Shown: one piece after another, positions 1-64,000 of the stretch
Position numbering within the stretch: position 1 is the first letter of the stretch
Layout: every line of letters begins with the position of its first letter
DNA from: Chryseobacterium paludis
GTDB lineage: Bacteria; Bacteroidota; Bacteroidia; Flavobacteriales; Weeksellaceae
Length of the DNA stretch: 64,000 bases
Direction: 5' to 3'
NCBI RefSeq assembly: GCF_025403485.1
Contig: NZ_CP099966.1
Location: 2,790,001 to 2,854,000 of the forward strand
The notes under the pieces: model-generated
What the model was told of the DNA's origin: nothing
Seen by the model: the letters and a program-made list of their open reading frames with translations, nothing else
Databases searched by the model: none
Position numbers and translations under genes: made by a program

Positions 1-1926
1 TGTTTTATATTCCGAAGGCATTCCTATCCAGTACATTCCCGTAGAAAATGTCCAGTCTTTATGTTTATAACTGACAAAAATGTGATTCTGGTTTTCGTTT
101 GAATTAAGAAACGCTCCACTAAGCATATAAACAGGAATATTCAACTGATACTGTATTGAGAATGACTTATACTCTGAAGACAGCTCCAGGTTATTGGCTA
201 TATAATTGTTTTTGATCAATGCTCCTTTGCTGGTTCTTACCGTTTCTGATGAAGGAGCAACCATCGCTTTGATCACGAGAAGGTTGTTTCCAAAAGGTTT
301 ATAGGAACCCGTAAGCTGTATCCCATACTGTTTCGAATTTTTTGCATTCTCATAGGTAAGAGCATAACCTCCAAAAGTGTCATCTAATACATAAAACTGA
401 TTAATGGTACGGCGCGTATCCGAATAAAATAAATTGGCATTGAAATCAAAATGCTTATTATTTAATGAATAAATCAGGTTATTTCCCCATGTCAACTGTG
501 ATTTAAGAAATGGATTTCCTTTTTGCACAATATTGGGTGCCATCTGAACGACATTACTACTTAATGCAGCACTCCATGGACTTCTTGGTTTATAACTACT
601 GGTCAAACGCAGACTCTGATTTCCTTTCAGCTGATATCCTAAAATGATTTTAGGTGTAACAGACCACTCATCAAATGTAGTTTCGGCACTTTTATTATGA
701 ATATTGGTAAGCCCTGCTCCGATTCGATATGAGAATTTTTTAATCTTACCTGAAAATTCTGTATAAAAATACTGTTCTAAATAATTCACCTTATACTGTG
801 AGAAACCTGCAAGGTTTTGGAGATCATTCGAGATTGATGTGTTGGAAATACGATAACCTGAAGAAAGTTTTCCTGCTTCAAAGTCATGCGTGTGGGCAAT
901 TTCTCCAACCAAACCGGTTTGTTTAGTGTTAAGGTTCATATCATTGTCAAAAACAGGATTCCCAGTATTAGTAACCCATTCTTTTGTAAATTCGGATGTA
1001 TCGGTTGTAAAGTGGGAACCTACAAGATTCACACTTAATTCATCTTTTTTACTCAGGTTTTTGGAGAAATAAAGATCAAGCGTTGGGGTCACATAATCTG
1101 TAGAACCTCTTTTCATCATCGTATGATCCTCCATTAAATTATCTTTTGAAAAAGAACTTTCTCCATTGCCTTTAACGAAACTATTAAGAATATCCATATT
1201 CAATTTTGCCTGAAATGAATAATTATCGGGAACCATGCGGGTGTATCTCAAAGCAATATTTTGATCGGTATATCCAAAATGATCTTTTTTATTTTCATCT
1301 GAAAGATAATGAGTATTATCCAGCTGGTAGTCGTAGATACTATGTACTTTTCTGTTATTATAATCTCTTAAATTAATAGAATATTCTAACCCGAAGTTAT
1401 TTTTACCTTTGGTAAAATTGGCATAGGCTGATCCGTTCACAAACCCGGTATTCAAGGCTGTTCTGGCATCGGCTCCAAAAACATATCCCGTCTCGTTAGA
1501 CCGGGTAATGATATTAATCACCGTATCTGCTCTTGTTGCCCATCTTGCTGGTGGAATATCATAGTATTCTACTTTTACCACTTCACTTGGTGCCACACTT
1601 CGGATCTGCATATCCGTGGCCTCAATTCCATTGATGAGAAATAAAGAGGTTCCACCTTTGGTGCTTTTAAGCTTATTTTCAATAGGGTCGAGTTGCAGCT
1701 CCGGTAATGTCTGCAGGAGATCTTTTGCATAGCGGGCTTTGTCTAAAGCATCTTTATCAAAGGTATAAACAGCCTTATCGGCAAATTGTTTTTTACGCTG
1801 AGATTTAATAATTACCTCCTGGATTTCGGCGGTTTTCGTTTTATCGATAGTATCATTTGTTACGGCCTCTTGCGAAAACACAAAAACCCCACAAAGAAAA
1901 AACACAGCACCTATGGTCTTTTTCAT
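1..1926 (-). CDS. TonB-dependent receptor / outer-membrane beta-barrel protein (C-terminus cut)
   Basis: The reading frame is open from the ATG at 1926 to the window edge (642 codons), with no in-frame stop in the stretches I checked. It starts with a signal peptide (MKKTIGAVFFLCG..., cleavage near FSQ). A plug-like domain follows almost at once, with EVIIKS near residue 35, a region rich in LQTLPELQLDP, then FLINGIEATDMQIRSV and VEYYDIPPARW, as in TonB receptor plugs. The rest reads as alternating beta strands with aromatic residues, as in a barrel. I see no carboxypeptidase-like domain before the plug. Receptors of this kind import large ligands such as siderophores or glycans across the outer membrane with TonB energy. 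The ligand cannot be told from this sequence. The C-terminus lies outside the window. Confidence 0.85.
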   Translation of the reverse strand, partial: MKKTIGAVFFLCGVFVFSQEAVTNDTIDKTKTAEIQEVIIKSQRKKQFADKAVYTFDKDALDKARYAKDLLQTLPELQLDPIENKLKSTKGGTSLFLINGIEATDMQIRSVAPSEVVKVEYYDIPPARWATRADTVINIITRSNETGYVFGADARTALNTGFVNGSAYANFTKGKNNFGLEYSINLRDYNNRKVHSIYDYQLDNTHYLSDENKKDHFGYTDQNIALRYTRMVPDNYSFQAKLNMDILNSFVKGNGESSFSKDNLMEDHTMMKRGSTDYVTPTLDLYFSKNLSKKDELSVNLVGSHFTTDTSEFTKEWVTNTGNPVFDNDMNLNTKQTGLVGEIAHTHDFEAGKLSSGYRISNTSISNDLQNLAGFSQYKVNYLEQYFYTEFSGKIKKFSYRIGAGLTNIHNKSAETTFDEWSVTPKIILGYQLKGNQSLRLTSSYKPRSPWSAALSSNVVQMAPNIVQKGNPFLKSQLTWGNNLIYSLNNKHFDFNANLFYSDTRRTINQFYVLDDTFGGYALTYENAKNSKQYGIQLTGSYKPFGNNLLVIKAMVAPSSETVRTSKGALIKNNYIANNLELSSEYKSFSIQYQLNIPVYMLSGAFLNSNENQNHIFVSYKHKDWTFSTGMYWIGMPSEYKT

Positions 1927-2131
1927 ATCAGAATTGGAATAATATAAATAGAACAAGCAGGATCAGAAATTCATTACATAGTAATCGAATCCTAACTTCT
2001 ATTAAAAGCTTATAAAACTTAAAATGAAGAGCTTATTTTTACTCAATTTTGCTTTTTGATTAATTCTTGCCCGTTTTTTGCTTCAACTTTTACGAACACC
2101 ATCGCCTAATATTTAATGAAAATTTAAAGTC

Positions 2132-2884
2132 ATGAAAAAAGGTCTTTTACTCTTCTTTTCTTTCCTTATTTTGAAAGTTTATGGCCAGGAAATCAGTGAA
2201 TCTCCGTCGAACAAAATGAACATTATTAAAACCAATGTAACTGCATACGCCGTCAGAAATATTAATTTATCTTATGAAAGAGCTATTAATCAATGGTTTT
2301 CTATTAATGTTGGATTTGGGACAATGCCTGAAGGAAAAGTTCCTTTCATTAATGCATTTCTAAAAGACAAAGATGAAGACCGTTTCCAAAATCTGCGAGT
2401 TAAGGCTACCAATTTCACCGTAGAGCCTCGTTTCTATCTCGGAGCAGGCTACGGAAAAGGCTTTTATGTTGCTCCTTATTACAGATATTCTAAAGTAAGT
2501 TCCAATACTTTTGATTTCTATTATGATTTTAAACCTTTTAATGGAGTTACTTATCAGATTCCATTGCAAGGAACCGGAAGTACTAACGGTAACAGTGGTG
2601 GATTGATGGTTGGGGTTCAGTTTTTTCTCACCCGAAGCCAGAATTTAGTTTTAGATCTCTGGATTGCCGGAGCACACTACGGCAGTGGAAAAGGTGACTT
2701 TAGCCTTAGCAGTGATTTTTTACTTACCCCTGAAATGCAGCAGCAGCTTAAAAAAGAGATCGAAAACCTTGATATTCCTTTCGTAAAATATACCGTTGAA
2801 ACCAATGCCAACGGAGCTAGAATAAAAGTGGATGGGCCTTGGGCTGGTTTTAGAAGTGGACTATCTTTGGGATATCGGTTCTAA
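2132..2884 (+). CDS. DUF3575-like outer-membrane protein
   Basis: This 250-residue protein has a signal peptide (MKKGLLLFFSFLILKVYGQ). The mature part begins with NIIKTNVTAYAVRNINLSYERAI, the pattern of DUF3575 and related small barrels where each strand is a simple beta hairpin. Later strands (FYVAPYYRYSKV, GLMVGVQFFL, GFRSGLSLGYRF) alternate polar and aromatic residues, and the chain ends in an aromatic residue, as outer-membrane barrels do. The role is unknown. It is divergent from the TonB receptor and followed by its own terminator, so it is probably a single-gene unit. Family assignment is by pattern recognition only. Confidence 0.7.
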   Translation: MKKGLLLFFSFLILKVYGQEISESPSNKMNIIKTNVTAYAVRNINLSYERAINQWFSINVGFGTMPEGKVPFINAFLKDKDEDRFQNLRVKATNFTVEPRFYLGAGYGKGFYVAPYYRYSKVSSNTFDFYYDFKPFNGVTYQIPLQGTGSTNGNSGGLMVGVQFFLTRSQNLVLDLWIAGAHYGSGKGDFSLSSDFLLTPEMQQQLKKEIENLDIPFVKYTVETNANGARIKVDGPWAGFRSGLSLGYRF

Positions 2885-2907
2885 CAATATGAAAATGACC
2901 CCCTAAG

Positions 2908-2935
2908 AAACCATTCTCATTTTTTAGAATGGTTT
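2908..2935 (+). terminator. Rho-independent terminator
   Basis: A 10-base stem (AAACCATTCT / AGAATGGTTT) with a loop of about 8 bases is followed by a T run. It lies just after the DUF3575-like gene and before the response regulator. Confidence 0.8.
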
Positions 2936-2983
2936 TTTTATATCTTTAAGCCCGCAATAATGTATTTTGATTAATATTTTCAC

Positions 2984-3661
2984 ATGAAAATCCTTATCAT
3001 CGAAGACCATAAAGATCTGGCTACCAACATTACAGACTATCTTAAAAAAGAAGATTACGTCTGTGAAGTGGCTACCAATGCAAAAGAAGCTTTAGAAAAA
3101 ATTGAGCTTTTTGAGTATGATTGTATCCTTTTGGATCTTATGCTTCCCGACGGAAATGGATTGGAAATTCTTAAACATATTAAAAATGATGCGCCGGAAT
3201 CAAGTGTTATCATTGTTTCAGCAAAAAACTCCTTAGATACAAAACTTACAGGCTTGGATGATGGAGCTGACGATTATATTACAAAACCATTCTCACTACC
3301 TGAATTACATTCCCGAATAAAGGCCGTTCTCAGAAGAAAAACCCCGGAAGCCCATCGTATTCTCAGTTTCAATGAATTTACAATCGACCTGGAATCCAAG
3401 GAATGTAGAGTCAATGACCAATTGCTGAATCTGACAAAAAAAGAACTAAATCTACTGATCTACTTCATCAACAACCAAAACAGGATGCTTTCCAAGCAAG
3501 CCATTGCCAGCCACCTTTGGGGAGATTACACCTATAGTGTTGATAATATAGACTTTGTATATCAGCATTTAAAGAACCTTCGGAAAAAGATTATTGATGG
3601 TGGTGGTAAAGATTATTTACAGACCGTTTATGGATTGGGTTATAAATGGATTGACAAATGA
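2984..3661 (+). CDS. OmpR-family response regulator
   Basis: The 225-residue protein has a receiver domain at about 1-115, with the acidic pair at E7/D8, the phospho-acceptor D51 in CILLDLMLPDGNG and the conserved Lys in DDYITKPFSLPEL. A winged-helix DNA-binding domain fills about 130-225 and ends in the typical LQTVYGLGYKW. It overlaps the sensor kinase gene by four bases (ATGA), so the two form a two-component pair. The porin and transporter genes just downstream are the likely targets. That target assignment is inferred from position only. Confidence 0.93.
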   Translation: MKILIIEDHKDLATNITDYLKKEDYVCEVATNAKEALEKIELFEYDCILLDLMLPDGNGLEILKHIKNDAPESSVIIVSAKNSLDTKLTGLDDGADDYITKPFSLPELHSRIKAVLRRKTPEAHRILSFNEFTIDLESKECRVNDQLLNLTKKELNLLIYFINNQNRMLSKQAIASHLWGDYTYSVDNIDFVYQHLKNLRKKIIDGGGKDYLQTVYGLGYKWIDK

Positions 3662-4926
3662 ATTTAAGTTTTCGTTTTGCAAGAGCATTTACCATCTTGG
3701 TATTTTTCGTCCTTACGACGGGATTTACAATTCTATATTTTGCCTTTGAAAGAGCTACTATGCGTTCTGCCATTCTAAAGCTTGAAGATCTGAATGTTTA
3801 TGTCGCCAAAAAACTGGAGCAAGACTCTGCTTATGATTATCTTAATTCTCACCATCGGCAGACTCAGGTTAAAATCCTTCCCGCAAATTATAAGAATACC
3901 AAAGAAAAGATTATTGAAGAAAAATACATCTGGAATAAGAGCGTACAATCTTATATCAACAAAATTACGGTGATCACCTATCCAGTAATTCATCAAAAAA
4001 GATATGCAATAACAAGTGTCCGATATATTACCATCATAGAAAATCATTTCCTCATAAGCATCATTATGGTTGTTGCATGGATTATGGTCTTTCTTATTAT
4101 TCTGACCATTATTGTAGGAGTTCTGGTTTCTAAAAAAATTCTTGAACCTTTTTACCATGCTATAGATGAGATCAAAAAGTTCAGTCTGAAAGACAATCGT
4201 TCTATGAGCTTAATGAAAACACAGACGGAAGAATTTAAATCACTAAATACCTTTCTACTTAAAATGTCTGAGAGTTCAAAAAAAGATTATCACTTATTAG
4301 AGGAACTTTCAGAAAATACTTCTCATGAATTACAAACCCCTTTGGCCTCTATTAAAGGGAAGATAGAATTATTGATGGATAGTGATCTTTCCGAAAAACA
4401 ACTCCTTACGCTTTCTTCAATGAATGATGAGCTGGATAGACTTTCTTCCATTAATCAATCCCTTATTCTTTTAGCCAAGCTGGAGCATTTTGAAAAAAAT
4501 GATTCACATCATATTAATTTTTCAGAACTGCTTACTGAAAGGCTTTATTATTTTGAAGACTTATTCGAAATTCAGAATCTTACACTGAAGAAAGAAATCC
4601 AGAAAGAAGTTTATCTTAATTTTGATGAAAACTTAGCCATCATCGTTATCAATAATCTCATCAATAATGCTAAAAGACACAATATTGAAAATGGAAAGAT
4701 CGCTGTAACACTTACAGAAAGCTATTTTCAGATTTCAAATACAGGAAATCCGCCTACTATTCCTACTGAAGAATTGTTCAAAAGATTCAAGCGTGGAAAT
4801 CCAGATCAAAACTCGATTGGTATCGGTCTAGCGCTCGTGAAGAAGATTTTGGAGATTTATGATTCTGAAATCTCTTATCATTTTGAAAACAATCAGCACA
4901 TATTAAAAGTCAATTTCACAAAATAA
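3658..4926 (+). CDS. Two-component sensor histidine kinase
   Basis: The 422-residue kinase has two membrane helices (about 10-30 and 130-155) around a sensor loop of roughly 100 residues outside the cytoplasm. The dimerization/phosphotransfer helix carries H223 in SHELQTPLASIKGK. The ATPase domain shows the N box (NNLINNAKRHN) and the G2 box (SIGIGLALVKKIL). The first glycine box is reduced to ISNTGNPP, common in this subgroup. It should phosphorylate the response regulator encoded upstream, which overlaps by four bases. The sensor loop has no domain I recognise, so the signal is unknown. Confidence 0.92.
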   Translation: MNLSFRFARAFTILVFFVLTTGFTILYFAFERATMRSAILKLEDLNVYVAKKLEQDSAYDYLNSHHRQTQVKILPANYKNTKEKIIEEKYIWNKSVQSYINKITVITYPVIHQKRYAITSVRYITIIENHFLISIIMVVAWIMVFLIILTIIVGVLVSKKILEPFYHAIDEIKKFSLKDNRSMSLMKTQTEEFKSLNTFLLKMSESSKKDYHLLEELSENTSHELQTPLASIKGKIELLMDSDLSEKQLLTLSSMNDELDRLSSINQSLILLAKLEHFEKNDSHHINFSELLTERLYYFEDLFEIQNLTLKKEIQKEVYLNFDENLAIIVINNLINNAKRHNIENGKIAVTLTESYFQISNTGNPPTIPTEELFKRFKRGNPDQNSIGIGLALVKKILEIYDSEISYHFENNQHILKVNFTK

Positions 4927-5027
4927 ACGACTGAATTTCAAAAACATAACAACAAATATTGAATTTTGATTAAAACTTCAGAAATTCTTCAGAATTTATC
5001 TATTGTTTAGGTGCAAATAAAGCATCA

Positions 5028-6440
5028 ATGAAAAAACTTCTCATTATTTTAGGTTTAGCTGCTATACAATATACCTATAGCCAGGATACTCTTAAAGTCG
5101 ATAAGAACCCTGAAGAAATTGTGCCTGAAAAAGATCCTTTGGATATCGGCGAGCTTAAAATCAATCTGAATTCAAAAGGAGACAAATGGCTGAAATTTGG
5201 TATTTCGAGTCAGATTTGGCTACGTAGTATTGATAATAACCCTGGAACTTTAGTGAATGGGGTTCCTCAAGAACAAACCTATGATGCCGGAATCCGAAGA
5301 ATGAGATTAACGATTCAAAGTCAACTGACACCGTTTTATTCTATCTTTTTACAAATGGGAATCAACAATCAGTCTTTTATTTCGGGAGGTGGAACGGGTA
5401 CTGGAAATAATGGTGCCGGAAAAAAAGCCCCATTCTTTTTTCACGATGCTTATAATGAATTGGCCATTATTCCGAGAAATGATTTTCAGACTGGAAAGCC
5501 CAATAAAAACAATTTGTATCTGGGAGCAGGACTTCACTCATGGAATGGTGTCAGCAGATTAACCAATGCAAGTACTACGAAAATGCTGGCTGGTGATATT
5601 CCGGTTTTTAATTTTCCTGCTATAGAAATTGCCGATCAGTTTTCAAGACAATTTGGTATTTTCGTTCATGGAGAATTTGATAGATTAAATTATAGATTTA
5701 GTGTGAACAAACCTTTTGCAACTAATTTAAAACCTGCTATTGGAGGACCTGCTGTAGATAATAATCAAAGTGGGAAATTGTCTTATTCAGGATATGTATT
5801 TTATCAGTTTTTTAATAAAGAAACTACCGTAACCTCTTTTCTTCCCGGAAATAATCTTGCAGCTAAAAAAGTATTAAACTTTGGAGCAGGCTTTTATACC
5901 ACTAAGGATGCCACTCAATCTCAACCTTCAGAAAATGTTTTTGAATCTCATGATGCCAATGTTTTTGGCGCAGATGTTTATTCAGAACTTCCATTAGGAA
6001 ATAAGAATAAGGAAATGGGATTAACCTTATATTCTGTTTATTATAATTACAACTACGGTCCGAATTATTTAAGGGTAAGCGGGCTTCTGAATCCAGGTAC
6101 TCCAGATCCACAATTTACAGGACAAAAGGCATTAGAAGGAGCAGGAAATAACAGAGTTTTGATGGGAACAGGAAATATCTGGTTTTCCCAAGTGGGTTTT
6201 GTTCTTCCTAAATTCAGTAAGATCCTGAAAGTACAGCCCTTCTTTAACTATGCATTGAAAGATATGAAAGCGCTTAACCAAAGCGGAAGCTATTATGATG
6301 TGGGTGCCAATTTCTATTTATATGGTCAGAATGCAAGAATAGTTGCGCAATACAGCAGCAGACCACTATATGATCTGACATCGAAAACAATTTTTGACAG
6401 AAAAGGAGAATTCTTATTGTCTTTGCAAATTATACTTTAA
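5028..6440 (+). CDS. Porin-like outer-membrane protein
   Basis: The 470-residue protein has a signal peptide ending near TYSQD. The long beta-rich chain opens with WLKFGISSQIWLRSID and RRMRLTIQSQLTPFYSIFLQMGIN, resembling Bacteroidota phosphate-selective-type (OprO/OprP-like) porins, and ends in a C-terminal strand (FLLSLQIIL). It lies 100 bases after a two-component system and 21 bases before an MHS-family transporter, which suggests the porin lets the transporter's substrate through the outer membrane. The substrate is inferred to be a small carboxylate. The sequence itself does not show selectivity. Confidence 0.75.
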   Translation: MKKLLIILGLAAIQYTYSQDTLKVDKNPEEIVPEKDPLDIGELKINLNSKGDKWLKFGISSQIWLRSIDNNPGTLVNGVPQEQTYDAGIRRMRLTIQSQLTPFYSIFLQMGINNQSFISGGGTGTGNNGAGKKAPFFFHDAYNELAIIPRNDFQTGKPNKNNLYLGAGLHSWNGVSRLTNASTTKMLAGDIPVFNFPAIEIADQFSRQFGIFVHGEFDRLNYRFSVNKPFATNLKPAIGGPAVDNNQSGKLSYSGYVFYQFFNKETTVTSFLPGNNLAAKKVLNFGAGFYTTKDATQSQPSENVFESHDANVFGADVYSELPLGNKNKEMGLTLYSVYYNYNYGPNYLRVSGLLNPGTPDPQFTGQKALEGAGNNRVLMGTGNIWFSQVGFVLPKFSKILKVQPFFNYALKDMKALNQSGSYYDVGANFYLYGQNARIVAQYSSRPLYDLTSKTIFDRKGEFLLSLQIIL

Positions 6441-6461
6441 AAAATTTAATATATTACCCCT

Positions 6462-7754
6462 ATGAATACGACTCAAATTACAACCGCCCAAAGGATCAAA
6501 GCCATCGTTGGTGGTTCCATTGGAAATCTTGTAGAATGGTATGATTGGTATGCCTATGCAGCCTTTGCCATTTATTTTTCCAATTCATTTTTCCCGGATT
6601 CGGATCTTAATGCTCAACTGATGAATACTGCAGGGATATTTGCAGTAGGATTTCTAATGCGTCCTATTGGAGGATGGCTTTTTGGAAGTATTGCTGATAA
6701 GATCGGAAGAAAAAAAGCAATGACCCTTTCCGTTTTACTGATGTCATTTGGTTCTTTGCTTATTGCCCTTACCCCGACCTATGAAACCATAGGTATTTTG
6801 GCACCCATCTTACTTTTAATTGCTAGATTATTGCAAGGGTTAAGTGTAGGTGGAGAATATGGAGTTTCAGCAACGTACCTCAGTGAGATGGCCACCGAAG
6901 ACAGACGGGGCTTTTATTCAAGCTTTCAATACGTAACGCTTATTGGTGGTCAGCTGATTGCACTGGGAATTCAGTTGGTTTTACAAAAATTGCTTTTAAC
7001 GGAGGCACAGTTGGAAGATTGGGGTTGGAGGATACCTTTTATCATCGGAGCAGCCCTATCGATTATCGCTTTATATTTACGGGCTAACCTTCATGAAACG
7101 GAAGCTTTTGAAAATAAAAAGGAAGTAAGCGATAAGAAAAAAGGAACTATTACTGAGCTTCTTAAACATCCCAAAGCTCTTCTTACTGTTGTAGGGTTAA
7201 CTTTAGGAGGAACATTAGCTTTCTATACCTACACTACCTATATGCAGAAATTCCTTGTGAATACCGTTCATCTCACAAAAGAACAATCTACACTGATCTC
7301 TTTTATCTCCTTATTTATTTTCGCATGCCTCCAACCGGTTTTTGGTGGCTTATCAGACAGGATTGGAAGAAGACCATTGCTTTTAGGATTTGGAATTCTA
7401 GGAACCCTTTGTACTGTACCCCTGCTTACTGCCTTGAGTACAACAACTTCCATGTGGGGTGCATTCTTTTTAATTATGATCGCTTTAATTATAGTAAGTG
7501 GTTATACTTCGATTAATGCTGTAGTAAAGGCAGAACTTTTCCCATCCGAAGTACGGGCACTTGGCGTTGGTCTACCTTACGCTTTAACAGTCGCTATTTT
7601 TGGAGGAACGGCAGAATATATTGCTCTTTGGCTTAAACAATCTAATATGGAGTCTTACTTTTATTGGTATATCACAGCGTGTATATTCTTTTCATTGGTC
7701 GTATATGCCCGAATGAAAGACACCAAAGAAACATCAACATTAAATAAGGATTAA
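6462..7754 (+). CDS. MHS-family MFS transporter (KgtP/ProP-like)
   Basis: The 430-residue protein has about 12 membrane helices. The start GGSIGNLVEWYDWYAYAAFAIYF is the signature of the metabolite:H+ symporter family, and GSIADKIGRKKAM is the loop 2-3 motif, repeated in the second half as GGLSDRIGRRPLL. Family members import alpha-ketoglutarate, citrate, proline/betaine or shikimate with protons. LSVGGEYGVSATYLSEMA matches the helix 4 region of that family. It is in tandem with a porin and a two-component system and is closed by a strong terminator, so the four genes likely form one regulated uptake unit. The exact substrate is not determined. Confidence 0.88.
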   Translation: MNTTQITTAQRIKAIVGGSIGNLVEWYDWYAYAAFAIYFSNSFFPDSDLNAQLMNTAGIFAVGFLMRPIGGWLFGSIADKIGRKKAMTLSVLLMSFGSLLIALTPTYETIGILAPILLLIARLLQGLSVGGEYGVSATYLSEMATEDRRGFYSSFQYVTLIGGQLIALGIQLVLQKLLLTEAQLEDWGWRIPFIIGAALSIIALYLRANLHETEAFENKKEVSDKKKGTITELLKHPKALLTVVGLTLGGTLAFYTYTTYMQKFLVNTVHLTKEQSTLISFISLFIFACLQPVFGGLSDRIGRRPLLLGFGILGTLCTVPLLTALSTTTSMWGAFFLIMIALIIVSGYTSINAVVKAELFPSEVRALGVGLPYALTVAIFGGTAEYIALWLKQSNMESYFYWYITACIFFSLVVYARMKDTKETSTLNKD

Positions 7755-7771
7755 ATACATATCCCATTAAT

Positions 7772-7804
7772 AAGACGCGCCACAGAAATTCTGTGGCGCG
7801 TCTT
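7772..7804. terminator. Bidirectional terminator between convergent genes
   Basis: A perfect 14-base stem (AAGACGCGCCACAG / CTGTGGCGCGTCTT) closes on a 5-base loop and is followed by T-rich sequence on the plus strand. It sits between the MFS transporter and the small convergent gene and can serve both. Confidence 0.9.
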
Positions 7805-7815
7805 TTATTTTTATT

Positions 7816-8031
7816 TTAGCTATAAGCTTGTCTGAATTTGACGATAAGATCATCTAAATTGTGACGCTGCACATAGATTGTTTTCACCTCCTCATATTTG
7901 GGAGACTTATAAAATACTTCATGAAAGTCCATGCTTCCATTTCCTACTTTTACTACTTTTTGTACTTCGATATTCAATTTTCTCAATTCGTCTTTTAGAA
8001 CTTGAAATTCGTCTTGTATATTGTTCATCAT
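7816..8031 (-). CDS. Small hypothetical protein
   Basis: The gene gives about 71 residues from the double ATG at 8026-8031 (MMNNIQDEFQVLKDELRKL). The frame is open further up to 8097, but that stretch (MPHEDSGGVVNK...) looks like untranslated leader. The N-terminal half is a charged amphipathic helix; the rest (VVKVGNGSMDFHEVFYKSP) is mixed. There is no signal peptide or membrane segment. I do not recognise the family. It stands alone and ends at the shared terminator. Confidence 0.55.
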   Translation of the reverse strand: MMNNIQDEFQVLKDELRKLNIEVQKVVKVGNGSMDFHEVFYKSPKYEEVKTIYVQRHNLDDLIVKFRQAYS

Positions 8032-8424
8032 ATTTTTGGATTTAATTAAAAAAACGGCTACTTTATTTACAACACCCCCACTATCTTCATGGGGCAATTA
8101 TAAATTCTTACTAAATTTAGTGAATTTTCTAATACAAACACTAGGTTTCACTAAAATTTTATTAATTCCTATACGATGCAAAAACTATACCTATTATTAT
8201 AGGGATTACATAATATTTTTAAAAAAACCGAAGTTAACTTACAGGAAATGAGGACTAACAACCAAAACCTGACTTTACTTCATTAAATGTGATTTTAAAA
8301 TTTCCAGAATCCAAGGGCATTTCCAAGCATTTCACATAATATTTTAAATTAATTTAAAAATTTTGTAACATTTTAAAAGGTGTCGTATCTAAAAGATAAA
8401 TTAACCATTAAAAATTAGAAAAAA
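8032..8424. other. Gene-free stretch, very AT-rich
   Basis: This 393-base gap lies between two divergent genes. It should contain both promoters, but I see no clear TAnnTTTG box, no strong hairpin and no convincing small gene. Confidence 0.5.
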
Positions 8425-9276
8425 ATGAAAAAACTAACTTTCTTAGCCGTGATATTATTATTTCTAGCATTATGTGCTAATGTATTTGGACAGATAAAAT
8501 CATTTCCATTTGAGGTAAAAAAAACAGGACAGGGGAAACAATCATTAATTTTCATTCCAGGTTTTGCTTCTTCAGGTGATGTATGGAAAGAAACAACAGC
8601 AAAATTCGAAAAGAACTTTACATGTTATACATTAACAATGGCAGGATTCGCAGGAGTAAAACCACAGTCTGACGCTACTTTTAAAAACTGGGAAAGTAAA
8701 ATTGCAGAATATATTGCAGATAATAAGATCGATAAACCCATTATCATTGGCCACAGTATGGGTGGCGGTCTGGCATTGGCTCTTGCTGCCGACTATCCAA
8801 CATTAATCGGCAAAATAGTAGTGGTGGATGCTCTACCCTGCTTATCAGCATTAATGAACCCTTCTTTTACATCTAAAGAAAATAATGATTGTTCCCCAAT
8901 GATCAGTAAAATGACTGCTATGACAGATGAACAGTTTCACCAAATGCAGGTAAAATCCATTCCACAGCTTTTGGCAGATACTACCATGCAGGAGACTGTT
9001 ATTGGTTGGAGCGATCGATCAGACCGAGAAACTTTTGCTAAAATGTATTGTGACTTTTCAAATACAGACCTAAGGGAAAAAATAAAAACCATTCAGTGTC
9101 CTTCCCTTATTTTATTAGAATCTTATTTTGCTAATTTTAAGCCAGCCATGGAAGATCAATATAAAAATATGAAAAATGCTAATTTACTATACTCTACAAA
9201 AGGATTACACTTTATTATGTACGATGATAAAGAATGGTATTTCACCCAATTGAATAATTTCTTATTACCAAAGTAA
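8425..9276 (+). CDS. Secreted alpha/beta hydrolase
   Basis: The 283-residue protein has a signal peptide (cleavage near NVFGQ). The fold is a classic alpha/beta hydrolase: oxyanion region SLIFIPGFASSGDVW, nucleophile S111 in IIGHSMGGGLAL, and the C-terminal His at about 262 in GLHFIMYDD. The substrate is unknown. The stop overlaps the start of the ECF sigma gene (TAATG), so it is the first gene of a hydrolase, sigma factor and membrane protein operon. That position suggests the sigma factor controls it or that they respond to the same stress. This is inference from order. Confidence 0.85.
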   Translation: MKKLTFLAVILLFLALCANVFGQIKSFPFEVKKTGQGKQSLIFIPGFASSGDVWKETTAKFEKNFTCYTLTMAGFAGVKPQSDATFKNWESKIAEYIADNKIDKPIIIGHSMGGGLALALAADYPTLIGKIVVVDALPCLSALMNPSFTSKENNDCSPMISKMTAMTDEQFHQMQVKSIPQLLADTTMQETVIGWSDRSDRETFAKMYCDFSNTDLREKIKTIQCPSLILLESYFANFKPAMEDQYKNMKNANLLYSTKGLHFIMYDDKEWYFTQLNNFLLPK

Positions 9277-9749
9277 TGGCATTTGAAGAGATTTATCAGC
9301 TGTATTGGCAAAAAATATTCCGCCTATGCATGGGATATGTGAACGATTCTGATTCTGCCCAGGATCTGGCTCAGGAAACATTTATCATCGTCTGGCAGCA
9401 ACTTCCAAAATTTAGAAATGAATCCAGTATTGGAACCTGGATATTCAGGATAGCTTCAAACAATTGTCTGCGACAGATTGAAAAAGAAAAGCGGTTTACA
9501 AAAGGTGATCTGCCCATCAATCTGGAGGAGAAAAAACAAGAGTCTTTGGAAACCGAAATACAGCTTCTTTATCAATTTATTTCAGAACTTCCGGAAACAG
9601 ACCGTATCATCATTTCTTTGGAATTAGAAGACTTAAAACAGGCGGAAATAGCTAATATCGTTGGACTTTCAGAATCCAATGTAAGAGTAAAAATTCATAG
9701 GATAAAAGAAAAATTAACTCAAAAGTTTAAGGAACATGGAACCCACTAA
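9276..9749 (+). CDS. ECF RNA polymerase sigma factor
   Basis: The 157-residue protein has sigma region 2 at about 5-70 (YVNDSDSAQDLAQETFIIVWQQL, then SSIGTWIFRIASNNCLRQ) and region 4 at about 95-150 (LELEDLKQAEIANIVGLSESNVRVKIHRIKEKL with a helix-turn-helix). It should direct RNA polymerase to a small set of promoters. It is translationally coupled to the hydrolase in front and overlaps the next gene by 14 bases. The next gene product is a likely partner or anti-sigma factor. Confidence 0.92.
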   Translation: MAFEEIYQLYWQKIFRLCMGYVNDSDSAQDLAQETFIIVWQQLPKFRNESSIGTWIFRIASNNCLRQIEKEKRFTKGDLPINLEEKKQESLETEIQLLYQFISELPETDRIIISLELEDLKQAEIANIVGLSESNVRVKIHRIKEKLTQKFKEHGTH

Positions 9750-10329
9750 TATAGATTTTAAAAACATCTGGCAAAAACAAAAGGTCAGTGAGCCCAATTT
9801 TGAAGATTTGCTACGAAAATTAAAACAGTTTAAAAATAAAAGTTTGCGGAAATTGATCATTACAAACATTTTATTACTGTTGACAAGTGTCGGTATTGGC
9901 TTGATCTGGTATCATTATCAACCCCAGATGATCACTACAAAAATTGGAATTGTTCTTATTATTTTGGCTATGGCTATTTATCTATTTGCTTATAATAAAC
10001 TATTTTCACTTTTCTATGTAACTGACAGCACGCAAACGAACAGCGAATATTTACAAAGTCTTTATGTACTGAAAAGCAAACAGGGATTTATGCAAACAAC
10101 GATGATGAATCTGTATTTCATCATGTTATCGACCGGAATATGCTTATATATGTATGAATATGCTTCACGAATGACTATTTTCATGGCTGTTTTCGCTTAT
10201 GGGGTTACCTTGATCTGGATAGGATTTAACTGGTTTTATGTAAGACCAAAGACTATAAAAAAACAACAGACCCAACTTAACGAATTAATTAAAAAATTTG
10301 AAGATATCAACAAACAACTAAAAGACTAA
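9736..10329 (+). CDS. Four-helix membrane protein, possible anti-sigma factor
   Basis: The 197-residue protein begins with about 35 cytoplasmic residues (NIDFKNIWQKQKVSEPNFED), followed by four membrane helices near 36-57, 67-93, 118-140 and 145-168, and a charged coiled tail. It overlaps the ECF sigma gene by 14 bases, the usual place for an anti-sigma factor. I see no zinc-binding HxxxCxxC motif, so if it holds the sigma factor it does so through an unrelated N-terminal segment. The family is common in Flavobacteriia as an uncharacterised membrane protein. The anti-sigma role is inferred. Confidence 0.65.
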   Translation: MEPTNIDFKNIWQKQKVSEPNFEDLLRKLKQFKNKSLRKLIITNILLLLTSVGIGLIWYHYQPQMITTKIGIVLIILAMAIYLFAYNKLFSLFYVTDSTQTNSEYLQSLYVLKSKQGFMQTTMMNLYFIMLSTGICLYMYEYASRMTIFMAVFAYGVTLIWIGFNWFYVRPKTIKKQQTQLNELIKKFEDINKQLKD

Positions 10330-10402
10330 AAATAGTTTGATTAAAATATTTTCTTTCATGATGTCTTTTGTAATTTAGTCCCTGCTAAAAACATCATTAC
10401 TT

Positions 10403-11017
10403 ATGGGCTCGCCAACGAATAAAAATCACTGGGACACAGTATATGAAACTAAAAACCCTGATCAAGTAAGCTGGACGCAGGAAAGACCTGAAACTTCACT
10501 CAACTTTATTGCTTCTTTTGGACTTGGAAAAGATGCTAGAATAATTGACATTGGCGGTGGCGACAGTAACCTTATTGACTGTTTACTTGATGAGGGATAT
10601 CAGGATATTACTTTACTTGACATTTCTGAAAAAGCATTGGAAAAAGTAAAAATCAGATTGGGAGACAGAGCAAAAAAAGTAACATTTATTGCGACAGATA
10701 TAACAGAATTCAAGCCAGATCATCACTATGACATTTGGCATGACAGAGCTACTTTTCATTTTTTAACGGAACAAGAACAAATTTTGAAATACCTCAGCAT
10801 TACAGAAAAAAATGTAAAAGGATTTTTAATATTGGGTACTTTTTCAAAAAATGGACCGACAAAATGCAGTGGATTGGAAATTAAGCAATATGATGAAGAA
10901 TCTATGACAGGACAATTTGAAACTCATTTTGAAAAAATAGAATGTACTTCAATAGATCATACTACTCCTTTCAATACGATTCAAAATTTCACATTTTGTA
11001 GTTTTAAAAAACAATAG
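10403..11017 (+). CDS. Class I SAM-dependent methyltransferase
   Basis: The 204-residue protein opens with HWDTVYETKNPDQVSWTQ, typical of a small methyltransferase family. SAM-binding motif I is ARIIDIGGGDSNLIDCLL (about 50-67), followed by the acidic end of strand 2 in ITLLDISEKAL and motif IV HYDIWHDRATFHFL. The substrate is unknown. It has no signal peptide and looks like a single cytoplasmic gene. Confidence 0.85.
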   Translation: MGSPTNKNHWDTVYETKNPDQVSWTQERPETSLNFIASFGLGKDARIIDIGGGDSNLIDCLLDEGYQDITLLDISEKALEKVKIRLGDRAKKVTFIATDITEFKPDHHYDIWHDRATFHFLTEQEQILKYLSITEKNVKGFLILGTFSKNGPTKCSGLEIKQYDEESMTGQFETHFEKIECTSIDHTTPFNTIQNFTFCSFKKQ

Positions 11018-11077
11018 CAGGACACATTTCGTTATAATGTTTCTCGTTCTCGCTATTTTTCAAGTAATATAATCAAA

Positions 11078-13441
11078 ATGAAAAATTTTCTTCTTGTCTT
11101 TTTTTTATCTGTATTTTCTTTGTTTTCTGCTCAGGATTCGATAAAAGCCCCAACACCTATTACAAAAGATACAAAATTCGGACTAGCACTCAGTGGGGGT
11201 GGCGCCAAGGGATTTGCACATCTAGGAATATTAAAAACGATAGATTCACTCGGTATAAAAGTAGATTATATTACCGGAACCAGTATGGGTGGAATTCTTG
11301 GTGGGCTTTATGCAATGGGATACAATGGAGATCAGTTAAAAAAAATGGTGTATGGCATGAACTGGAAAAGGATTCTAAGTAATAAAATTCCATATAACCA
11401 GGTCAATATAAGTGAAAAAGATGAGTACAATAAATATATCCTTGAATTTCCTGTTAATGATGGGCGCCCTTCTTTGCCAAGTTCTTATATAGAAGGTCAG
11501 TACATGAGTGAAGTACTTAATACGCTTACCTTTCCTGCAAAACATATCAATGACTTCAGCAAACTACGTATTCCTGTAGAGCTTACCTCATCGGACATTG
11601 TAAATGGAGGATTGGTTATGCAGAAAAAAGGGTCTCTCGCATTGGCTATACGTTCTACATTGGCTATACCCGCAGCTTTTGCGCCCGTTTATATTGATGG
11701 AAAACTTCTTGTAGATGGAGGACTTGATCGAAATTTTCCCGTAAAGGAAGTAAAAGATATGGGCGCTGATTATATTATCGGTGGTTACACGGGATTCAGG
11801 CTTTTCACAAAAGAAGAAATCAAGAACCCAATGAAAATGATCTATCAGACTCACGCATTTCATTCTGTTCAGGACTTCAATGAACAAAAGAAAACCTCTG
11901 ATATCCTCGTCGATTTTGTAACACCGCTTAATGATTATACCACCAAGGATTTCAGAAAATATAAAGAGATCATTAAAATAGGTGAACAGGAAGCTAAAAG
12001 ACATCTTCCTGAATTTGTAGCCCTTGCCAATGAACAGCGAAGACTGGGAATTATTTATGATCATCAGCTTATCGAAGAGGTAAAAAAGCCAACTATACAA
12101 TTTACATATAGTGAAGACAATGGTACACCAATCACTAATCTATCAGAAATTGAAGCAATAAAAAGCCTGATGGGATTAAAGGAAGGCATATATTATGATG
12201 CAAAAACAATTAATGCAGCAATTGACAGAGTTTTTGGAGTGCGACAGTATGATAGGGTTTATTATACCTATACCGATTCTGAAAATGGATTAATTATGAA
12301 TATTTTCGTAAAAAGATCGGCTCCCAGCAACCTAAAATTAGCCCTTCATTACGATAATGAACAATCTGTAGGGATTATATTAAATTACACTTACCGTGAT
12401 TATGCGGAAGGAAAATTTCGAGCATTGGCTACCGTTGATATTTCAGAACGTTTTAAAGCACGCTTACAGTTTCAGAAGTTTCTGGATACTGATTATCACT
12501 GGTGGGTAAGTATGGAAGGGAATATTTCATTTTTAAAAAGTAATGATCTCCTGCTAAGATTTTCTGATAACAATGACGCAGAGAATAATTTGTTTTTTCC
12601 AAATTATATTTATAGAAACATCAAGGCTAATACAGCCATAAATTATTCTATCCATCCAAATACAATGGCTTCATTTGGATTAGAGTTCAATGCAGAAAAG
12701 CTGAACAGATCTGTCGACAGAATTAGTCAGACCTTTACCGATTTATACAGCAAAAAAGTCTACTATCACACCAACCTCGATCTATTCTTTAAATTTAATC
12801 AAAACAGTTTTAATACAAGGTATTATCCAACCTCAGGAAATAATTTACAGTTTATTACAAAATACTATTTCGGAGATCAGCACGATTTATACGATCTAAA
12901 GGAAATACAGCCGCAATTATATGAATATTTAAACCCGGGAACTGATGGATATTATAAACCAAAGAATCTTATTACTTTAACCCTTAATGAGAATTATATC
13001 ATTCCCATCAATAAAAAGGTATCTGTAAAGGCAAGTGCTTTTTTAGGAACCAATTTTTCACCTCAGACTTTAGGATCTTCAGAAGGTATGCCTTACCTAT
13101 TTCTTAACCAGAAATTTAACCTTGGTGGAAGTGAATTTAATTTTGATGGTATGAGTCCCGAATTTAATGGTTTCAGACAAAAAGAGGTTCCCATAAATTC
13201 TGTTGCGAAAGTTGGACTAGAAGTTCAATATAGATTTTACCATAAGTTATATCTTACCCCTTCTTTTCATTATGCAGCGATTAGTGATGAGCTTTCTCCT
13301 TTTAAAAGTAATGCCAAGCTAATTGGTTATGGACTAAACCTTGGTTATGAATCTATTTTAGGACCTATTAACTTCAATATATCAAGAAATGATGCTCTTA
13401 ATTTCTGGAGGGCTTATTTCAGTATTGGTTTTAAATTCTAA
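11078..13441 (+). CDS. Patatin-like phospholipase fused to an Omp85-type barrel
   Basis: The 787-residue protein has a signal peptide (cleavage near SLFSAQD). The patatin domain at about 33-310 has the oxyanion loop LSGGGAKGFAHLG, nucleophile S69 in GTSMGG and catalytic D213 in LLVDGGLDRNF. A POTRA-like segment follows at about 330-420, and the remainder is a 16-strand type outer-membrane barrel (SVGIILNYTYRDY, ending AYFSIGFKF). This layout matches PlpD-like type Vd autotransporters, where the phospholipase is tethered to or passed through the outer membrane. It likely acts on phospholipids at the periplasmic or cell-surface face. All catalytic residues are present. Confidence 0.9.
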   Translation: MKNFLLVFFLSVFSLFSAQDSIKAPTPITKDTKFGLALSGGGAKGFAHLGILKTIDSLGIKVDYITGTSMGGILGGLYAMGYNGDQLKKMVYGMNWKRILSNKIPYNQVNISEKDEYNKYILEFPVNDGRPSLPSSYIEGQYMSEVLNTLTFPAKHINDFSKLRIPVELTSSDIVNGGLVMQKKGSLALAIRSTLAIPAAFAPVYIDGKLLVDGGLDRNFPVKEVKDMGADYIIGGYTGFRLFTKEEIKNPMKMIYQTHAFHSVQDFNEQKKTSDILVDFVTPLNDYTTKDFRKYKEIIKIGEQEAKRHLPEFVALANEQRRLGIIYDHQLIEEVKKPTIQFTYSEDNGTPITNLSEIEAIKSLMGLKEGIYYDAKTINAAIDRVFGVRQYDRVYYTYTDSENGLIMNIFVKRSAPSNLKLALHYDNEQSVGIILNYTYRDYAEGKFRALATVDISERFKARLQFQKFLDTDYHWWVSMEGNISFLKSNDLLLRFSDNNDAENNLFFPNYIYRNIKANTAINYSIHPNTMASFGLEFNAEKLNRSVDRISQTFTDLYSKKVYYHTNLDLFFKFNQNSFNTRYYPTSGNNLQFITKYYFGDQHDLYDLKEIQPQLYEYLNPGTDGYYKPKNLITLTLNENYIIPINKKVSVKASAFLGTNFSPQTLGSSEGMPYLFLNQKFNLGGSEFNFDGMSPEFNGFRQKEVPINSVAKVGLEVQYRFYHKLYLTPSFHYAAISDELSPFKSNAKLIGYGLNLGYESILGPINFNISRNDALNFWRAYFSIGFKF

Positions 13442-13463
13442 TTTTCACCTTAGCAATTAAAAA

Positions 13464-14153
13464 ATGAAATTAAAGAAGATCGGATTGGTAGGCGGAATCA
13501 GTTGGGTATCCACCTTAGATTATTATACATTCATTAATGAGGGAATCAATAATAAGTTGGGTGGATTAAACTTTGCCGAATGCATCATTTACTCATTGAA
13601 CTTTGGGGATATTCAGGAAAAAACCTGGGAAAATTCTTATGAACTTCTGCTTAATGCCTGCGAAAGCCTAAAGAAAAGCGGTGCTGAAGCAATTGTTTTA
13701 TGTGCTAATACAGCCCATTTATTTGCTGATAAATTAGAAGAACAGATTCAACTGCCATTCATAAACATCATCTCTGAAACTGCAAAATCTATTAATAAAG
13801 CTGGCTTGAAAACCATAGGACTTTTAGGCACCAAATTCACGATGGAAATGGATTTTTACAGCACTAAATTAGAAAGCTTTGGAATACAGGTACTGACCCC
13901 TGAAACACAAGAAGTGCGAGACTATATTCAACATACCGTAAAGGAAGAATTGGGAAGAGGAATTGTAAACCATCATACTAAAGAAAAATATCTGGAGATC
14001 ATCCAGGATCTGATTAAAAGAGGTGCCGAAGGAATTATTTTAGGCTGTACAGAAATTCCTTTACTTCTTAACCAAAATGATTTTTCAATCCCTGTTTTTG
14101 ACACTACAAAAATTCATTCTGAAGCCATTATTGAATATGCAATATCTTCCTAA
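13464..14153 (+). CDS. Aspartate/glutamate racemase family protein
   Basis: The 229-residue protein begins KKIGLVGGISWVSTLDYYTFINE. The two catalytic cysteines of the family are visible: AIVLCANTAHLFAD in the first half and GIILGCTEIPLLL in the second, each in a pseudo-symmetric domain. Length fits the 230-residue family. The reaction is probably cofactor-independent racemization of aspartate or a similar acid; the exact substrate is not shown. It lies 22 bases after the patatin gene on the same strand and may be cotranscribed. Confidence 0.88.
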   Translation: MKLKKIGLVGGISWVSTLDYYTFINEGINNKLGGLNFAECIIYSLNFGDIQEKTWENSYELLLNACESLKKSGAEAIVLCANTAHLFADKLEEQIQLPFINIISETAKSINKAGLKTIGLLGTKFTMEMDFYSTKLESFGIQVLTPETQEVRDYIQHTVKEELGRGIVNHHTKEKYLEIIQDLIKRGAEGIILGCTEIPLLLNQNDFSIPVFDTTKIHSEAIIEYAISS

Positions 14154-14206
14154 TATCACCTATTAGGCACTTCAGAGGGCTTTTAAATTATTTCCCATAG
14201 TATTGA

Positions 14207-14214
14207 TATTTTTG
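14207..14214 (+). promoter_or_regulatory. -7 box TATTTTTG upstream of metalloprotease gene
   Basis: It matches the Bacteroidota -7 consensus TAnnTTTG, about 44 bases before the start codon. The -33 partner is weak (TTTT rather than TTTG), so the call is tentative. Confidence 0.4.
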
Positions 14215-14258
14215 TTTAATTTTAATAATATTTTATTAACACCATTAACAAATATATT

Positions 14259-16040
14259 ATGAAAAAACTATTATTCTCTGTTATTCTTGGTTTCTCGTGC
14301 ACTACTTTTTATGCACAGAAAACCGAGTTAGTAGAATGCGGAACCGATGAATTAATGCGAAAACATTATCAGAGATTTCCGGAAGAAAAAGCCAGAGACG
14401 ATGCTTTTAATTTAGAATTATCAAAACTGATCAAAAGTGGAAAACTAGCATCAACTATCGACAAAAATCAAGTCTATGAAATTCCTATCGTAGTTCATGT
14501 CGTAGGCGACGGAAGTGCTATAGGTACGGTAAACAACAAATCCGATGCTGATATTATTGCTTGGGTAAATTACACGAACGGTGTTTTCGCAGGAAATTCC
14601 TCCAGCGGTATGTCACCTTCCAGCGCTATATTGCCTGTAAAGTTTGTTTTTGCTAAAATCAGCCCCAGTTGTGCAACAACGAATGGAATCAACAGGATCA
14701 ACGCATCAAATCTCCCTAAGTATGTAAGTGGCGGCGTAAATAATGACAATACCACCAATGCCGTAACTGCATCTGAAATTACAGCCATGGGAATGTGGGA
14801 TACCAGCAAATATTACAATATCTACGTCGTTAAAAAATTAGCATCCAACTCTGGAACTCTTAATGGTTTTGCCTATTATCCTGGCGGAAGCAATGATTAT
14901 GCATTTATGTCCACCAGTGCATCTGCTGTTAATGCCCAAACATTGGCACATGAATTTGGACACGCCCTAGGACTTCGCCACACTCATGAAGGCTTTAATG
15001 ACTCCACTGGCGCATGTCCCACCAATACAGATTGTACATTACAGGGAGACCTGGTATGTGATACAGAACCTATGAAGAGCCTCTATCATTCTTCTGTTCC
15101 TTTTACGTGTCAGACAGGGCAGATCAATCCTTGTACAAGTCTAACCTATGCAGGAGGTGAAAGAAATGTAATGTCTTATACTTTCTGTTTCAGGGATTTA
15201 TTTACCAACGGCCAATCTGACAGGGCAACAGCACAGCTTTTACAATACAGACAATCACTTATAAATTCTCCTGTAGGTAATGCAACTCCTCCTAACAACA
15301 CGGTATCTTTAACAACAGCTTGTATACCGACAACCATTACCAATCCAGGAAATTTCAATATCGGAATTACATCCGTTAAGTTTGGAAGCATTAATAATTA
15401 TTCAACCAATTTTAAGGCCGTATCTAACAATTTCTATGAAAATTTCACAGGAAATTATTGCTTAGGCGCATCAAAAACATCCATACCTTCAGGCTCTCCA
15501 ACAACCCTCACGATTGCTCCCGGAGCAAATAACCCACATATAATTAAAGCATACATCGATTATAATAATGATGGCCAGTTCAATGAAACAACAGAATTGG
15601 TTCTTAACCAGAGTAATATAGCAAGTGGAACTACTGCGACCGCAGCTGTTACTCCACCATCGAACGCTGTCGTTAATAAAGCTTTAAGAATGCGTGTGAT
15701 CGGTGAATATAATGGTACTGCGGTGACTTCATGTTATACCCCAAAATATGGACAAGTGGAAGATTATTCAGTTATTATTCAGCCCCGAACTTTATCCACT
15801 AAAAATAATATGATTGAAAACAGGACAACTATTTCCCAGATAGAAAATACAGTCCAAATAAACAGTGATATAAAAATTGTTTCACTCACCATCTATGATT
15901 CTTCAGGAAGAATGCTGATCAACCAAACCAACATCAGATCAACTGAAGTAACGGTTCCAATTAATGCTAAAAATGTTGTCGTTATAGTACGTGCAACACT
16001 GGAAAATGGAAAAGTGATCACCCAAAAATTAAGATTCTAA
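14259..16040 (+). CDS. Secreted M43-type zinc metalloprotease with GEVED domain and T9SS tail
   Basis: The 593-residue protein has a signal peptide (cleavage after TTFYAQ). The protease domain carries the metzincin site HEFGHALGLRH (H231, H235, H241 as zinc ligands, E232 catalytic) and a Met-turn in NVMSYTFC, as in the pappalysin/M43 family. A GEVED domain follows at about 390-500 (KAYIDYNNDGQFNET ... YGQVEDYSV). The last 80 residues form a type A T9SS sorting domain. It is therefore exported by type IX secretion and released or anchored at the surface. The substrate is not shown; relatives degrade proteins for nutrition or host attack. Confidence 0.92.
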   Translation: MKKLLFSVILGFSCTTFYAQKTELVECGTDELMRKHYQRFPEEKARDDAFNLELSKLIKSGKLASTIDKNQVYEIPIVVHVVGDGSAIGTVNNKSDADIIAWVNYTNGVFAGNSSSGMSPSSAILPVKFVFAKISPSCATTNGINRINASNLPKYVSGGVNNDNTTNAVTASEITAMGMWDTSKYYNIYVVKKLASNSGTLNGFAYYPGGSNDYAFMSTSASAVNAQTLAHEFGHALGLRHTHEGFNDSTGACPTNTDCTLQGDLVCDTEPMKSLYHSSVPFTCQTGQINPCTSLTYAGGERNVMSYTFCFRDLFTNGQSDRATAQLLQYRQSLINSPVGNATPPNNTVSLTTACIPTTITNPGNFNIGITSVKFGSINNYSTNFKAVSNNFYENFTGNYCLGASKTSIPSGSPTTLTIAPGANNPHIIKAYIDYNNDGQFNETTELVLNQSNIASGTTATAAVTPPSNAVVNKALRMRVIGEYNGTAVTSCYTPKYGQVEDYSVIIQPRTLSTKNNMIENRTTISQIENTVQINSDIKIVSLTIYDSSGRMLINQTNIRSTEVTVPINAKNVVVIVRATLENGKVITQKLRF

Positions 16041-16050
16041 AAACACAAAA

Positions 16051-16079
16051 AAAAGAGAGCTGGTTTTCAGCTCTCTTTT
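16051..16079. terminator. Terminator between convergent metalloprotease and ABC genes
   Basis: A 12-base stem (AAAAGAGAGCTG / CAGCTCTCTTTT) has A and T tracts on its two sides, so it can work in both directions. Confidence 0.85.
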
Positions 16080-16103
16080 TATATCTATTAAATTCTATTT
16101 ATT

Positions 16104-17867
16104 TTATTTTGAAGCTTCACTCTCTGCTTCCATTTCAACCTCATGTCTCAGCTGAGCTTTATACAAAGTAGAATAATATCCATTTTTATTAAGCAATTCC
16201 ATATGCTTTCCCTCCTCAACAATTTTACCATGCTCCATGACAATGATCTTATCTGCTTTCTCAATTGTTGAAAGCCTGTGGGCAATGATAATAGAAGTTC
16301 TGTTTTTGGTAATTTTTTCGGTTGCCCTTTGAATCAGCTTCTCACTTTCATGGTCAATAGAAGATGTAGCTTCATCAAGGATAAGAATTTTGGGATCTGA
16401 TAAATAAGCCCTTAAGAAAGACAACAACTGTCTCTGACCTAAAGATATCGATGAACCTCTTTCACTTACTACATAATCATATCCACCCGGAAGCTGCTGA
16501 ATAAATTCATCTACTTCAATCTCTTTAGCACCTGCTTTTATTTTTTCTAATGTAACAGAATCATCTCCGAATGCAAGGTTTTCAAAGATACTTCCGTGGA
16601 ATAAGAAAACATCCTGCAATACCACCCCTATATGACTTCTTAGATTATATAGCTCATAATCTTTAAGTTCCACATCATCAATAAAAATTTCCCCGGAATT
16701 AATATCATATAGTCTTGTGATCAAACTGATGATCGTAGATTTTCCAGCTCCAGTAGCTCCCACAATCGCTACAGTTTCTCCAGGATTTACTTTAAAATTT
16801 ATTCCTTTTAAAACTTCCTGTTTCTCATCATAGGCAAAACGAACATCTTTAAACTCGATTTTACCATCAAAATGATCTTTCTTAATAGTACCATGATTAG
16901 GCATTGCATAATCTTCATCCATTACCCCCAAAACCCTTTCTGCTCCAACAATTCCACGTTGAATATTATTAAAACGATCCGCTATTTGTCGCAACGGACG
17001 AATCAACATTGAGATATATTGAATAAACGCAATAACTACCCCTGCACTAATTGTAATGTATCCACCATAAAAAAGAATGAATCCGATAAATAATGAAGAA
17101 ATAAGTTCTACTACAGGAAAGAATAATGAGAAAATGAAAACAGTTTTCAATAAAGCGCCTTTCAGCGTAATATTGATATCATCAAATTTTTTGAATTCTG
17201 CTTGCTGCCTGTTGAAAACCTGAATAATGGGCATCCCTGCTAATCTTTCCTGAACAAAAGAGTTTTGGTTCGCTGTCCATGTTCTTTCATCTCCAAAAGC
17301 TTTTTTCAGTCTCTTTTGAAAGAATCTCGTGATCAAAACCATTAAAGGGAGAATTGCAAGGGTAATATAACTCAAATGAACATTGGTACTGAACATCATC
17401 ACCAATACAAATACAATTCTCAGTATATCTCCAAAAACCATCAGGAAACCATCTGTATATACAGTAGCAATGGTTTCAACATCACCAACAGCACGTGTTA
17501 CCAATTGCCCAATTGGAGTTTTATCAAAAAATGATGTCCTGAAATAGATAAGTTTAGCATACAGCCTTTCTCTTATATCCCTGATTACATTCTGAGAAAT
17601 ATAGTTGGAGAAATACACCAAAAAGAAATTTAAAACAGTTTCAGCAAAAACCAATCCCACTAAAATGTAGATATGCTTCATCATTAAAGCTTTATCCTGC
17701 AGTTTCGTGATATCGTTATCTACAACCTGCATTGTAAGATAAGGTCTGTAAGTAGAAACTATTGATAGTATAATAGAAATTATTAGGGTAAGGATAAACC
17801 AAGAACGAAATTTCATTCCGATAAAGAAGAGCCTTTTAATAATTCCCCAGGTATCTTGTTTTTTCAT
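16104..17867 (-). CDS. ABC exporter, membrane and ATPase domains fused (MsbA-like)
   Basis: The 587-residue half-transporter has six membrane helices in residues about 20-310 and an ATPase domain in about 335-575. The ATPase shows Walker A (VGATGAGKST), the Q loop (VVLQDVFLF), a signature helix in the form SISLGQRQ, Walker B (KILILDEATSSID) and the H-loop IIIAHRLSTI. It acts as a homo- or heterodimer in the inner membrane and exports lipids or drugs; the substrate cannot be told. It is a single gene facing the metalloprotease. Confidence 0.92.
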   Translation of the reverse strand: MKKQDTWGIIKRLFFIGMKFRSWFILTLIISIILSIVSTYRPYLTMQVVDNDITKLQDKALMMKHIYILVGLVFAETVLNFFLVYFSNYISQNVIRDIRERLYAKLIYFRTSFFDKTPIGQLVTRAVGDVETIATVYTDGFLMVFGDILRIVFVLVMMFSTNVHLSYITLAILPLMVLITRFFQKRLKKAFGDERTWTANQNSFVQERLAGMPIIQVFNRQQAEFKKFDDINITLKGALLKTVFIFSLFFPVVELISSLFIGFILFYGGYITISAGVVIAFIQYISMLIRPLRQIADRFNNIQRGIVGAERVLGVMDEDYAMPNHGTIKKDHFDGKIEFKDVRFAYDEKQEVLKGINFKVNPGETVAIVGATGAGKSTIISLITRLYDINSGEIFIDDVELKDYELYNLRSHIGVVLQDVFLFHGSIFENLAFGDDSVTLEKIKAGAKEIEVDEFIQQLPGGYDYVVSERGSSISLGQRQLLSFLRAYLSDPKILILDEATSSIDHESEKLIQRATEKITKNRTSIIIAHRLSTIEKADKIIVMEHGKIVEEGKHMELLNKNGYYSTLYKAQLRHEVEMEAESEASK

Positions 17868-18074
17868 TGTACAAATTGAAGAAAGAATTCAATTAAATTC
17901 TTTGCAAAAATAACACTTTATAATTTGAAAGCGGGAACAACTTATTCAAATAGTAATAGAAAATTTCTGATATCTATTATTTAAAATATGAATATCCTGT
18001 CATTACATATTCCTCATTTTCAACCCAAATATCCATCACACATACGATGGATAAATACAATAACAGATAAGTAT

Positions 18075-18419
18075 TTATATATTTTCTTTAATGCCTATTT
18101 CTTCAATCTCTAAACTAGGTTTCTTCATAACTTCTTTCTTAAACTTTTTTTCAAGAAGTTGATAAATACCCCAGACCGCAACTATAGCAAATATCCAGCT
18201 TATAACATTAACCAGTGTAAAACCACTATAGTTATTATCTTCCAGAGAACCGGGATTCGTAATCGCAGTATAAACGCCGTAGCATAAAAGAAACACTACC
18301 TGAAATCCCAAGTAGATACCAATCGCCAAAAGCCCAAAATGCCATTTTGTTTTTCCAAATTTCTCGGCCAGCCCCGCGTAATATCTATAAGCTCCTATCA
18401 GAATAAAAATTGACATCAT
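18075..18419 (-). CDS. Small membrane protein
   Basis: This 114-residue protein has three hydrophobic helices (about 1-15, 26-52 and 70-88) and a charged tail (KKFKKEVMKKPSLEIEEIG). I do not recognise a domain. It lies 23 bases downstream of truA on the same strand and is probably cotranscribed with it. Confidence 0.65.
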   Translation of the reverse strand: MMSIFILIGAYRYYAGLAEKFGKTKWHFGLLAIGIYLGFQVVFLLCYGVYTAITNPGSLEDNNYSGFTLVNVISWIFAIVAVWGIYQLLEKKFKKEVMKKPSLEIEEIGIKENI

Positions 18420-18442
18420 AGTTATTATTTTTTAGTTTTATT

Positions 18443-19174
18443 TTAAAATTCGTAGCCTACATCAACAAGAAAGAGACCCTGAGCCGGAGCAGAAGTTCCA
18501 GCAGAATTACGGTTTTTATCTTCAATAACTTTTCTTAAATCTTCGGGTTTTATTTTTCCGGCACCAATCTCTACCATTGTTCCAACAATTGCCCGTACCA
18601 TATTTCTGAGAAAACGATTGGCAGAAACAGTAAACTTTAATTCATTCCCGTTTTGCTCCCATTCTGCTTTATACATTTTGCAGATATTGGTTTTATTATC
18701 TGTTTTCAATTTAGCAAAACTTGTAAAATCTTCGTATTCAAATAAAATTTTACAAGCTTCATTCATCGCCTCCACATTTAAAGATCTTCTCCACATCTGC
18801 CATGCAGAATCTATTGTAAAAGGATTTTTTTCCAAAGAAATATAATACTCATAAGTTCTATAAGTAGCATCAAATCGCGCATGGAAATCATCTTTTACCG
18901 GAAAAATTCTTTTAATGGAAATATCTGGTGGAAGAAAGCTGTTTAGTTTATGGGAAAGCTGATCATTTAAAACTTCTTCAGTATCAAAATGAGCAAACAT
19001 TTTTTTAGCGTGAACACCAGTATCCGTTCTTCCGGCACCCGTCATTTTAATTTCTTCCCTTAAAATTGTGGAAAGTGCTTTTTCTAATTCTTCCTGTACA
19101 GAATTAGCATCCGGCTGGATCTGATAACCGAAATAATTTTTCCCGTTGTAAGAAAACTCTATAAAGTACCTCAA
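18443..19174 (-). CDS. truA: tRNA pseudouridine synthase A
   Basis: TruA makes pseudouridine at positions 38-40 of the tRNA anticodon stem. The catalytic Asp lies in the family motif GAGRTDTGVHAKK. Other matches are RYFIEFSYNGKNYFGYQ at the N-terminus and FLRNMVRAIVGTM near the C-terminus. I place the start at the TTG at 19172-19174, because family members begin at RYF and a -7 promoter box (19193-19200) lies only 18 bases upstream, inside the extra frame. An ATG at 19234 would add 20 residues (MTFQQIFNK...) with no family counterpart. From the TTG the protein is 243 residues, normal for TruA. Confidence 0.9.
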   Translation of the reverse strand: MRYFIEFSYNGKNYFGYQIQPDANSVQEELEKALSTILREEIKMTGAGRTDTGVHAKKMFAHFDTEEVLNDQLSHKLNSFLPPDISIKRIFPVKDDFHARFDATYRTYEYYISLEKNPFTIDSAWQMWRRSLNVEAMNEACKILFEYEDFTSFAKLKTDNKTNICKMYKAEWEQNGNELKFTVSANRFLRNMVRAIVGTMVEIGAGKIKPEDLRKVIEDKNRNSAGTSAPAQGLFLVDVGYEF

Positions 19175-19192
19175 TGTAATAGAATAACTCCA

Positions 19193-19200
19193 CAAAAATA
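19193..19200 (-). promoter_or_regulatory. -7 box TATTTTTG, truA
   Basis: The box matches the Bacteroidota TAnnTTTG consensus on the minus strand. A transcript from here would begin about 14 bases before the TTG start and would exclude the upstream ATG at 19234. No clear TTTG is seen at -33. Confidence 0.45.
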
Positions 19201-19268
19201 CTTTAATTTTATTAAATATTTGTTGAAAAGTCATTGAGAATATTAAACAAAATCCTCTTGAAAATTAC

Positions 19269-19276
19269 TATTTTTG
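19269..19276 (+). promoter_or_regulatory. -7 box TATTTTTG, lpxK
   Basis: It matches TAnnTTTG and ends only 7 bases before the lpxK ATG, so the transcript would have almost no leader. The -33 element is not evident. Confidence 0.45.
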
Positions 19277-19283
19277 CAATCGT

Positions 19284-20321
19284 ATGAAAAGATGGTACCT
19301 TTATCCCTTCTCTGTAGGTTATCATTTGGTAACGGGTATCCGAAACACAATGTATGATCTGGGGATCTTTAAATCTACGAAATTCAAAACACCGATCATC
19401 AATGTCGGTAACTTGTCTGTTGGCGGAAGTGGAAAATCACCAATGGTGATGTACCTTGCCCAATATCTATCTAAACATTATAGAACCGGTGTTCTTTCAC
19501 GCGGCTATGGCAGACTTACAAAAGGTTATGAAATAACGAATTATGACAGCAACTATAAAATGGTTGGTGATGAAGCTATGCAGTTATTCGAACGTTTTAA
19601 GAACCGGTTTGTAATTGCCGTTTCTGAAGAAAGAGTTCCTGGTGCTAAAAAAGTGATTGAGGATATGGATCTCGATGTTTTGGTGCTTGATGATGCACTG
19701 CAGCACAGAGCGATCAAAGCTGGTTTCAATATTTTGATGACCGATTTTAATGATCCTTATTTTAAAGATCACCTTCTTCCTGCAGGAGATTTAAGAGAAT
19801 CGAGAGGCGGAGTAAAAAGAGCAGATATCATTATGGTCAGTAAATGTCCTGATGAATTGACTGAGGAAACCAAACAGTATTACATTTCGAGAATAAGACC
19901 TGATCGTTATCAGAAAGTATTCTTTTCATCTATCGGATATGACGAGAATGTATATGGGAAAGAAAAAATGCTTCCTGACAACAACCTTAATTATTATGAT
20001 ATTCTTTTAATTACAGGAATTGCAAATCCAAAACCTCTATTAGAACATTTGGCTAAATTTTCCAATAGAGTAAAACATCTAAAATTCAGGGATCATCATA
20101 ATTTTTCTGACGACGATATCAAAAAAATTGTTGCTGAATATAAAAAATTAGGTGAATACAAATTAATCCTTACAACGGAAAAAGATTATGTCCGTTTAAA
20201 AAGCTTTGACTATCTTAGAGATATTGTTTACTACTGGCCTATCAATGTGATCATTGATAAAAAGGAAGAGTTTAACCAAATCATCTTAGATTATGTTAGA
20301 AAAAATCACGGAAACCGTTAA
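19284..20321 (+). CDS. lpxK: Tetraacyldisaccharide 4'-kinase
   Basis: LpxK phosphorylates the 4' position of the lipid A disaccharide at the inner membrane, a late step of lipid A synthesis. The 345-residue protein starts with a hydrophobic N-terminal helix, then the P-loop INVGNLSVGGSGKSPMV (GGSGKSP at 47-53). VLVLDDALQHRAIKAGFNI is the second conserved block (DDGFQH in most relatives, here DDALQH), followed by LLPAGDLRES. The start is fixed by the P-loop distance and the conserved N-terminus. Its 3' end overlaps the purine nucleoside phosphorylase gene by 29 bases. Confidence 0.93.
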   Translation: MKRWYLYPFSVGYHLVTGIRNTMYDLGIFKSTKFKTPIINVGNLSVGGSGKSPMVMYLAQYLSKHYRTGVLSRGYGRLTKGYEITNYDSNYKMVGDEAMQLFERFKNRFVIAVSEERVPGAKKVIEDMDLDVLVLDDALQHRAIKAGFNILMTDFNDPYFKDHLLPAGDLRESRGGVKRADIIMVSKCPDELTEETKQYYISRIRPDRYQKVFFSSIGYDENVYGKEKMLPDNNLNYYDILLITGIANPKPLLEHLAKFSNRVKHLKFRDHHNFSDDDIKKIVAEYKKLGEYKLILTTEKDYVRLKSFDYLRDIVYYWPINVIIDKKEEFNQIILDYVRKNHGNR

Positions 20322-21108
20322 TTTCATTAAAAATATTATTCGGGATACCCCTGAATTTGCTATTGTTTTAGGATCGGGATTAGGAAAACTACAGGATGAA
20401 GTTGAACCTATTCATATATTAGAATATAAAGACATTCCCAACTTTCCTCAAACTACCGTGGCTGGTCATGAAGGTCAATTAATTTATGGAATTTTAGAAG
20501 GTAAAAAAGTTTTGATGATGAGTGGTCGTTTTCATTATTATGAAGGCTATTCTATGGAAACTGTTGTATTTCCTATCCGTGTTTTTCATCTATTAGGAAT
20601 CAAAAACCTTCTTCTTTCTAATGCTGCAGGAGGAGTAAATCCCAATTATAATGTAGCAGATATTGTAATTTTAAAAGACCATATCAATATGATGCCCGAG
20701 CATCCTCTTAGAGGCAAAAACATTGATGAATTCGGACCTCGCTTTGTTGATATGAGCGAGCCTTACAATAAAAAAATGATCGCTGTAGCAGAAAAGGCAG
20801 CTTCTGACCATAATATTAAAATTCATCAGGGAGTTTATGTAAGTCTGCAGGGTCCAACTTTTGAAACGCCTGCAGAATATGGAATGATAAAAGCGATAGG
20901 TGGTGACATGGTTGGAATGAGCACCGTTCCTGAAGTTATCGTTGCCAAACATATGGATATGAATGTCTTTTGTGTTTCTATTATTACCGATCTTGGAGGC
21001 CCGGATGTTGCTTTCGCTGTATCACATGAAGAAGTTCTGAATGCAGCCAACAAAGCAATGCCTATTGTAATTACGGTTGTAAAAGGCTTGGTTAAAAACT
21101 TTCAATAA
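20293..21108 (+). CDS. Purine nucleoside phosphorylase I
   Basis: The 271-residue enzyme belongs to the trimeric PNP / MTAP family and splits inosine and guanosine with phosphate for purine salvage. Family motifs are VLGSGLGKL (phosphate site), TTVAGHEGQL, MSGRFHYYEGYSMETVVFP, LLSNAAGGVNP, and SLQGPTFETPAEY with MVGMSTVPEV. The gene starts inside the end of lpxK (29-base overlap), so translation is likely coupled. The start is supported by the normal length of about 270 residues. Confidence 0.93.
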   Translation: MLEKITETVNFIKNIIRDTPEFAIVLGSGLGKLQDEVEPIHILEYKDIPNFPQTTVAGHEGQLIYGILEGKKVLMMSGRFHYYEGYSMETVVFPIRVFHLLGIKNLLLSNAAGGVNPNYNVADIVILKDHINMMPEHPLRGKNIDEFGPRFVDMSEPYNKKMIAVAEKAASDHNIKIHQGVYVSLQGPTFETPAEYGMIKAIGGDMVGMSTVPEVIVAKHMDMNVFCVSIITDLGGPDVAFAVSHEEVLNAANKAMPIVITVVKGLVKNFQ

Positions 21109-21186
21109 TTCTTTTATTGAATTTTCAAATTTCTTAAATTTTTTCTAATTAATACAGAAAGCAATTCATAACTTCGTTTCATTGTT

Positions 21187-21194
21187 TAGATTTG
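21187..21194 (+). promoter_or_regulatory. -7 box TAGATTTG, thioredoxin-like gene
   Basis: It matches TAnnTTTG. It lies after the in-frame ATG at 21182, so that ATG cannot be the start from this promoter; the start must be 21203 or 21215. Confidence 0.4.
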
Positions 21195-21202
21195 TAAAAA
21201 AA

Positions 21203-21730
21203 ATGAAATTGAAAATGAAAAAGCTATTCTTATTTTTTATGTTAGGAAGTTTTGGACTTTCTTATGCACAGCAAACTCCAAAAGTTCTGAAAACCAGTTT
21301 TTCTAAAGAAGCTTTACAACAAAAGCTTGAAAATGAAGACGGAAAAAATATTACGATACAAGATATTCTTGATCAGCATAAAGGGAAAGTTGTTGTGATT
21401 GATTTCTGGGCCGGATGGTGCAGAGATTGCCTGAAGGCACTACCAAAAGCTCAGGAATTGGAGAAAAACAATCCGAATATAGATTTTGTATTTCTTTCAT
21501 TAGAAAGATCTAAAGAGGGTTTTGATAAAAGCCTTGAAAGATTTGATATGAAGGATAAAGATAATTACTGGTTTGCAACGGGATGGAAAAATGATTTCAA
21601 TAACTATATTGACCTCAACTGGATCCCAAGATATATGGTGATTGACCAAAAATCTGCAATTGCAAAATATTATGCGATCACACCGGAAGATCCTGAAATT
21701 CAAACTACCATAAATAAGCTTTTACAATAG
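21203..21730 (+). CDS. TlpA-like thioredoxin-fold protein, exported
   Basis: The protein has about 175 residues with a signal peptide (MKKLFLFFMLGSFGLSYAQ). The thioredoxin fold carries the redox motif in VIDFWAGWCRDCLKALPKAQEL, followed by the cis-Pro region LNWIPRYMVID. It probably handles thiol exchange in the periplasm. Three in-frame ATGs are possible (21182, 21203, 21215). The first overlaps a promoter box and would spoil the signal peptide; 21203 or 21215 is right. The next gene follows after 14 bases. Confidence 0.85.
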   Translation: MKLKMKKLFLFFMLGSFGLSYAQQTPKVLKTSFSKEALQQKLENEDGKNITIQDILDQHKGKVVVIDFWAGWCRDCLKALPKAQELEKNNPNIDFVFLSLERSKEGFDKSLERFDMKDKDNYWFATGWKNDFNNYIDLNWIPRYMVIDQKSAIAKYYAITPEDPEIQTTINKLLQ

Positions 21731-21744
21731 AATAATATACTGTT

Positions 21745-22206
21745 ATGACTATAAGAGAAGCTACGAAAGAAGATTTGAAAGTTCTTTTAGAATTTGAACA
21801 AGGTATTGTTGATTCTGAAAGACCTTTTGATAAAACTTTAATTGATGGTGAAATCCATTATTACGATTTAAATTTTTTGATTAGTTCAGAAGATGCTTTA
21901 TTAGTTGTCGTTGAAAAAAACAACGAAATTGTTGCCTCAGGATATGCCTTGATCAAGGAAACACAAAAAGATTACAGCAATTTTAAAAAATATGCCTACC
22001 TCGGTTTTATGTTTGTAAAACCCGAATATAGAGGCCAGGGAATCAATCAATCTATTGTTGATAAATTGATTGAATGGTCAAAAGAGAAAGGAATGTATGA
22101 AATAAGGTTAGATGTATATGATAAAAATGAATCGGCAGTAAAAGCTTATGAAAAGGCCGGTTTCGAACCCCTGCTTCTTACGATGAGATTAAAAAAAGAA
22201 TCTTAA
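21745..22206 (+). CDS. GNAT-family N-acetyltransferase
   Basis: The 153-residue single-domain acetyltransferase has the acetyl-CoA motif in GFMFVKPEYRGQGINQSIVDKLIEW (R/Q-x-x-G-x-G/I) and the C-terminal LDVYDKNESAVKAYEKAGF. The substrate is unknown. It lies 14 bases behind the thioredoxin-like gene, so the two are probably one transcript. Confidence 0.88.
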   Translation: MTIREATKEDLKVLLEFEQGIVDSERPFDKTLIDGEIHYYDLNFLISSEDALLVVVEKNNEIVASGYALIKETQKDYSNFKKYAYLGFMFVKPEYRGQGINQSIVDKLIEWSKEKGMYEIRLDVYDKNESAVKAYEKAGFEPLLLTMRLKKES

Positions 22207-22236
22207 TTCACTGAAAAATAGAAATAAATGAATCCA

Positions 22237-22244
22237 TATCTTTG
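22237..22244 (+). promoter_or_regulatory. -7 box TATCTTTG, dinB
   Basis: It matches TAnnTTTG and ends 3 bases before the ATG at 22248, which implies a leaderless or nearly leaderless dinB message. No clear -33 box is seen. Confidence 0.4.
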
Positions 22245-22247
22245 TAT

Positions 22248-23345
22248 ATGGATTTTTCTTTTCCCATCCGCAAAATTATTCATGTTGATATGGATGCATT
22301 TTATGCTTCTGTAGAACAGCATGATAATCCTGCACTTCGGGGGAAGCCCATCGCAGTAGGCGGTGAACATCGCGGAGTTGTTTCAGCTGCAAGTTATGAA
22401 GCAAGAAAGTTCGGAGTCCGTTCTGCCATGCCTAGTAAAATAGCAAAAGAAAAATGCCCCCATCTTATTTTCGTTCCGCCACACTTCGCACGATATAAGG
22501 AAGTTTCAAAAAAGATCCGGGAAATCTTCCATGAATATACAGATTTGGTAGAACCTTTATCTTTAGATGAAGCTTATCTGGATGTCACTGAAAATAAAAA
22601 AGATATAGAATCTGCTAATGAGATCGCAAGAGAGATCCGTCAGAAAATATTTGAACAAACCGGCCTCACGGCTTCAGCAGGAATTTCTGTCAACAAATTT
22701 TTAGCAAAAGTAGCTTCTGATATTAATAAACCCAATGGCCAGAAAACAATACATCCTGATAAGATCGAAAGTTTCCTGGAAGAATTACCTGTAGAAAAAT
22801 TTTATGGAGTTGGAAAAGTGACGGCTAATAAGATGTTTACTTTGGGGATTTTTAAAGGAAAAGATCTAAAGAAGAAAACACTCCCGGAACTTGTCAGTCT
22901 TTTTGGTAAATCAGGAAGTTACTATTATAATGTAGTCCGTGGCATTCATAATTCTGAAGTTAAACCTCATCGAATTCAAAAAAGTGTAGCTGTAGAACGT
23001 ACATTTTTTGAAGATCTTTATGATGAACAGCAGATCAATGAAAAATTAAAAAGCTTAAGCGAGGAATTACATCAAAGATTACAAAAGAATAATATTCTTG
23101 GAAGAGCACTTACTTTAAAGATAAAATATAAAGACTTTTCGCTTTTTACGAGAAGTATGACAAAAGAAGAATATTATATTTCCGATGAAGAATATTTCAA
23201 AACAGCCCAAAAGCTATGGGAACTTAGACCTTTTGATAAGCCGGTCCGTTTACTAGGATTATCCCTCTCCCACCTTAATACGGAAGAAAAAAAACAAATC
23301 TCCGTTCAACTAAAAATCCCGTTTGAAGAGTTTGGAAATCAATAG
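22248..23345 (+). CDS. dinB: DNA polymerase IV (Y family)
   Basis: Pol IV copies past damaged bases during the DNA damage response. The 365-residue protein has the metal-binding motif HVDMDAFYASVEQ, the steric and fingers region GVVSAASYEARKFGVRSAMP, catalytic SLDEAYLDVT and the helix-hairpin-helix segment in FYGVGKVTANKM. The C-terminal little-finger domain is complete. I use the ATG at 22248 (MDFSFPIRKI); an ATG two codons earlier overlaps the -7 box. No clamp-binding motif is obvious at the C-terminus. Confidence 0.93.
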   Translation: MDFSFPIRKIIHVDMDAFYASVEQHDNPALRGKPIAVGGEHRGVVSAASYEARKFGVRSAMPSKIAKEKCPHLIFVPPHFARYKEVSKKIREIFHEYTDLVEPLSLDEAYLDVTENKKDIESANEIAREIRQKIFEQTGLTASAGISVNKFLAKVASDINKPNGQKTIHPDKIESFLEELPVEKFYGVGKVTANKMFTLGIFKGKDLKKKTLPELVSLFGKSGSYYYNVVRGIHNSEVKPHRIQKSVAVERTFFEDLYDEQQINEKLKSLSEELHQRLQKNNILGRALTLKIKYKDFSLFTRSMTKEEYYISDEEYFKTAQKLWELRPFDKPVRLLGLSLSHLNTEEKKQISVQLKIPFEEFGNQ

Positions 23346-23388
23346 TTATAAATTTTCACTACATTGTAGTAAGTAAACCTTATAATGT

Positions 23389-24861
23389 ATGAATTCAACA
23401 ATGATTCAGTTTTTTCACTGGTACTCAGATGGAAATCAAATGCTTTGGAAGGAGGCTCAAAATCAATCCGAATATCTTGCAGAATTAGGAATTACATCAG
23501 TATGGTTTCCACCAGCTTACAAAGGAACAAGCGGTGGGTATTCTACAGGATATGACGCTTATGATCTTTTCGATCTCGGAGAATTTGATCAAAAGGGAGG
23601 AATTCCTACCAAGTATGGTATAAAAGATGACTATATAAAAGCAATTCAGGCTTTAAAAAAACAGAATATCCAGGTTATTGTTGATATTGTTTTAGGACAT
23701 AAGGCAGGGGGTGATGAGCTTGAAAAATTCAAAGCTGTAAAAGTGGATGAAAACAATAGGGAAAAAGTAATTTCTGATATTATTGAAATAGAGTCTTATA
23801 CTAAATTTACCTTTCCCGGAAGACATAAAAAATACTCTGATTTTGAATGGAACTTTACCTGTTTCAGCGGTGTAGATTATGCGGAAGGAATGGATTCTCA
23901 TATTTTTAAAATACAGTCTGAATATGGAAATGACTGGGAAGAGATGATAGATGATGAAAAAGGAAATTATGATTATCTGATGTATAATGACATTGAACAT
24001 CGTAATCCTTTTGTTCGTGAGGAACTTAATAGCTGGGCAAAATGGTATTTTGATCAAACTGATTTTGATGGAGTGAGACTGGATGCTTTAAAACATATTT
24101 CTTTTGATTTTTATAAAGAATGGCTTACGCTGATCCGGTCCAACTCAGGGAAAAATATTTTTGCTGTTGGAGAATATTGGGCGCCGGGATACTTACATCT
24201 ACTTCAAAAATACATTGACGTCACGGAAGGATGTATGAGTTTGTTTGACAGCTCTTTACAAAATAATTTTCATAATGCGTCTAAAGAAGGAGGTTCTTAT
24301 GATTTAAGAAAAATATTTGATGAGACCTTGACCCAGGCAGATCCTTTACATTCGGTAAGTCTTGTTGATAATCATGATACTCAGCCACTACAGGACCTTG
24401 AAGCTCCTGTTGAAGAATGGTTCAAACCGATCGCATATGCTTTGATCCTATTAAGAGAAGATGGGTATCCATGCGTATTTTACCCCGATCTCTATGGTGC
24501 TCATTATGTTGATAAAGACAGGGAAGGGAATGATCAGGAAATTTTCCTGAATAAGGTAGATGGAATTGAAGAATTACTGAAAGCCCGAAAGGAGTATGCC
24601 TATGGGATTCAAAAAGATTATTTTGAAGATTCCAATTGCCTGGGATGGATTCGTGAAGGAAATGATGAGCATGCAGGCTGTGCCATTGTTCTAAGTAATA
24701 AAGAGGCTTACAATAAGCCCATGGAAATGGGTGAAAAATATATTGGACAAACTTTTTACGATTTACTCGGCAGATTCGACGAAAAAATAATCATTGATGA
24801 GAAAGGTTGGGGAAATTTTCCGGTTCCTGCAGGAAATGTAAGTGTATGGATCCCTCAATAA
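23389..24861 (+). CDS. Cytoplasmic alpha-amylase, GH13
   Basis: The 490-residue enzyme hydrolyses alpha-1,4 glucans. The four GH13 regions are present: VIVDIVLGHKAGGD, DFDGVRLDALKHI (nucleophile Asp), FAVGEYWAPG (acid Glu) and SLVDNHDTQPL. It begins directly with MIQFFHWYSDGNQMLWKEA and has no signal peptide, so it acts in the cytoplasm on glycogen or imported maltodextrin, like E. coli AmyA. The start ATG at 23389 fits the family length. The gene is monocistronic and ends at a hairpin. Confidence 0.92.
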   Translation: MNSTMIQFFHWYSDGNQMLWKEAQNQSEYLAELGITSVWFPPAYKGTSGGYSTGYDAYDLFDLGEFDQKGGIPTKYGIKDDYIKAIQALKKQNIQVIVDIVLGHKAGGDELEKFKAVKVDENNREKVISDIIEIESYTKFTFPGRHKKYSDFEWNFTCFSGVDYAEGMDSHIFKIQSEYGNDWEEMIDDEKGNYDYLMYNDIEHRNPFVREELNSWAKWYFDQTDFDGVRLDALKHISFDFYKEWLTLIRSNSGKNIFAVGEYWAPGYLHLLQKYIDVTEGCMSLFDSSLQNNFHNASKEGGSYDLRKIFDETLTQADPLHSVSLVDNHDTQPLQDLEAPVEEWFKPIAYALILLREDGYPCVFYPDLYGAHYVDKDREGNDQEIFLNKVDGIEELLKARKEYAYGIQKDYFEDSNCLGWIREGNDEHAGCAIVLSNKEAYNKPMEMGEKYIGQTFYDLLGRFDEKIIIDEKGWGNFPVPAGNVSVWIPQ

Positions 24862-24876
24862 ATTTTCAAAAAAAGA

Positions 24877-24917
24877 GCATACATGGCAGGAAAGGTTATT
24901 CCTTCTGTCATGTATGC
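24877..24917 (+). terminator. Imperfect terminator hairpin after amylase
   Basis: The arms GCATACATG and CATGTATGC pair perfectly and extend inward through a wobble pair and CAG/CTG. It has A-rich sequence on its left side and may also end the convergent bacteriocin-like gene. Confidence 0.6.
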
Positions 24918-24951
24918 TTAAAAGTGGAATCTTTTAATTAGTTTGTAGATC

Positions 24952-25125
24952 CTAACACTGTATATATCTACAGTTCCATATGTCCGTAGCCCATTCGCAA
25001 CATTGGTTGTCTTCGTTTGAAGTACAACAAACCTTACCCCGGGTAATGTCTCCTGCTTTTATAGTTTTAAGTTCCTGTCTGTCGAGCTGTCGAACACGAC
25101 GCTGTTGTAAAGTATTATTTTTCAT
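24952..25125 (-). CDS. Small Cys-rich bacteriocin-like precursor (57 aa)
   Basis: I translated this gene directly from the minus strand. It starts MKNNTLQQRR, then has a leader-type segment QLDRQELKTIKAGD (the L-x-R-x-E-L-K-x-I-x-x-G pattern of Bacteroidota GG-type natural product leaders). The core after the glycine holds six cysteines in 27 residues: CCTSNEDNQCC, then WNC and IQC at the very end. Its leader resembles those of the next two genes. The function is inferred as a ribosomally made peptide, possibly with disulfides or modifications. No processing enzyme is encoded nearby. Confidence 0.7.
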   Translation of the reverse strand: MKNNTLQQRRVRQLDRQELKTIKAGDITRGKVCCTSNEDNQCCEWATDIWNCRYIQC

Positions 25126-25156
25126 TTTGAAATATTTTTGATTGATAAAGTAAAGT

Positions 25157-25441
25157 TTAATCGCTGAAACAGAAATTCGGACAAGGATCCGAAGTCACAT
25201 AATTGTAAGTCCCACAATAGCAGGTATGTGTTGACCCTGTGCCACCTCCACCTCCTGTACTACCACCAGTGGAAGGATTATAAGGTACACATCGTCCATT
25301 ATCACATATCTCACCAGAGCCACAGCCACCCTCTCCAGGGCCACCTCCTGAAAAACAATAAGCAGGCTCTCCGGGAGATCCGGCCAGTAGATTCTTTAGT
25401 GTATCTCTACTCAGTTCATTCCATTGAAATTTGGTATTCAT
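25157..25441 (-). CDS. Gly/Cys-rich bacteriocin-like precursor (94 aa)
   Basis: It starts MNTKFQWNELSRDTLKNLLAG, a leader of the same type as its two neighbours, with the expected cut after the glycine. The core has eight cysteines (for example GGCGSGEICDNGRCVP, then HTCYCGTY and DPCPNFCFSD) separated by a low-complexity Gly/Ser/Thr linker at about 57-70. No signal peptide of the normal type is present, so export would go through a leader-cutting ABC transporter, which is not encoded here. The role is unknown; it may be a bacteriocin or signalling peptide. Confidence 0.72.
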   Translation of the reverse strand: MNTKFQWNELSRDTLKNLLAGSPGEPAYCFSGGGPGEGGCGSGEICDNGRCVPYNPSTGGSTGGGGGTGSTHTCYCGTYNYVTSDPCPNFCFSD

Positions 25442-25478
25442 GATCTTTTAATTTGGTATTAGTAGTTACTTTTTTGGT

Positions 25479-25736
25479 TTATGTTGTTTGTTCAGGATCT
25501 GGTCCACCTAGACCACCACCAGTTCCTCCGCCGCCACCACCAGAGCCACCTGTACCAGTACCTCCACCGGAACCACCACTACTTCCGGAAAGTTCACATC
25601 CATATAATCCACATACATAAGGATAAAGACATTCCTCACCTCCTCTGGCGGATACATTAGTACAGCCTTCACCACCAGCTAGTACTGTTTTCAGAGCTGT
25701 TCTGCTCAACTGTTTTTGAAAAAGTTTTGTTTTCAT
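25479..25736 (-). CDS. Gly-rich bacteriocin-like precursor (85 aa)
   Basis: From the ATG at 25736 the protein begins MKTKLFQKQLSRTALKTVLA, followed by a GG pair and a short core with four cysteines (EGCTNVSARGGEECLYPYVC, GLYGC). The C-terminal 40 residues are almost only Gly, Ser and Thr, ending GGPDPEQTT. An open frame extends 13 codons further up, but the leader pattern fixes the start at 25736. It is the first of three tandem paralogous precursors on this strand, which are 37 and 31 bases apart. Confidence 0.72.
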   Translation of the reverse strand: MKTKLFQKQLSRTALKTVLAGGEGCTNVSARGGEECLYPYVCGLYGCELSGSSGGSGGGTGTGGSGGGGGGTGGGLGGPDPEQTT

Positions 25737-26043
25737 ATTTATTACATTTAAGACTTGATTACTCAAATATAACAAAATATTAAACGTATTATTGAATAAA
25801 AATCACTAAATAAAGAATTAAAGCTACCAAAAACACATTTTGATTTCTTCTTTAAACACAAATCTTTAGCACAAATGTTTACAAATAGATTTTGTAGACC
25901 TATCAAAAGTCTCATTCTATTGGTTACATTTCTGACATCTTTTAATTCAAATGCAATGGCTTAGATTTTTAAAGCTCAGTATTCCCAAATAAATATCGGT
26001 GTGATTCGTGAAATCATTAGTGTTATTTGTGTTTAGATCTAAA
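25737..26043. other. Gene-free stretch with CACAAAT-type repeat arms
   Basis: There is no gene here. Two repeat arms are seen. At 25854-25887 the sequence has AAACACAAAT, then TTAGCACAAATGTTTACAAA. At 26001-26034 an inverse-looking arm reads ATCATTAGTGTTATTTGTGT. A close relative of the first arm lies at 27467-27510, beyond the carboxylesterase gene. Confidence 0.5.
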
Positions 26044-27378
26044 CTACATTCTTTGGATTTTTAAGATCTCCGGTTTTTCCGAATCATCGGAAATATGCCC
26101 GTTCCGAGCAAACTCCGCCCACAATGCTCTTAGTTTTCTTCCGTTTTCATGAATATACTCCCAAGGAATATCTTTTAATAATCCTGCAGATCTCCATGCA
26201 CCTTCATTTCCAAATAATAAGGGTAAGTCAATGCTATGAGCTGCGCCGATATGATTCGTTTCCAGCGTCGAGTAAATCCTGAATAAATAAACATTACCTC
26301 CCGCCAACGCATAATTCTCAGCAAAAAGCTCTGCTGGTTTCCCATAGATCTTTTCTGTGGTTAAATGAACTGTTTTATTGATGAGTTTCTGTCCAAAACC
26401 CTTACCGAAATAGGTATTTAATGCTTCAGATGTTTTAAGGTAAAAAGCGGTTTCATCATTATTTAATCCTATTAAAACATCAAATTTATTTGCCCTGGTA
26501 TTCCATCTTTCTTCTGCTTCATCTTCTCTGCATAAAGGTGGAAATCCATATTGAAGGCCAAATGGCATTACCGCTTTCAGTCCGTATTTTATGACAGAGG
26601 GAACTTCTTTTTTGTATGCTAACATCATTTTTAAAACATCAGCTTCATTTTTTATGCCGTCTGTTCTCCTGAGAAATTCAGCAGACATTTTTTGCCTGCC
26701 ATGACGAAGTCCTAATGGTGCACTTTGAATAATAACGCGTTGGAATAATCCTTCAATACCGTCTGAGATCATTAAATGGGCAATCACATCACCTCCGGAA
26801 GACTGTCCAAAAAGGGTAATATTTTCTGCATCGCCACCAAAGCTTTCGATATTCATTTTGATCCATTTTAATGCTTCAATGACATCAAACAAACCAAGGT
26901 TTGCAGGTCTTTCTTCATTCCCTCCTAAAAACCCAAACATCCCTAACCGGTAAGAAACTGAAACAACGATAATATCCTGTTCTTTCACCCATTCACTGGC
27001 ATCTGAAGTGGGAATATCTCCACAGCCTATTTCGTGGGAGCCTCCATGAATCCAAACAACAACAGGGAGTTTATTTTTTTCACCTTCAGAACGAACAACA
27101 GAAAGATACTGTGTAGATTCATCCACTTCAAAGTTGTCAAGATTGGTATGTCCAATCATTTTTTCAATAAGAGGGCTAATGCTCTGTGGACAAACAGGTG
27201 TTTGATCCGGGAAAATAATTTCAGCAGTTGATGGCTGAATAGGAACAGGCTTTTTAAATCTTTCGGAACGGGCATAACGGATACTTCTGGCCCTGATAAC
27301 GCCATTTTCTCTAAGTGCTATTATTCTTCCGAAAGGAGTTTGAAAGACATAAGTGCCGATCTGCTGCTGTGATTTCAT
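26044..27378 (-). CDS. Type B carboxylesterase/lipase family protein
   Basis: The 444-residue esterase has the oxyanion segment VVVWIHGGSHEIG, nucleophile S193 in NITLFGQSSGGDVIAHL, an acidic residue in LIGLNNDETAFYL and the His in AAHSIDLPLLFGNEG, completing the triad. It starts IGTYVFQTPFGRIIALRENGVIRARSIRYA, typical of the family N-terminus after processing, and has no signal peptide. The substrate is unknown (short-chain esters or lactones). It is flanked by repeat arms on both sides and stands alone. Confidence 0.88.
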   Translation of the reverse strand: MKSQQQIGTYVFQTPFGRIIALRENGVIRARSIRYARSERFKKPVPIQPSTAEIIFPDQTPVCPQSISPLIEKMIGHTNLDNFEVDESTQYLSVVRSEGEKNKLPVVVWIHGGSHEIGCGDIPTSDASEWVKEQDIIVVSVSYRLGMFGFLGGNEERPANLGLFDVIEALKWIKMNIESFGGDAENITLFGQSSGGDVIAHLMISDGIEGLFQRVIIQSAPLGLRHGRQKMSAEFLRRTDGIKNEADVLKMMLAYKKEVPSVIKYGLKAVMPFGLQYGFPPLCREDEAEERWNTRANKFDVLIGLNNDETAFYLKTSEALNTYFGKGFGQKLINKTVHLTTEKIYGKPAELFAENYALAGGNVYLFRIYSTLETNHIGAAHSIDLPLLFGNEGAWRSAGLLKDIPWEYIHENGRKLRALWAEFARNGHISDDSEKPEILKIQRM

Positions 27379-27466
27379 CTCAAAAAACTTCTTTATTAAA
27401 ATTAAAGCAGTTTTTTTTAAATCTCGAATTTATTTGAAAGAAAATGACTATTATTTTAATTTACTT

Positions 27467-27510
27467 AAACACAAATGCCACAGATTTTTTAGCACAAATG
27501 TTCACAAATA
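27467..27510. repeat. Intergenic CACAAAT-type repeat, second copy
   Basis: The arm AAACACAAATGCCA... TTAGCACAAATGTTCACAAA matches 25854-25887 with few changes. It is followed at 27521-27540 by CAATTAGTGCTATTAGTGTC, similar to the arm at 26001-26034. Confidence 0.5.
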
Positions 27511-27548
27511 ATAAATATAACAATTAGTGCTATTAGTGTCAAAAAAGA

Positions 27549-28451
27549 TTAATTCAACGATTTATATTCACTGGGAGACACTCCCACCTTAGCCTTAAAC
27601 AACCTCGTAAAATGTTGTGGATATTTGAATCCCAGATCATAAGAAATCTCACTGATTGACTTGCCGGGATTAAAAATCTCCTCTTTAGCGACATCGATCA
27701 GTTTATTATGAATAAATTCCTGAGCTGAAACACCCAATTCTTTTTTAATTAAATCTCCGAAATAGTTGGCCGAAAGATTAAGTTGTTCTGCAAAATAATT
27801 AACCATTGGAAATCCAATGCTTTTAGGCTTATCAGATTTCAAGTATTCATTCAGGAGATTTTCAAATTTACCAATAACACCTTGGTTAATATGATCTCTA
27901 GTGATAAACTGGCGATCATAAAACCGCATACAATAATTTAAAAATAATTCAACATTATTAACGATTAAAGATTTGCTATGTTTATCGATAGACTGTTCTA
28001 ATTCAAGTTTGATATTTTTAAAACATTCAAGAACAATTTCCCTTTCCTTCTCAGAAAGGTGTAAAGCTTCATGAACATCATATGAAAAGAAAGAATAATC
28101 TTTGATGTTTTTACCCAGATTGGTTCCCTTTATTAAATCGGGATGAAATATCAGAGCATATCCTCCAGGCTGGGTATACGTTCCATCATTATTGATCCCA
28201 TACACTTGTCCGGGGGCTATAAAAACCAATGTCCCCTCCTGATAATCATAATTATTCTTTCCATAATACATATCTCCACACATAACATCTTTTAGAAACA
28301 CAGTATAAAAACCATAACTCCTTCTGTATTGGGAAATAGGATCTGATTTAGAAAAATCTACAATACTTACCAAGGGATGTAAGGTCTCATGATTCATCAT
28401 TTTATTATAATCCGAAACACTGCTAATTATCTGAACCTCTTGATTTTCCAT
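27549..28451 (-). CDS. AraC-family transcriptional regulator
   Basis: The 300-residue protein has a cupin-like sensor domain at about 20-150 (GTLVFIAPGQVYGINNDGTYTQPGGYALIFHPDL) and two helix-turn-helix units at the C-terminus (GKSISEISYDLGFKYPQHFTRLFKAKVGVSPSEYKSL). It probably binds a small ligand and controls the divergent cupin and alcohol dehydrogenase operon, whose start is 131 bases away. Regulation of that operon is inferred from the divergent layout. Confidence 0.9.
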   Translation of the reverse strand: MENQEVQIISSVSDYNKMMNHETLHPLVSIVDFSKSDPISQYRRSYGFYTVFLKDVMCGDMYYGKNNYDYQEGTLVFIAPGQVYGINNDGTYTQPGGYALIFHPDLIKGTNLGKNIKDYSFFSYDVHEALHLSEKEREIVLECFKNIKLELEQSIDKHSKSLIVNNVELFLNYCMRFYDRQFITRDHINQGVIGKFENLLNEYLKSDKPKSIGFPMVNYFAEQLNLSANYFGDLIKKELGVSAQEFIHNKLIDVAKEEIFNPGKSISEISYDLGFKYPQHFTRLFKAKVGVSPSEYKSLN

Positions 28452-28582
28452 AAAATACCCTTTTAATCTTATCCAAAATTACCACTTTCTATTCTACTTT
28501 TTATAAGGTCTGTAAAATTGGTACATGTTTCTGTAATCTGTATAAGTCCCGTTTGATTAAAAGTATCGACTTTTGTATTGTT

Positions 28583-28990
28583 ATGGAAACATCAGAAAAC
28601 AAAAACATTTTTCCCAAAGGAGAAAAAGCACCTTCCGAATATTTTTCGGGAGGAACAGCCTGGATACAAATTCTAAAACCTAATACAGACGAACTAAATT
28701 GCCAGATCGGAAACGTAATCTTCGAAGCTGGCTGTAGAAATAACTGGCATTCTCACGGTGGCGGACAAATTTTAATTGTAACTTCAGGAACCGGTTATTA
28801 TCAGGAAAAAGGAAAGCCTATACAAATTCTAAATCCCGGAGATGTCATGAATATCCTTCCTAACATCATTCACTGGCATGGTGCCAGTCCCAATAGTGAA
28901 TTTACCCACATCGCTGTGAATCCCAATACTCAGAACGGTATTGTGGAATGGATGGAACCGGTAACCGACGAAGAATATAACAATTTATAA
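28583..28990 (+). CDS. Cupin-domain protein
   Basis: The 135-residue single-domain cupin carries metal-ligand motif 1, GCRNNWHSHGGGQILIVTSGTGYYQEKG, and motif 2, GDVMNILPNIIHWHGASP. Relatives include carboxymuconolactone-type and quercetinase-like cupins. I start it at METSENKNIFPKGEK (28583); the upstream ATG at 28553 adds ten residues with no family match. It is 30 bases before the alcohol dehydrogenase gene and probably in the same transcript, under the divergent AraC regulator. Confidence 0.85.
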   Translation: METSENKNIFPKGEKAPSEYFSGGTAWIQILKPNTDELNCQIGNVIFEAGCRNNWHSHGGGQILIVTSGTGYYQEKGKPIQILNPGDVMNILPNIIHWHGASPNSEFTHIAVNPNTQNGIVEWMEPVTDEEYNNL

Positions 28991-29020
28991 ACTAAAACAT
29001 AACTTAAAATTAAAAATCAA

Positions 29021-30073
29021 ATGAACACATTCACTGTAAAAGCTTACGGAGCAGAGTCTACTACGGCAGATCTGAAAGAAATGAATATCGAAAGAAGAGA
29101 AATAACTCCTAATGATGTAGAAATCGAAATTCTATATTGTGGGGTTTGTCACTCTGATCTTCATACTGCAAGAAACGATTGGGGCGGAACTATTTACCCG
29201 GCTGTTCCGGGACACGAAATTGTCGGAAGAATCACAAAAACAGGAAGTAATGTTTCTAAATTTAAAGTTGGAGACCTAGCAGCAGTTGGCTGTTTAGTTG
29301 ATTCTTGTGGAACATGTGACAGCTGTAAACAAGATTTGGAACAATATTGCCTAAACGGATTTACCGGAACCTACAATGGAAAAGATGTACATTTAGGAGG
29401 GCATACTTTTGGTGGTTATTCTCAAAAAGTAGTGGTAGATGATCACTTCGTATTAAAAGTACCTGAAAATTTAGATCTGGCCGCTGTAGCTCCTCTTCTT
29501 TGTGCTGGAATTACAACTTGGTCTCCATTGAGACACTGGAACGTAGGACCTAACTCAAAAGTGGCTGTTGTAGGATTGGGAGGATTAGGACACATGGCTA
29601 TTAAATTAGCCAAAGGACTGGGAGCTGAAGTAACTCTATTTTCAAGAACTCCTGGAAAATCTGAAGATGCAAAACAATTAGGAGCAGATCACGTAGTGAT
29701 TTCTACAGAACAGTCTGAAATGGATTCTGTAAAAGGAAAATTTGATGTGATCATCGATACTGTTCCTTACGTTCACGATGTGAATCCTTATGTAGCCACT
29801 CTAAATATCAGTGGAACATTAGTTGTTGTTGGCTATTTAGGTGGATTGGAACCCATCTTAAATACAGTTCCAATGATCATGGGAAGAAAATCGGTAGCAG
29901 GTTCTGTCATCGGTGGAATTGCTGAAACTCAGGAAATGCTTGATTTCTGTGGTAAACACAATATTGTCTCTGAAATCGAAATAATCAAAATGAACGAAAT
30001 CAACGAAGCTTATGAAAGAATGTTGAAAAGCGATGTTAAATATCGTTTTGTCATTGATATGCAATCTTTGTAA
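29021..30073 (+). CDS. Zinc-dependent NAD(P) alcohol dehydrogenase (CAD/YahK-like)
   Basis: The 350-residue enzyme has catalytic zinc ligands in YCGVCHSDLHTARNDWG and VPGHEIVG, a structural zinc site in DSCGTCDSCKQDLEQYC, and the Rossmann motif VAVVGLGGLGHMAIKLAKGLGAEVT. This set fits cinnamyl alcohol dehydrogenase-type broad aldehyde reductases such as YahK. It likely reduces aldehydes in detoxification. It follows a cupin gene and ends at a strong terminator. Confidence 0.93.
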   Translation: MNTFTVKAYGAESTTADLKEMNIERREITPNDVEIEILYCGVCHSDLHTARNDWGGTIYPAVPGHEIVGRITKTGSNVSKFKVGDLAAVGCLVDSCGTCDSCKQDLEQYCLNGFTGTYNGKDVHLGGHTFGGYSQKVVVDDHFVLKVPENLDLAAVAPLLCAGITTWSPLRHWNVGPNSKVAVVGLGGLGHMAIKLAKGLGAEVTLFSRTPGKSEDAKQLGADHVVISTEQSEMDSVKGKFDVIIDTVPYVHDVNPYVATLNISGTLVVVGYLGGLEPILNTVPMIMGRKSVAGSVIGGIAETQEMLDFCGKHNIVSEIEIIKMNEINEAYERMLKSDVKYRFVIDMQSL

Positions 30074-30095
30074 TTCTTCGGATATTTTTTAATAG

Positions 30096-30121
30096 AAAGG
30101 CCCCTCAATTGAGGGGCTTTT
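30096..30121 (+). terminator. Rho-independent terminator
   Basis: The stem is GCCCCTCAATTGAGGGGC extended by A-T pairs and followed by six T. It ends the cupin / alcohol dehydrogenase transcript. Confidence 0.9.
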
Positions 30122-30155
30122 TTGCTATACTTTTAATTTTCTCTTAACGTTTTAA

Positions 30156-30530
30156 TTACACTGGTTTCCAATTGTGCTCTCCTTTCATATCCTGAAAAGC
30201 CCAATCTGCCATCGCATCGATCACAGGAGCCAGTTTATTGCCTGCTTCACTTAGCTCATACGTTACATGAGGTGGAACAACAGGCTTCGCCGTTCTAATG
30301 ATTAAACCATCAGCTTCCAATTGTTTTAAATGCTGGATCAACATTTTTTCTGTTACTTCGGGAATGGCTCTTTTTAGCTCACTGTATCTTTTTCCTCCTG
30401 TTGACAACTGAAATAGAATAATAGGTTTCCAAAAACCACCAATCTTTTCCATAACGTACATTACGGGACATTGATCCAGTATATTTCGTCTGTTTTCCTG
30501 GATGGTTGAACTTTCTTTAATTTCTGCCAT
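30156..30530 (-). CDS. HxlR-family transcriptional regulator
   Basis: The 124-residue winged-helix protein has the family core CPVMYVMEKIGGFWKPIILFQL, then GGKRYSELKRAIPEVTEKMLIQHLKQLEADGLI. The single Cys in the DQCPV segment is the residue that senses aldehydes or oxidants in many HxlR proteins. It is divergent from an NmrA-like gene, and both promoters overlap a repeated GTAAGTAC site, so it most likely represses both. Confidence 0.93.
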   Translation of the reverse strand: MAEIKESSTIQENRRNILDQCPVMYVMEKIGGFWKPIILFQLSTGGKRYSELKRAIPEVTEKMLIQHLKQLEADGLIIRTAKPVVPPHVTYELSEAGNKLAPVIDAMADWAFQDMKGEHNWKPV

Positions 30531-30545
30531 GATACATACTTTAGG

Positions 30546-30584
30546 GTAAGTACTTGTATAAAAGTAAGTACAAATATAACTTTG
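30546..30584. promoter_or_regulatory. Overlapping divergent promoters with probable HxlR operator
   Basis: GTAAGTAC occurs twice as a direct repeat (30546-30553 and 30564-30571, 18 bases apart). TTGTA and TACAA form an inverted pair between them. On the plus strand, CTTG at 30553-30556 is followed after 20 bases by TAACTTTG (30577-30584). On the minus strand, TATATTTG lies at 30571-30578. A protein bound at the repeats would cover the -33 of one promoter and the -7 of the other. Confidence 0.6.
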
Positions 30585-30611
30585 TTCTCAGAAATAAAAA
30601 AATATTTACAT

Positions 30612-30680
30612 ATGAAATCGCAATCACTTGATCAATTCATAAAGACTAATCAATATTCAACGATTACATATGACCATTAA
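30612..30680 (+). other. Possible 22-codon leader ORF
   Basis: It encodes MKSQSLDQFIKTNQYSTITYDH in the leader of the NmrA-like gene. Its start context TTTACATATGAAA is repeated exactly at the start of the main gene (30694-30706), and TTACATATGA occurs a third time at 30664. It may be a duplication remnant or a leader peptide. Confidence 0.25.
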
Positions 30681-30700
30681 AAACAATAAAAATTTTACAT

Positions 30701-31585
30701 ATGAAAATTATAATCACAGGTTCATTAGGAAATGTAGCCAAACCATTAGCTCAACAATTAATTACAGAAGGACATGATATTACTGTCATCAGCAGTAATG
30801 AATCTAAAAAAAATGAAATTGAATCATTAGGTGCAAAAGCAGCTATCGGCTCTATTACAGACTTAGATTTCTTAAATAAAACATTTGAAGGTGCAGATGC
30901 CGTTTTTGCCATGACCCCTCCAAATATGGGTGGTGTAAATATTGTTGAAGAAACTGCAAATGCAGGAAAGAATTATGCAGAAGCAATCAGAAAAGCAAAC
31001 GTGAAGAGACTTGTCATGTTAAGTAGTGTAGGTGCAGCTTCTCCAATAGAAACTGGTCCTATTAAAGGTCTTCACCGTATCGAAAAATCATACAATGACT
31101 TAGAAAATACAGCTATCACTTTCTTACGTGCCGGATATTTTTACATTAATTTTTTCAATGATATTCCATTGGTTAAAAATGCAGGAATCATAGGTGGCAA
31201 TTATCCGGAAAACGCAAGCATTCCGTTGGTACATCCAACAGATATTGCTAAAGCAGCGGCAGAAGAACTGGTTAAAAGTCCTGAGGGTAAAAATATAAGA
31301 TATGTCGTAAGCGATGTGCGCACTCCATCAGATTTTGCTGCCGTTCTGGGTTCATCGATTGGAAAACCTGAATTGCCTTGGGTAGAATTTACAGATGAAG
31401 AATATTTGAACGGAGCACTTCAGGGAGGCCTTCCCCAGGAAATGGCTGAATTATATACCGAAATGGGGAAAGGAATGAGGACGGGAGTGGTACAGGCCGA
31501 TTTTATTGAGCGTGGCTCACCTGTTTCAGAAGGAGTTAAATTAGAAGAGTTTGCGAAGGAATTTGCAGTTCAATTTAATTCCTAG
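30701..31585 (+). CDS. NmrA/SDR-like NAD(P)-binding protein
   Basis: The 294-residue protein has the Rossmann start IIITGSLGNVAKPLAQQLI, later VKRLVMLSSVGAASPIE and a conserved HPTDIAKAAAEEL. It fits the atypical SDR5 group (NmrA, QorB-like quinone reductases), which bind NAD(P)H and often respond to electrophiles. The divergent HxlR gene is the probable regulator. The start at 30701 fits the Rossmann distance. It is followed by a strong terminator. Confidence 0.88.
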   Translation: MKIIITGSLGNVAKPLAQQLITEGHDITVISSNESKKNEIESLGAKAAIGSITDLDFLNKTFEGADAVFAMTPPNMGGVNIVEETANAGKNYAEAIRKANVKRLVMLSSVGAASPIETGPIKGLHRIEKSYNDLENTAITFLRAGYFYINFFNDIPLVKNAGIIGGNYPENASIPLVHPTDIAKAAAEELVKSPEGKNIRYVVSDVRTPSDFAAVLGSSIGKPELPWVEFTDEEYLNGALQGGLPQEMAELYTEMGKGMRTGVVQADFIERGSPVSEGVKLEEFAKEFAVQFNS

Positions 31586-31603
31586 ATTTTTTATCAATAA
31601 AAC

Positions 31604-31634
31604 AGTTTCGGCGGACCTTTGGTCCGCCGAAACT
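31604..31634. terminator. Strong terminator between convergent genes
   Basis: A 14-base perfect stem (AGTTTCGGCGGACC / GGTCCGCCGAAACT) closes on TTT and is followed by T-rich sequence. It sits between the NmrA-like gene and the convergent phosphodiesterase gene. Confidence 0.9.
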
Positions 31635-31656
31635 TTATTTTAATCGGATCTTAATC

Positions 31657-32937
31657 TTATTTATCTTTTAAAGTTCCCTTTAAAACTTTCAATTTACCAT
31701 CAATTGGCTGGTCATTTTTCAATCCCAAGATTTCAGTCACTAAAGGATAGACATTCACATTGGTAAATTCATCAATAACCAGATTATTTTTGAACTGTGG
31801 ACCCCAGGCAAAGAATGTTGCTTTCATCTCAGGAACAAGCCTTGGGTTATATCCATGCTTTCCAACCGATGTTGTCTTTCCTTTTTCTAAGAATATCTTT
31901 GGAGCCTTTGGTATCAGAAGGATCTGTCCTATTCTGTGATATTGATCATCTTTAGCTCCAAAATGCATGTATTTAGGAAGCCTTTTATCTAAGTAAACTT
32001 CGTAATCGTCAGTTTTCTTTGCTTTAAGTTCGTTATAAACTGTTTTAGTTTCTGCGGGATTTTTTACCACAACCCTTAATAAAGTCTGAGAATTAAAGAA
32101 ATCGAATCTTTCTTTATTAAAAAGCATCTCAGGGATTTCTAAAGGAGTCCCTCCATCTACTTTTATCATTCCATGATCAGAAACAAAAATGAAATTTACA
32201 TTTTTTAATCCCAGATTATTTACTTTCTGAACCAGTTCTCCGATTGCATTATCCACCAGATGAACGGCTACTTCCGTTTCCTTAGCATCAGGTCCAAAAT
32301 GATGTCCGCTTCCATCTACTTCCGGAAAATATAATGTAATAAAATGCGGCCTTTTATCCATTGGCAATTTTAACCAGTTAACCACTTTATCCACTTTCTC
32401 AGAAGGAGTGAACTTTTCATGATAAGGATAATAATAGGTTGGTCTTTTCCCTCCTGCATCACTCGCAGAACCTACCCACATCATTGTGGCAGAGATCATC
32501 CCTTGTTTTTCAGCCAGCCCCCAAAGTGGAGTTCCACCATACCAACTTCCATCTTCAGCATTCTTTTTATCACTCATCGCATAAAACTCTTTCCTTTTAT
32601 AATCGTAGAAAAAGTTATCAATTAATCCATGATGTGCAGGATACAATCCCGTGATTAAACTCCAGTGATTAGGAAATGTAATACTTGGATAACTTGGAAT
32701 CATTGCCTTTGCCTGAACCCCATTATTAGATAATTTTAAAAGATTTTCAGCATTGTATTTTTTAGCATAATCATATCTAAACCCATCCGTTGAGATCATA
32801 ATAACATATGGCTTCGTTTGAGCATCTACACTATTATATCGATTAGGGATCACGACCTGTGTCGTATCAACTGGTGCTTTCTGAGCAAATCCCATTACCG
32901 AAATAAACAGGAGTAAAATTTGTATTCCTCGCTTCAT
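31657..32937 (-). CDS. Secreted nucleotide pyrophosphatase/phosphodiesterase (alkaline phosphatase superfamily)
   Basis: The 426-residue enzyme has a signal peptide (cleavage near GFAQK). Metal site one includes D51 in MISTDGFRYDY, and the nucleophile is T87 in YPSITFPNHWSLITGLYPAHHG, the signature of the NPP family. The remaining zinc ligands lie in EVDGSGHHFGP and IFVSDHGM, with a late His in GKHGYNP. It should split phosphodiester or pyrophosphate bonds in the periplasm. It is a single gene with a likely promoter box at 32952-32959. Confidence 0.92.
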   Translation of the reverse strand: MKRGIQILLLFISVMGFAQKAPVDTTQVVIPNRYNSVDAQTKPYVIMISTDGFRYDYAKKYNAENLLKLSNNGVQAKAMIPSYPSITFPNHWSLITGLYPAHHGLIDNFFYDYKRKEFYAMSDKKNAEDGSWYGGTPLWGLAEKQGMISATMMWVGSASDAGGKRPTYYYPYHEKFTPSEKVDKVVNWLKLPMDKRPHFITLYFPEVDGSGHHFGPDAKETEVAVHLVDNAIGELVQKVNNLGLKNVNFIFVSDHGMIKVDGGTPLEIPEMLFNKERFDFFNSQTLLRVVVKNPAETKTVYNELKAKKTDDYEVYLDKRLPKYMHFGAKDDQYHRIGQILLIPKAPKIFLEKGKTTSVGKHGYNPRLVPEMKATFFAWGPQFKNNLVIDEFTNVNVYPLVTEILGLKNDQPIDGKLKVLKGTLKDK

Positions 32938-32951
32938 TATAAAATTTTTGG

Positions 32952-32959
32952 CAAAGTTA
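32952..32959 (-). promoter_or_regulatory. -7 box TAACTTTG, phosphodiesterase gene
   Basis: It matches TAnnTTTG on the minus strand, 15 bases before the start codon. The -33 box is only TTTT. Confidence 0.45.
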
Positions 32960-33169
32960 CATCCTATGTTTTTCTCTGAAAAGTTTAATAGATTAAAAGT
33001 ATATTAAAGAAATTGGAAACTGATGAAAATTAATTATCCTATCCGTTAATTCGAATAATCCACAAGCTAAGATCGACAATAGATTAAAAGAATTAATAAT
33101 AAGATAACTGCTGATAATTACCATGGAAATAGACTTAAATTTGTACAGAAAGGCTTTAACTTAATTAAT

Positions 33170-33628
33170 ATGAAATATTTAAGATTTTTTATAGTGTTTA
33201 TCGTTTTTGCAACAATAGTAATATTTTTAAAAAAAACAGGTGCAAAAGAAGATATTAGATTAAATAATGTTTTAAATAATAATGTAGAATTGAATGGTTA
33301 TGTTACAAATATTAAACAGTCACGTAATCATGCCTTTGGTATTATTCAATTAAGATTGACACATAGCAGTGTAAAAGAGTTTAATAAGTCACTTAACGAC
33401 ACAGTAAAAAATGGAATTTATCCCTATAGAATTGAAGGATCTCTCGCTGAACTATATACAATAATACCCGGTGGAATAAATGAGGGTGATAGTGTTAGAT
33501 TAAAATCGTGTGAGAAAAATAGTCATTATTATAATGTACAGACAAAACAAAGTTCCGAAGGATATATATGGGTAGTTGCCAATTCCACTGATATAGATTT
33601 TGTAAAAGAAAATACAATGTTTAAATAA
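33170..33628 (+). CDS. Hypothetical membrane-anchored protein
   Basis: The 152-residue protein has one N-terminal hydrophobic segment (YLRFFIVFIVFATIVIFL) and a soluble outer domain of about 125 residues with strand-like segments (VELNGYVTNIKQS, AFGIIQLRLTHS, GDSVRLKSCEKN). I do not recognise the family. It is followed by a hairpin that also appears inverted in front of the next small gene. It may be an orphan immunity-type protein, but this is a guess from size and context. Confidence 0.6.
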   Translation: MKYLRFFIVFIVFATIVIFLKKTGAKEDIRLNNVLNNNVELNGYVTNIKQSRNHAFGIIQLRLTHSSVKEFNKSLNDTVKNGIYPYRIEGSLAELYTIIPGGINEGDSVRLKSCEKNSHYYNVQTKQSSEGYIWVVANSTDIDFVKENTMFK

Positions 33629-33635
33629 AAAAATC

Positions 33636-33667
33636 CTCCGCTGCCGCACGAATCCTTTCGTGTGGCA
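33636..33667 (+). repeat. Hairpin element GCTGCCGCACGAATC, copy 1 / terminator
   Basis: The stem TGCCGCACGAA / TTCGTGTGGCA has a 4-base loop and is followed by TTTTT, so it works as a terminator. Nearly the same sequence lies in inverse orientation at 33795-33820. Confidence 0.7.
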
Positions 33668-33794
33668 TTTTTATTATAATTACTTTCGACAAACTGCCTC
33701 ATTTTATATCTTTACATAAAACATGTAGAAATCTGGTTAAAAATAGGTTTTGAATGAGATCTTATTTTTTTAAGATGCAGGAATATAATTTTAT

Positions 33795-33820
33795 CCACAC
33801 GAAAAGATTCGTGCGGTAGC
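33795..33820 (-). repeat. Hairpin element, inverted copy 2
   Basis: CCACACGAAAAGATTCGTGC followed by GGTAGC is the reverse complement of copy 1 with few changes. It ends 17 bases before the next ATG, so it lies in the 5' leader of that gene. Confidence 0.6.
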
Positions 33821-33837
33821 GTGCAAGTAATAATATT

Positions 33838-34149
33838 ATGAAAAAGAGAAACATAATAATCCTATTTTTAACCAGTATTGTATTTTTTGCTGGTTATTTA
33901 TTTTACAGAAACTCTTATACTACATTTCAACCTACCAGGTTTGATGGTAATAATTATGAAAGTTATATTCCTGAAAATAATTCAGAATTTCATAGAAGAT
34001 TAAAGAAAGTTTTAAGCTACTATGGTGAAGATTTTAAAACTACTGAAGATGGAAATATTCTCATAAAACAGGAGCTCCAATCAGATAGTGAAACTATATA
34101 TAATTACACAAATAAAGCACTGGATTATAACTGGCAGAAATCTAAATAA
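33838..34149 (+). CDS. Hypothetical membrane-anchored protein
   Basis: The 103-residue protein has an N-terminal hydrophobic segment (NIIILFLTSIVFFAGYLFY) and about 75 soluble residues (NSEFHRRLKKVLSYYGEDFKTTEDGNILIKQEL...). I do not recognise the family. It sits between an inverted hairpin element and an XRE regulator. Another small membrane protein precedes the hairpin, so the segment looks like a mosaic of small accessory genes. Confidence 0.55.
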   Translation: MKKRNIIILFLTSIVFFAGYLFYRNSYTTFQPTRFDGNNYESYIPENNSEFHRRLKKVLSYYGEDFKTTEDGNILIKQELQSDSETIYNYTNKALDYNWQKSK

Positions 34150-34291
34150 GAAAAGAATCAATCATGTTTATGAGTGGCTTTTTTGTAATAAAATAGTAAA
34201 CGACAATTTTGTTTACTTCAGAGCACATCAAGGAGAGCAATTTTCTCAAAGGATAAGTATCAACAAGAATATTAAAAACAACAATTTTCTT

Positions 34292-34305
34292 TATATTTGT
34301 ACAAA
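34292..34305 (+). promoter_or_regulatory. -7 box TATATTTG with overlapping palindrome, XRE gene
   Basis: TATATTTG (34292-34299) matches TAnnTTTG. The palindrome TTTGTACAAA (34296-34305) overlaps it and could be an autoregulatory site for the HTH protein encoded just downstream. Confidence 0.4.
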
Positions 34306-34322
34306 GCACATAAACAACAACT

Positions 34323-34688
34323 ATGGAAAAGCTAAGAATTTTAAGAAAGCAAAGAGGGTATACTCAAGAATACATGTCTAAAATCCTGGCCACAGATGTT
34401 TCCAATTATTGCAGAAAGGAAAGTGGAGATGTGAGAATATTTGATGATGAATGGGAAAAGCTGGCTAAAGCTTTAGAGGTTCCGGTTGAAGATATAAAAG
34501 AAGAAAAGCCTTCAAGTATCATCCAGAATAATGACAATCTTACATTTAATGATAGCTCGGGTAACTATAATTATTATTGTAGTATTCCCAATCATGTTTT
34601 AGATCATTTAAATGACTATATTAACTTACTTAAAGAGCAAAATGAGTCTCAGAAGAAAGACTTGGAAAAGTTTAAATCTGGAAAATAA
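34323..34688 (+). CDS. XRE-family helix-turn-helix regulator
   Basis: The 121-residue protein has an XRE domain at about 1-62 (LRILRKQRGYTQEYMSKILATDVSNYCRKESGDVRI ... WEKLAKALEVPVEDI), then a linker and a C-terminal coiled-coil segment (LDHLNDYINLLKEQNESQKKDLEKF) that probably dimerizes. Similar proteins are frequent accessory regulators in Flavobacteriia. Targets are unknown; autoregulation is suggested by a palindrome over its promoter box. Confidence 0.85.
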   Translation: MEKLRILRKQRGYTQEYMSKILATDVSNYCRKESGDVRIFDDEWEKLAKALEVPVEDIKEEKPSSIIQNNDNLTFNDSSGNYNYYCSIPNHVLDHLNDYINLLKEQNESQKKDLEKFKSGK

Positions 34689-34720
34689 TCAATGATCATT
34701 TCTACTAAAAATATAAATGA

Positions 34721-34752
34721 AAGAATGCTGTTTCTATAGAAGCAGCATTCTT
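34721..34752. terminator. Terminator between convergent XRE and acetyltransferase genes
   Basis: AAGAATGCTGTTTCT pairs with AGAAGCAGCATTCTT with one wobble pair, followed by a T run. Confidence 0.85.
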
Positions 34753-34754
34753 TT

Positions 34755-35609
34755 TTATGATTCAATATTAATATTATTCGCCATCTCAAACTGAGACACC
34801 CAATTTTCAAGACCTATTTTCCTCAGAAACTGAGACGTATTTTCTGAGGAATCATCTACATTATTCATAACGACTACCGATCCCGCACTCATCTCTCCTA
34901 TCACCTTAAAAAGTTTCGCCCCAATCCCCATTCTCCTATTTTCTTTATTAACAGCCACCTGATATACTTTTCCTATCGCTGGATTAAATATAGCATAACC
35001 TACAAGCTCAGTCATTTCGTATGCTCCCAAAATAACCAAGTCATTTCGCATCTGGTCAAGGACAATTACCGAACTCTGCCATGAGGGTTCAATATCCCAG
35101 AAAGACTTGAACGTTTTCCATTGGAAGTGATCCAGCTGTTGCACATTGATCTCAGAAGATGTTTCTTTAGTTTCAATATTTCCTTTAAAACAAAGCAGTT
35201 TTCGAGAAATCTTAAATCCTAGATTGGTATATGCTCTGATCGCAGGTTCATTTCCTTCAATAACTTCAAGTGCCAATATATCTGTTTTTCTGTCTCGTAG
35301 CATTGGGATAATATAATCATACATTTTTCTCACCAATCCCTGTCCACGGTATTCAGGAGTAACCCCAGTTCCGGCATTATACACAATTCGTTTTCTATCT
35401 TCTACTTTTTCAGCATGCAGAATAAAACCAACAATCTGATTGGATTGAAATGCTCCAACTGAAAGATTCATATCTATTTTTTCTGCATTAATTTTTGATG
35501 TGAGCTGCTCCAAAGTCAAATGAAAAGGAACCAAATAATCAGAAAAAGAAAGATTAAATACTGATAAAAGGCCTGTTATATTGAGGTCGGCTAAATTTCT
35601 GAATTCCAT
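34755..35609 (-). CDS. Tandem GNAT acetyltransferase
   Basis: The 284-residue protein has two GNAT folds. The first has VTPEYRGQGLVRKMYDYIIPML with ALEVIEGNEPAIRAYTNLGFK. The second, at about 170-280, has VAVNKENRRMGIGAKLFKVIGE. Both acetyl-CoA loops look intact. It has no signal peptide. The substrate is unknown. Confidence 0.87.
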   Translation of the reverse strand: MEFRNLADLNITGLLSVFNLSFSDYLVPFHLTLEQLTSKINAEKIDMNLSVGAFQSNQIVGFILHAEKVEDRKRIVYNAGTGVTPEYRGQGLVRKMYDYIIPMLRDRKTDILALEVIEGNEPAIRAYTNLGFKISRKLLCFKGNIETKETSSEINVQQLDHFQWKTFKSFWDIEPSWQSSVIVLDQMRNDLVILGAYEMTELVGYAIFNPAIGKVYQVAVNKENRRMGIGAKLFKVIGEMSAGSVVVMNNVDDSSENTSQFLRKIGLENWVSQFEMANNINIES

Positions 35610-35914
35610 TGATATTATTTTGTACGTTTTAAAATTACTGAATTAACCTGAATTTGGATTGAAGATGGTCGTGTTATGATACATGATTTTACGCAGGTCT
35701 TTGTAAAATCATCTCAAGTGAATTACAGGAGATCTCGATACATTTTCCTCCATTTCATTTCGAAAAACACTCGATCTGACGATAGATATTTTCACGCCGA
35801 AGATCATTCAAAAAATTATATTTTCTGCCCAATATAATATAAGCTCAGGTTTTCACAAAAATAAAAATACCTCTATTTCTAGAGGTATTATAAATTAAAG
35901 AATTATTTTTTTTC
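35610..35914. other. Gene-free stretch with inverted repeats
   Basis: There is no gene. At 35682-35711 the arms ATGATTTTAC / GTAAAATCAT form a 10-base stem around a 10-base loop. At about 35740-35780 a TCTCGATACA ... ACTCGATCTGA segment resembles scattered intergenic repeats of this group. The terminator of the next operon lies at 35866-35889. Confidence 0.45.
35866..35889 (-). terminator. Terminator of the redox operon
   Basis: The stem AATACCTCT / AGAGGTATT has a 6-base loop. On the minus strand it is followed by a T tract, 26 bases after the last gene. Confidence 0.85.
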
Positions 35915-36700
35915 TTATTCTTTGATCAATTTCTCAAAAGATAAAGTTCCGTCTTTAGAAGTGATTTCAAAATAATAGGTTCCAGATTTTAAATCAGAAA
36001 CGCTGATATTTTCACCATTCAATTTTACGGTTCTTACTTTTCTACCTGTTGTTTCATAAATGTCAATAGATTTTATTCTGTCAGCATTTTTGAAGTTCAC
36101 TGTTTCTTTTGCAGGATTTGGATAAAGAACAATTTTTTTACTTTGTAATTCAGTATCGTTTACTCCTAATACAGCAGAAAAAGAAGCTGTTGCATATCCT
36201 ACGTTAGCAGTCCCGCCATGAGGAGCAACCGTCGTTGTAGCAGTAGCTGGTCTTGGTCCTGCAAAGCTTATAGAATTTGTAGTAGCGTAAGGCATTTGAT
36301 AATCATTAGGATCTGAATTTGTCAAAGCTCTTGTTAAAGTCAGTGTTCTTACAGCCCCTGAAACGACATCACTTACAATCGTCCAGTCTTGTGAAGCGTC
36401 TAGTGGTGGCTGAAATGTTCCTTGAAAATTTCTATCTGTCAGTTTTGGAGTCGTAACATCAGAATAAACCACAGCATCACCCGCTGACATGCTAAATCCT
36501 GCACTAACGCCAATCCCCAGACCGAACCATCTGTCAGCCGGACCTTTTAAAATCAAAGTTACTTTAGAAGTGGTATTATCCAAAGTAAAATTTGCAGTTA
36601 TCCCGTTATTTGGGGATAAAGGTACATCACCTGTGGTCTTTTGTTGCGAAATGCCCAAAAAACCTGTTAATAGAAGAGAAAAGAGTACAATGTTTTTCAT
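35915..36700 (-). CDS. DOMON-like secreted protein with T9SS tail
   Basis: The 261-residue protein has a signal peptide (cleavage near GISQQ). The domain at about 30-175 has the DOMON pattern WFGLGIGVSAGFSMSAGDAVVY, in which M71 is in the place of a heme-ligand methionine. The last 75 residues (IVLYPNPAKETVNFKNAD ... SGTYYFEITSKD) are a T9SS type A sorting domain, so it ends up outside the cell or on the surface. It is the last gene of a five-gene operon that also encodes a cytochrome-c-like lipoprotein, in line with a heme/redox role. Heme binding is inferred, not shown. Confidence 0.75.
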   Translation of the reverse strand: MKNIVLFSLLLTGFLGISQQKTTGDVPLSPNNGITANFTLDNTTSKVTLILKGPADRWFGLGIGVSAGFSMSAGDAVVYSDVTTPKLTDRNFQGTFQPPLDASQDWTIVSDVVSGAVRTLTLTRALTNSDPNDYQMPYATTNSISFAGPRPATATTTVAPHGGTANVGYATASFSAVLGVNDTELQSKKIVLYPNPAKETVNFKNADRIKSIDIYETTGRKVRTVKLNGENISVSDLKSGTYYFEITSKDGTLSFEKLIKE

Positions 36701-36703
36701 ATT

Positions 36704-37231
36704 TTAATTTTTAAATTGGTTTATAAGTTCTTGATTTTTTGAAAGAACAGCATATTCAAAAGCTGTAGTTCCTTGTTTGTCCTTTAAATTTTTATCTGCT
36801 TTGTTTTTCATGAGAAGTTTCACCATTTCTATATTCCCTAATTTTGAAGCAAAAATTAATGGTGTTGTTCCTGTAGCATCTGTTGTATTGATATCTGATT
36901 TATGATCTAATAATTTTTGAGTTAGTTTTAAATCACCTTTATATATAACCGCCATGAGAGCAGTCCCCATTGAAGAATTATAATTAATATCTTTTACTTT
37001 ATCCATCAAAAAATCAGCCACTTCTATATTCCCTCTGTAGCATGCTAAGATCAGAGGAGAGAAGCCACTTTCATTGGTTTGGTTGATAACATCCGGATTC
37101 TGTTTCATCTGTTCTTTAACTTCAGCTACAGTTCCACTTCTGGCAATATCAAAAATTGATTTTGCTTTTTCCTGAGCAGACACAAAAGAAAAGCTCAGGA
37201 AAACACTAAGAATAATAATTAGTTTTCTCAT
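36704..37231 (-). CDS. Exported ankyrin-repeat protein
   Basis: The 175-residue protein has a signal peptide (cleavage near FVSAQE) and four to five ankyrin repeats (NESGFSPLILACYRGNIEVADFL; ATGTTPLIFASKLGNIEMVKLL; KQGTTAFEYAVLSKNQELI). It probably acts as a binding protein in the periplasm. It overlaps the YceI gene by four bases and is three bases from the DOMON gene. Some periplasmic ankyrin proteins protect or mature heme enzymes such as catalase; that parallel is only suggestive. Confidence 0.87.
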   Translation of the reverse strand: MRKLIIILSVFLSFSFVSAQEKAKSIFDIARSGTVAEVKEQMKQNPDVINQTNESGFSPLILACYRGNIEVADFLMDKVKDINYNSSMGTALMAVIYKGDLKLTQKLLDHKSDINTTDATGTTPLIFASKLGNIEMVKLLMKNKADKNLKDKQGTTAFEYAVLSKNQELINQFKN

Positions 37232-37773
37232 TGTTTAACCAGTGTATAATTGTATTCAACATTGATACTTTCAGCAATTTTTTTCGTAACCATTTTAGGA
37301 ATGGTCACATTAAAATCGGCTGGCTTCGCTACAAAACTTCCCTGCATGTATATCTTTCCGTCTTTTGAGGAAATTGTTGCTGTAGAAGAAACCGGTTTAT
37401 TTACCCCATGGAAATTTAATGTTCCCTGTACTGTATATTTTTGCGGTGTTGCAGACAGCTTACTTTTATCAAAATTGGCAATCTTTCCTGTAAAAGTTGT
37501 TTTGGGATATTTTGCCGTTTCTGCATAGCTTTCATTGAAGTGTTCTTCCATTAATTTTACTTTAAAATGGAAATTCTTCACTATTGATATAGATGCCATA
37601 TCACCCGTATCTGTATTCACAACAACGATGTTGTTATCATCCTGGGCATACACATCTTCGAATAGTGGTACAGATGCTTCAAAAGTTACTTTGCCTGTTT
37701 TAGAGCTGTATTTTTGCGCTAAAATCAGATTACTAAAAAGTAACGAAACCATTATGAGTGTTAATTTTTTCAT
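37228..37773 (-). CDS. YceI-family lipocalin-like protein
   Basis: The 181-residue protein has a signal peptide (cleavage near LILAQ) and a YceI beta-barrel: KTGKVTFEASVPLFEDVYAQ, NFHFKVKLMEEHFNESYAET, YPKTTFTGKI, and the end FNVTIPKMVTKKIAESINVEYNYTL. YceI proteins bind isoprenoid or lipid molecules in the periplasm. Here it sits between a cytochrome-c-like lipoprotein and an ankyrin protein. Confidence 0.92.
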   Translation of the reverse strand: MKKLTLIMVSLLFSNLILAQKYSSKTGKVTFEASVPLFEDVYAQDDNNIVVVNTDTGDMASISIVKNFHFKVKLMEEHFNESYAETAKYPKTTFTGKIANFDKSKLSATPQKYTVQGTLNFHGVNKPVSSTATISSKDGKIYMQGSFVAKPADFNVTIPKMVTKKIAESINVEYNYTLVKQ

Positions 37774-37785
37774 ATTAAAATTGAT

Positions 37786-38136
37786 TTAATTTTCAATAAG
37801 TCCATCAGCTTTCCATTTGATAAAAATATTGATTTGTGATTGTGGTAACGATCCTCCCTGCGGCATTTTCTCAGGATCTCCAAGTGGTCTTTGTATCCTA
37901 TTTAACATATCATCTATACTGGCTTTCACCAGATCATAATTGGTAAATGGCTTATAGGCAGCTGGACCATTTACAGAATGACAACTGATACAATTGGCAT
38001 CAATAATTGGTTTTATATCTGTTGTGTACTTTACCTGTTGAGTGATTGGCGTATTATCTGAAATCTCTTCGTATGTTCTGCTTTCACAAGAAATAAGTAA
38101 AGCTGTCGATGCTATGATGTATATTAACTTCTTCAT
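37786..38136 (-). CDS. Cytochrome-c-like lipoprotein
   Basis: From the ATG at 38136 the protein has 116 residues. It has a lipobox (TALLISC, C17 lipidated) and one heme c site, C49-I-S-C52-H53 in DANCISCHSVNG. A methionine in PEKMPQGG is a possible sixth heme ligand. The longer frame up to 38202 would destroy the lipoprotein signal. It is anchored to a membrane in the envelope and likely passes electrons. It is two bases behind the DUF5777 gene. Confidence 0.87.
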   Translation of the reverse strand: MKKLIYIIASTALLISCESRTYEEISDNTPITQQVKYTTDIKPIIDANCISCHSVNGPAAYKPFTNYDLVKASIDDMLNRIQRPLGDPEKMPQGGSLPQSQINIFIKWKADGLIEN

Positions 38137-38137
38137 C

Positions 38138-38980
38138 TTAAAAAACTCTATAAAGATTAAAACCAAAGTAAATATGTCCTTTTCCCCAGTTTCCAACAGC
38201 ATTGGAAAGATAACCTATATCAGAATTGAGCTGGGAGTTGCTAAATACCAGCTGGAAAACATGGCCTCCTGTCTCGATGTCCATGCCTAATGATAAAGGA
38301 TTTTTATAAAAACTATGATTGTCAAAATTCACAAAATATTCAGCATTGATAGAGATCCTTTTAGAAATTTTGTAACGTCCTCCTAATCCTGTTAAGAACT
38401 GATTTTTATCTTCATTTTTAGGTTCGTAAAGGTTCTTATGAATGTATGAGGGAGTTAACTGTAACGAAAGTTTATCATCAAATCTTCTGGAAATTAAAGC
38501 CTGAGTAAGATAAGAAAGTCTGTCGCCAAAATGAAGCCCCGGATAATTATCCTTATCAAGATCAGTATTCAAGGCCAATACATTGTAACCAACTACATCA
38601 ACAGGAAAACTTTCGTTTTGTTTAAGGACCTTATATTTAGCGCCTAATTCAAAAGTTTTCTGATTGGTTTCTCTGGATAGGTTTAGAGATAGCCAATCGT
38701 TAACCCCATAAATAGCTCCTAATTTAGTAGAAGCTTCATCCAGTCCAAAGAAATTTTTGAATCCTGTACTGATGTCACCAAAACGGTGCGCCACCACAAT
38801 GTACCATTCATTTTTAGCAGCAAGTTTTGTAGATTGTCCTGTAACAATCTGCAGGGCCTTAAAAGCGGGCTGCGAATTTTCTGTGTTTGCTTTAATGGTG
38901 TCAATATCTTTCAGCAAATCCTCCTGTGAAAAGGCAAGAGTTGAGGATAATATTGACAAAAATAATAGAGTTTTTGTCAT
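38138..38980 (-). CDS. DUF5777-like outer-membrane barrel protein
   Basis: The 280-residue protein has a signal peptide (cleavage near LAFSQ). The mature chain has AAKNEWYIVVAHRFGDISTGFKNFFGLDEAS, typical of DUF5777, then barrel strands ending GHIYFGFNLYRVF. Members are found next to cytochrome c and YceI genes in Bacteroidota. It is the first gene of the operon and is preceded by a -7 promoter box and a Crp-type operator. Confidence 0.82.
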   Translation of the reverse strand: MTKTLLFLSILSSTLAFSQEDLLKDIDTIKANTENSQPAFKALQIVTGQSTKLAAKNEWYIVVAHRFGDISTGFKNFFGLDEASTKLGAIYGVNDWLSLNLSRETNQKTFELGAKYKVLKQNESFPVDVVGYNVLALNTDLDKDNYPGLHFGDRLSYLTQALISRRFDDKLSLQLTPSYIHKNLYEPKNEDKNQFLTGLGGRYKISKRISINAEYFVNFDNHSFYKNPLSLGMDIETGGHVFQLVFSNSQLNSDIGYLSNAVGNWGKGHIYFGFNLYRVF

Positions 38981-39006
38981 ACAAATTTTAAAAAATATTA
39001 GTATGG

Positions 39007-39014
39007 CAAACTTA
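39007..39014 (-). promoter_or_regulatory. -7 box TAAGTTTG of the redox operon
   Basis: It matches TAnnTTTG on the minus strand, 27 bases before the DUF5777 start. No good -33 is present; the Crp-type site takes its place. Confidence 0.55.
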
Positions 39015-39036
39015 TAGAGTTATCAGTTCAAAAATG

Positions 39037-39052
39037 TGTGATAAAAGTCACC
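39037..39052 (-). promoter_or_regulatory. Crp/Fnr-type operator
   Basis: The sequence TGTGATAAAAGTCACC has the TGTGA-N6-TCAC layout with only the last base off the E. coli Crp consensus. Its centre is about 42 bases before the expected transcription start, the class II activator position. The Crp/Fnr gene just upstream is the best candidate binder. Confidence 0.65.
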
Positions 39053-39114
39053 TAACAAATTGTATTTATCAATTAGCTTATTAAAAAAAACTATTAAAAC
39101 AATTTTCATTAGAG

Positions 39115-39759
39115 TTAGCTAACATTTTCATGAATAGCAATTCTAATTCCCTCTTTTCCCTGAAAGATCTCACCTTCATTTTCTATCTTTTTCAGGACTC
39201 TGCTTACGACCTCCCTGGATGTCCCAAGGTTACTCGCAATTTCTCTATGTGTTAATTTTATAGGATGATTCCCTGTTATTGAAATTTGTTGTTTGATATA
39301 ATTAAGTACCCTTTTATCCAACCTATGGAATACGGCTTCATTCACCATATTCATTACGTCTATAAATCGCTTATCATATTCCTGATAAAAAACTCTGTTA
39401 ATTCCAGGAAAACGAATGAGCCAATCGTGCATTACAGAAACAGGTATTAACAATACTTCAGATTCTTCTTCGGTGATTGCATAGATTTTACTGATGTAAT
39501 TACTGAAGATAGACGAAAATGTCATCACACAGCTCTCATTAGGTCTTACATAATAATAGATCAGTTCCCGTCCATCATTCAGACAGTATACCTTCACAGA
39601 TCCTCTAATCATAAAAGGGATATACTTAATTTTCTCTCCTTCTCTGATCAATTCAGTCTTTGCTTTGATTTTATCTGTAATACTGTATTCATGCACTTCA
39701 TTTACAAAATCATTACCTAGAAAGCCGAATTTATTAACAATAAATTGATGATCGATCAT
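39115..39759 (-). CDS. Crp/Fnr-family transcriptional regulator
   Basis: The 214-residue protein has a cyclic-nucleotide-binding-type fold at about 15-125 (REGEKIKYIPFMIRGSVKVYCLNDGRELIYYYVRPNESCVM) and a helix-turn-helix (LTHREIASNLGTSREVVSRVLKKIENEGEI). It has no iron-sulfur cysteine cluster at the N-terminus, so oxygen sensing by an Fnr cluster is unlikely. The ligand is unknown. It faces the redox operon on the same strand with the Crp-type operator in between. Confidence 0.92.
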   Translation of the reverse strand: MIDHQFIVNKFGFLGNDFVNEVHEYSITDKIKAKTELIREGEKIKYIPFMIRGSVKVYCLNDGRELIYYYVRPNESCVMTFSSIFSNYISKIYAITEEESEVLLIPVSVMHDWLIRFPGINRVFYQEYDKRFIDVMNMVNEAVFHRLDKRVLNYIKQQISITGNHPIKLTHREIASNLGTSREVVSRVLKKIENEGEIFQGKEGIRIAIHENVS

Positions 39760-39783
39760 ATATTATATCAAACTAATAGAAGA

Positions 39784-39791
39784 CAAATATA
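39784..39791 (-). promoter_or_regulatory. -7 box TATATTTG, Crp/Fnr gene
   Basis: It matches TAnnTTTG on the minus strand, 25 bases before the start codon. The -33 element is weak. Confidence 0.4.
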
Positions 39792-40010
39792 TAAAATGAA
39801 TTGGTGAATAAATGTTAAATTTTTATTATCCGCATTCAAATGACGAATATTTTACTCTATTTAAAGTAATACTAAATAAAAAAAATTACACCGCTCAAAT
39901 TCGTAATCATAAATTACTAATCGAATAATAATTTATCAAAATATAAACTATCATAAATTATAGTGATAAACACAGCAATTCTGGAATAATTAAAATTATA
40001 CATAAAAAAT

Positions 40011-40137
40011 GCCTCAATAAATTGAGGCATTCTGATTTATTTTAAGAAAAATCTTATGCTTGTACATTGTTACCTCTAAAACGAAAGGCTCAACTTCATT
40101 AATTTTCCCTAACTTCCATTTTGAGTTGTATTCTTCA
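40011..40137 (-). pseudogene. Duplicated 3' end of the DUF3467 gene with its terminator
   Basis: Positions 40011-40097 match 45882-45969 at 87 of 88 bases, in the same orientation. The match covers the terminator hairpin GCCTCAATAAATTGAGGC and the last codons of the DUF3467 gene. One missing C shifts the frame, so the intact ending VEPFVLGGNNVQA becomes VEPFVLEVTMYK. Further up, the DNA differs but the encoded residues still resemble the gene (GKINEVEP against GEIKEVEP). No start codon or N-terminal part remains. Confidence 0.85.
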
Positions 40138-40147
40138 TCTGAAAAAA

Positions 40148-41125
40148 TTAGAAAGACCTAGATTTAACTCTTTTTTTCTCTAAGCTTTGTATTACATATT
40201 CACTTGGCGTAATCCCTTCTATCTGTTTAAATACCCTATTGAAAGTAGCCTGATTGCTAAATCCCGCTTCCGTATAAATATACATAAGGGTCACCTTCTG
40301 CAAATCACTTTCATTGATAAGATTTTTGACATAGTTAACTCTAAACGTATTTAAATAACTATTAAAGTTCTTATACCCTTTGTAACGGATAATTTTTGAA
40401 ATATAAGTATAATTTACATTTAAATGGGTACTTACTATTGATATAGTGAGATTCGAATTTTTAAATAATTCTTCATCCCTCATACACCTTTCCAGCTGTT
40501 CTGCTATTTCTTCATTAATCATATCATCTTTCCTTTCTATCTTCTCTAAAACAGTTACTTTTTGAACTTTAATGCGATTACGACCTAATTCCTGCTCCTG
40601 AATTTCCAATAAGAATTCCAATTTATTGATTTCGTTATTATAAATCAACAACATCATGATGAAAGTAAAATTAGAAACAAAAGCAATCGTATCAAGAATA
40701 ATAATTTCTCCACGAGAATAGTCTCTAAATTGAAAATTAAAATAGTAATAAACAACAAAAGAAGCTAGTATATTGGCAATGATATACACAGAATAGGCTA
40801 TAGCAACTTTTTTTGAGAAAAATATGTAAGCCATCAGTGGCAAAGGAAATAACCATGCAAAAGTTACCACTGTACTTTCCCAATGTACAAGCATGCTAAA
40901 AAAAAGATACAAGGGAAGTATAATCAGATAGGCATGTACCATTTTATCTGCAAGATATCTTTCTCGCATCATTAAATAGCCATAAGATAAAAATATCAGC
41001 CCACCTATATTATATAAAGCCATGACTGTATCATCTATAAAAAATCTAATCCCAATCTCTAACAAGACAATGCTGCTCATCAAAATGAAATACTGGTATA
41101 TAAAACGACGTTTAAGCTCTTCCAT
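40148..41125 (-). CDS. AraC-type regulator with membrane sensor domain
   Basis: The protein has about 325 residues, with six or seven hydrophobic helices in residues about 10-170, a short coiled linker (LEFLLEIQEQELGRNRI) and a C-terminal AraC domain (LTISIVSTHLNVNYTYISKIIRYKGYKNFNSYL ... AGFSNQATFNRVFKQIEGITPSEYV). It should sense a membrane or external signal and control genes directly. I start at MEELKRRF (41125); an ATG seven codons up is also possible. It is the first island gene inside the direct repeat and is divergent from two small HTH genes. Confidence 0.85.
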   Translation of the reverse strand: MEELKRRFIYQYFILMSSIVLLEIGIRFFIDDTVMALYNIGGLIFLSYGYLMMRERYLADKMVHAYLIILPLYLFFSMLVHWESTVVTFAWLFPLPLMAYIFFSKKVAIAYSVYIIANILASFVVYYYFNFQFRDYSRGEIIILDTIAFVSNFTFIMMLLIYNNEINKLEFLLEIQEQELGRNRIKVQKVTVLEKIERKDDMINEEIAEQLERCMRDEELFKNSNLTISIVSTHLNVNYTYISKIIRYKGYKNFNSYLNTFRVNYVKNLINESDLQKVTLMYIYTEAGFSNQATFNRVFKQIEGITPSEYVIQSLEKKRVKSRSF

Positions 41126-41336
41126 TTTTACCTTATAAATTATCATTAGTGTTCTATCTAAATATTTTTCAATTTTATTTCATGTAATATACTGATTTTA
41201 AATACATTAAATAAAAAATAAATTTATTTTCAAATTTAATTTATATCCCATATAACTGATTTACAAAAGTACATAATTTTACAAAAAACATACAAGGAAA
41301 GCAAAAAAAACAAAAAAACACTATTCAAAAGCATAA

Positions 41337-41795
41337 ATGAATCACCCTATACAACAAAACTTTAAACATATCCATATAGGTCAATACCTAAAGATTAAAG
41401 TTGAAGAGCTTCAAGTCCCAATGGCTAGGATCTGTAATTTTCTAAATGTCTTAGAAGAAGAAGTAGAAATAATGTATCAATCTGAAAGTATAGACAGTCG
41501 GCAATTATTGAGATGGAGCAAATTACTGGAGTATGATTTTTTCAGGTTGTATTCCCAGCATTTAGTACTCTACTCACCACCTTCAAAGCAAGGATTGTCC
41601 ATTACTGAAAATAATAAAAAAAGCAGACTGCCAGTTTTTAAAAAGAATATATATACCCGGGAAATAATCAATTTTATTTTAGAACTGATCAGCAGTCAAC
41701 AAAAAACAAAGCAACAGATTATAAATGAATACAGAATCCCTAAAACCACACTCTATAAATGGATATCAAAAAATACCAAATATGAACAACCCTAA
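41337..41795 (+). CDS. Small DNA-binding protein with C-terminal HTH
   Basis: The 152-residue protein starts HIGQYLKIKVEELQVPMARICNFLNVLEEEVEIMY, an XRE-like region with a fixed spacing, then SRQLLRWSKLLEYDFFRLYSQHLVLYSPP. The C-terminus has a transposase-like helix-turn-helix (KQQIINEYRIPKTTLYKWIS). I recognise the layout as a common Chryseobacterium family of unknown function, sometimes labelled transposase. No DDE catalytic domain is present, so it is more likely a regulator. It overlaps the next gene by 14 bases. Confidence 0.7.
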   Translation: MNHPIQQNFKHIHIGQYLKIKVEELQVPMARICNFLNVLEEEVEIMYQSESIDSRQLLRWSKLLEYDFFRLYSQHLVLYSPPSKQGLSITENNKKSRLPVFKKNIYTREIINFILELISSQQKTKQQIINEYRIPKTTLYKWISKNTKYEQP

Positions 41796-42108
41796 TTACA
41801 ATAAAATTTATAGTGATCTGATTGAAAAAGAATTTCCTGAAAGAAGGAAAGAGCTCAATCCATTATTATCCAAAGAAATAAAAACTTCTCTTGAATTTAT
41901 TGAAATACACAGAAGTATTTTCACTCATCAGACCAAAGAAATGCATGCTTTTAATCAGAAACTTCATTCTTATGATCAGATAAGTATCCAAAAAATTATA
42001 GAATATCAGAGAGTGAACAAAATCAATAATATACAGACCTCTAAATTATTTGGAATAAGCCGAAATACACTTGCCAAATGGAAAAGTCAATTTCCATTAT
42101 CACTATAA
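41782..42108 (+). CDS. Small helix-turn-helix protein
   Basis: From the ATG at 41782 the protein has 108 residues: NYNKIYSDLIEKEFPERRKELNPLLSKE, then a helical middle and a C-terminal helix-turn-helix (RVNKINNIQTSKLFGISRNTLAKWKSQF). It starts inside the end of the previous gene, so the two are translated together and may act together. A longer frame from 41725 would only add out-of-frame coding of the previous gene. There is no catalytic transposase domain. The function is unknown. Confidence 0.65.
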   Translation: MNNPNYNKIYSDLIEKEFPERRKELNPLLSKEIKTSLEFIEIHRSIFTHQTKEMHAFNQKLHSYDQISIQKIIEYQRVNKINNIQTSKLFGISRNTLAKWKSQFPLSL

Positions 42109-42137
42109 AGGAACAATTAATTTTAAACACAAAAGCA

Positions 42138-43056
42138 ATGAGAAAAAAAATCTATTATTTAGCAATTTGTATAATTTATTCATTATCGATGGGCAATCTG
42201 TCCGCTCAGATCGGAATAGGAAACAGCACTCCAAGGGGAGCACTTGATATCAACAAACCTACCACCAATAATATGGGACTTGTACTGCCTATTAATGCAG
42301 ATCCTAATAATCTCATCAACCCAATAGGTGGCTCTGTAGCAATAGGAACCATTATGTATGATTCTACTCTCAGCTGTGTCAGGGTTTTTAAACCATCAGG
42401 CTGGTCCAACTGCTTATGTGATGATTGCAAAAACACAGATCCTGCTTTCACATTAACCTGCGATGGAGCTCTTGCAGGAATCTATAAACCGGGAATTAGC
42501 AGCTCGGGAAGCAAAGTAATTAACTACACAGCCGGCCAGGGACAATCTTACGGAGCCATCAGTATTGCATCTACAGGTGTTACCGGCCTTACTGCTACAG
42601 CACCTGCAGGTACCATGGCAAATGACAGTGGCACCATTGCACTCAGCATCAATGGTATACCAAGTGGTGAAGGTATTGCTAATTTTGCGATAACCCTGAG
42701 AGGACAAACGTGTCATTTCCAAATACAAGTAACCTCCGCTAACAACTTTGCTTTCAAGTGTGGAGAAGCTCAATTCTTCGGAAATACTACTGTAGGCGGA
42801 ACGTCTTCAGGGCAACTAAGAATCCCCTATATCAATGGTAATGGTGCAAGCTATGCTGGTGGACAAATATTTTAATTCAACTGGAGTTACAGGCTTAACT
42901 GCCACCTCTCTTCCTTCAACACTTGATAACAACAATCCTCTTGATTTTACAGTAACCGGAACTGCCAATCAGCAAGGCTATGCTGTTTTCAATATAAGCA
43001 TTTTAAATTCAGTACCATGTGCAGCTACGATCCAGGTACCCATTGAAAATCATTAA
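42138..43056 (+). pseudogene. GVTGLTA-repeat surface protein, interrupted by one frameshift
   Basis: The frame from 42138 (MRKKIYYLAICIIYSLSMGN, signal peptide ending LSAQ) has a GIGNSTPRGALDINKPTTNN segment, then a full GVTGLTA domain (DGALAGIYKPGISSSGSKVI ... QTCHFQIQV), and stops at 42873-42875 inside a second domain. The other frame continues the same domain (NSTGVTGLTATSLPSTLD ... PCAATIQVPIENH) to 43056. Removing one T from the TTTT at about 42870 joins the two parts. With no T9SS tail, it may also be a truncated relative of the next gene. It could be a true mutation, a phase switch or a sequence error. Confidence 0.75.
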
Positions 43057-43361
43057 ACCAAAAGTATTAAAAAGATCAGAATTCAAGTGATCTATTTCAT
43101 TGTACTATTTTTCACAGATTTGATCATAGATAAGATACAAGTCTACATTACACCATTCTGAATAAAGTATGGCAATAGAATCTTCCTGAAAAATAAATAT
43201 TAAAAAACATAGATGAATTGTATGGGTGTACTATGTTTATATGCTACAGCTTTCAACAGAAATAAAGCATTACCCTCACATGCATTTTTGTTGGCAACCT
43301 TAGAAAAATCACCTGTACAGACTAAATTATTATACAATTTTTTAACCTAAAAATTTCAGTT
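43057..43361. other. Gene-free stretch between repeat-protein genes
   Basis: The 305 bases hold no convincing gene. A 45-codon frame at 43213-43350 has no family features. No clear terminator or TAnnTTTG box is seen. Confidence 0.45.
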
Positions 43362-45569
43362 ATGAAAAAAATCATTTTTTTGTTAGCTGCTTCAGCGCAA
43401 TCGCTGGCAATGGCTAATGACATCCATTTTGATAACAAAATGGAAAAATCAAAATTAACGGCAAGCAGATTCATCGTGCCTTCAGGGATCTCACCCACCA
43501 GCGTTAATTTTGTTAATTCAGAATATTACGCTAATGTATATTCTACAGGAACTCTGGCTGTACCATACACTGGGGGAGCTTATTCGGCAATGAGTATAGC
43601 ATCCCAAGGAGTAACAGGATTAACAGCCGTAGCCAATGCCGGAACTGGGGGGAATATTACGTTCAATATAAGTGGAACTCCCTCTGCCGTAGGTACAGCA
43701 TACTTCTGGACTGTTATCAATAATACTCCTGTTCAATTTCAGGTTACTGTAAAAGAAGCGTTAAGCAGCGAAAGGGTAGCCTCTTTAGACTGTTCTTCTG
43801 CAACCGTTGTCGGAACTTTTTCTGCAAACATGCCAAGCGCAGGAAGCAAGGATATTCTATATACAGGAGGTAACGGACGTCCTTATTTAGAGAAACAAAT
43901 AATCTCTACCGGAGTAACCGGATTAACTGCTGTATTGAATAGTGGAACATTGAACTCCGGTAATTCAGTTCCGGGAAAACTTTCACTTCAAATTTACGGT
44001 GTTCCAAGTAGTGCAGGAAAAGCTTATTTCACAGTATCTTTTGGTGGACAAAATTGTACTTTCTCTGTAGATGTGACCGATGCTGACGGAAGTGTTCTTT
44101 CTTTAAACTGTGCTGCATCAGAAGCAACAGGATCATTTATAGTAGGCGCTAACAGCAATGGTGCAAAAATAGTACAATATTTCTCTGGTAATGGAAAAGC
44201 TCATGCTCCGCAAGTAGCACATTCTACTGGGGTAACAGGGTTGACCGCAGTACTTACTGCCGGTGTATTAAATTCTGGTAATGGTAACATTACCTATCAA
44301 ATTTCAGGTGTTCCCGCTAGTGCAGGTACCGCAAATTTTGTAGCAAGAATAGGAAATCAAACTTGTACATTCTCAGTGAATGTAGGAAGCCATCCTACTG
44401 TTACAAGCCTAAATTGTAATGGTACATTAACAGGTACTTACAGAAAGAAAAGTTATACATCCAACGGAACTAAAGTAGTCAGTTATCAAGGAGGTGCATC
44501 AAGCACTTACAATCAAATGGTAATCAACTCTACAGGAGTAACAGGATTAACCGCAGTAGCACAAGCTGGAATATTAAATAATGGTTCTGGTACTATTACT
44601 TATAAAATCACAGGAACTCCTCAATCCAGTGGTACGGCTACATTCACTGTAAACATTGGAAACAAATCTTGTTCATTTACGGTAAGAGTAGAAGATGAAA
44701 TCCTAGATGCAAATTGCAATTCTGCAGAAGACTTTGGTTACAACATATCTGAAAATCCCAATGCTCCGACAACTCTTATGATCGGAGGCGAGCAAGTAAA
44801 AGTATATAGAAAAACCACTAACAGAGCAAAATACCCAAGTTGTTATGCAGCATTTTCTCAGACCCAAAATGGAATTACTATGGGGAATGCCTGTGCACGT
44901 TTCAGAATGGGGAATGGTTATGTTAATAGTATGACGCTGGTATTCGATAGACCTGTTAATAATATTGGATTCAAATCAACTTGGTACGCAAATAACGATT
45001 CAGCAATCATAACGACCAAGGGTGGAGGAACACTAGAAATGAAAGGGATAGCTGGTGATGCTTCATTGGTTACCAACAATTCTGGAACTTTCTTAAGAAC
45101 AGCAGGTAACATATCTAGTAGAAATGCTGCAGGAGTTGCTTATATTATTTCGGCTAGCCAGCCTTACACAGAGCTTACTGTAACTTTTGACACTAAATAT
45201 GATGATGTTATTGTAGCCTTCAGTAAGTGCAGTGCACGTGTGGAAGACGAGGATAATGGTACAATTTCTAACAGAATGGCGTCAGTTTCAGCAAATGCAA
45301 TGAAAAATGATATTGAAACAAAAACTGTTACAACCAAGGAATCAACGATATTAAAATTATATCCAAACCCAGTAAAAGATTTTCTTAAGGTTTCTCCTAT
45401 CAAAGGGAAAGCTTCATATCAAATCTTTAATTTAGGAGGAAGACCAGTCGCTTCTGGTACTGTTTCAGAAGATACTTCAATAGATGTTACAAAACTTATG
45501 CAAGGTACTTACATCCTTACAGTAGAAGATGCTGATGGAAAGCATAGCAATAAATTTTTAAAAGACTAA
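43362..45569 (+). CDS. Surface protein with four tandem GVTGLTA domains and T9SS tail
   Basis: The 735-residue protein has a signal peptide (cleavage near LAMAND). Four tandem domains of about 100 residues follow. Their shared core GVTGLTA lies at about 83-89, 184-190, 290-296 and 392-398. Domains 2-4 start with a Cys (DCSS, NCAA, NCNG) and end with another in a GGQNCTFSV-like strand, so each may have one disulfide. A non-repeat domain at about 445-635 follows (YPSCYAAFSQTQNG ... LVFDRPVNNIGF). The last 75 residues are a T9SS type A sorting domain (LKLYPNPVKDFLKVSPIKG). An adhesin or surface-layer role is inferred. The function is unknown. Confidence 0.8.
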   Translation: MKKIIFLLAASAQSLAMANDIHFDNKMEKSKLTASRFIVPSGISPTSVNFVNSEYYANVYSTGTLAVPYTGGAYSAMSIASQGVTGLTAVANAGTGGNITFNISGTPSAVGTAYFWTVINNTPVQFQVTVKEALSSERVASLDCSSATVVGTFSANMPSAGSKDILYTGGNGRPYLEKQIISTGVTGLTAVLNSGTLNSGNSVPGKLSLQIYGVPSSAGKAYFTVSFGGQNCTFSVDVTDADGSVLSLNCAASEATGSFIVGANSNGAKIVQYFSGNGKAHAPQVAHSTGVTGLTAVLTAGVLNSGNGNITYQISGVPASAGTANFVARIGNQTCTFSVNVGSHPTVTSLNCNGTLTGTYRKKSYTSNGTKVVSYQGGASSTYNQMVINSTGVTGLTAVAQAGILNNGSGTITYKITGTPQSSGTATFTVNIGNKSCSFTVRVEDEILDANCNSAEDFGYNISENPNAPTTLMIGGEQVKVYRKTTNRAKYPSCYAAFSQTQNGITMGNACARFRMGNGYVNSMTLVFDRPVNNIGFKSTWYANNDSAIITTKGGGTLEMKGIAGDASLVTNNSGTFLRTAGNISSRNAAGVAYIISASQPYTELTVTFDTKYDDVIVAFSKCSARVEDEDNGTISNRMASVSANAMKNDIETKTVTTKESTILKLYPNPVKDFLKVSPIKGKASYQIFNLGGRPVASGTVSEDTSIDVTKLMQGTYILTVEDADGKHSNKFLKD

Positions 45570-45643
45570 TTTTTAATGTCTATTTAAATATAAAAACTGT
45601 TTAAAAATTCTATACTGAAGAATAGAAAAATCATAAAACAGCA

Positions 45644-45673
45644 AAAGATGGCCGGATTTTTCCGGCCATCTTT
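45644..45673 (+). terminator. Terminator after the repeat-protein gene
   Basis: A 13-base stem (AAAGATGGCCGGA / TCCGGCCATCTTT) closes on TTTT and is followed by T-rich sequence. From here to 45881 (about 200 bases) I see nothing else. Confidence 0.9.
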
Positions 45674-45881
45674 ATTTTATAGATCAATTTTATATCAAAT
45701 AATCCGTGATATTAGTAGAACTTTTTAGCCTGAAATATGATATGTAATCGGATCAGTATTTACTTACTGGGGAAAAAAGGCAAAAATACAACCATAATAT
45801 TTTTATGTACCCCATCAGAATTTTAGATATTTTTTTAAGGTTAATTTTTATTATTAATCTTACATGATATAATAAAAAAAA

Positions 45882-45899
45882 GCCTCAATAAATTGAGGC
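45882..45899 (-). terminator. Terminator of the rpoBC-DUF3467 transcript
   Basis: The perfect hairpin GCCTCAATAAATTGAGGC is followed on the minus strand by a T run. An exact copy of the hairpin lies at 40011, in the duplicated fragment. Confidence 0.85.
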
Positions 45900-45924
45900 A
45901 TTCTGATTTATTTTAAGAAAAATC

Positions 45925-46233
45925 TTATGCTTGTACATTGTTACCTCCTAAAACGAAAGGCTCAACTTCTTTGATTTCTCCAAATTGTTGCTCGTAGTTA
46001 GCGATGTTTTGTTGAAGAGCAGATAATACTCTTTTAGCATGAAGAGGAGCAAGAATGATTCTTGATCTCACTTTAGCTTGTTGAACACCTGGCATTAATT
46101 GGATGAAATCCACTACAAACTCAGATGGAGAGTGGTTCACTAAAGCTAAGTTAGCATAGATACCAGCAGCTACCATTTCATTCAGTTCGATGTTGATGTT
46201 TCCGTCTTGTGGATTTTGATTTTGATTGTCCAT
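45925..46233 (-). CDS. DUF3467 domain protein
   Basis: The 102-residue protein belongs to DUF3467 (NINIELNEMVAAGIYANLALVNHSPSEFVVDFIQLMPGVQQAKVRSRIILAPLHAKRVLSALQQNI, shown in parts: VAAGIYANLALVNHSPSEFV; FIQLMPGVQQAKVRSRII). It has no signal peptide and is thought to be cytoplasmic. It follows rpoC by 86 bases, the usual place in Flavobacteriia, suggesting cotranscription. Its last 15 codons and terminator are duplicated at 40011. Confidence 0.9.
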   Translation of the reverse strand: MDNQNQNPQDGNINIELNEMVAAGIYANLALVNHSPSEFVVDFIQLMPGVQQAKVRSRIILAPLHAKRVLSALQQNIANYEQQFGEIKEVEPFVLGGNNVQA

Positions 46234-46319
46234 GTTTTCTTTAAATATTTTTTTGTTTAAAAAGTTTCAGGCCTCTAATTTAAAATTTAAACTTGAATCC
46301 TGAAACTTTTATATACATT

Positions 46320-49300
46320 TTAGTTAATATCTTCGAATTCTTTTTTAGAACCTACGATTACACTCTGATACTCTTTAAGACCTGTACCTGCAGGAATTCT
46401 GTGTCCTACAATTACATTTTCTTTAAGACCGCTAAGGAAATCTACTTTCCCAGCAACTGCTGCTTCGTTAAGAACCTTAGTGGTTTCCTGGAACGATGCT
46501 GCAGACATGAATGACTTGGTTTGAAGAGCTGCTCTTGTGATCCCTTGCAATACAGGCGTTGCTGTAGCAGGAAGTGCTTCTCTTACTTCTACCAGTTTTT
46601 GATCTTCACGTTTCAGTTTAGAGTTTTCATCTCTTAGTTCTCTTGCTGTAATCATCTGACCTGGTCTGAATTCTTTTGACTCACCAGCTTCAACAACTAC
46701 TTTAAGACCAAATACTCTGTTGTTCTCTTCTAAGAAATCGTATTTATGTTCTAAAGCTCCTTCAAGGAATTGAGTATCACCTCCGTCAACGATAGATACT
46801 TTTGTCATCATCTGTCTTACGATAATTTCAAAGTGCTTATCATCAATTTTTACCCCTTGCAGACGGTAAACTTCCTGAATTTCATTTACAAGATATTCCT
46901 GAACCGCAGTTGGACCTTTAATTCTTAAGATATCATCTGGAGTAATAGAACCATCAGAAAGCGGAGAACCAGCTCTTACGAAGTCATTCTCCTGAACCAA
47001 GATCTGATTAGAAAGTTTCACTAAGTAAATTTTTCTTTCTCCTGTCTTAGCCTCTACAATAAGTTCACGGTTACCTCTCTTAATTTTTCCATAAGAAACT
47101 ACCCCATCAATTTCTGTAACAACCGCTGGGTTTGAAGGGTTTCTTGCTTCGAATAATTCGGTTACTCTTGGAAGACCTCCGGTGATATCCCCTGCTTTTG
47201 CAGATTTTCTTGGGATCTTGATCAAGACTTTACCAGCCTTAATTTTTTCACCATCATTTACCATTAAGTGGGCTCCTACCGGTAAGTTATAAGCTCTTTG
47301 CTCAACACCTTTAGAGTCTACCACCTTCAAGGTAGGTACGGCTTTCTTATTTCTAGATTCAGAGATTACTTTCTCTTCGAATCCTGTTTGTTCGTCAATT
47401 TCCAACTGGAATGAAATACCCTGAATAATATCTTCGTATTCTACTTTACCAGAAGTTTCAGCAATGATAACCGCGTTATACGGATCCCACTTACAGATAA
47501 TATCACCTTTCTTCACTTTATCACCAGGTTTTACCGCCAATACTGAACCGTAAGGTACGTTAGCGATCATCAATGGTGTTTTAGTTTCGTTATCAGCGAC
47601 TAATCTAAATTCCGTAGAACGAGATACTACTACTTCAGCAGTGTTTCCGTTTTCATCTTCAGAAGTAATTGTTCTTACTTCATCCATTTCAACGATACCA
47701 TCTCTTCTTGCTACGATTGAAGGATTTTCTGATACGTTACCTGCAGTACCCCCTTGGTGGAAGGTTCTCAATGTTAACTGAGTTCCCGGTTCACCAATTG
47801 ATTGTGCACCAATTACACCTACCGCTTCACCCATGTGAATTACTTTACCTGTTGCCAAGTTTCTACCGTAACATTTAGCACAGATACCTTTCTTAGCTTC
47901 ACAAGTTAATGGAGAACGAACTTCAACAGCTTCTAAACCTGTTTCTTCAATTCTCTTAGCTAATTCTTCATTGATCACCTGATCAGCCTCAGCAATTAAC
48001 TCATCTGTTTCAGGATCATAGATATTATGAAGAGAAACTCTACCTAAAATTCTTTCAGAGATCTTCTCAACGATCTCGTCATTTTTCTTCAGGGCAGTAA
48101 CCTCAGTACCTCTTAAAGTACCACAATCTACTTCTGTAACGATAACATCCTGAGCTACGTCTACTAATCTTCTTGTTAAGTAACCTGCATCGGCAGTCTT
48201 AAGAGCGGTATCCGCAAGACCCTTACGTGCACCGTGGGTAGAGATAAAGTACTCTAAGATCGAAAGACCTTCCTTAAAGTTTGCAAGGATCGGGTTTTCG
48301 ATGATCTCTGCACCAGTAGAACCGGCTTTCTGCGGTTTTGCCATCAAACCTCTCATCCCTGATAACTGACGGATCTGTTCTTTAGACCCCCTCGCACCAG
48401 AATCAAGCATCATATATACAGAGTTGAATCCACCTTGATCGGTTTTCATTCTGCTCATGATCATCTCAGTTAATCCAGCATTTGTGTTTGTCCAAACGTC
48501 AATTACCTGGTTATAACGTTCTGTATCTGTAATAAGACCCATGTTATAGTTGGCTCTAATTTCATCTACAGTTCCGATTGCCTGAGCGACCATTTGTTTT
48601 TTCTCAACAGGAACCACAATATCCCCAAGTGAGAACGAAAGACCACCTTTAAATGCGTTCGAATATCCAAGATCCTTCATTGCGTCCAAGAACTTCACTG
48701 TTGTAGGGAAGTCAGTATCTGCAAGAATTTTACCGATAACGTTTCTTAATGATTTCTTAGTTAGAAGTTCATTAATATATCCTGATTGTTTAGGTACAAT
48801 TTGGTTGAACAAAATTCTACCAACTGTCGTTTCAATTAATCTAATTACTAATTCTCCATCTTCTTTAACCGGTAGTCTACATCTTACCTTAGCATTTAAA
48901 GAAACTTTACCTTCTGCATAAGCAATTTCTGCTTCCTCAGGAGAATAGAATGCAAGACCTTCACCTTTTACTTTCATATCTTCTGTAGAACTCAATTCTT
49001 TAGTCATGAAATAAAGACCAAGAACCATGTCCTGAGAAGGTACTGTAATTGGAGAACCATTAGCAGGGTTCAAAATATTCTGAGAACCTAACATCAATAA
49101 CTGAGCTTCCAAAATCGCTTCTGGGCCTAACGGTAAGTGTACCGCCATCTGGTCACCATCGAAATCGGCATTGAAGGCTGTTGTTACCAACGGGTGTAGT
49201 TGAATAGCTTTACCTTCGATCATCTTAGGTTGGAAAGCCTGAATACCCAATCTGTGAAGAGTAGGTGCCCTGTTCAATAGAACCGGGTGGCCTTTCATCA

Positions 49301-50585
49301 CGTTTTCAAGGATATCATAAACTACAGGTTCTTTTCTATCAATAATTCTCTTCGCAGATTTTACTGTTTTTACAATCCCTCTTTCAATTAGTTTTCTAAT
49401 GATAAATGGTTTGTAAAGTTCTGCTGCCATATCTTTAGGGATACCACATTCGTGAAGTTTTAGGTTTGGACCTACAACAATTACCGAACGCGCAGAGTAA
49501 TCTACCCTTTTCCCTAGTAAGTTCTGACGGAAACGACCTTGCTTACCTTTCAATGAATCTGAAAGTGATTTCAATGGTCTGTTTGATTCAGATTTTACGG
49601 CAGAAGATTTTCTTGTATTATCGAATAGTGAATCTACTGATTCCTGAAGCATACGCTTCTCGTTTCTTAAGATTACTTCTGGAGCTTTGATCTCCAATAG
49701 TCTCTTTAAACGGTTGTTTCTGATAATAACTCTTCTGTAAAGGTCATTTAAGTCAGAAGTAGCGAAACGTCCTCCATCCAATGGAACCAATGGTCTCAGT
49801 TCTGGTGGTATTACAGGAAGTACACGCATGATCATCCACTCCGGTCTGTTGATCATTCTAGTATTTGCACCTCTCAATGCTTCTACAACGTTCAATCTTT
49901 TAAGAGCTTCAGTTCTTCTTTGTTTAGAACCTTCATTGTGAGCTTTGTGTCTCAAATCGAAAGACAATGCATCAAGATCAATTCTCTTTAATAATTCTTC
50001 TACAGCTTCAGCACCCATTTTAGCGATGAATTTGTTTGGATCAGAATCATCAAGATATTGATTTTCAACAGGAAGAGTTTCCATGATATCAAGGTACTCT
50101 TCTTCTGTTAAGAATTCCATTTTATCAAAATCAGAACCATCTAATTTTTTAGCAATACCTTGCTGAATTACTACGTATCTCTCGTAGTAGATGATCATAT
50201 CTAATTTTTTAGAAGGAATACCTAAAAGGTAACCGATTTTGTTTGGTAAAGAACGGAAATACCAGATATGAGCGATAGGAACAACAAGATTAATGTGTCC
50301 AATTCTCTCTCTTCTTACTTTCTTCTCTGTAACTTCAACCCCACAACGGTCACAAACGATCCCCTTATAACGAATTCTCTTATACTTTCCACAAGCACAT
50401 TCGTAATCTTTAATTGGACCAAAGATTTTTTCACAGAACAAACCATCTCTTTCAGGCTTATGCGTTCTGTAGTTAATAGTTTCCGGTTTTAGGATCTCCC
50501 CTCTTGAATCCTGAAGAATGGATTCCGGAGAAGCTAAACCGATGGTTATTTTATTAAATCTACTTGATTTATTTTTATTTGACAT
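46320..50585 (-). CDS. rpoC: DNA-directed RNA polymerase subunit beta'
   Basis: The 1421-residue protein is full length for Bacteroidota. It has the zinc-binding [21 protein letters not shown] near the N-terminus, the active-site motif [14 protein letters not shown] that holds the catalytic Mg2+, the second zinc site [16 protein letters not shown] and a trigger-loop region [20 protein letters not shown]. It pairs with rpoB (80 bases upstream) to form the catalytic core of RNA polymerase. The C-terminal end is intact. Confidence 0.98.
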
Positions 50586-50665
50586 TTTTTAGATTTTAGA
50601 TTTTGGATTATAAATTTTGGATTTAAATTCTGAACTGATCAAAATTCAACACTCAAAATTTAAAA

Positions 50666-53600
50666 TTATTCCTCTAGTCTTACATCAAGTCCAAGTCCTT
50701 GTAACTCGTGAAGTAATACATTGAATGATTCCGGAATACCTGGTTCAGGCATAGATTCACCTTTTGCAATTGCTTCATAAGTTTTTGCTCTACCAATCAC
50801 GTCATCTGACTTCACAGTCAAGATTTCTCTCAAGATATTTGATGCTCCGAATGCTTCAAGAGCCCAAACCTCCATCTCTCCAAATCTCTGACCCCCGAAT
50901 TGAGCTTTACCTCCTAACGGCTGCTGAGTAATTAATGAGTAAGGACCAATAGAACGTGCGTGCATCTTGTCATCTACCATGTGTCCTAGTTTCAACATAT
51001 AGATTACCCCTACTGTTGCAGGCTGAGTAAATCTTTCTCCAGTACCACCATCATAAAGGTGAGTGTTACCAAATTTAGGAAGACTTGCCTTTTCAGTATA
51101 TTCAGTAATCTGATCAAGAGTTGCTCCATCGAAGATTGGTGTAGCGAACGTCATTCCTAATTTCTGACCAGCCCATCCAAGAACTGTTTCATAAATCTGT
51201 CCGATGTTCATACGAGAAGGTACCCCAAGTGGATTCAATACGATATCTACTGGTGTTCCATCTTCTAAGAATGGCATATCTTCTTCACGAACGATTCTCG
51301 AAACGATACCTTTGTTACCGTGACGTCCTGCCATTTTATCTCCTACATTCAGTTTACGTTTTTTAGCAATATAAACCTTAGCTAACTTCATGATACCTGC
51401 TGGAAGCTCATCTCCGATAGAAATTGCAAATTTCTCACGGTTTTTAACCCCTTGGATATCGTTGAACTTGATTTTATAATTATGAATTAATTGTTTGATC
51501 AATTCATTTTTATCATTATCAACAGTCCAATCTGCACCGCTAACGTTAACGTAATCTTCAACTGAAGTCAATAATTTATGAGTAAATTTCACTCCTTTTC
51601 CGATAATTTCCTCGTCAAGGTCATTAGTAACCCCTTGAGAAGTTTTACCGCTTACAAGTGTATTTAATTTTTCAATTAAAGTATTTCTCAACTCATCAAA
51701 CTTAGCCTTGTAAGTGTTTTCAATTTCTTCAAGTTTAAGTTTTTCTTCAGTTCTTTTCTTTTTATCTTTAATATTTCTAGAGAACAATTTCTTGTTGATA
51801 ACAACACCTCTTAATGAAGAATCTGCTTTTAATGAAGCATCTTTTACATCACCAGCTTTGTCACCGAAAATCGCTCTAAGAAGTTTTTCTTCAGGAGTTG
51901 GGTCAGATTCACCTTTAGGTGTGATCTTACCGATCATAATATCACCAGGCTTCACTTCAGCACCAATTCTGATCATCCCGTTTTCATCAAGATCTTTAGT
52001 TGCTTCTTCTGAAACGTTTGGAATATCTGCTGTCAATTCTTCCATACCTAATTTGGTATCACGAACTTCAAGAGAATATTCATCCACGTGGATCGAAGTA
52101 AACCAGTCTTCACGAACTACTTTTTCATTGATTACGATCGCATCCTCAAAGTTATATCCTTTCCAAGGCATGAACGCAACCACTAAGTTTCTACCAAGAG
52201 CCAATTCTCCGTTTTCAGTAGCATAACCATCACAAAGTACCTGTCCTTTTTCTACAGTTTCACCAATTCTTACGTTTGGTCTCAATGTAATAGTTGTACT
52301 CTGGTTGGTTTTTCTAAACTTAGTCAGTTTATATGTTTTCGTAGCAGATTCGAATGATACTAAATCTTCGTCATCGCTTCTTTCATATTTAATAGTAATT
52401 TGATCAGCATCTACATACTCTACAGTACCATTACCTTCAGCATTGATCAAAATTCTAGAATCTTTCGCAACTTGTTGTTCCAGACCCGTACCCACGATTG
52501 GAGCTTGTGGCTTCAATAGAGGAACTGCCTGACGCATCATGTTTGATCCCATCAATGCACGGTTCGCATCATCATGTTCCAAGAATGGAATTAATGAAGC
52601 TGAAATACCAGAGATCTGGTTTGGTGCAACATCGATAAGATTAACTTCAGATGGCTCAACTACCGGATAATCTCCATCTAGTCTCGCAATAATTCTTTCA
52701 GTTAAGAATTCACCATTATCATTCAATTCAACGTTTGCTTGAGCAATAACTTTATCTTCTTCGTCTTCTGCATTCAGATAAATAGGAGCAGCATCAAGAT
52801 CGATCTTACTGTTCTCTACTTTTCTATATGGAGTTTCGATGAAACCTAAGTTGTTAATTTTAGCATAGATACCTAAAGAAGAGATCAAACCAATGTTTGG
52901 TCCTTCTGGAGTTTCAATCGGACAAATTCTTCCATAGTGAGTATGGTGAACGTCACGAACCTCGAAACCTGCTCTTTCTCTTGATAAACCACCAGGTCCT
53001 AGGGCAGAAAGTCTACGCTTGTGCGTGATCTCTGACAATGGGTTGGTTTGGTCCATGAACTGAGAAAGCTGGTTGGTACCAAAGAATGAGTTAATAACTG
53101 ATGTTAAAGTCTTAGCATTCACCAAATCAAGAGGAGTAAAGATCTCGTTATCTCTAACGTTCATTCTTTCCTTAATCGTTCTGGCAATTCTTGAAAGACC
53201 TACACCGAATTGTCCTGCTAACTGCTCTCCAACAGTTTTAATTCTTCTGTTAGAAAGGTGGTCAATATCATCTACCTCTGCTTTTGAATTTACCAATTCA
53301 ATTAAGTGTCTTACAATAGCGATAATATCTTCTTTTGTAAGAACTTCAGTTGTTGTAGGAATATTAAGACCTAATTTTTTGTTCAATCTGTAACGTCCTA
53401 CTTCTCCTAATGAGTATCTCTGCTCAGAGAAGAATAATTTTTCAATAATTCCTCTAGCTGTTTCCTCATCTGGTGGATCTGCATTTCTTAACTGACGGTA
53501 AATATATTCTACTGCTTCTTTTTCAGAGTTAGTAGGGTCTTTCTGTAATGTATTCTGGATGATAGAGAATTCATTGCTGTTTTCTTTGTGGATCAAGATA

Positions 53601-54487
53601 GATTTCACACCAGCATCAAGAATAAGATCTAAATGCTCTTTTTCAAGAACAGTTTCTCTATCCAGGATAATTTCATTTCTTTCGATAGAAACAACCTCAC
53701 CAGTGTCTTCATCTACGAAATCTTCGAACCAAGTGTTCAATACTCTCGCAGCTAATGTTCTTCCCTCCACTTTTTTAAGAGCAGCTTTAGAAACTTTCAC
53801 TTCTTCCGCAAGGTCGAAGATCTGAAGGATATCTTTATCAGATTCAAATCCGATAGCTCTTAATAAAGTAGTTAATGGTAACTTCTTCTTACGGTCAATA
53901 TACGCATACATTACGCTATTGATATCCGTAGTAAATTCCATCCAAGATCCTTTGAAAGGGATAATTCTTGAATAGTAAAGTTTAGTTCCGTTTGCGTGGT
54001 AAGTTTGCCCGAAGAATACACCAGGTGAACGGTGTAACTGCGTAACGATAACTCTCTCAGCACCATTGATGATGAAAGAACCACTAGGTGTCATATAAGG
54101 AACCGGACCTAAATATACGTCCTGAACTACTGTTTGGAAATCCTCGTGCTCAGGGTCTGTACAATACAACTTAAGTCTTGCTTTAAGAGGAACGGAATAC
54201 GTTAAACCTCTTTCTACACACTCGTCGATTGAATAACGTGGAGAATCTACCAGATAATCTAAGAATTCCAATACGAATTGGTTTCTTGAATCTGTAATTG
54301 GGAAATTTTCCTGGAAAGTCTTATGCAGACCTTCTTTTTTCCTGTCTTCAGGAAGGGTATCAAGCTGGAAAAACTCTTTAAAAGACTCTAATTGGATATC
54401 CAAGAAGTCAGGAGTAATAATTTTTCCTTTCGCTGATGAGAAATTAATTCTCTGATTTCCCCTAGTTGTTACTGTTGTTTTACTCAT
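50666..54487 (-). CDS. rpoB: DNA-directed RNA polymerase subunit beta
   Basis: The 1273-residue subunit carries the rifampicin-binding region with [34 protein letters not shown], and the sites [10 protein letters not shown] and GRHGNKG near the active centre. Length and sequence are normal for Bacteroidota. It heads the rpoB-rpoC-DUF3467 unit. In front of it are a 546-base gap with its own promoter, a leader of about 317 bases and a terminator after rplL, so it may be transcribed apart from the ribosomal protein genes. Confidence 0.98.
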
Positions 54488-54804
54488 AAAACTTTTAAGA
54501 AGGGTTAAAAAATATTTTGATTTATAAAAAAATATCAGGAACAGAAGAAAGAAAATAGAGAAAAGATAAAAGACTTCAAATGTTTGGCGCTATTAGAAAT
54601 AGTCTTTATTCTTTTTTCTTTATTCTAAGAATCTGATTCCTAACTGCAACACTGGTATATCTTTTCACAGCGTAATGCAAAATATTCTTAATACTTTTGA
54701 GGCAGAAATTTCGTAACACCTATAAACATAAAATCCCCTTCATCATTATGAAAGAGTTGATTTATAATATTTTATAGATTTACAAACAATTATTAGCGCC
54801 AAAA
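54488..54804 (-). promoter_or_regulatory. Long structured 5' leader of rpoB
   Basis: If transcription starts near 54804, rpoB has a 317-base leader. Its first bases (TTTGGCGCTA, read on the minus strand) are the exact complement of TAGCGCCAAA at 54583-54592. The latter lies in the loop of a hairpin with the 7-base stem AAAGACT / AGTCTTT (54569-54607). The two pairings together would make a pseudoknot. No known riboswitch is recognised. Confidence 0.5.
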
Positions 54805-54810
54805 GAGGAG

Positions 54811-54842
54811 CAAAGGTACAAAAAGTTATCCACATTCACAAG
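54811..54842 (-). promoter_or_regulatory. rpoB promoter
   Basis: On the minus strand, CTTG (54839-54842) is followed after exactly 20 bases by TACCTTTG (54811-54818). Both the boxes and the spacing match the Bacteroidota consensus TTTG-N19-21-TAnnTTTG. Confidence 0.75.
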
Positions 54843-54988
54843 ATTTATTATGTAATGTATTAACGTAAAATGTATTAATGATTTCCAGGATGTGAATTAA
54901 TTTTAATAAAACCTTTAACGATGCTGCTAAAAGCATTCTCAAACTTAAAATTAATACTGGAAATATATCTAAAAAGAATCAATAAAAA

Positions 54989-55012
54989 AAGCCCGAACAA
55001 ATGTCCGGGCTT
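54989..55012 (-). terminator. Terminator between rplL and rpoB
   Basis: The stem AAGCCCG / CGGGCTT extends inward by two more pairs past one mismatch. On the minus strand it is followed by seven T, 22 bases after rplL. Confidence 0.9.
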
Positions 55013-55033
55013 ATATTTGTAAGATAAATTGAA

Positions 55034-55399
55034 TTATTTTACTTCTACTTCAGCACCAGCTTCTTCAAGTTGCTTCTTAAGAGCTTCAGCTTCGTCTTTA
55101 GAGATACCAGTTTTGATTGCAGCAGGAGCTCCATCTACGATATCTTTAGCTTCTTTAAGACCAGCACCAGTTAAATCTTTTACCAATTTAACGATAGCCA
55201 ATTTAGATGCACCTGCAGCCTTAAGAATTACATCGAATTCAGTCTTTTCTTCAGCAGCTTCTCCACCACCTGCAGCAACTACTACAGCAGCAGCAGCTGG
55301 CTCAATTCCGTACTCATCCTTAAGGATAGTAGCTAATTCATTTACGTCTTTTACTGTTAAGTTTACTAGCGTTTCAGCTAAATTTTTTAAATCTGACAT
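55034..55399 (-). CDS. rplL: 50S ribosomal protein L7/L12
   Basis: The 121-residue protein has the N-terminal dimerization helix pair ([23 protein letters not shown]), an Ala/Gly-rich hinge ([18 protein letters not shown]) and the C-terminal domain that contacts elongation factors ([27 protein letters not shown]). It binds rplJ product L10 to form the ribosomal stalk. It is 48 bases behind rplJ and is followed by a strong terminator. Confidence 0.98.
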
Positions 55400-55447
55400 T
55401 GTTGTAATGTTTTTTGTTGATTATTTTATTTAATTTTTTGAGTCTAA

Positions 55448-56047
55448 TTATTCAGCACTTGGAGTTTCTTCCGTGCTTTCTGCTGCAGGAGCTTCTGGAG
55501 CTGCTTCAGCAGGAGTTTCTTCAACAGCAGGTGCAGCAGCTACTTCTTCAGCTTTCGCTTCTACTGTTTCAGGTTTGTTTTGAAGAGCAGAAACAACTCT
55601 TTGAATTGGAGATTGAAGTAATCCGATGATTTCACCAATCATTTCTTCTCTAGACTTGATGTTAGCAAGTGCAGTTAAGTTTTCGTCTCCAACATAGAAA
55701 GTTTCCTGAAGGTAAGCAGATTTTAAAGCCGGCTTATCTTCTTTCTTTCTGAATCCCTGGATTAATTTTGCTGGACCGTTTGCAGTTTCTCCAACCATTA
55801 ATGCAGTATTCCCTTTAAAAGTCTGGAACATTTCAGAGTAATCTACTCCTTCAATCTGCTCCATTGCTTTTTGTAAAAGTGTGTTTTTTACCACTTTTAC
55901 TTTGATGTTTTGTTTGAAAGCCTGTCTTCTGAATTCTGAAGACTTAGCAGCGTTCAACCCATCTAGATCTGCTACGTATACTACTTTTGCATCCTGAAGC
56001 AAGTCTTTGATCTCTTGTATTGCTACAACTTTTTGGTCTTTTGTCAT
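55448..56047 (-). CDS. rplJ: 50S ribosomal protein L10
   Basis: The 199-residue protein has the L10 core (VVYVADLDGLNAAKSSEFRRQAF ... FQTFKGNTALMV) and the helix that binds L7/L12 dimers. The last 35 residues are an Ala/Glu/Pro-rich tail (KAEEVAAAPAVEETPAEAAP), a usual low-complexity extension in Flavobacteriia. It is 17 bases behind rplA. In many bacteria L10 represses this operon by binding the rplJ leader; here the short gap leaves little room for that. Confidence 0.97.
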   Translation of the reverse strand: MTKDQKVVAIQEIKDLLQDAKVVYVADLDGLNAAKSSEFRRQAFKQNIKVKVVKNTLLQKAMEQIEGVDYSEMFQTFKGNTALMVGETANGPAKLIQGFRKKEDKPALKSAYLQETFYVGDENLTALANIKSREEMIGEIIGLLQSPIQRVVSALQNKPETVEAKAEEVAAAPAVEETPAEAAPEAPAAESTEETPSAE

Positions 56048-56064
56048 TGTCTTAAGGATTTATA

Positions 56065-56757
56065 TTAGTTAACAGATTTAGTATCAATTGCAATACCCGG
56101 GCTCATTGTAGAGGATAAATAAATACTCTTCACATAAGTTCCTTTAGCAGCAGTTGGTTTCATTTTAACCAATGTCTGGATTAATTCCTGAGCATTTTCT
56201 CTTAATTGAGCAGCATCAAAAGATACTTTACCAATACCTGCATGGATAATACCATATTTATCTACTTTGAAATCAATTTTACCTGATTTCACTTCAGTTA
56301 CAGCTTTTCCTATTTCCATAGTTACTGTTCCTGATTTAGGGTTAGGCATCAAACCTCTTGGTCCTAATATTCTACCTAAAGGTCCTAATTTACCCATAAC
56401 AGCTGGCATAGTAACGATAACGTCAACATCAGTCCAACCATCTTTTATTTTTTGTAAATATTCGTCAAGACCTACATAATCAGCACCAGCTTCTTTAGCT
56501 TCAGCTTCTTTATCTGGAGTTACAAGAGCTAATACTTTAACATCTTTACCAGTTCCATGAGGAAGAGATACTACACCTCTTACCATTTGGTTTGCTTTTC
56601 TTGGATCTACACCCAATCTAACAGCGATATCTACAGAAGCATCAAATTTTGCAGTGTTCACTTCTTTTACAAGAGCTGAACCTTCTTCAAGATTATATAC
56701 TCTTCCTTTTTCTACTTTGCTTAAAGCTTCCTTTTGCTTTTTTGTTAATTTTGCCAT
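56065..56757 (-). CDS. rplA: 50S ribosomal protein L1
   Basis: The 230-residue protein has the L1 signature ([21 protein letters not shown]) and a conserved end ([19 protein letters not shown]). L1 forms the mobile stalk that moves E-site tRNA and, in E. coli, represses its own operon. It is 11 bases behind rplK. Confidence 0.98.
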
Positions 56758-56768
56758 TTCTCTAAGTT

Positions 56769-57212
56769 TTAAGCGTTAGCTGGTTTAGTTCCTGTTACTC
56801 TCAATCCCATAGATCTAGCAGTACCTGCAACCATAGAAAGAGCAGAGTCCAATGTAAAACAGTTAAGGTCTACCATTTTATCTTCTGCGATTTTCTTTAC
56901 TTGATCCCAAGATACAGAACCTACTTTGTTTCTGTTTGGTTCTCCGGAACCTCCTTTAATTTTTGCAGCATCCATTAACTGAATTGCAGCTGGAGGAGTT
57001 TTAATTACGAATTCAAAAGATTTGTCTTCGTATACAGTAATTACTACTGGCAAAACTTGACCAGGCTTATCCTGAGTTCTTCCGTTAAATTGTTTACAAA
57101 ACTCCATGATGTTTACACCGGCAGAACCTAATGCAGGACCTACTGGTGGAGACGGGTTTGCAGCCCCTCCCTTCACCTGAAGCTTTACCATTTTAAAGAC
57201 TTTTTTAGCCAT
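56769..57212 (-). CDS. rplK: 50S ribosomal protein L11
   Basis: The 147-residue protein starts [20 protein letters not shown] (ATG at 57212); the longer open frame to 57254 reads through the A-rich leader. The L11 motif [22 protein letters not shown] and the C-terminal rRNA-binding part ([16 protein letters not shown] ... [10 protein letters not shown]) are intact. It leads the rplK-rplA-rplJ-rplL unit with its own consensus promoter. In most bacteria it directly follows nusG, but here three foreign-looking genes intervene. Confidence 0.97.
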
Positions 57213-57308
57213 TTTCTTTTTTTTTAATTGAATAATTAATGAGTTTGGAAGCATTTATTATTCAGCAGGTTACCGCACTCACATATAGTAAACCTACTTT
57301 TCGGACTG

Positions 57309-57339
57309 CAAAATTATAAAATATTTTTGAAATAGCAAA
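57309..57339 (-). promoter_or_regulatory. rplK promoter
   Basis: On the minus strand, TTTG (57336-57339) is followed after 19 bases by TAATTTTG (57309-57316), a perfect match to the Bacteroidota consensus. The leader to the rplK ATG is about 90 bases. Confidence 0.8.
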
Positions 57340-57426
57340 TGGAATTGATTGATTTTTAGAAAGTTTTTAATATTTTTTACAAACAAGTGTACTCAACCTT
57401 CCCGATAAATTTTGCTATAAAAGAAA

Positions 57427-57460
57427 AAAAGCCATATCCTATTATTGGTATATGGCTTTT
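57427..57460 (-). terminator. Terminator of the secreted-protein triad
   Basis: The stem AAAAGCCATAT / ATATGGCTTTT has an inner CC/GG pair, and is followed by a T run on the minus strand. It separates the triad from the rplK promoter. Confidence 0.85.
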
Positions 57461-57480
57461 TATATGGTTTATCTTTTTAT

Positions 57481-58149
57481 TTAAAACCCAGACGGTTTAT
57501 TAATCGTCTCCGTAGATCCATCTTTACCACCAAGATCAGTATTGATGTCATTTATATTCTGCTTGGTGATCAATCGCTTATATACCATCAGATAAAATTC
57601 CACTGTAAAGTCGTTGTACACTCTTGATGGTCTGGCCGAAGTAAAGGCAATTAATTTACTATTTGTAAATCCTGCTTTTAAATGCCATGTCCCGTTACTT
57701 TTAAATGCAATTACATTAGGAGATCCTTGTGCATTATCATCAATTCCGTTATCTCCATAATCAAGAGCGACACTCGTACTCCCGTCATTTAATTTAAAAG
57801 AGTAATTATGTACAGTTACCAAAAAGTCATTTGCATTTATTTTGGTATCGTAATCTGTAATTCCAGAAGCAGAAACCCCAGTAAGTGATAATTTGATATA
57901 ATTGAATAATCCACTGGTTTCCAAATTCGGATCGTATATCTGTAATGAGTTTTGAGAAGTCGCTAAAAAGTGTCCTCCTGTTGTGGTTGGTTCGCCTGGA
58001 TTTCTCATATATAAAGAATTCGTAAGAGAATTACCATTAACATCCAGTGTTTCAGTAGGAGTTGTAGTTTTAATACCTACATTTCCTGTTTGAGCCTGTA
58101 GGATCATCCCCATACAAGCCATAATGATGATATAAATTTTTTCTTTCAT
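57481..58149 (-). CDS. Small secreted protein, triad member 3
   Basis: From the ATG at 58149 the protein has 222 residues with a signal peptide (cleavage near ILQAQ) and the segment GNVGIKTTTPTETLDVNGNS found at the start of many Bacteroidota surface proteins. The middle has DYDTKINANDFLVTVHNYSFKL, shared with its paralogs, and the end has TVEFYLMVYKRLI. No T9SS tail is visible. The function is unknown. It is eight bases behind the second member. An open frame to 58245 reads into the previous gene and is not used. Confidence 0.7.
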   Translation of the reverse strand: MKEKIYIIIMACMGMILQAQTGNVGIKTTTPTETLDVNGNSLTNSLYMRNPGEPTTTGGHFLATSQNSLQIYDPNLETSGLFNYIKLSLTGVSASGITDYDTKINANDFLVTVHNYSFKLNDGSTSVALDYGDNGIDDNAQGSPNVIAFKSNGTWHLKAGFTNSKLIAFTSARPSRVYNDFTVEFYLMVYKRLITKQNINDINTDLGGKDGSTETINKPSGF

Positions 58150-58157
58150 AATTTTTG

Positions 58158-58805
58158 TTATTGAAGTCCTACGGGTGTATTTGTGGATACTCCTGAATAT
58201 CCAGGAGATGCTGAAGAAGAAACTGAGCCAGTAAAAGTTCCCCAATCCTTAATCAATGATCTTTCATAAACATTCAAAGTAAGGGTCCAGGTTCCATTTT
58301 TTGATCCTACAGTTCCCGCTCCTTTAAAAGCCAGGTTAATACCATGATAAGTTTTTCCTCCGCTGGTAACCTGGGTTATCTCAGTTGAGTAGGCACCATA
58401 TGATTTAGGAGTAGTAGAAGTATTTGATGCTGAAACCGCATCAGTAAATACGGCACCGGTAATTGCTACTACATATTTATTAACCTCTAATCCAGTGTTC
58501 AAATTAATAACTTCATCCAGTTTAACGTTTTTCAAAACCACATTATATGCATTGACCGGAGCTACATCTCTTAGAGAAATGTCAAGCATCTTAACTTTAC
58601 CTACAGGAGTAGTATCCTTTGATCTTGTAAGCAGAAAATAGTTTCCTGTTGCTGGCGAATTCGTTGTATCTATAATATAGGATTCTACTAGTGTACCACC
58701 AACCACATCTAAAGTTCCCTGTGGTGTATTTGTATTAATTCCTAGTTGGGCCTTAACGCCACAGAACGCATAAGCCATAAAAAATAGTATGGTAATTTTT
58801 TTCAT
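58158..58805 (-). CDS. Small secreted protein, triad member 2
   Basis: The 215-residue protein has a signal peptide (cleavage near GVKAQ), LGINTNTPQGTLDVVGGT, and then a beta-rich body (LEVNKYVVAITGAVFTD, NGTWTLTLNVYERSLI). The segment ending in NVYERSLI matches LLVFDRAY and YLMVYKRLI in the paralogs. It has no known domain or T9SS tail. It is 14 bases behind the first member, so the three form one operon. Confidence 0.7.
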   Translation of the reverse strand: MKKITILFFMAYAFCGVKAQLGINTNTPQGTLDVVGGTLVESYIIDTTNSPATGNYFLLTRSKDTTPVGKVKMLDISLRDVAPVNAYNVVLKNVKLDEVINLNTGLEVNKYVVAITGAVFTDAVSASNTSTTPKSYGAYSTEITQVTSGGKTYHGINLAFKGAGTVGSKNGTWTLTLNVYERSLIKDWGTFTGSVSSSASPGYSGVSTNTPVGLQ

Positions 58806-58819
58806 TATGTGAATGTTTT

Positions 58820-59452
58820 TTATTGAATTAAAGGAGATGCAGCTACACCAGTAGTGGAAGTGGCCATCGCTTGTGTTTTATTGATTTCTTTTGCATAGGC
58901 CCTATCAAAAACTAGTAAGTTAAGTGTCCATACCCCAGCTGGTAAATTTGCTGCTGGAGCGAAACCCTGGTAGTCAGCCTTCACCTTCCAGGTGCCTGCA
59001 TTATAATAAGCATATATTTGAGGTACTGGTGTAATCCAATCTGGACTATTCGTTCTTATTGGCTGAGTAAATCCGAAAGAAGAAATGACAACAAGAAATT
59101 TATCCGAGTTAATTTTTGTGTCATACTGATTAACCCAATCTTTATCTGTCGGGTCACAGGTGATCTTATATTGGATAATATTAATAGGTGCAGGAGAATT
59201 GGGTACAAAGGTGTCATTATACGCTGTAATTTTGTTTTCCGGTGCGGGAGACTTAATGATAAAGGTATAATTTTCATTAGAACCCAATTTTTCGATTGGA
59301 TCTTTAAAAACCATTCCAGAAGTTTTCATTGTCCCGTTTACAGATAATTCTTTTTCAGGCGTTTTTGTATTGATCCCTACTTTACCAGTAACCTGAGCAT
59401 TCATCAGTGCAATAGTACTTGTACAAAGTACTATCGAAATAATTTTTGTCAT
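58820..59452 (-). CDS. Small secreted protein, triad member 1
   Basis: The 210-residue protein has a signal peptide (cleavage near ALMNAQ) and GKVGINTKTPEKELSVNGT. The body has QYDTKINSDKFLVVISSFGF, closely matching member 3, and ends VWTLNLLVFDRAYAKEIN. It is the first gene of the triad. No clear TAnnTTTG box was found in the 334 bases up to nusG; that gap contains only the nusG terminator (59745-59768). Confidence 0.7.
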   Translation of the reverse strand: MTKIISIVLCTSTIALMNAQVTGKVGINTKTPEKELSVNGTMKTSGMVFKDPIEKLGSNENYTFIIKSPAPENKITAYNDTFVPNSPAPINIIQYKITCDPTDKDWVNQYDTKINSDKFLVVISSFGFTQPIRTNSPDWITPVPQIYAYYNAGTWKVKADYQGFAPAANLPAGVWTLNLLVFDRAYAKEINKTQAMATSTTGVAASPLIQ

Positions 59453-59744
59453 TGAAGTATGTGTTTATGTTTGTGTTTAAATTCCTGACAAAGAATTCTA
59501 AAGAAACAGTTAATTAAACCAGTGTATAAGTTTAAAAATCAGAATAATAGAACTCATTTGTGTTTTTCGAAAGTATAGTTTACAAGAAGTGTGCCATAGA
59601 TAAAAAATATTTTTTATCTAAATATTTAGTTTTAATTAAATTACTAATAAGACATTACTATTAAAGCGTATAAAATAAATAAAAAGTTTTAAAATAAAAA
59701 CATCTTAGCATTAAAATACTATGATGAATCTGACTTAAAATAAA

Positions 59745-59768
59745 AAAACCACTCAGATGAGTGGTTTT
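59745..59768 (-). terminator. Terminator after nusG
   Basis: The stem AAAACCACTCA / TGAGTGGTTTT closes on a 3-base loop, 19 bases after nusG, and separates it from the triad. The 290 bases between it and the triad start hold no recognisable gene. Confidence 0.85.
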
Positions 59769-59786
59769 ATATTATTGAGAGTATTT

Positions 59787-60329
59787 TTATACTTTTTCTA
59801 CTTGCATATAGCTTAACTCCATTGGAGTCTTTCTACCGAAGATTAAAACAGAAACTTCAATTTTCTTTTTATCTTCAAGAATTTTTTCAATTGTTCCATT
59901 GAATCCGTTAAATGGACCATCGATCACTTTAACATTCTCTCCTACTACATATGGAATTTCAAGATCAGTAGCAAATTCTGATAACTCATCCATTCTTCCA
60001 AGCATTCTGTTAACCTCAGATTTTCTCATTGGAACCGGATCACCTCCTTTGGTTAAGCTTAAGAAAGATATAACTCCTGGAATATTCTTAATAACGTGAG
60101 GAATCTCTCCCATTAAATCTGCTTCAACCATTAAGTAACCAGGATAGTAAGGTCTTTCTTTAGGAACTTTTTTACCATTCCTTAATTGAATAACTTTTTC
60201 CATAGGAATAACCACCTGAGTAACGTACTGCTCAAACCCTAAACGTTTGATTTCTGTCTCAATATAGTTTTTCACTTTATTTTCCTGTCCGCTGATTGCT
60301 TTCAGCACATACCATTTCAATTCGCTCAT
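59787..60329 (-). CDS. nusG: Transcription termination/antitermination protein NusG
   Basis: The 180-residue protein has the NGN domain (KWYVLKAISGQENKVKNYIE ... PGYLMVEADL) and the C-terminal KOW domain (VIDGPFNGFNGTIEKI). It binds RNA polymerase and affects pausing and coupling to translation. It follows secE by 17 bases. Unlike the usual order, rplK does not follow it directly. Confidence 0.97.
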   Translation of the reverse strand: MSELKWYVLKAISGQENKVKNYIETEIKRLGFEQYVTQVVIPMEKVIQLRNGKKVPKERPYYPGYLMVEADLMGEIPHVIKNIPGVISFLSLTKGGDPVPMRKSEVNRMLGRMDELSEFATDLEIPYVVGENVKVIDGPFNGFNGTIEKILEDKKKIEVSVLIFGRKTPMELSYMQVEKV

Positions 60330-60346
60330 TATGGGAAAATACTTTT

Positions 60347-60553
60347 TTAGTTGAACACATTAATTAGCATTCCTATTATGTTGCTAATTGCTTTTGAAAA
60401 CAATTCGTCAACTCCAAAGGTAAATAACGCCAGAATAACTGTTGCAATAGTTACTACAATTGTAGATGATTGCAGATCAGCCCATTTTGGCCATTCAACT
60501 TTATGTCTGAATTCGTTATAAGAACCTTTTAAAAAATCGATAAATGAACTCAT
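60347..60553 (-). CDS. secE: Preprotein translocase subunit SecE
   Basis: The 68-residue protein (start MSSFIDFLKGSYNEFRHKVEWP at 60553) has the SecE motif WPKWADLQSSTIVVTIATVILALF with one membrane helix. It is part of the SecYEG channel. The upstream open frame to 60622 runs into the tRNA-Trp gene and is not coding. Confidence 0.95.
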   Translation of the reverse strand: MSSFIDFLKGSYNEFRHKVEWPKWADLQSSTIVVTIATVILALFTFGVDELFSKAISNIIGMLINVFN

Positions 60554-60565
60554 AATTATTATTTG

Positions 60566-60636
60566 CACGGGCACAAGGATTCGAACCCTGATCAACGGTT
60601 TTGGAGACCGGTATCCTACCATTGGACGATGCCCGT
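60566..60636 (-). tRNA. tRNA-Trp (CCA anticodon)
   Basis: On the minus strand the acceptor stem ACGGGCA pairs with TGCCCGT. The anticodon loop is CTCCAAA (anticodon CCA), the T arm is CAGGG-TTCGAAT-CCTTG, and base 73 is G, as expected for tRNA-Trp. The 3' CCA is not encoded. The first pair of the anticodon stem (C-T) is a mismatch. It is 13 bases before secE. Confidence 0.95.
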
Positions 60637-60640
60637 AGAA

Positions 60641-60675
60641 AAAGCTTCCGTAAAGAAATTCCTTACGGAAGCTTT
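60641..60675 (-). terminator. Terminator/hairpin after tuf, adjoining tRNA-Trp
   Basis: A 13-base stem (AAAGCTTCCGTAA / TTACGGAAGCTTT) is followed on the minus strand by TTTTTC. The hairpin ends only 4 bases before the mature tRNA-Trp 5' end. Confidence 0.85.
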
Positions 60676-60690
60676 ATTTATTTTAAGATA

Positions 60691-61902
60691 TTAATCTAAG
60701 ATTTCAGTAACCTGACCAGAACCTACTGTTCTACCTCCTTCTCTGATCGCAAATCTAAGACCTACGTTAAGAGCGATTGGTTGAAGTAATTCTACAGTGA
60801 TCTCTAAGTTATCACCAGGCATTACCATTTCTACACCTTGTGGTAAGAAGATCTCACCTGTAACGTCAGTAGTTCTTACATAGAACTGAGGACGGTATTT
60901 GTTGTGGAATGGAGTGTGACGTCCACCTTCTTCTTTAGAAAGGATATAAACAGATGCTTTGAATTTTTTGTGTGGCTTCACAGAATCTTTCTTAGCGATA
61001 ACCATACCTCTCTTGATGTCAGTTTTTTCAATACCTCTCAACAATAGACCTACGTTGTCACCAGCTTCACCTCTGTCTAGGATTTTTCTGAACATCTCAA
61101 CTCCTGTAATTGTAGAAGTTAATTTTTCATCACCCATACCTACGATATCAACTGGATCTCCAGTATTAATAACACCTGCCTCTATTCTACCAGTTGCTAC
61201 AGTACCTCTACCTGTAATAGAGAATACATCTTCAATAGGCATCAAGAATGGCTTATCCATATCTCTTGTTGGTTGCTCGATCCAAGTATCAACAGCATCC
61301 ATTAATTCTTCTACGCTTTTGAACCACTTATCTTCTGTGTTAACAGGAGTTGCAGTAGCTGCAGTAAGTGCACCTAGTGCAGAACCTTGAATTACAGGAG
61401 AGTTATCTCCGTCAAAATCATAAGTAGATAATAAGTCTCTAAGCTCCATTTCAACAAGCTCTAATAACTCAGCATCGTCTACCATGTCAACTTTGTTCAT
61501 GAAAACAACAATTCTAGGTACGTTTACCTGACGACAAAGTAAGATATGTTCTCTTGTCTGAGGCATTGGTCCATCTGTTGCAGCACATACTACGATTGCT
61601 CCATCCATCTGAGCAGCACCAGTTACCATGTTTTTAACATAGTCGGCGTGACCTGGACAGTCAACGTGAGCATAGTGTCTATTTTCAGTTTCGTACTCAA
61701 TGTGAGCAGTATTGATAGTGATCCCTCTTTCTTTTTCTTCTGGAGCAGAGTCAATCGCAGAGAAGTCTTTTTTCTCAGCAAGACCCTTGCTAGCTAATAC
61801 AGCAGAAATAGCAGCTGTAAGAGTAGTTTTACCATGGTCAACGTGACCAATAGTACCAATGTTCAAGTGTGGTTTGTTACGATTAAACGTTTCCTTTGCC
61901 AT
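60691..61902 (-). CDS. tuf: Elongation factor Tu
   Basis: The 403-residue GTPase brings aminoacyl-tRNA to the ribosome. It has the G1 loop [18 protein letters not shown] (G3) and NKVDMVDD (G4), plus the effector [14 protein letters not shown] and a normal C-terminus ([17 protein letters not shown]). It is monocistronic up to the hairpin before tRNA-Trp, and has a -7 promoter box at 61946. Confidence 0.98.
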
Positions 61903-61945
61903 GATTTAAATTATTTATTTATTGTTTATTCAAATTTTCGGTGTG

Positions 61946-61953
61946 CAAATATA
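61946..61953 (-). promoter_or_regulatory. -7 box TATATTTG, tuf
   Basis: It matches TAnnTTTG on the minus strand, about 44 bases before the ATG. The -33 box is weak. Confidence 0.5.
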
Positions 61954-62400
61954 ATGAATTTTTAAATACTAAAATCTTTTTTCCTAAAAAATTTTAATAT
62001 TCAAATCCAAAGAATTACAAACCTTATATACTTCGATGTATTGAAGTGCAAATTTACACAAATTTCTCGATAGAAAAAATCATTGGAAATCTTTTCATTA
62101 AAATCTAAACTATCTGATTAATTCTGAATATTATAGAGAATTGAAAATTGTTCATTCATATAAAAAAGTACTAGAAAAAACGACATTAATTTTGACATAT
62201 ACCAAGTAGAAAATCAACAAAATAGCTTTATTTCCTCTTTAGATAATTTGCAACTTATTTCTTTTAATAAAACAAAAGCCTGTCAACAATTATTGATAGG
62301 CTTTAATTAATATATTTAACTTAAGATAAAGGTAAATTCCTATTAAAATTTTAGATAAGAATTATTTCATCACATTGAATCGCTGGTTTATGTCAAGCTA
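61954..62400. other. Gene-free stretch upstream of tuf
   Basis: The region is AT-rich and has no convincing gene. It holds the tuf upstream promoter region and, at 62275-62304, the hairpin AAAGCCTGTCAA / TTGATAGGCTTT, a likely terminator of the HTTM gene. Confidence 0.5.
62275..62304 (-). terminator. Terminator after the HTTM gene
   Basis: AAAGCCTGTCAA and TTGATAGGCTTT pair with one wobble around an 6-base loop. On the minus strand it is followed by T-rich sequence (TTTTGTTTTATT). Confidence 0.7.
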
Positions 62401-63495
62401 TCAAGCATATTTTCTAAATGATCTGATAAGAAGGTAAATTCCAAACAGGAAAGCTCCCCCTAATATAATTAAGGATGAAGCATAAATAGAATCAAACAAT
62501 TCAAAGAATTTATTCAGGATATAACTTACACCATTAAAATCAAAAACTACAATAAGTAGCAGATATAAAGCAACAAAAGCAATACCCCAAAGTTTATATC
62601 TAGGTTGAAATACTGTTTTCAACAGCCTTTTTAATTTTGCTTTAAAATTTAATGGCACCAATTGTGAGGGAATAAAAAGTGCATAAAAACCTATTGAATA
62701 GGTAAATGATATATTAAACATCAGCAGCACATTTAAATGAAAAAACAATGTAACCAATATCATCAACCTAAAGAATTTAGGTTTCAAAAATGCCACCAGA
62801 AAAATAGTTTCAAAAAACACGGTACAATAGTCTAAAAATTCCCAAAAAAATTGAGAGTTGATTTTATCATAGGTATCTGACATAAGATCATCCCATCCAA
62901 TACCATATCTGTATTGATAAAAAAACACCTGAGTACTTTGTATATCAGTATTAAGCCAACCTCCTAAAATTTTTGCAAGACCTGCTGTAAAAATTCCAAA
63001 TCCAAGAAGCATACTTAATAAAAACATAGGCCATGATTTAGAAAGTATATCAGTTTCTCTTTTGGGCTCCGGAAAAAAACTATAGGTCGTATTCCAGGGC
63101 GAAAAAGCCATAATTATTATAGGGAGAGCATAAACAAAAGTGTGATTTATTTTTCCAAAAGAAAAGGCATAATTACTGCTCACAATATAGACCACCATAT
63201 ATAGTATTGCAAATATCCTGGGCTTCAACCCTATTAAAATCAATAAAAGACATAAATACATACTGTAATAGCATCCAATAAAAAACCATTCCGGAGGTAC
63301 ATTATCTGTAAATGATAAAATACTTATTGGTGGATGCATTGCACTATTGGGAATACTATATACCCAGCTATCGTTTGATATTCCCATCCATAATAAATAT
63401 AAAGAAAAAAATATCCTATAGAAAGCCAAAAACTCATCACTCGGATTGTAGCTTGTGAACGGCAGTTTTTTTATTTTTTCAATCATTGTGCTCAT
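62401..63495 (-). CDS. HTTM-domain membrane protein (vitamin K carboxylase-like)
   Basis: The 364-residue protein has eight or more hydrophobic helices. The start NPSDEFLAFYRIFFSLYLLWMGIS, the middle FTAGLAKILGGWLNTDIQS and FWEFLDYCTVFFETIFLVAFLKPKFFRL match the HTTM family, related to the membrane part of vitamin K-dependent gamma-carboxylase. No catalytic role is shown for bacterial members. It abuts the next gene upstream (end 63495), so they are probably one transcript. Confidence 0.8.
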   Translation of the reverse strand: MSTMIEKIKKLPFTSYNPSDEFLAFYRIFFSLYLLWMGISNDSWVYSIPNSAMHPPISILSFTDNVPPEWFFIGCYYSMYLCLLLILIGLKPRIFAILYMVVYIVSSNYAFSFGKINHTFVYALPIIIMAFSPWNTTYSFFPEPKRETDILSKSWPMFLLSMLLGFGIFTAGLAKILGGWLNTDIQSTQVFFYQYRYGIGWDDLMSDTYDKINSQFFWEFLDYCTVFFETIFLVAFLKPKFFRLMILVTLFFHLNVLLMFNISFTYSIGFYALFIPSQLVPLNFKAKLKRLLKTVFQPRYKLWGIAFVALYLLLIVVFDFNGVSYILNKFFELFDSIYASSLIILGGAFLFGIYLLIRSFRKYA

Positions 63496-64000
63496 TAAAA
63501 CTTGAAATTAATCAGTGTGTCCCTGGTTACCCTATTCGTTAATTGTTTAGTCGTTATATCAAAATCTTTATTCTCATTAGTGACTAATATCTGAGCTACC
63601 TCTTTGTTTGGGAAGTTTTCTCTAAGCTTTTTTACAACAAAAGCTTTGCTTTCCTCTAAATTGATTTTCTTAATATTTCTATTGAGAATAGACTTTTTTA
63701 GTATATACAATCTTTTTTTGTAGGGCGGTAAGGAATTGACCCTTGCATCAAGTATGGGATATTCTGTGGGAAAAAGAAGATTTTTAATGAGCGTAATTTG
63801 TATCGTTCGCGGGATTTTATTTCCTAAATAATCGTTTTGCGCTACAATTGTATCAGTTTTGTCTTTAAAATAAACTTTGGTAGTCGTTTTAGTAAATACA
63901 ATATATTTTTCTTCTTTAATAGGTAACGAAGCAAATCCAGGAAAATTAAATGAGGGATAGGTTTCTTCTAAACTTATTTTAAAAAACAATTGCAGGGGTA
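63495..64000 (-). CDS. Hypothetical HTTM partner protein (N-terminus outside window)
   Basis: The frame is open through the window edge; the first in-window start-like codon is a TTG at 63989, but codons before it (P, L, Q) are also open, so the true start lies outside. The visible 168 residues contain EEKYIVFTKTTTKVYFKDKT and a charged helical part (KKINLEESKAFVVKKLRENFPNKE). It overlaps the HTTM gene start by one base, which suggests coupled translation. I do not recognise the family. Confidence 0.65.
   Translation of the reverse strand, partial: PLQLFFKISLEETYPSFNFPGFASLPIKEEKYIVFTKTTTKVYFKDKTDTIVAQNDYLGNKIPRTIQITLIKNLLFPTEYPILDARVNSLPPYKKRLYILKKSILNRNIKKINLEESKAFVVKKLRENFPNKEVAQILVTNENKDFDITTKQLTNRVTRDTLINFKF

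Follow-up and report, generated by a model that had tools for sequence, protein, structure and literature searches.

The e14 prophage of Escherichia coli encodes its own integrase. Its insertion in icd is described as leaving a displaced 163 bp 3′ fragment of that gene at the far end (PMC6379469). CIMEs are defined as segments located between two gene-end copies and lacking integration and transfer genes (PMC5704250), and 16 of 31 ssrA-specific islands of Dehalococcoides are reported to have an integration module beside the site (PMC3146451). ICECspPOL2 and related Weeksellaceae ICEs are described at the 3′ ends of genes, with direct repeats; the target of ICECspPOL2, a 116 kb element with conjugation genes, is tRNA-Glu (PMC8694125).

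We analyzed a stretch of 64,000 nucleotides of the Chryseobacterium paludis genome (contig NZ_CP099966.1, positions 2,790,001 to 2,854,000; hereafter the window, to whose first base all coordinates refer), in which a copy of a DUF3467 gene end lies on either side of 5.8 kb of regulator and secreted-protein genes. As in e14/icd, the insertion affects the 3′ portion of a conserved protein-coding gene and a displaced 3′ fragment is present at the far end; however, e14 supplies the terminal codons, whereas here no integrase was found and the gene end looks native in three hosts. The island was not assigned to the e14/icd type, because an integrase of its own was looked for and not found. Its position between gene-end copies and the failure to find integration or transfer genes recall a CIME, of which it may be a member, with a putative att function; a related ICE or IME with the same ends, which is expected though not part of the definition, was not found at the sites searched with three query proteins. 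The occurrence of many islands with varied cargo at one gene resembles the Dehalococcoides ssrA islands, although no integration module was found at the DUF3467 site. A Weeksellaceae host, 3′-end insertion and direct repeats are shared with ICECspPOL2, which differs in its tRNA target, its size and its conjugation genes. Core-gene borders, cargo turnover and the failure to find mobility genes are features in common with integrase-less HGT hot spots, as far as these are described in PMC5635113. The DUF3467 site fits this class, and the gene-end repeat that marks several of its insertions, unlike those hot spots, is an extra mark. The kind of phenomenon is already known, while the site is new. 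No paper on it was found among those listed, as judged by titles or the beginnings of abstracts, and the one paper found for DUF3467 has, by its title, a different subject.

The repeat-bounded island in the window

The 3′ end and terminator of the DUF3467 gene occur twice in direct orientation, at 40011-40097 and 45882-45969 (both on the minus strand). Realignment of this repeat, proposed in the original prediction, gave 87 identical columns of 88, with no mismatches and one 1-nt gap. The bases just beyond it (40010 and 45881) differ between the copies, and exact identity breaks off at 40097/45969, a position 45 nt away from the final base of the DUF3467 stop codon; when mismatches are permitted, the repeat found by BLAST grows to 103 columns at 96%. 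A query spanning 39990-40130 matched the 5.05-Mb single-contig genome in two places (E ≤ 0.001), which are the two repeat copies. The right (proximal) copy comprises the last 15 codons, including the stop, and the terminator of an intact gene encoding a 102-aa DUF3467 protein behind rpoC (45925-46233, minus strand; PF11950, E 6e-32). The left (distal) copy is pseudo-coding, lacks the DUF3467 5′ part and is frameshifted by the 1-nt deletion, and is thus a relic, in line with the prediction that only the 45.9 kb copy belongs to an intact gene. Neither copy can be called foreign, because both are nearly identical. The island and both copies are also present in the second assembly of the species, Chryseobacterium sp. 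ISL-6 (L004/G077), which makes an assembly artefact improbable.

The sequence next to the left copy had also been thought to resemble DUF3467. This holds in part: the adjoining 31 nt (40098-40128, minus strand) show a weak in-register resemblance of 16/31 (reached by 242 of 20000 shuffles), as do 60 nt (26/60; 145 of 20000), whereas other in-register lengths are less unusual (14/28, 391 of 20000; 17/40, 1642 of 20000) and right-anchored gapped alignments were equalled by 130 to 584 of 4000 shuffles.

The cargo is as originally described. It starts with a gene for an AraC-type regulator of 332 aa with a long hydrophobic N-terminal part (40148-41146, minus strand; PF12833/PF00165), for which the terminator brought by the left copy is suitably positioned and might be used. 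On the plus strand follow genes for two small HTH proteins, HTH1 (41337-41795, 152 aa) and HTH2 (41782-42108, 108 aa), and for two secreted GVTGLTA-repeat proteins. The smaller of the latter genes (42138-43056) is frameshifted here and open in ISL-6; the larger (43362-45569) encodes 735 aa with a type IX secretion tail (PF18962, E 3e-11; TIGR04183). The far border of the site is formed by a CRP-type regulator gene (39115-39759, minus strand), which in this genus usually lies downstream of DUF3467. With a GC content of 34.1% in the island and 34.7% in the window, base composition gives the island no foreign mark. With a membrane AraC-type regulator, a pair of HTH proteins and secreted proteins with repeats, the predicted products suggest a self-regulated surface-protein locus. 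In C. antibioticum (L011) a similar set, made up of an HTH pair, a secreted QVGINT protein and a membrane AraC-type protein, is encoded about 4 kb past the DUF3467-CRP site.

Many relatives of HTH1 are named "transposase" by their sources. HTH1 matches HTH_Tnp_1_2 only under the cut-off, and no catalytic domain was found in it with Pfam or NCBIfam. Six copies of its gene are present in the source genome; one of the five others is followed by a 92-bp fragment, 85% alike, of the neighbouring AraC-type gene, and four have none. HTH1 and HTH2 were therefore rejected as mobility genes and treated as cargo, given that no catalytic domain was found and that most other copies lack such a repeat. The HTH1 of MYb7 gives a match to the resolvase HTH_7 domain barely above the cut-off.

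The original prediction had noted no integrase, and none was detected. No integrase or relaxase domain was found in the five island proteins with Pfam or in four of them with NCBIfam, and no tyrosine recombinase was revealed at the DUF3467 sites by tblastn with the three encoded by the genome itself, queries that could miss diverged or serine recombinases. With these three query proteins, no ICE or IME with the same ends was seen at 144 sites of the genus (6-19 kb behind the gene) and 20 loci of other genera. DUF3467 had no match in plasmid or phage records, and a search of viral contigs with one pattern gave none.

The DUF3467-CRP gap across Chryseobacterium

We gathered 151 loci, 144 of them distinct by sequence, each extending 6-19 kb behind DUF3467; the sample is non-random, eleven loci having been taken in as cases or for comparison. 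In most Chryseobacterium loci the order is DUF3467, CRP-type gene, DUF5777, small secreted protein, YceI, ankyrin and T9SS genes. Among the 144 distinct sites, the gap between DUF3467 and the CRP-type gene is at most 1 kb in 89 and larger in 44, and 11 have no CRP gene in reach. By the rpoC tail and the DUF3467 5′ part, six unfilled sites are nearest to that of C. paludis. The site is empty in four of these near relatives (L005, L172, L003 and L116), where the CRP-type gene starts 264-283 bp behind DUF3467; the distance is 147 bp in L174, and L171 has no CRP gene at the site. The comparison of relatives proposed originally thus yielded both empty sites and, in other species, sites with other cargo. 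The gene set of the island was absent from this site in all loci examined outside the species, so nowhere among them were the same genes seen with a decayed repeat. The 20 loci from other genera have neither a second DUF3467 copy nor a DUF3467-CRP neighbourhood. A common insert of 6.3-6.9 kb is an operon for a TonB receptor and a T9SS protein of 943 aa, and of 55 large or open gaps 36 contain the receptor; that this insert is an rRNA operon was considered and rejected, as no tRNA was found at the 30 loci tested.

A second piece of the DUF3467 3′-end coding sequence lies in the gap at nine of the 144 sites. All nine are among the 44 with an insert > 1 kb; none was found in the 89 small gaps or at the 11 sites with no CRP gene in reach. 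Genomes G001 and G118 are 99.4% identical upstream, so the nine sites represent about eight lineages. The TonB-receptor operon is absent from 10 of the 44 large gaps, six of them with a second piece (L004, L028, L114, L115, L128 and L129) and four without (L014, L071, L192 and L199). The 34 inserts with this operon comprise three with a second piece (L008, L053 and L125) and 31 without.

A whole-genome search of 172 relatives gave a second DUF3467 match at the DNA or protein level in at least ten, the best five candidates per genome being scored in the DNA search. These matches lie at the DUF3467-CRP site in seven genomes (G001, G064, G077, G096, G118, G143 and G152); decayed second copies in C. 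soli (L008) and MYb7 (L028) were detected by self-comparison only. Left out of the count were second matches of 29-41 bp elsewhere in G073 and G165, and one in G085 (56 bp, 82%) that lies 7.7 kb behind DUF3467, past the CRP gene, and makes up the last part of a 400-aa reading frame. Also rejected were a match in G175 of another genus (67% alike, on a different contig, and not a gene-end piece at the site) and terminator-only matches of 29-39 bp at L038, L062, L217 and L226. As a control, the first 80 loci were each compared with themselves. Of the 13 direct-repeat pairs obtained, four are the DUF3467 end; the other nine include repeats inside paralogous genes or from one paralogue to another, besides at least two intergenic pairs (L009 and L066).

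The cargo accompanying the second pieces is varied. MYb7 and G096 carry a LuxR-TPR regulator, HTH genes and other secreted proteins, G143 a TPR protein and a 695-aa secreted protein, and C. soli and G001/G118 a lipoprotein. A single origin with a vertically inherited relic was rejected, because the displaced copies end in host-type 3′ sequence.

A shared element and its junctions

Behind the DUF3467 stop codon, MYb7, G096 and G064 have a common terminator and LuxR gene end, 88-89% identical, G064 retaining only part of the element present in the other two. The left-end sequence of this element, taken from G096, has matches in 11 of 173 genomes. Those in G096 itself and in G115 (= MYb7, about 8.5 kb behind DUF3467) are strong, those in G060 (10.5 kb behind DUF3467, E 6e-8) and G129 (different contig, 35 bp) weaker, and the remaining seven have E values of 7e-4 to 9e-4.

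The flanks of eight filled sites were compared. In the three hosts, both the rpoC-DUF3467 and the CRP flank are closest to other species: in a ranking by similarity of the upstream flank the remaining two hosts are placed 63rd and 124th for MYb7, 53rd and 114th for G096, and 22nd and 92nd for G064, and by the CRP flank 83rd and 93rd, 91st and 38th, and 93rd and 8th, respectively, the CRP gene of G064 being less clear-cut with G096 at the 8th rank. An element shared between flanks that are nearest to other species indicates that DNA passed between clades and that the exchange halted close to the DUF3467 site. Together with the gap counts, this element between native-looking flanks in three species of different clades identifies the DUF3467-CRP gap as a recurrent insertion site in Chryseobacterium, not a one-off.

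By eye, the switch from native-looking to element sequence occurs within ~10 nt of the DUF3467 stop codon in MYb7, G096 and G064. The last 72 nt of their intact genes show 5-6 differences from one another. Against the six near unfilled relatives, MYb7 has 1-2 and G096 2-4 differences, and G064 has one from its nearest relative (L193) and 2-9 from five others. This small contrast points to a native coding end of the intact gene. The displaced copy likewise has a 3′ end and terminator of host type in all three. With such a native-looking gene end, exchange with a foreign gene end by one reciprocal crossover requires gene conversion or a donor of the same clade.

In G064, G143 and G096 the displaced copy starts to resemble the gene at AACTACGAG, -72 to -75 from the stop codon, and the boundary falls at the same few bases although the cargo is of two kinds. 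The C. soli copy is G118-like to the left of AACTACGAG and native-like to its right, and mismatches are distributed accordingly in G001 (7/33 left, 2/53 right) and G118 (6/33 left, 2/31 right). These cases are not all independent, because G064 and G096 share an element family and G001 is nearly identical to G118. Left boundaries differ over the whole set: the window has -45, the other sites -72 to -75, about -95 or -107. In the window an in-register trace extends, with modest support, to about -75; the copies may have been homogenized up to -45, or the crossover may lie elsewhere.

When the last 88 DUF3467 codons of 144 species are scanned in windows of seven codons, synonymous entropy is lowest at -15 to -9 (mean 0.147 vs 0.613 in the median window), and Val -13 is GTT in 144/144. 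The exact repeat of the window begins inside this block, which may act as a recombination core or reflect some unrelated signal at the nucleotide level.

Origin of the island

Directly seen are the repeat, the occurrence of both empty and filled sites and, in three species, flanks that look native together with common element ends. Our tentative reading, to which we give just under an even chance, is that the 5.8 kb form an acquired island put in at the DUF3467 3′ end by a recombinase that acted in trans or has since been lost. Circular, or end-defined, DNA bearing a sequence like the DUF3467 end would have recombined once with that gene end, giving an intact DUF3467 gene followed by the island, with the second gene end displaced to its far side. 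The recombinase would not have been encoded by the island, which would resemble a cis-mobilizable remnant, and the two copies in C. paludis would later have been homogenized. Of the original proposal, insertion at the end of a housekeeping gene is upheld by the empty and filled sites and by the exact position of the inserts, but restoration of that end with the element's own copy is not, since the coding end looks native in the three hosts of the shared element and the copies in the window are nearly identical. The failure to find an integrase with three queries, the window boundary at -45 and the many inserts without a second piece are evidence against this reading, as are the native-looking gene end and the negative searches for DUF3467 in plasmid and phage records and, with one pattern, in viral contigs.

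A serious possibility, though in our estimate a somewhat improbable one, is that homology alone was sufficient: foreign or conspecific DNA with a DUF3467 end and cargo, acquired for instance by transformation, would recombine via RecA with no dedicated recombinase, and the repeat would then offer homology for later transfers. Such exchange accommodates the negative integrase search with three query proteins and the variable junctions (-45, -72 to -75, about -95 and -107), and the G118-like/native mosaic of the displaced copy in C. soli is as expected from a crossover within the repeat; integrase-less hot spots recombining at flanking core genes are known (PMC5635113). It accounts less well for a foreign tract that runs, by eye, from within ~10 nt of the stop codon to inside the displaced copy despite adjacent kilobases of homology, and for native-looking flanking genes in MYb7, G096 and G064, less clear-cut for CRP in the last.

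An insertion that duplicated host DNA, for example when a replication fork jumps to a foreign DNA template and comes back to a point behind its start, would make both copies host sequence. We regard this as improbable: several hosts do have host-like sequence in the overlap of both copies, duplicated lengths are unequal, and RU37D (L053) holds a second DUF3467 gene that is nearly complete, the repeated blocks being 84 bp apart, but the model predicts neither one left boundary across kinds of cargo nor constant element ends. Chance similarity of terminators or an assembly error is scarcely credible, despite terminator-only matches of 29-39 bp at four other sites, since the 88-bp match takes in coding sequence, has only two copies in the genome and is found in two assemblies.

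Returning to acquisition at the gene end by a recombinase, it is conceivable, if doubtful, that the DUF3467 end is the attachment site of undescribed small (1.5-9 kb) Chryseobacterium elements that are recombinase-free, with a conserved core and defined ends. If so, these elements would carry regulators and secreted surface proteins. The gene end beside rpoC is a recurrent entry point for accessory DNA across a genus, and its empty, differently filled and eroded sites form a natural series for which the integrase-in-trans, RecA-only and fork-switching models make different predictions. Such sites could help to find accessory loci overlooked by island finders that depend on integrases.

Integrases and small HTH proteins of the genome

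Across the whole C. paludis genome, only three matches to the Phage_integrase family were found. The small helix-turn-helix protein HTH1 of the island (41337-41795) is present there in six copies, and 2825 relatives of this protein were recovered at E <= 0.001. HTH1 (also loci L117-L122) belongs to a large multi-copy family, the members of which are often labelled 'transposase' by the sources; despite this naming, a catalytic domain was looked for and not found.

Another HTH pair of the same genome (locus L133) is followed by a 92-bp fragment, 85% alike, of the AraC-type gene located 8.9 kb before it (L133:1684-1775 and 10595-10686). Within the island, the smaller GVTGLTA-repeat gene (42138-43056) carries a frameshift, and its counterpart in strain ISL-6 of the same species (L004) is intact.

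The DUF3467 coding end and DUF3467-like copies

In the DUF3467 gene (45925-46233), synonymous positions of codons -15 to -9, counted back from the gene end, are nearly invariant across 144 species. At L053:10007-10795, Chryseobacterium sp. RU37D contains two DUF3467 genes in a row, the second copy being almost complete, and a perfect 17-bp inverted repeat (10414-10450) lies between them. In genome G085, a 400-aa reading frame located 7.7 kb behind DUF3467 (L127:8176-9378) terminates in a 56-bp stretch resembling the end of the DUF3467 gene (82% alike); this stretch may be a relic or a chance resemblance.

Repeat-flanked genes at other loci

At locus L163, the CRP-type and DUF5777 genes are separated by a two-gene insert flanked by 74-bp repeats (80% alike; 2011-2083 and 4988-5061). 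At L066, two 53-bp copies (89% alike; 14280-14331 and 16182-16234) of the terminator region behind the type IX secretion gene enclose a gene encoding a 565-aa protein, which looks as if it were an insertion with a duplicated terminator.
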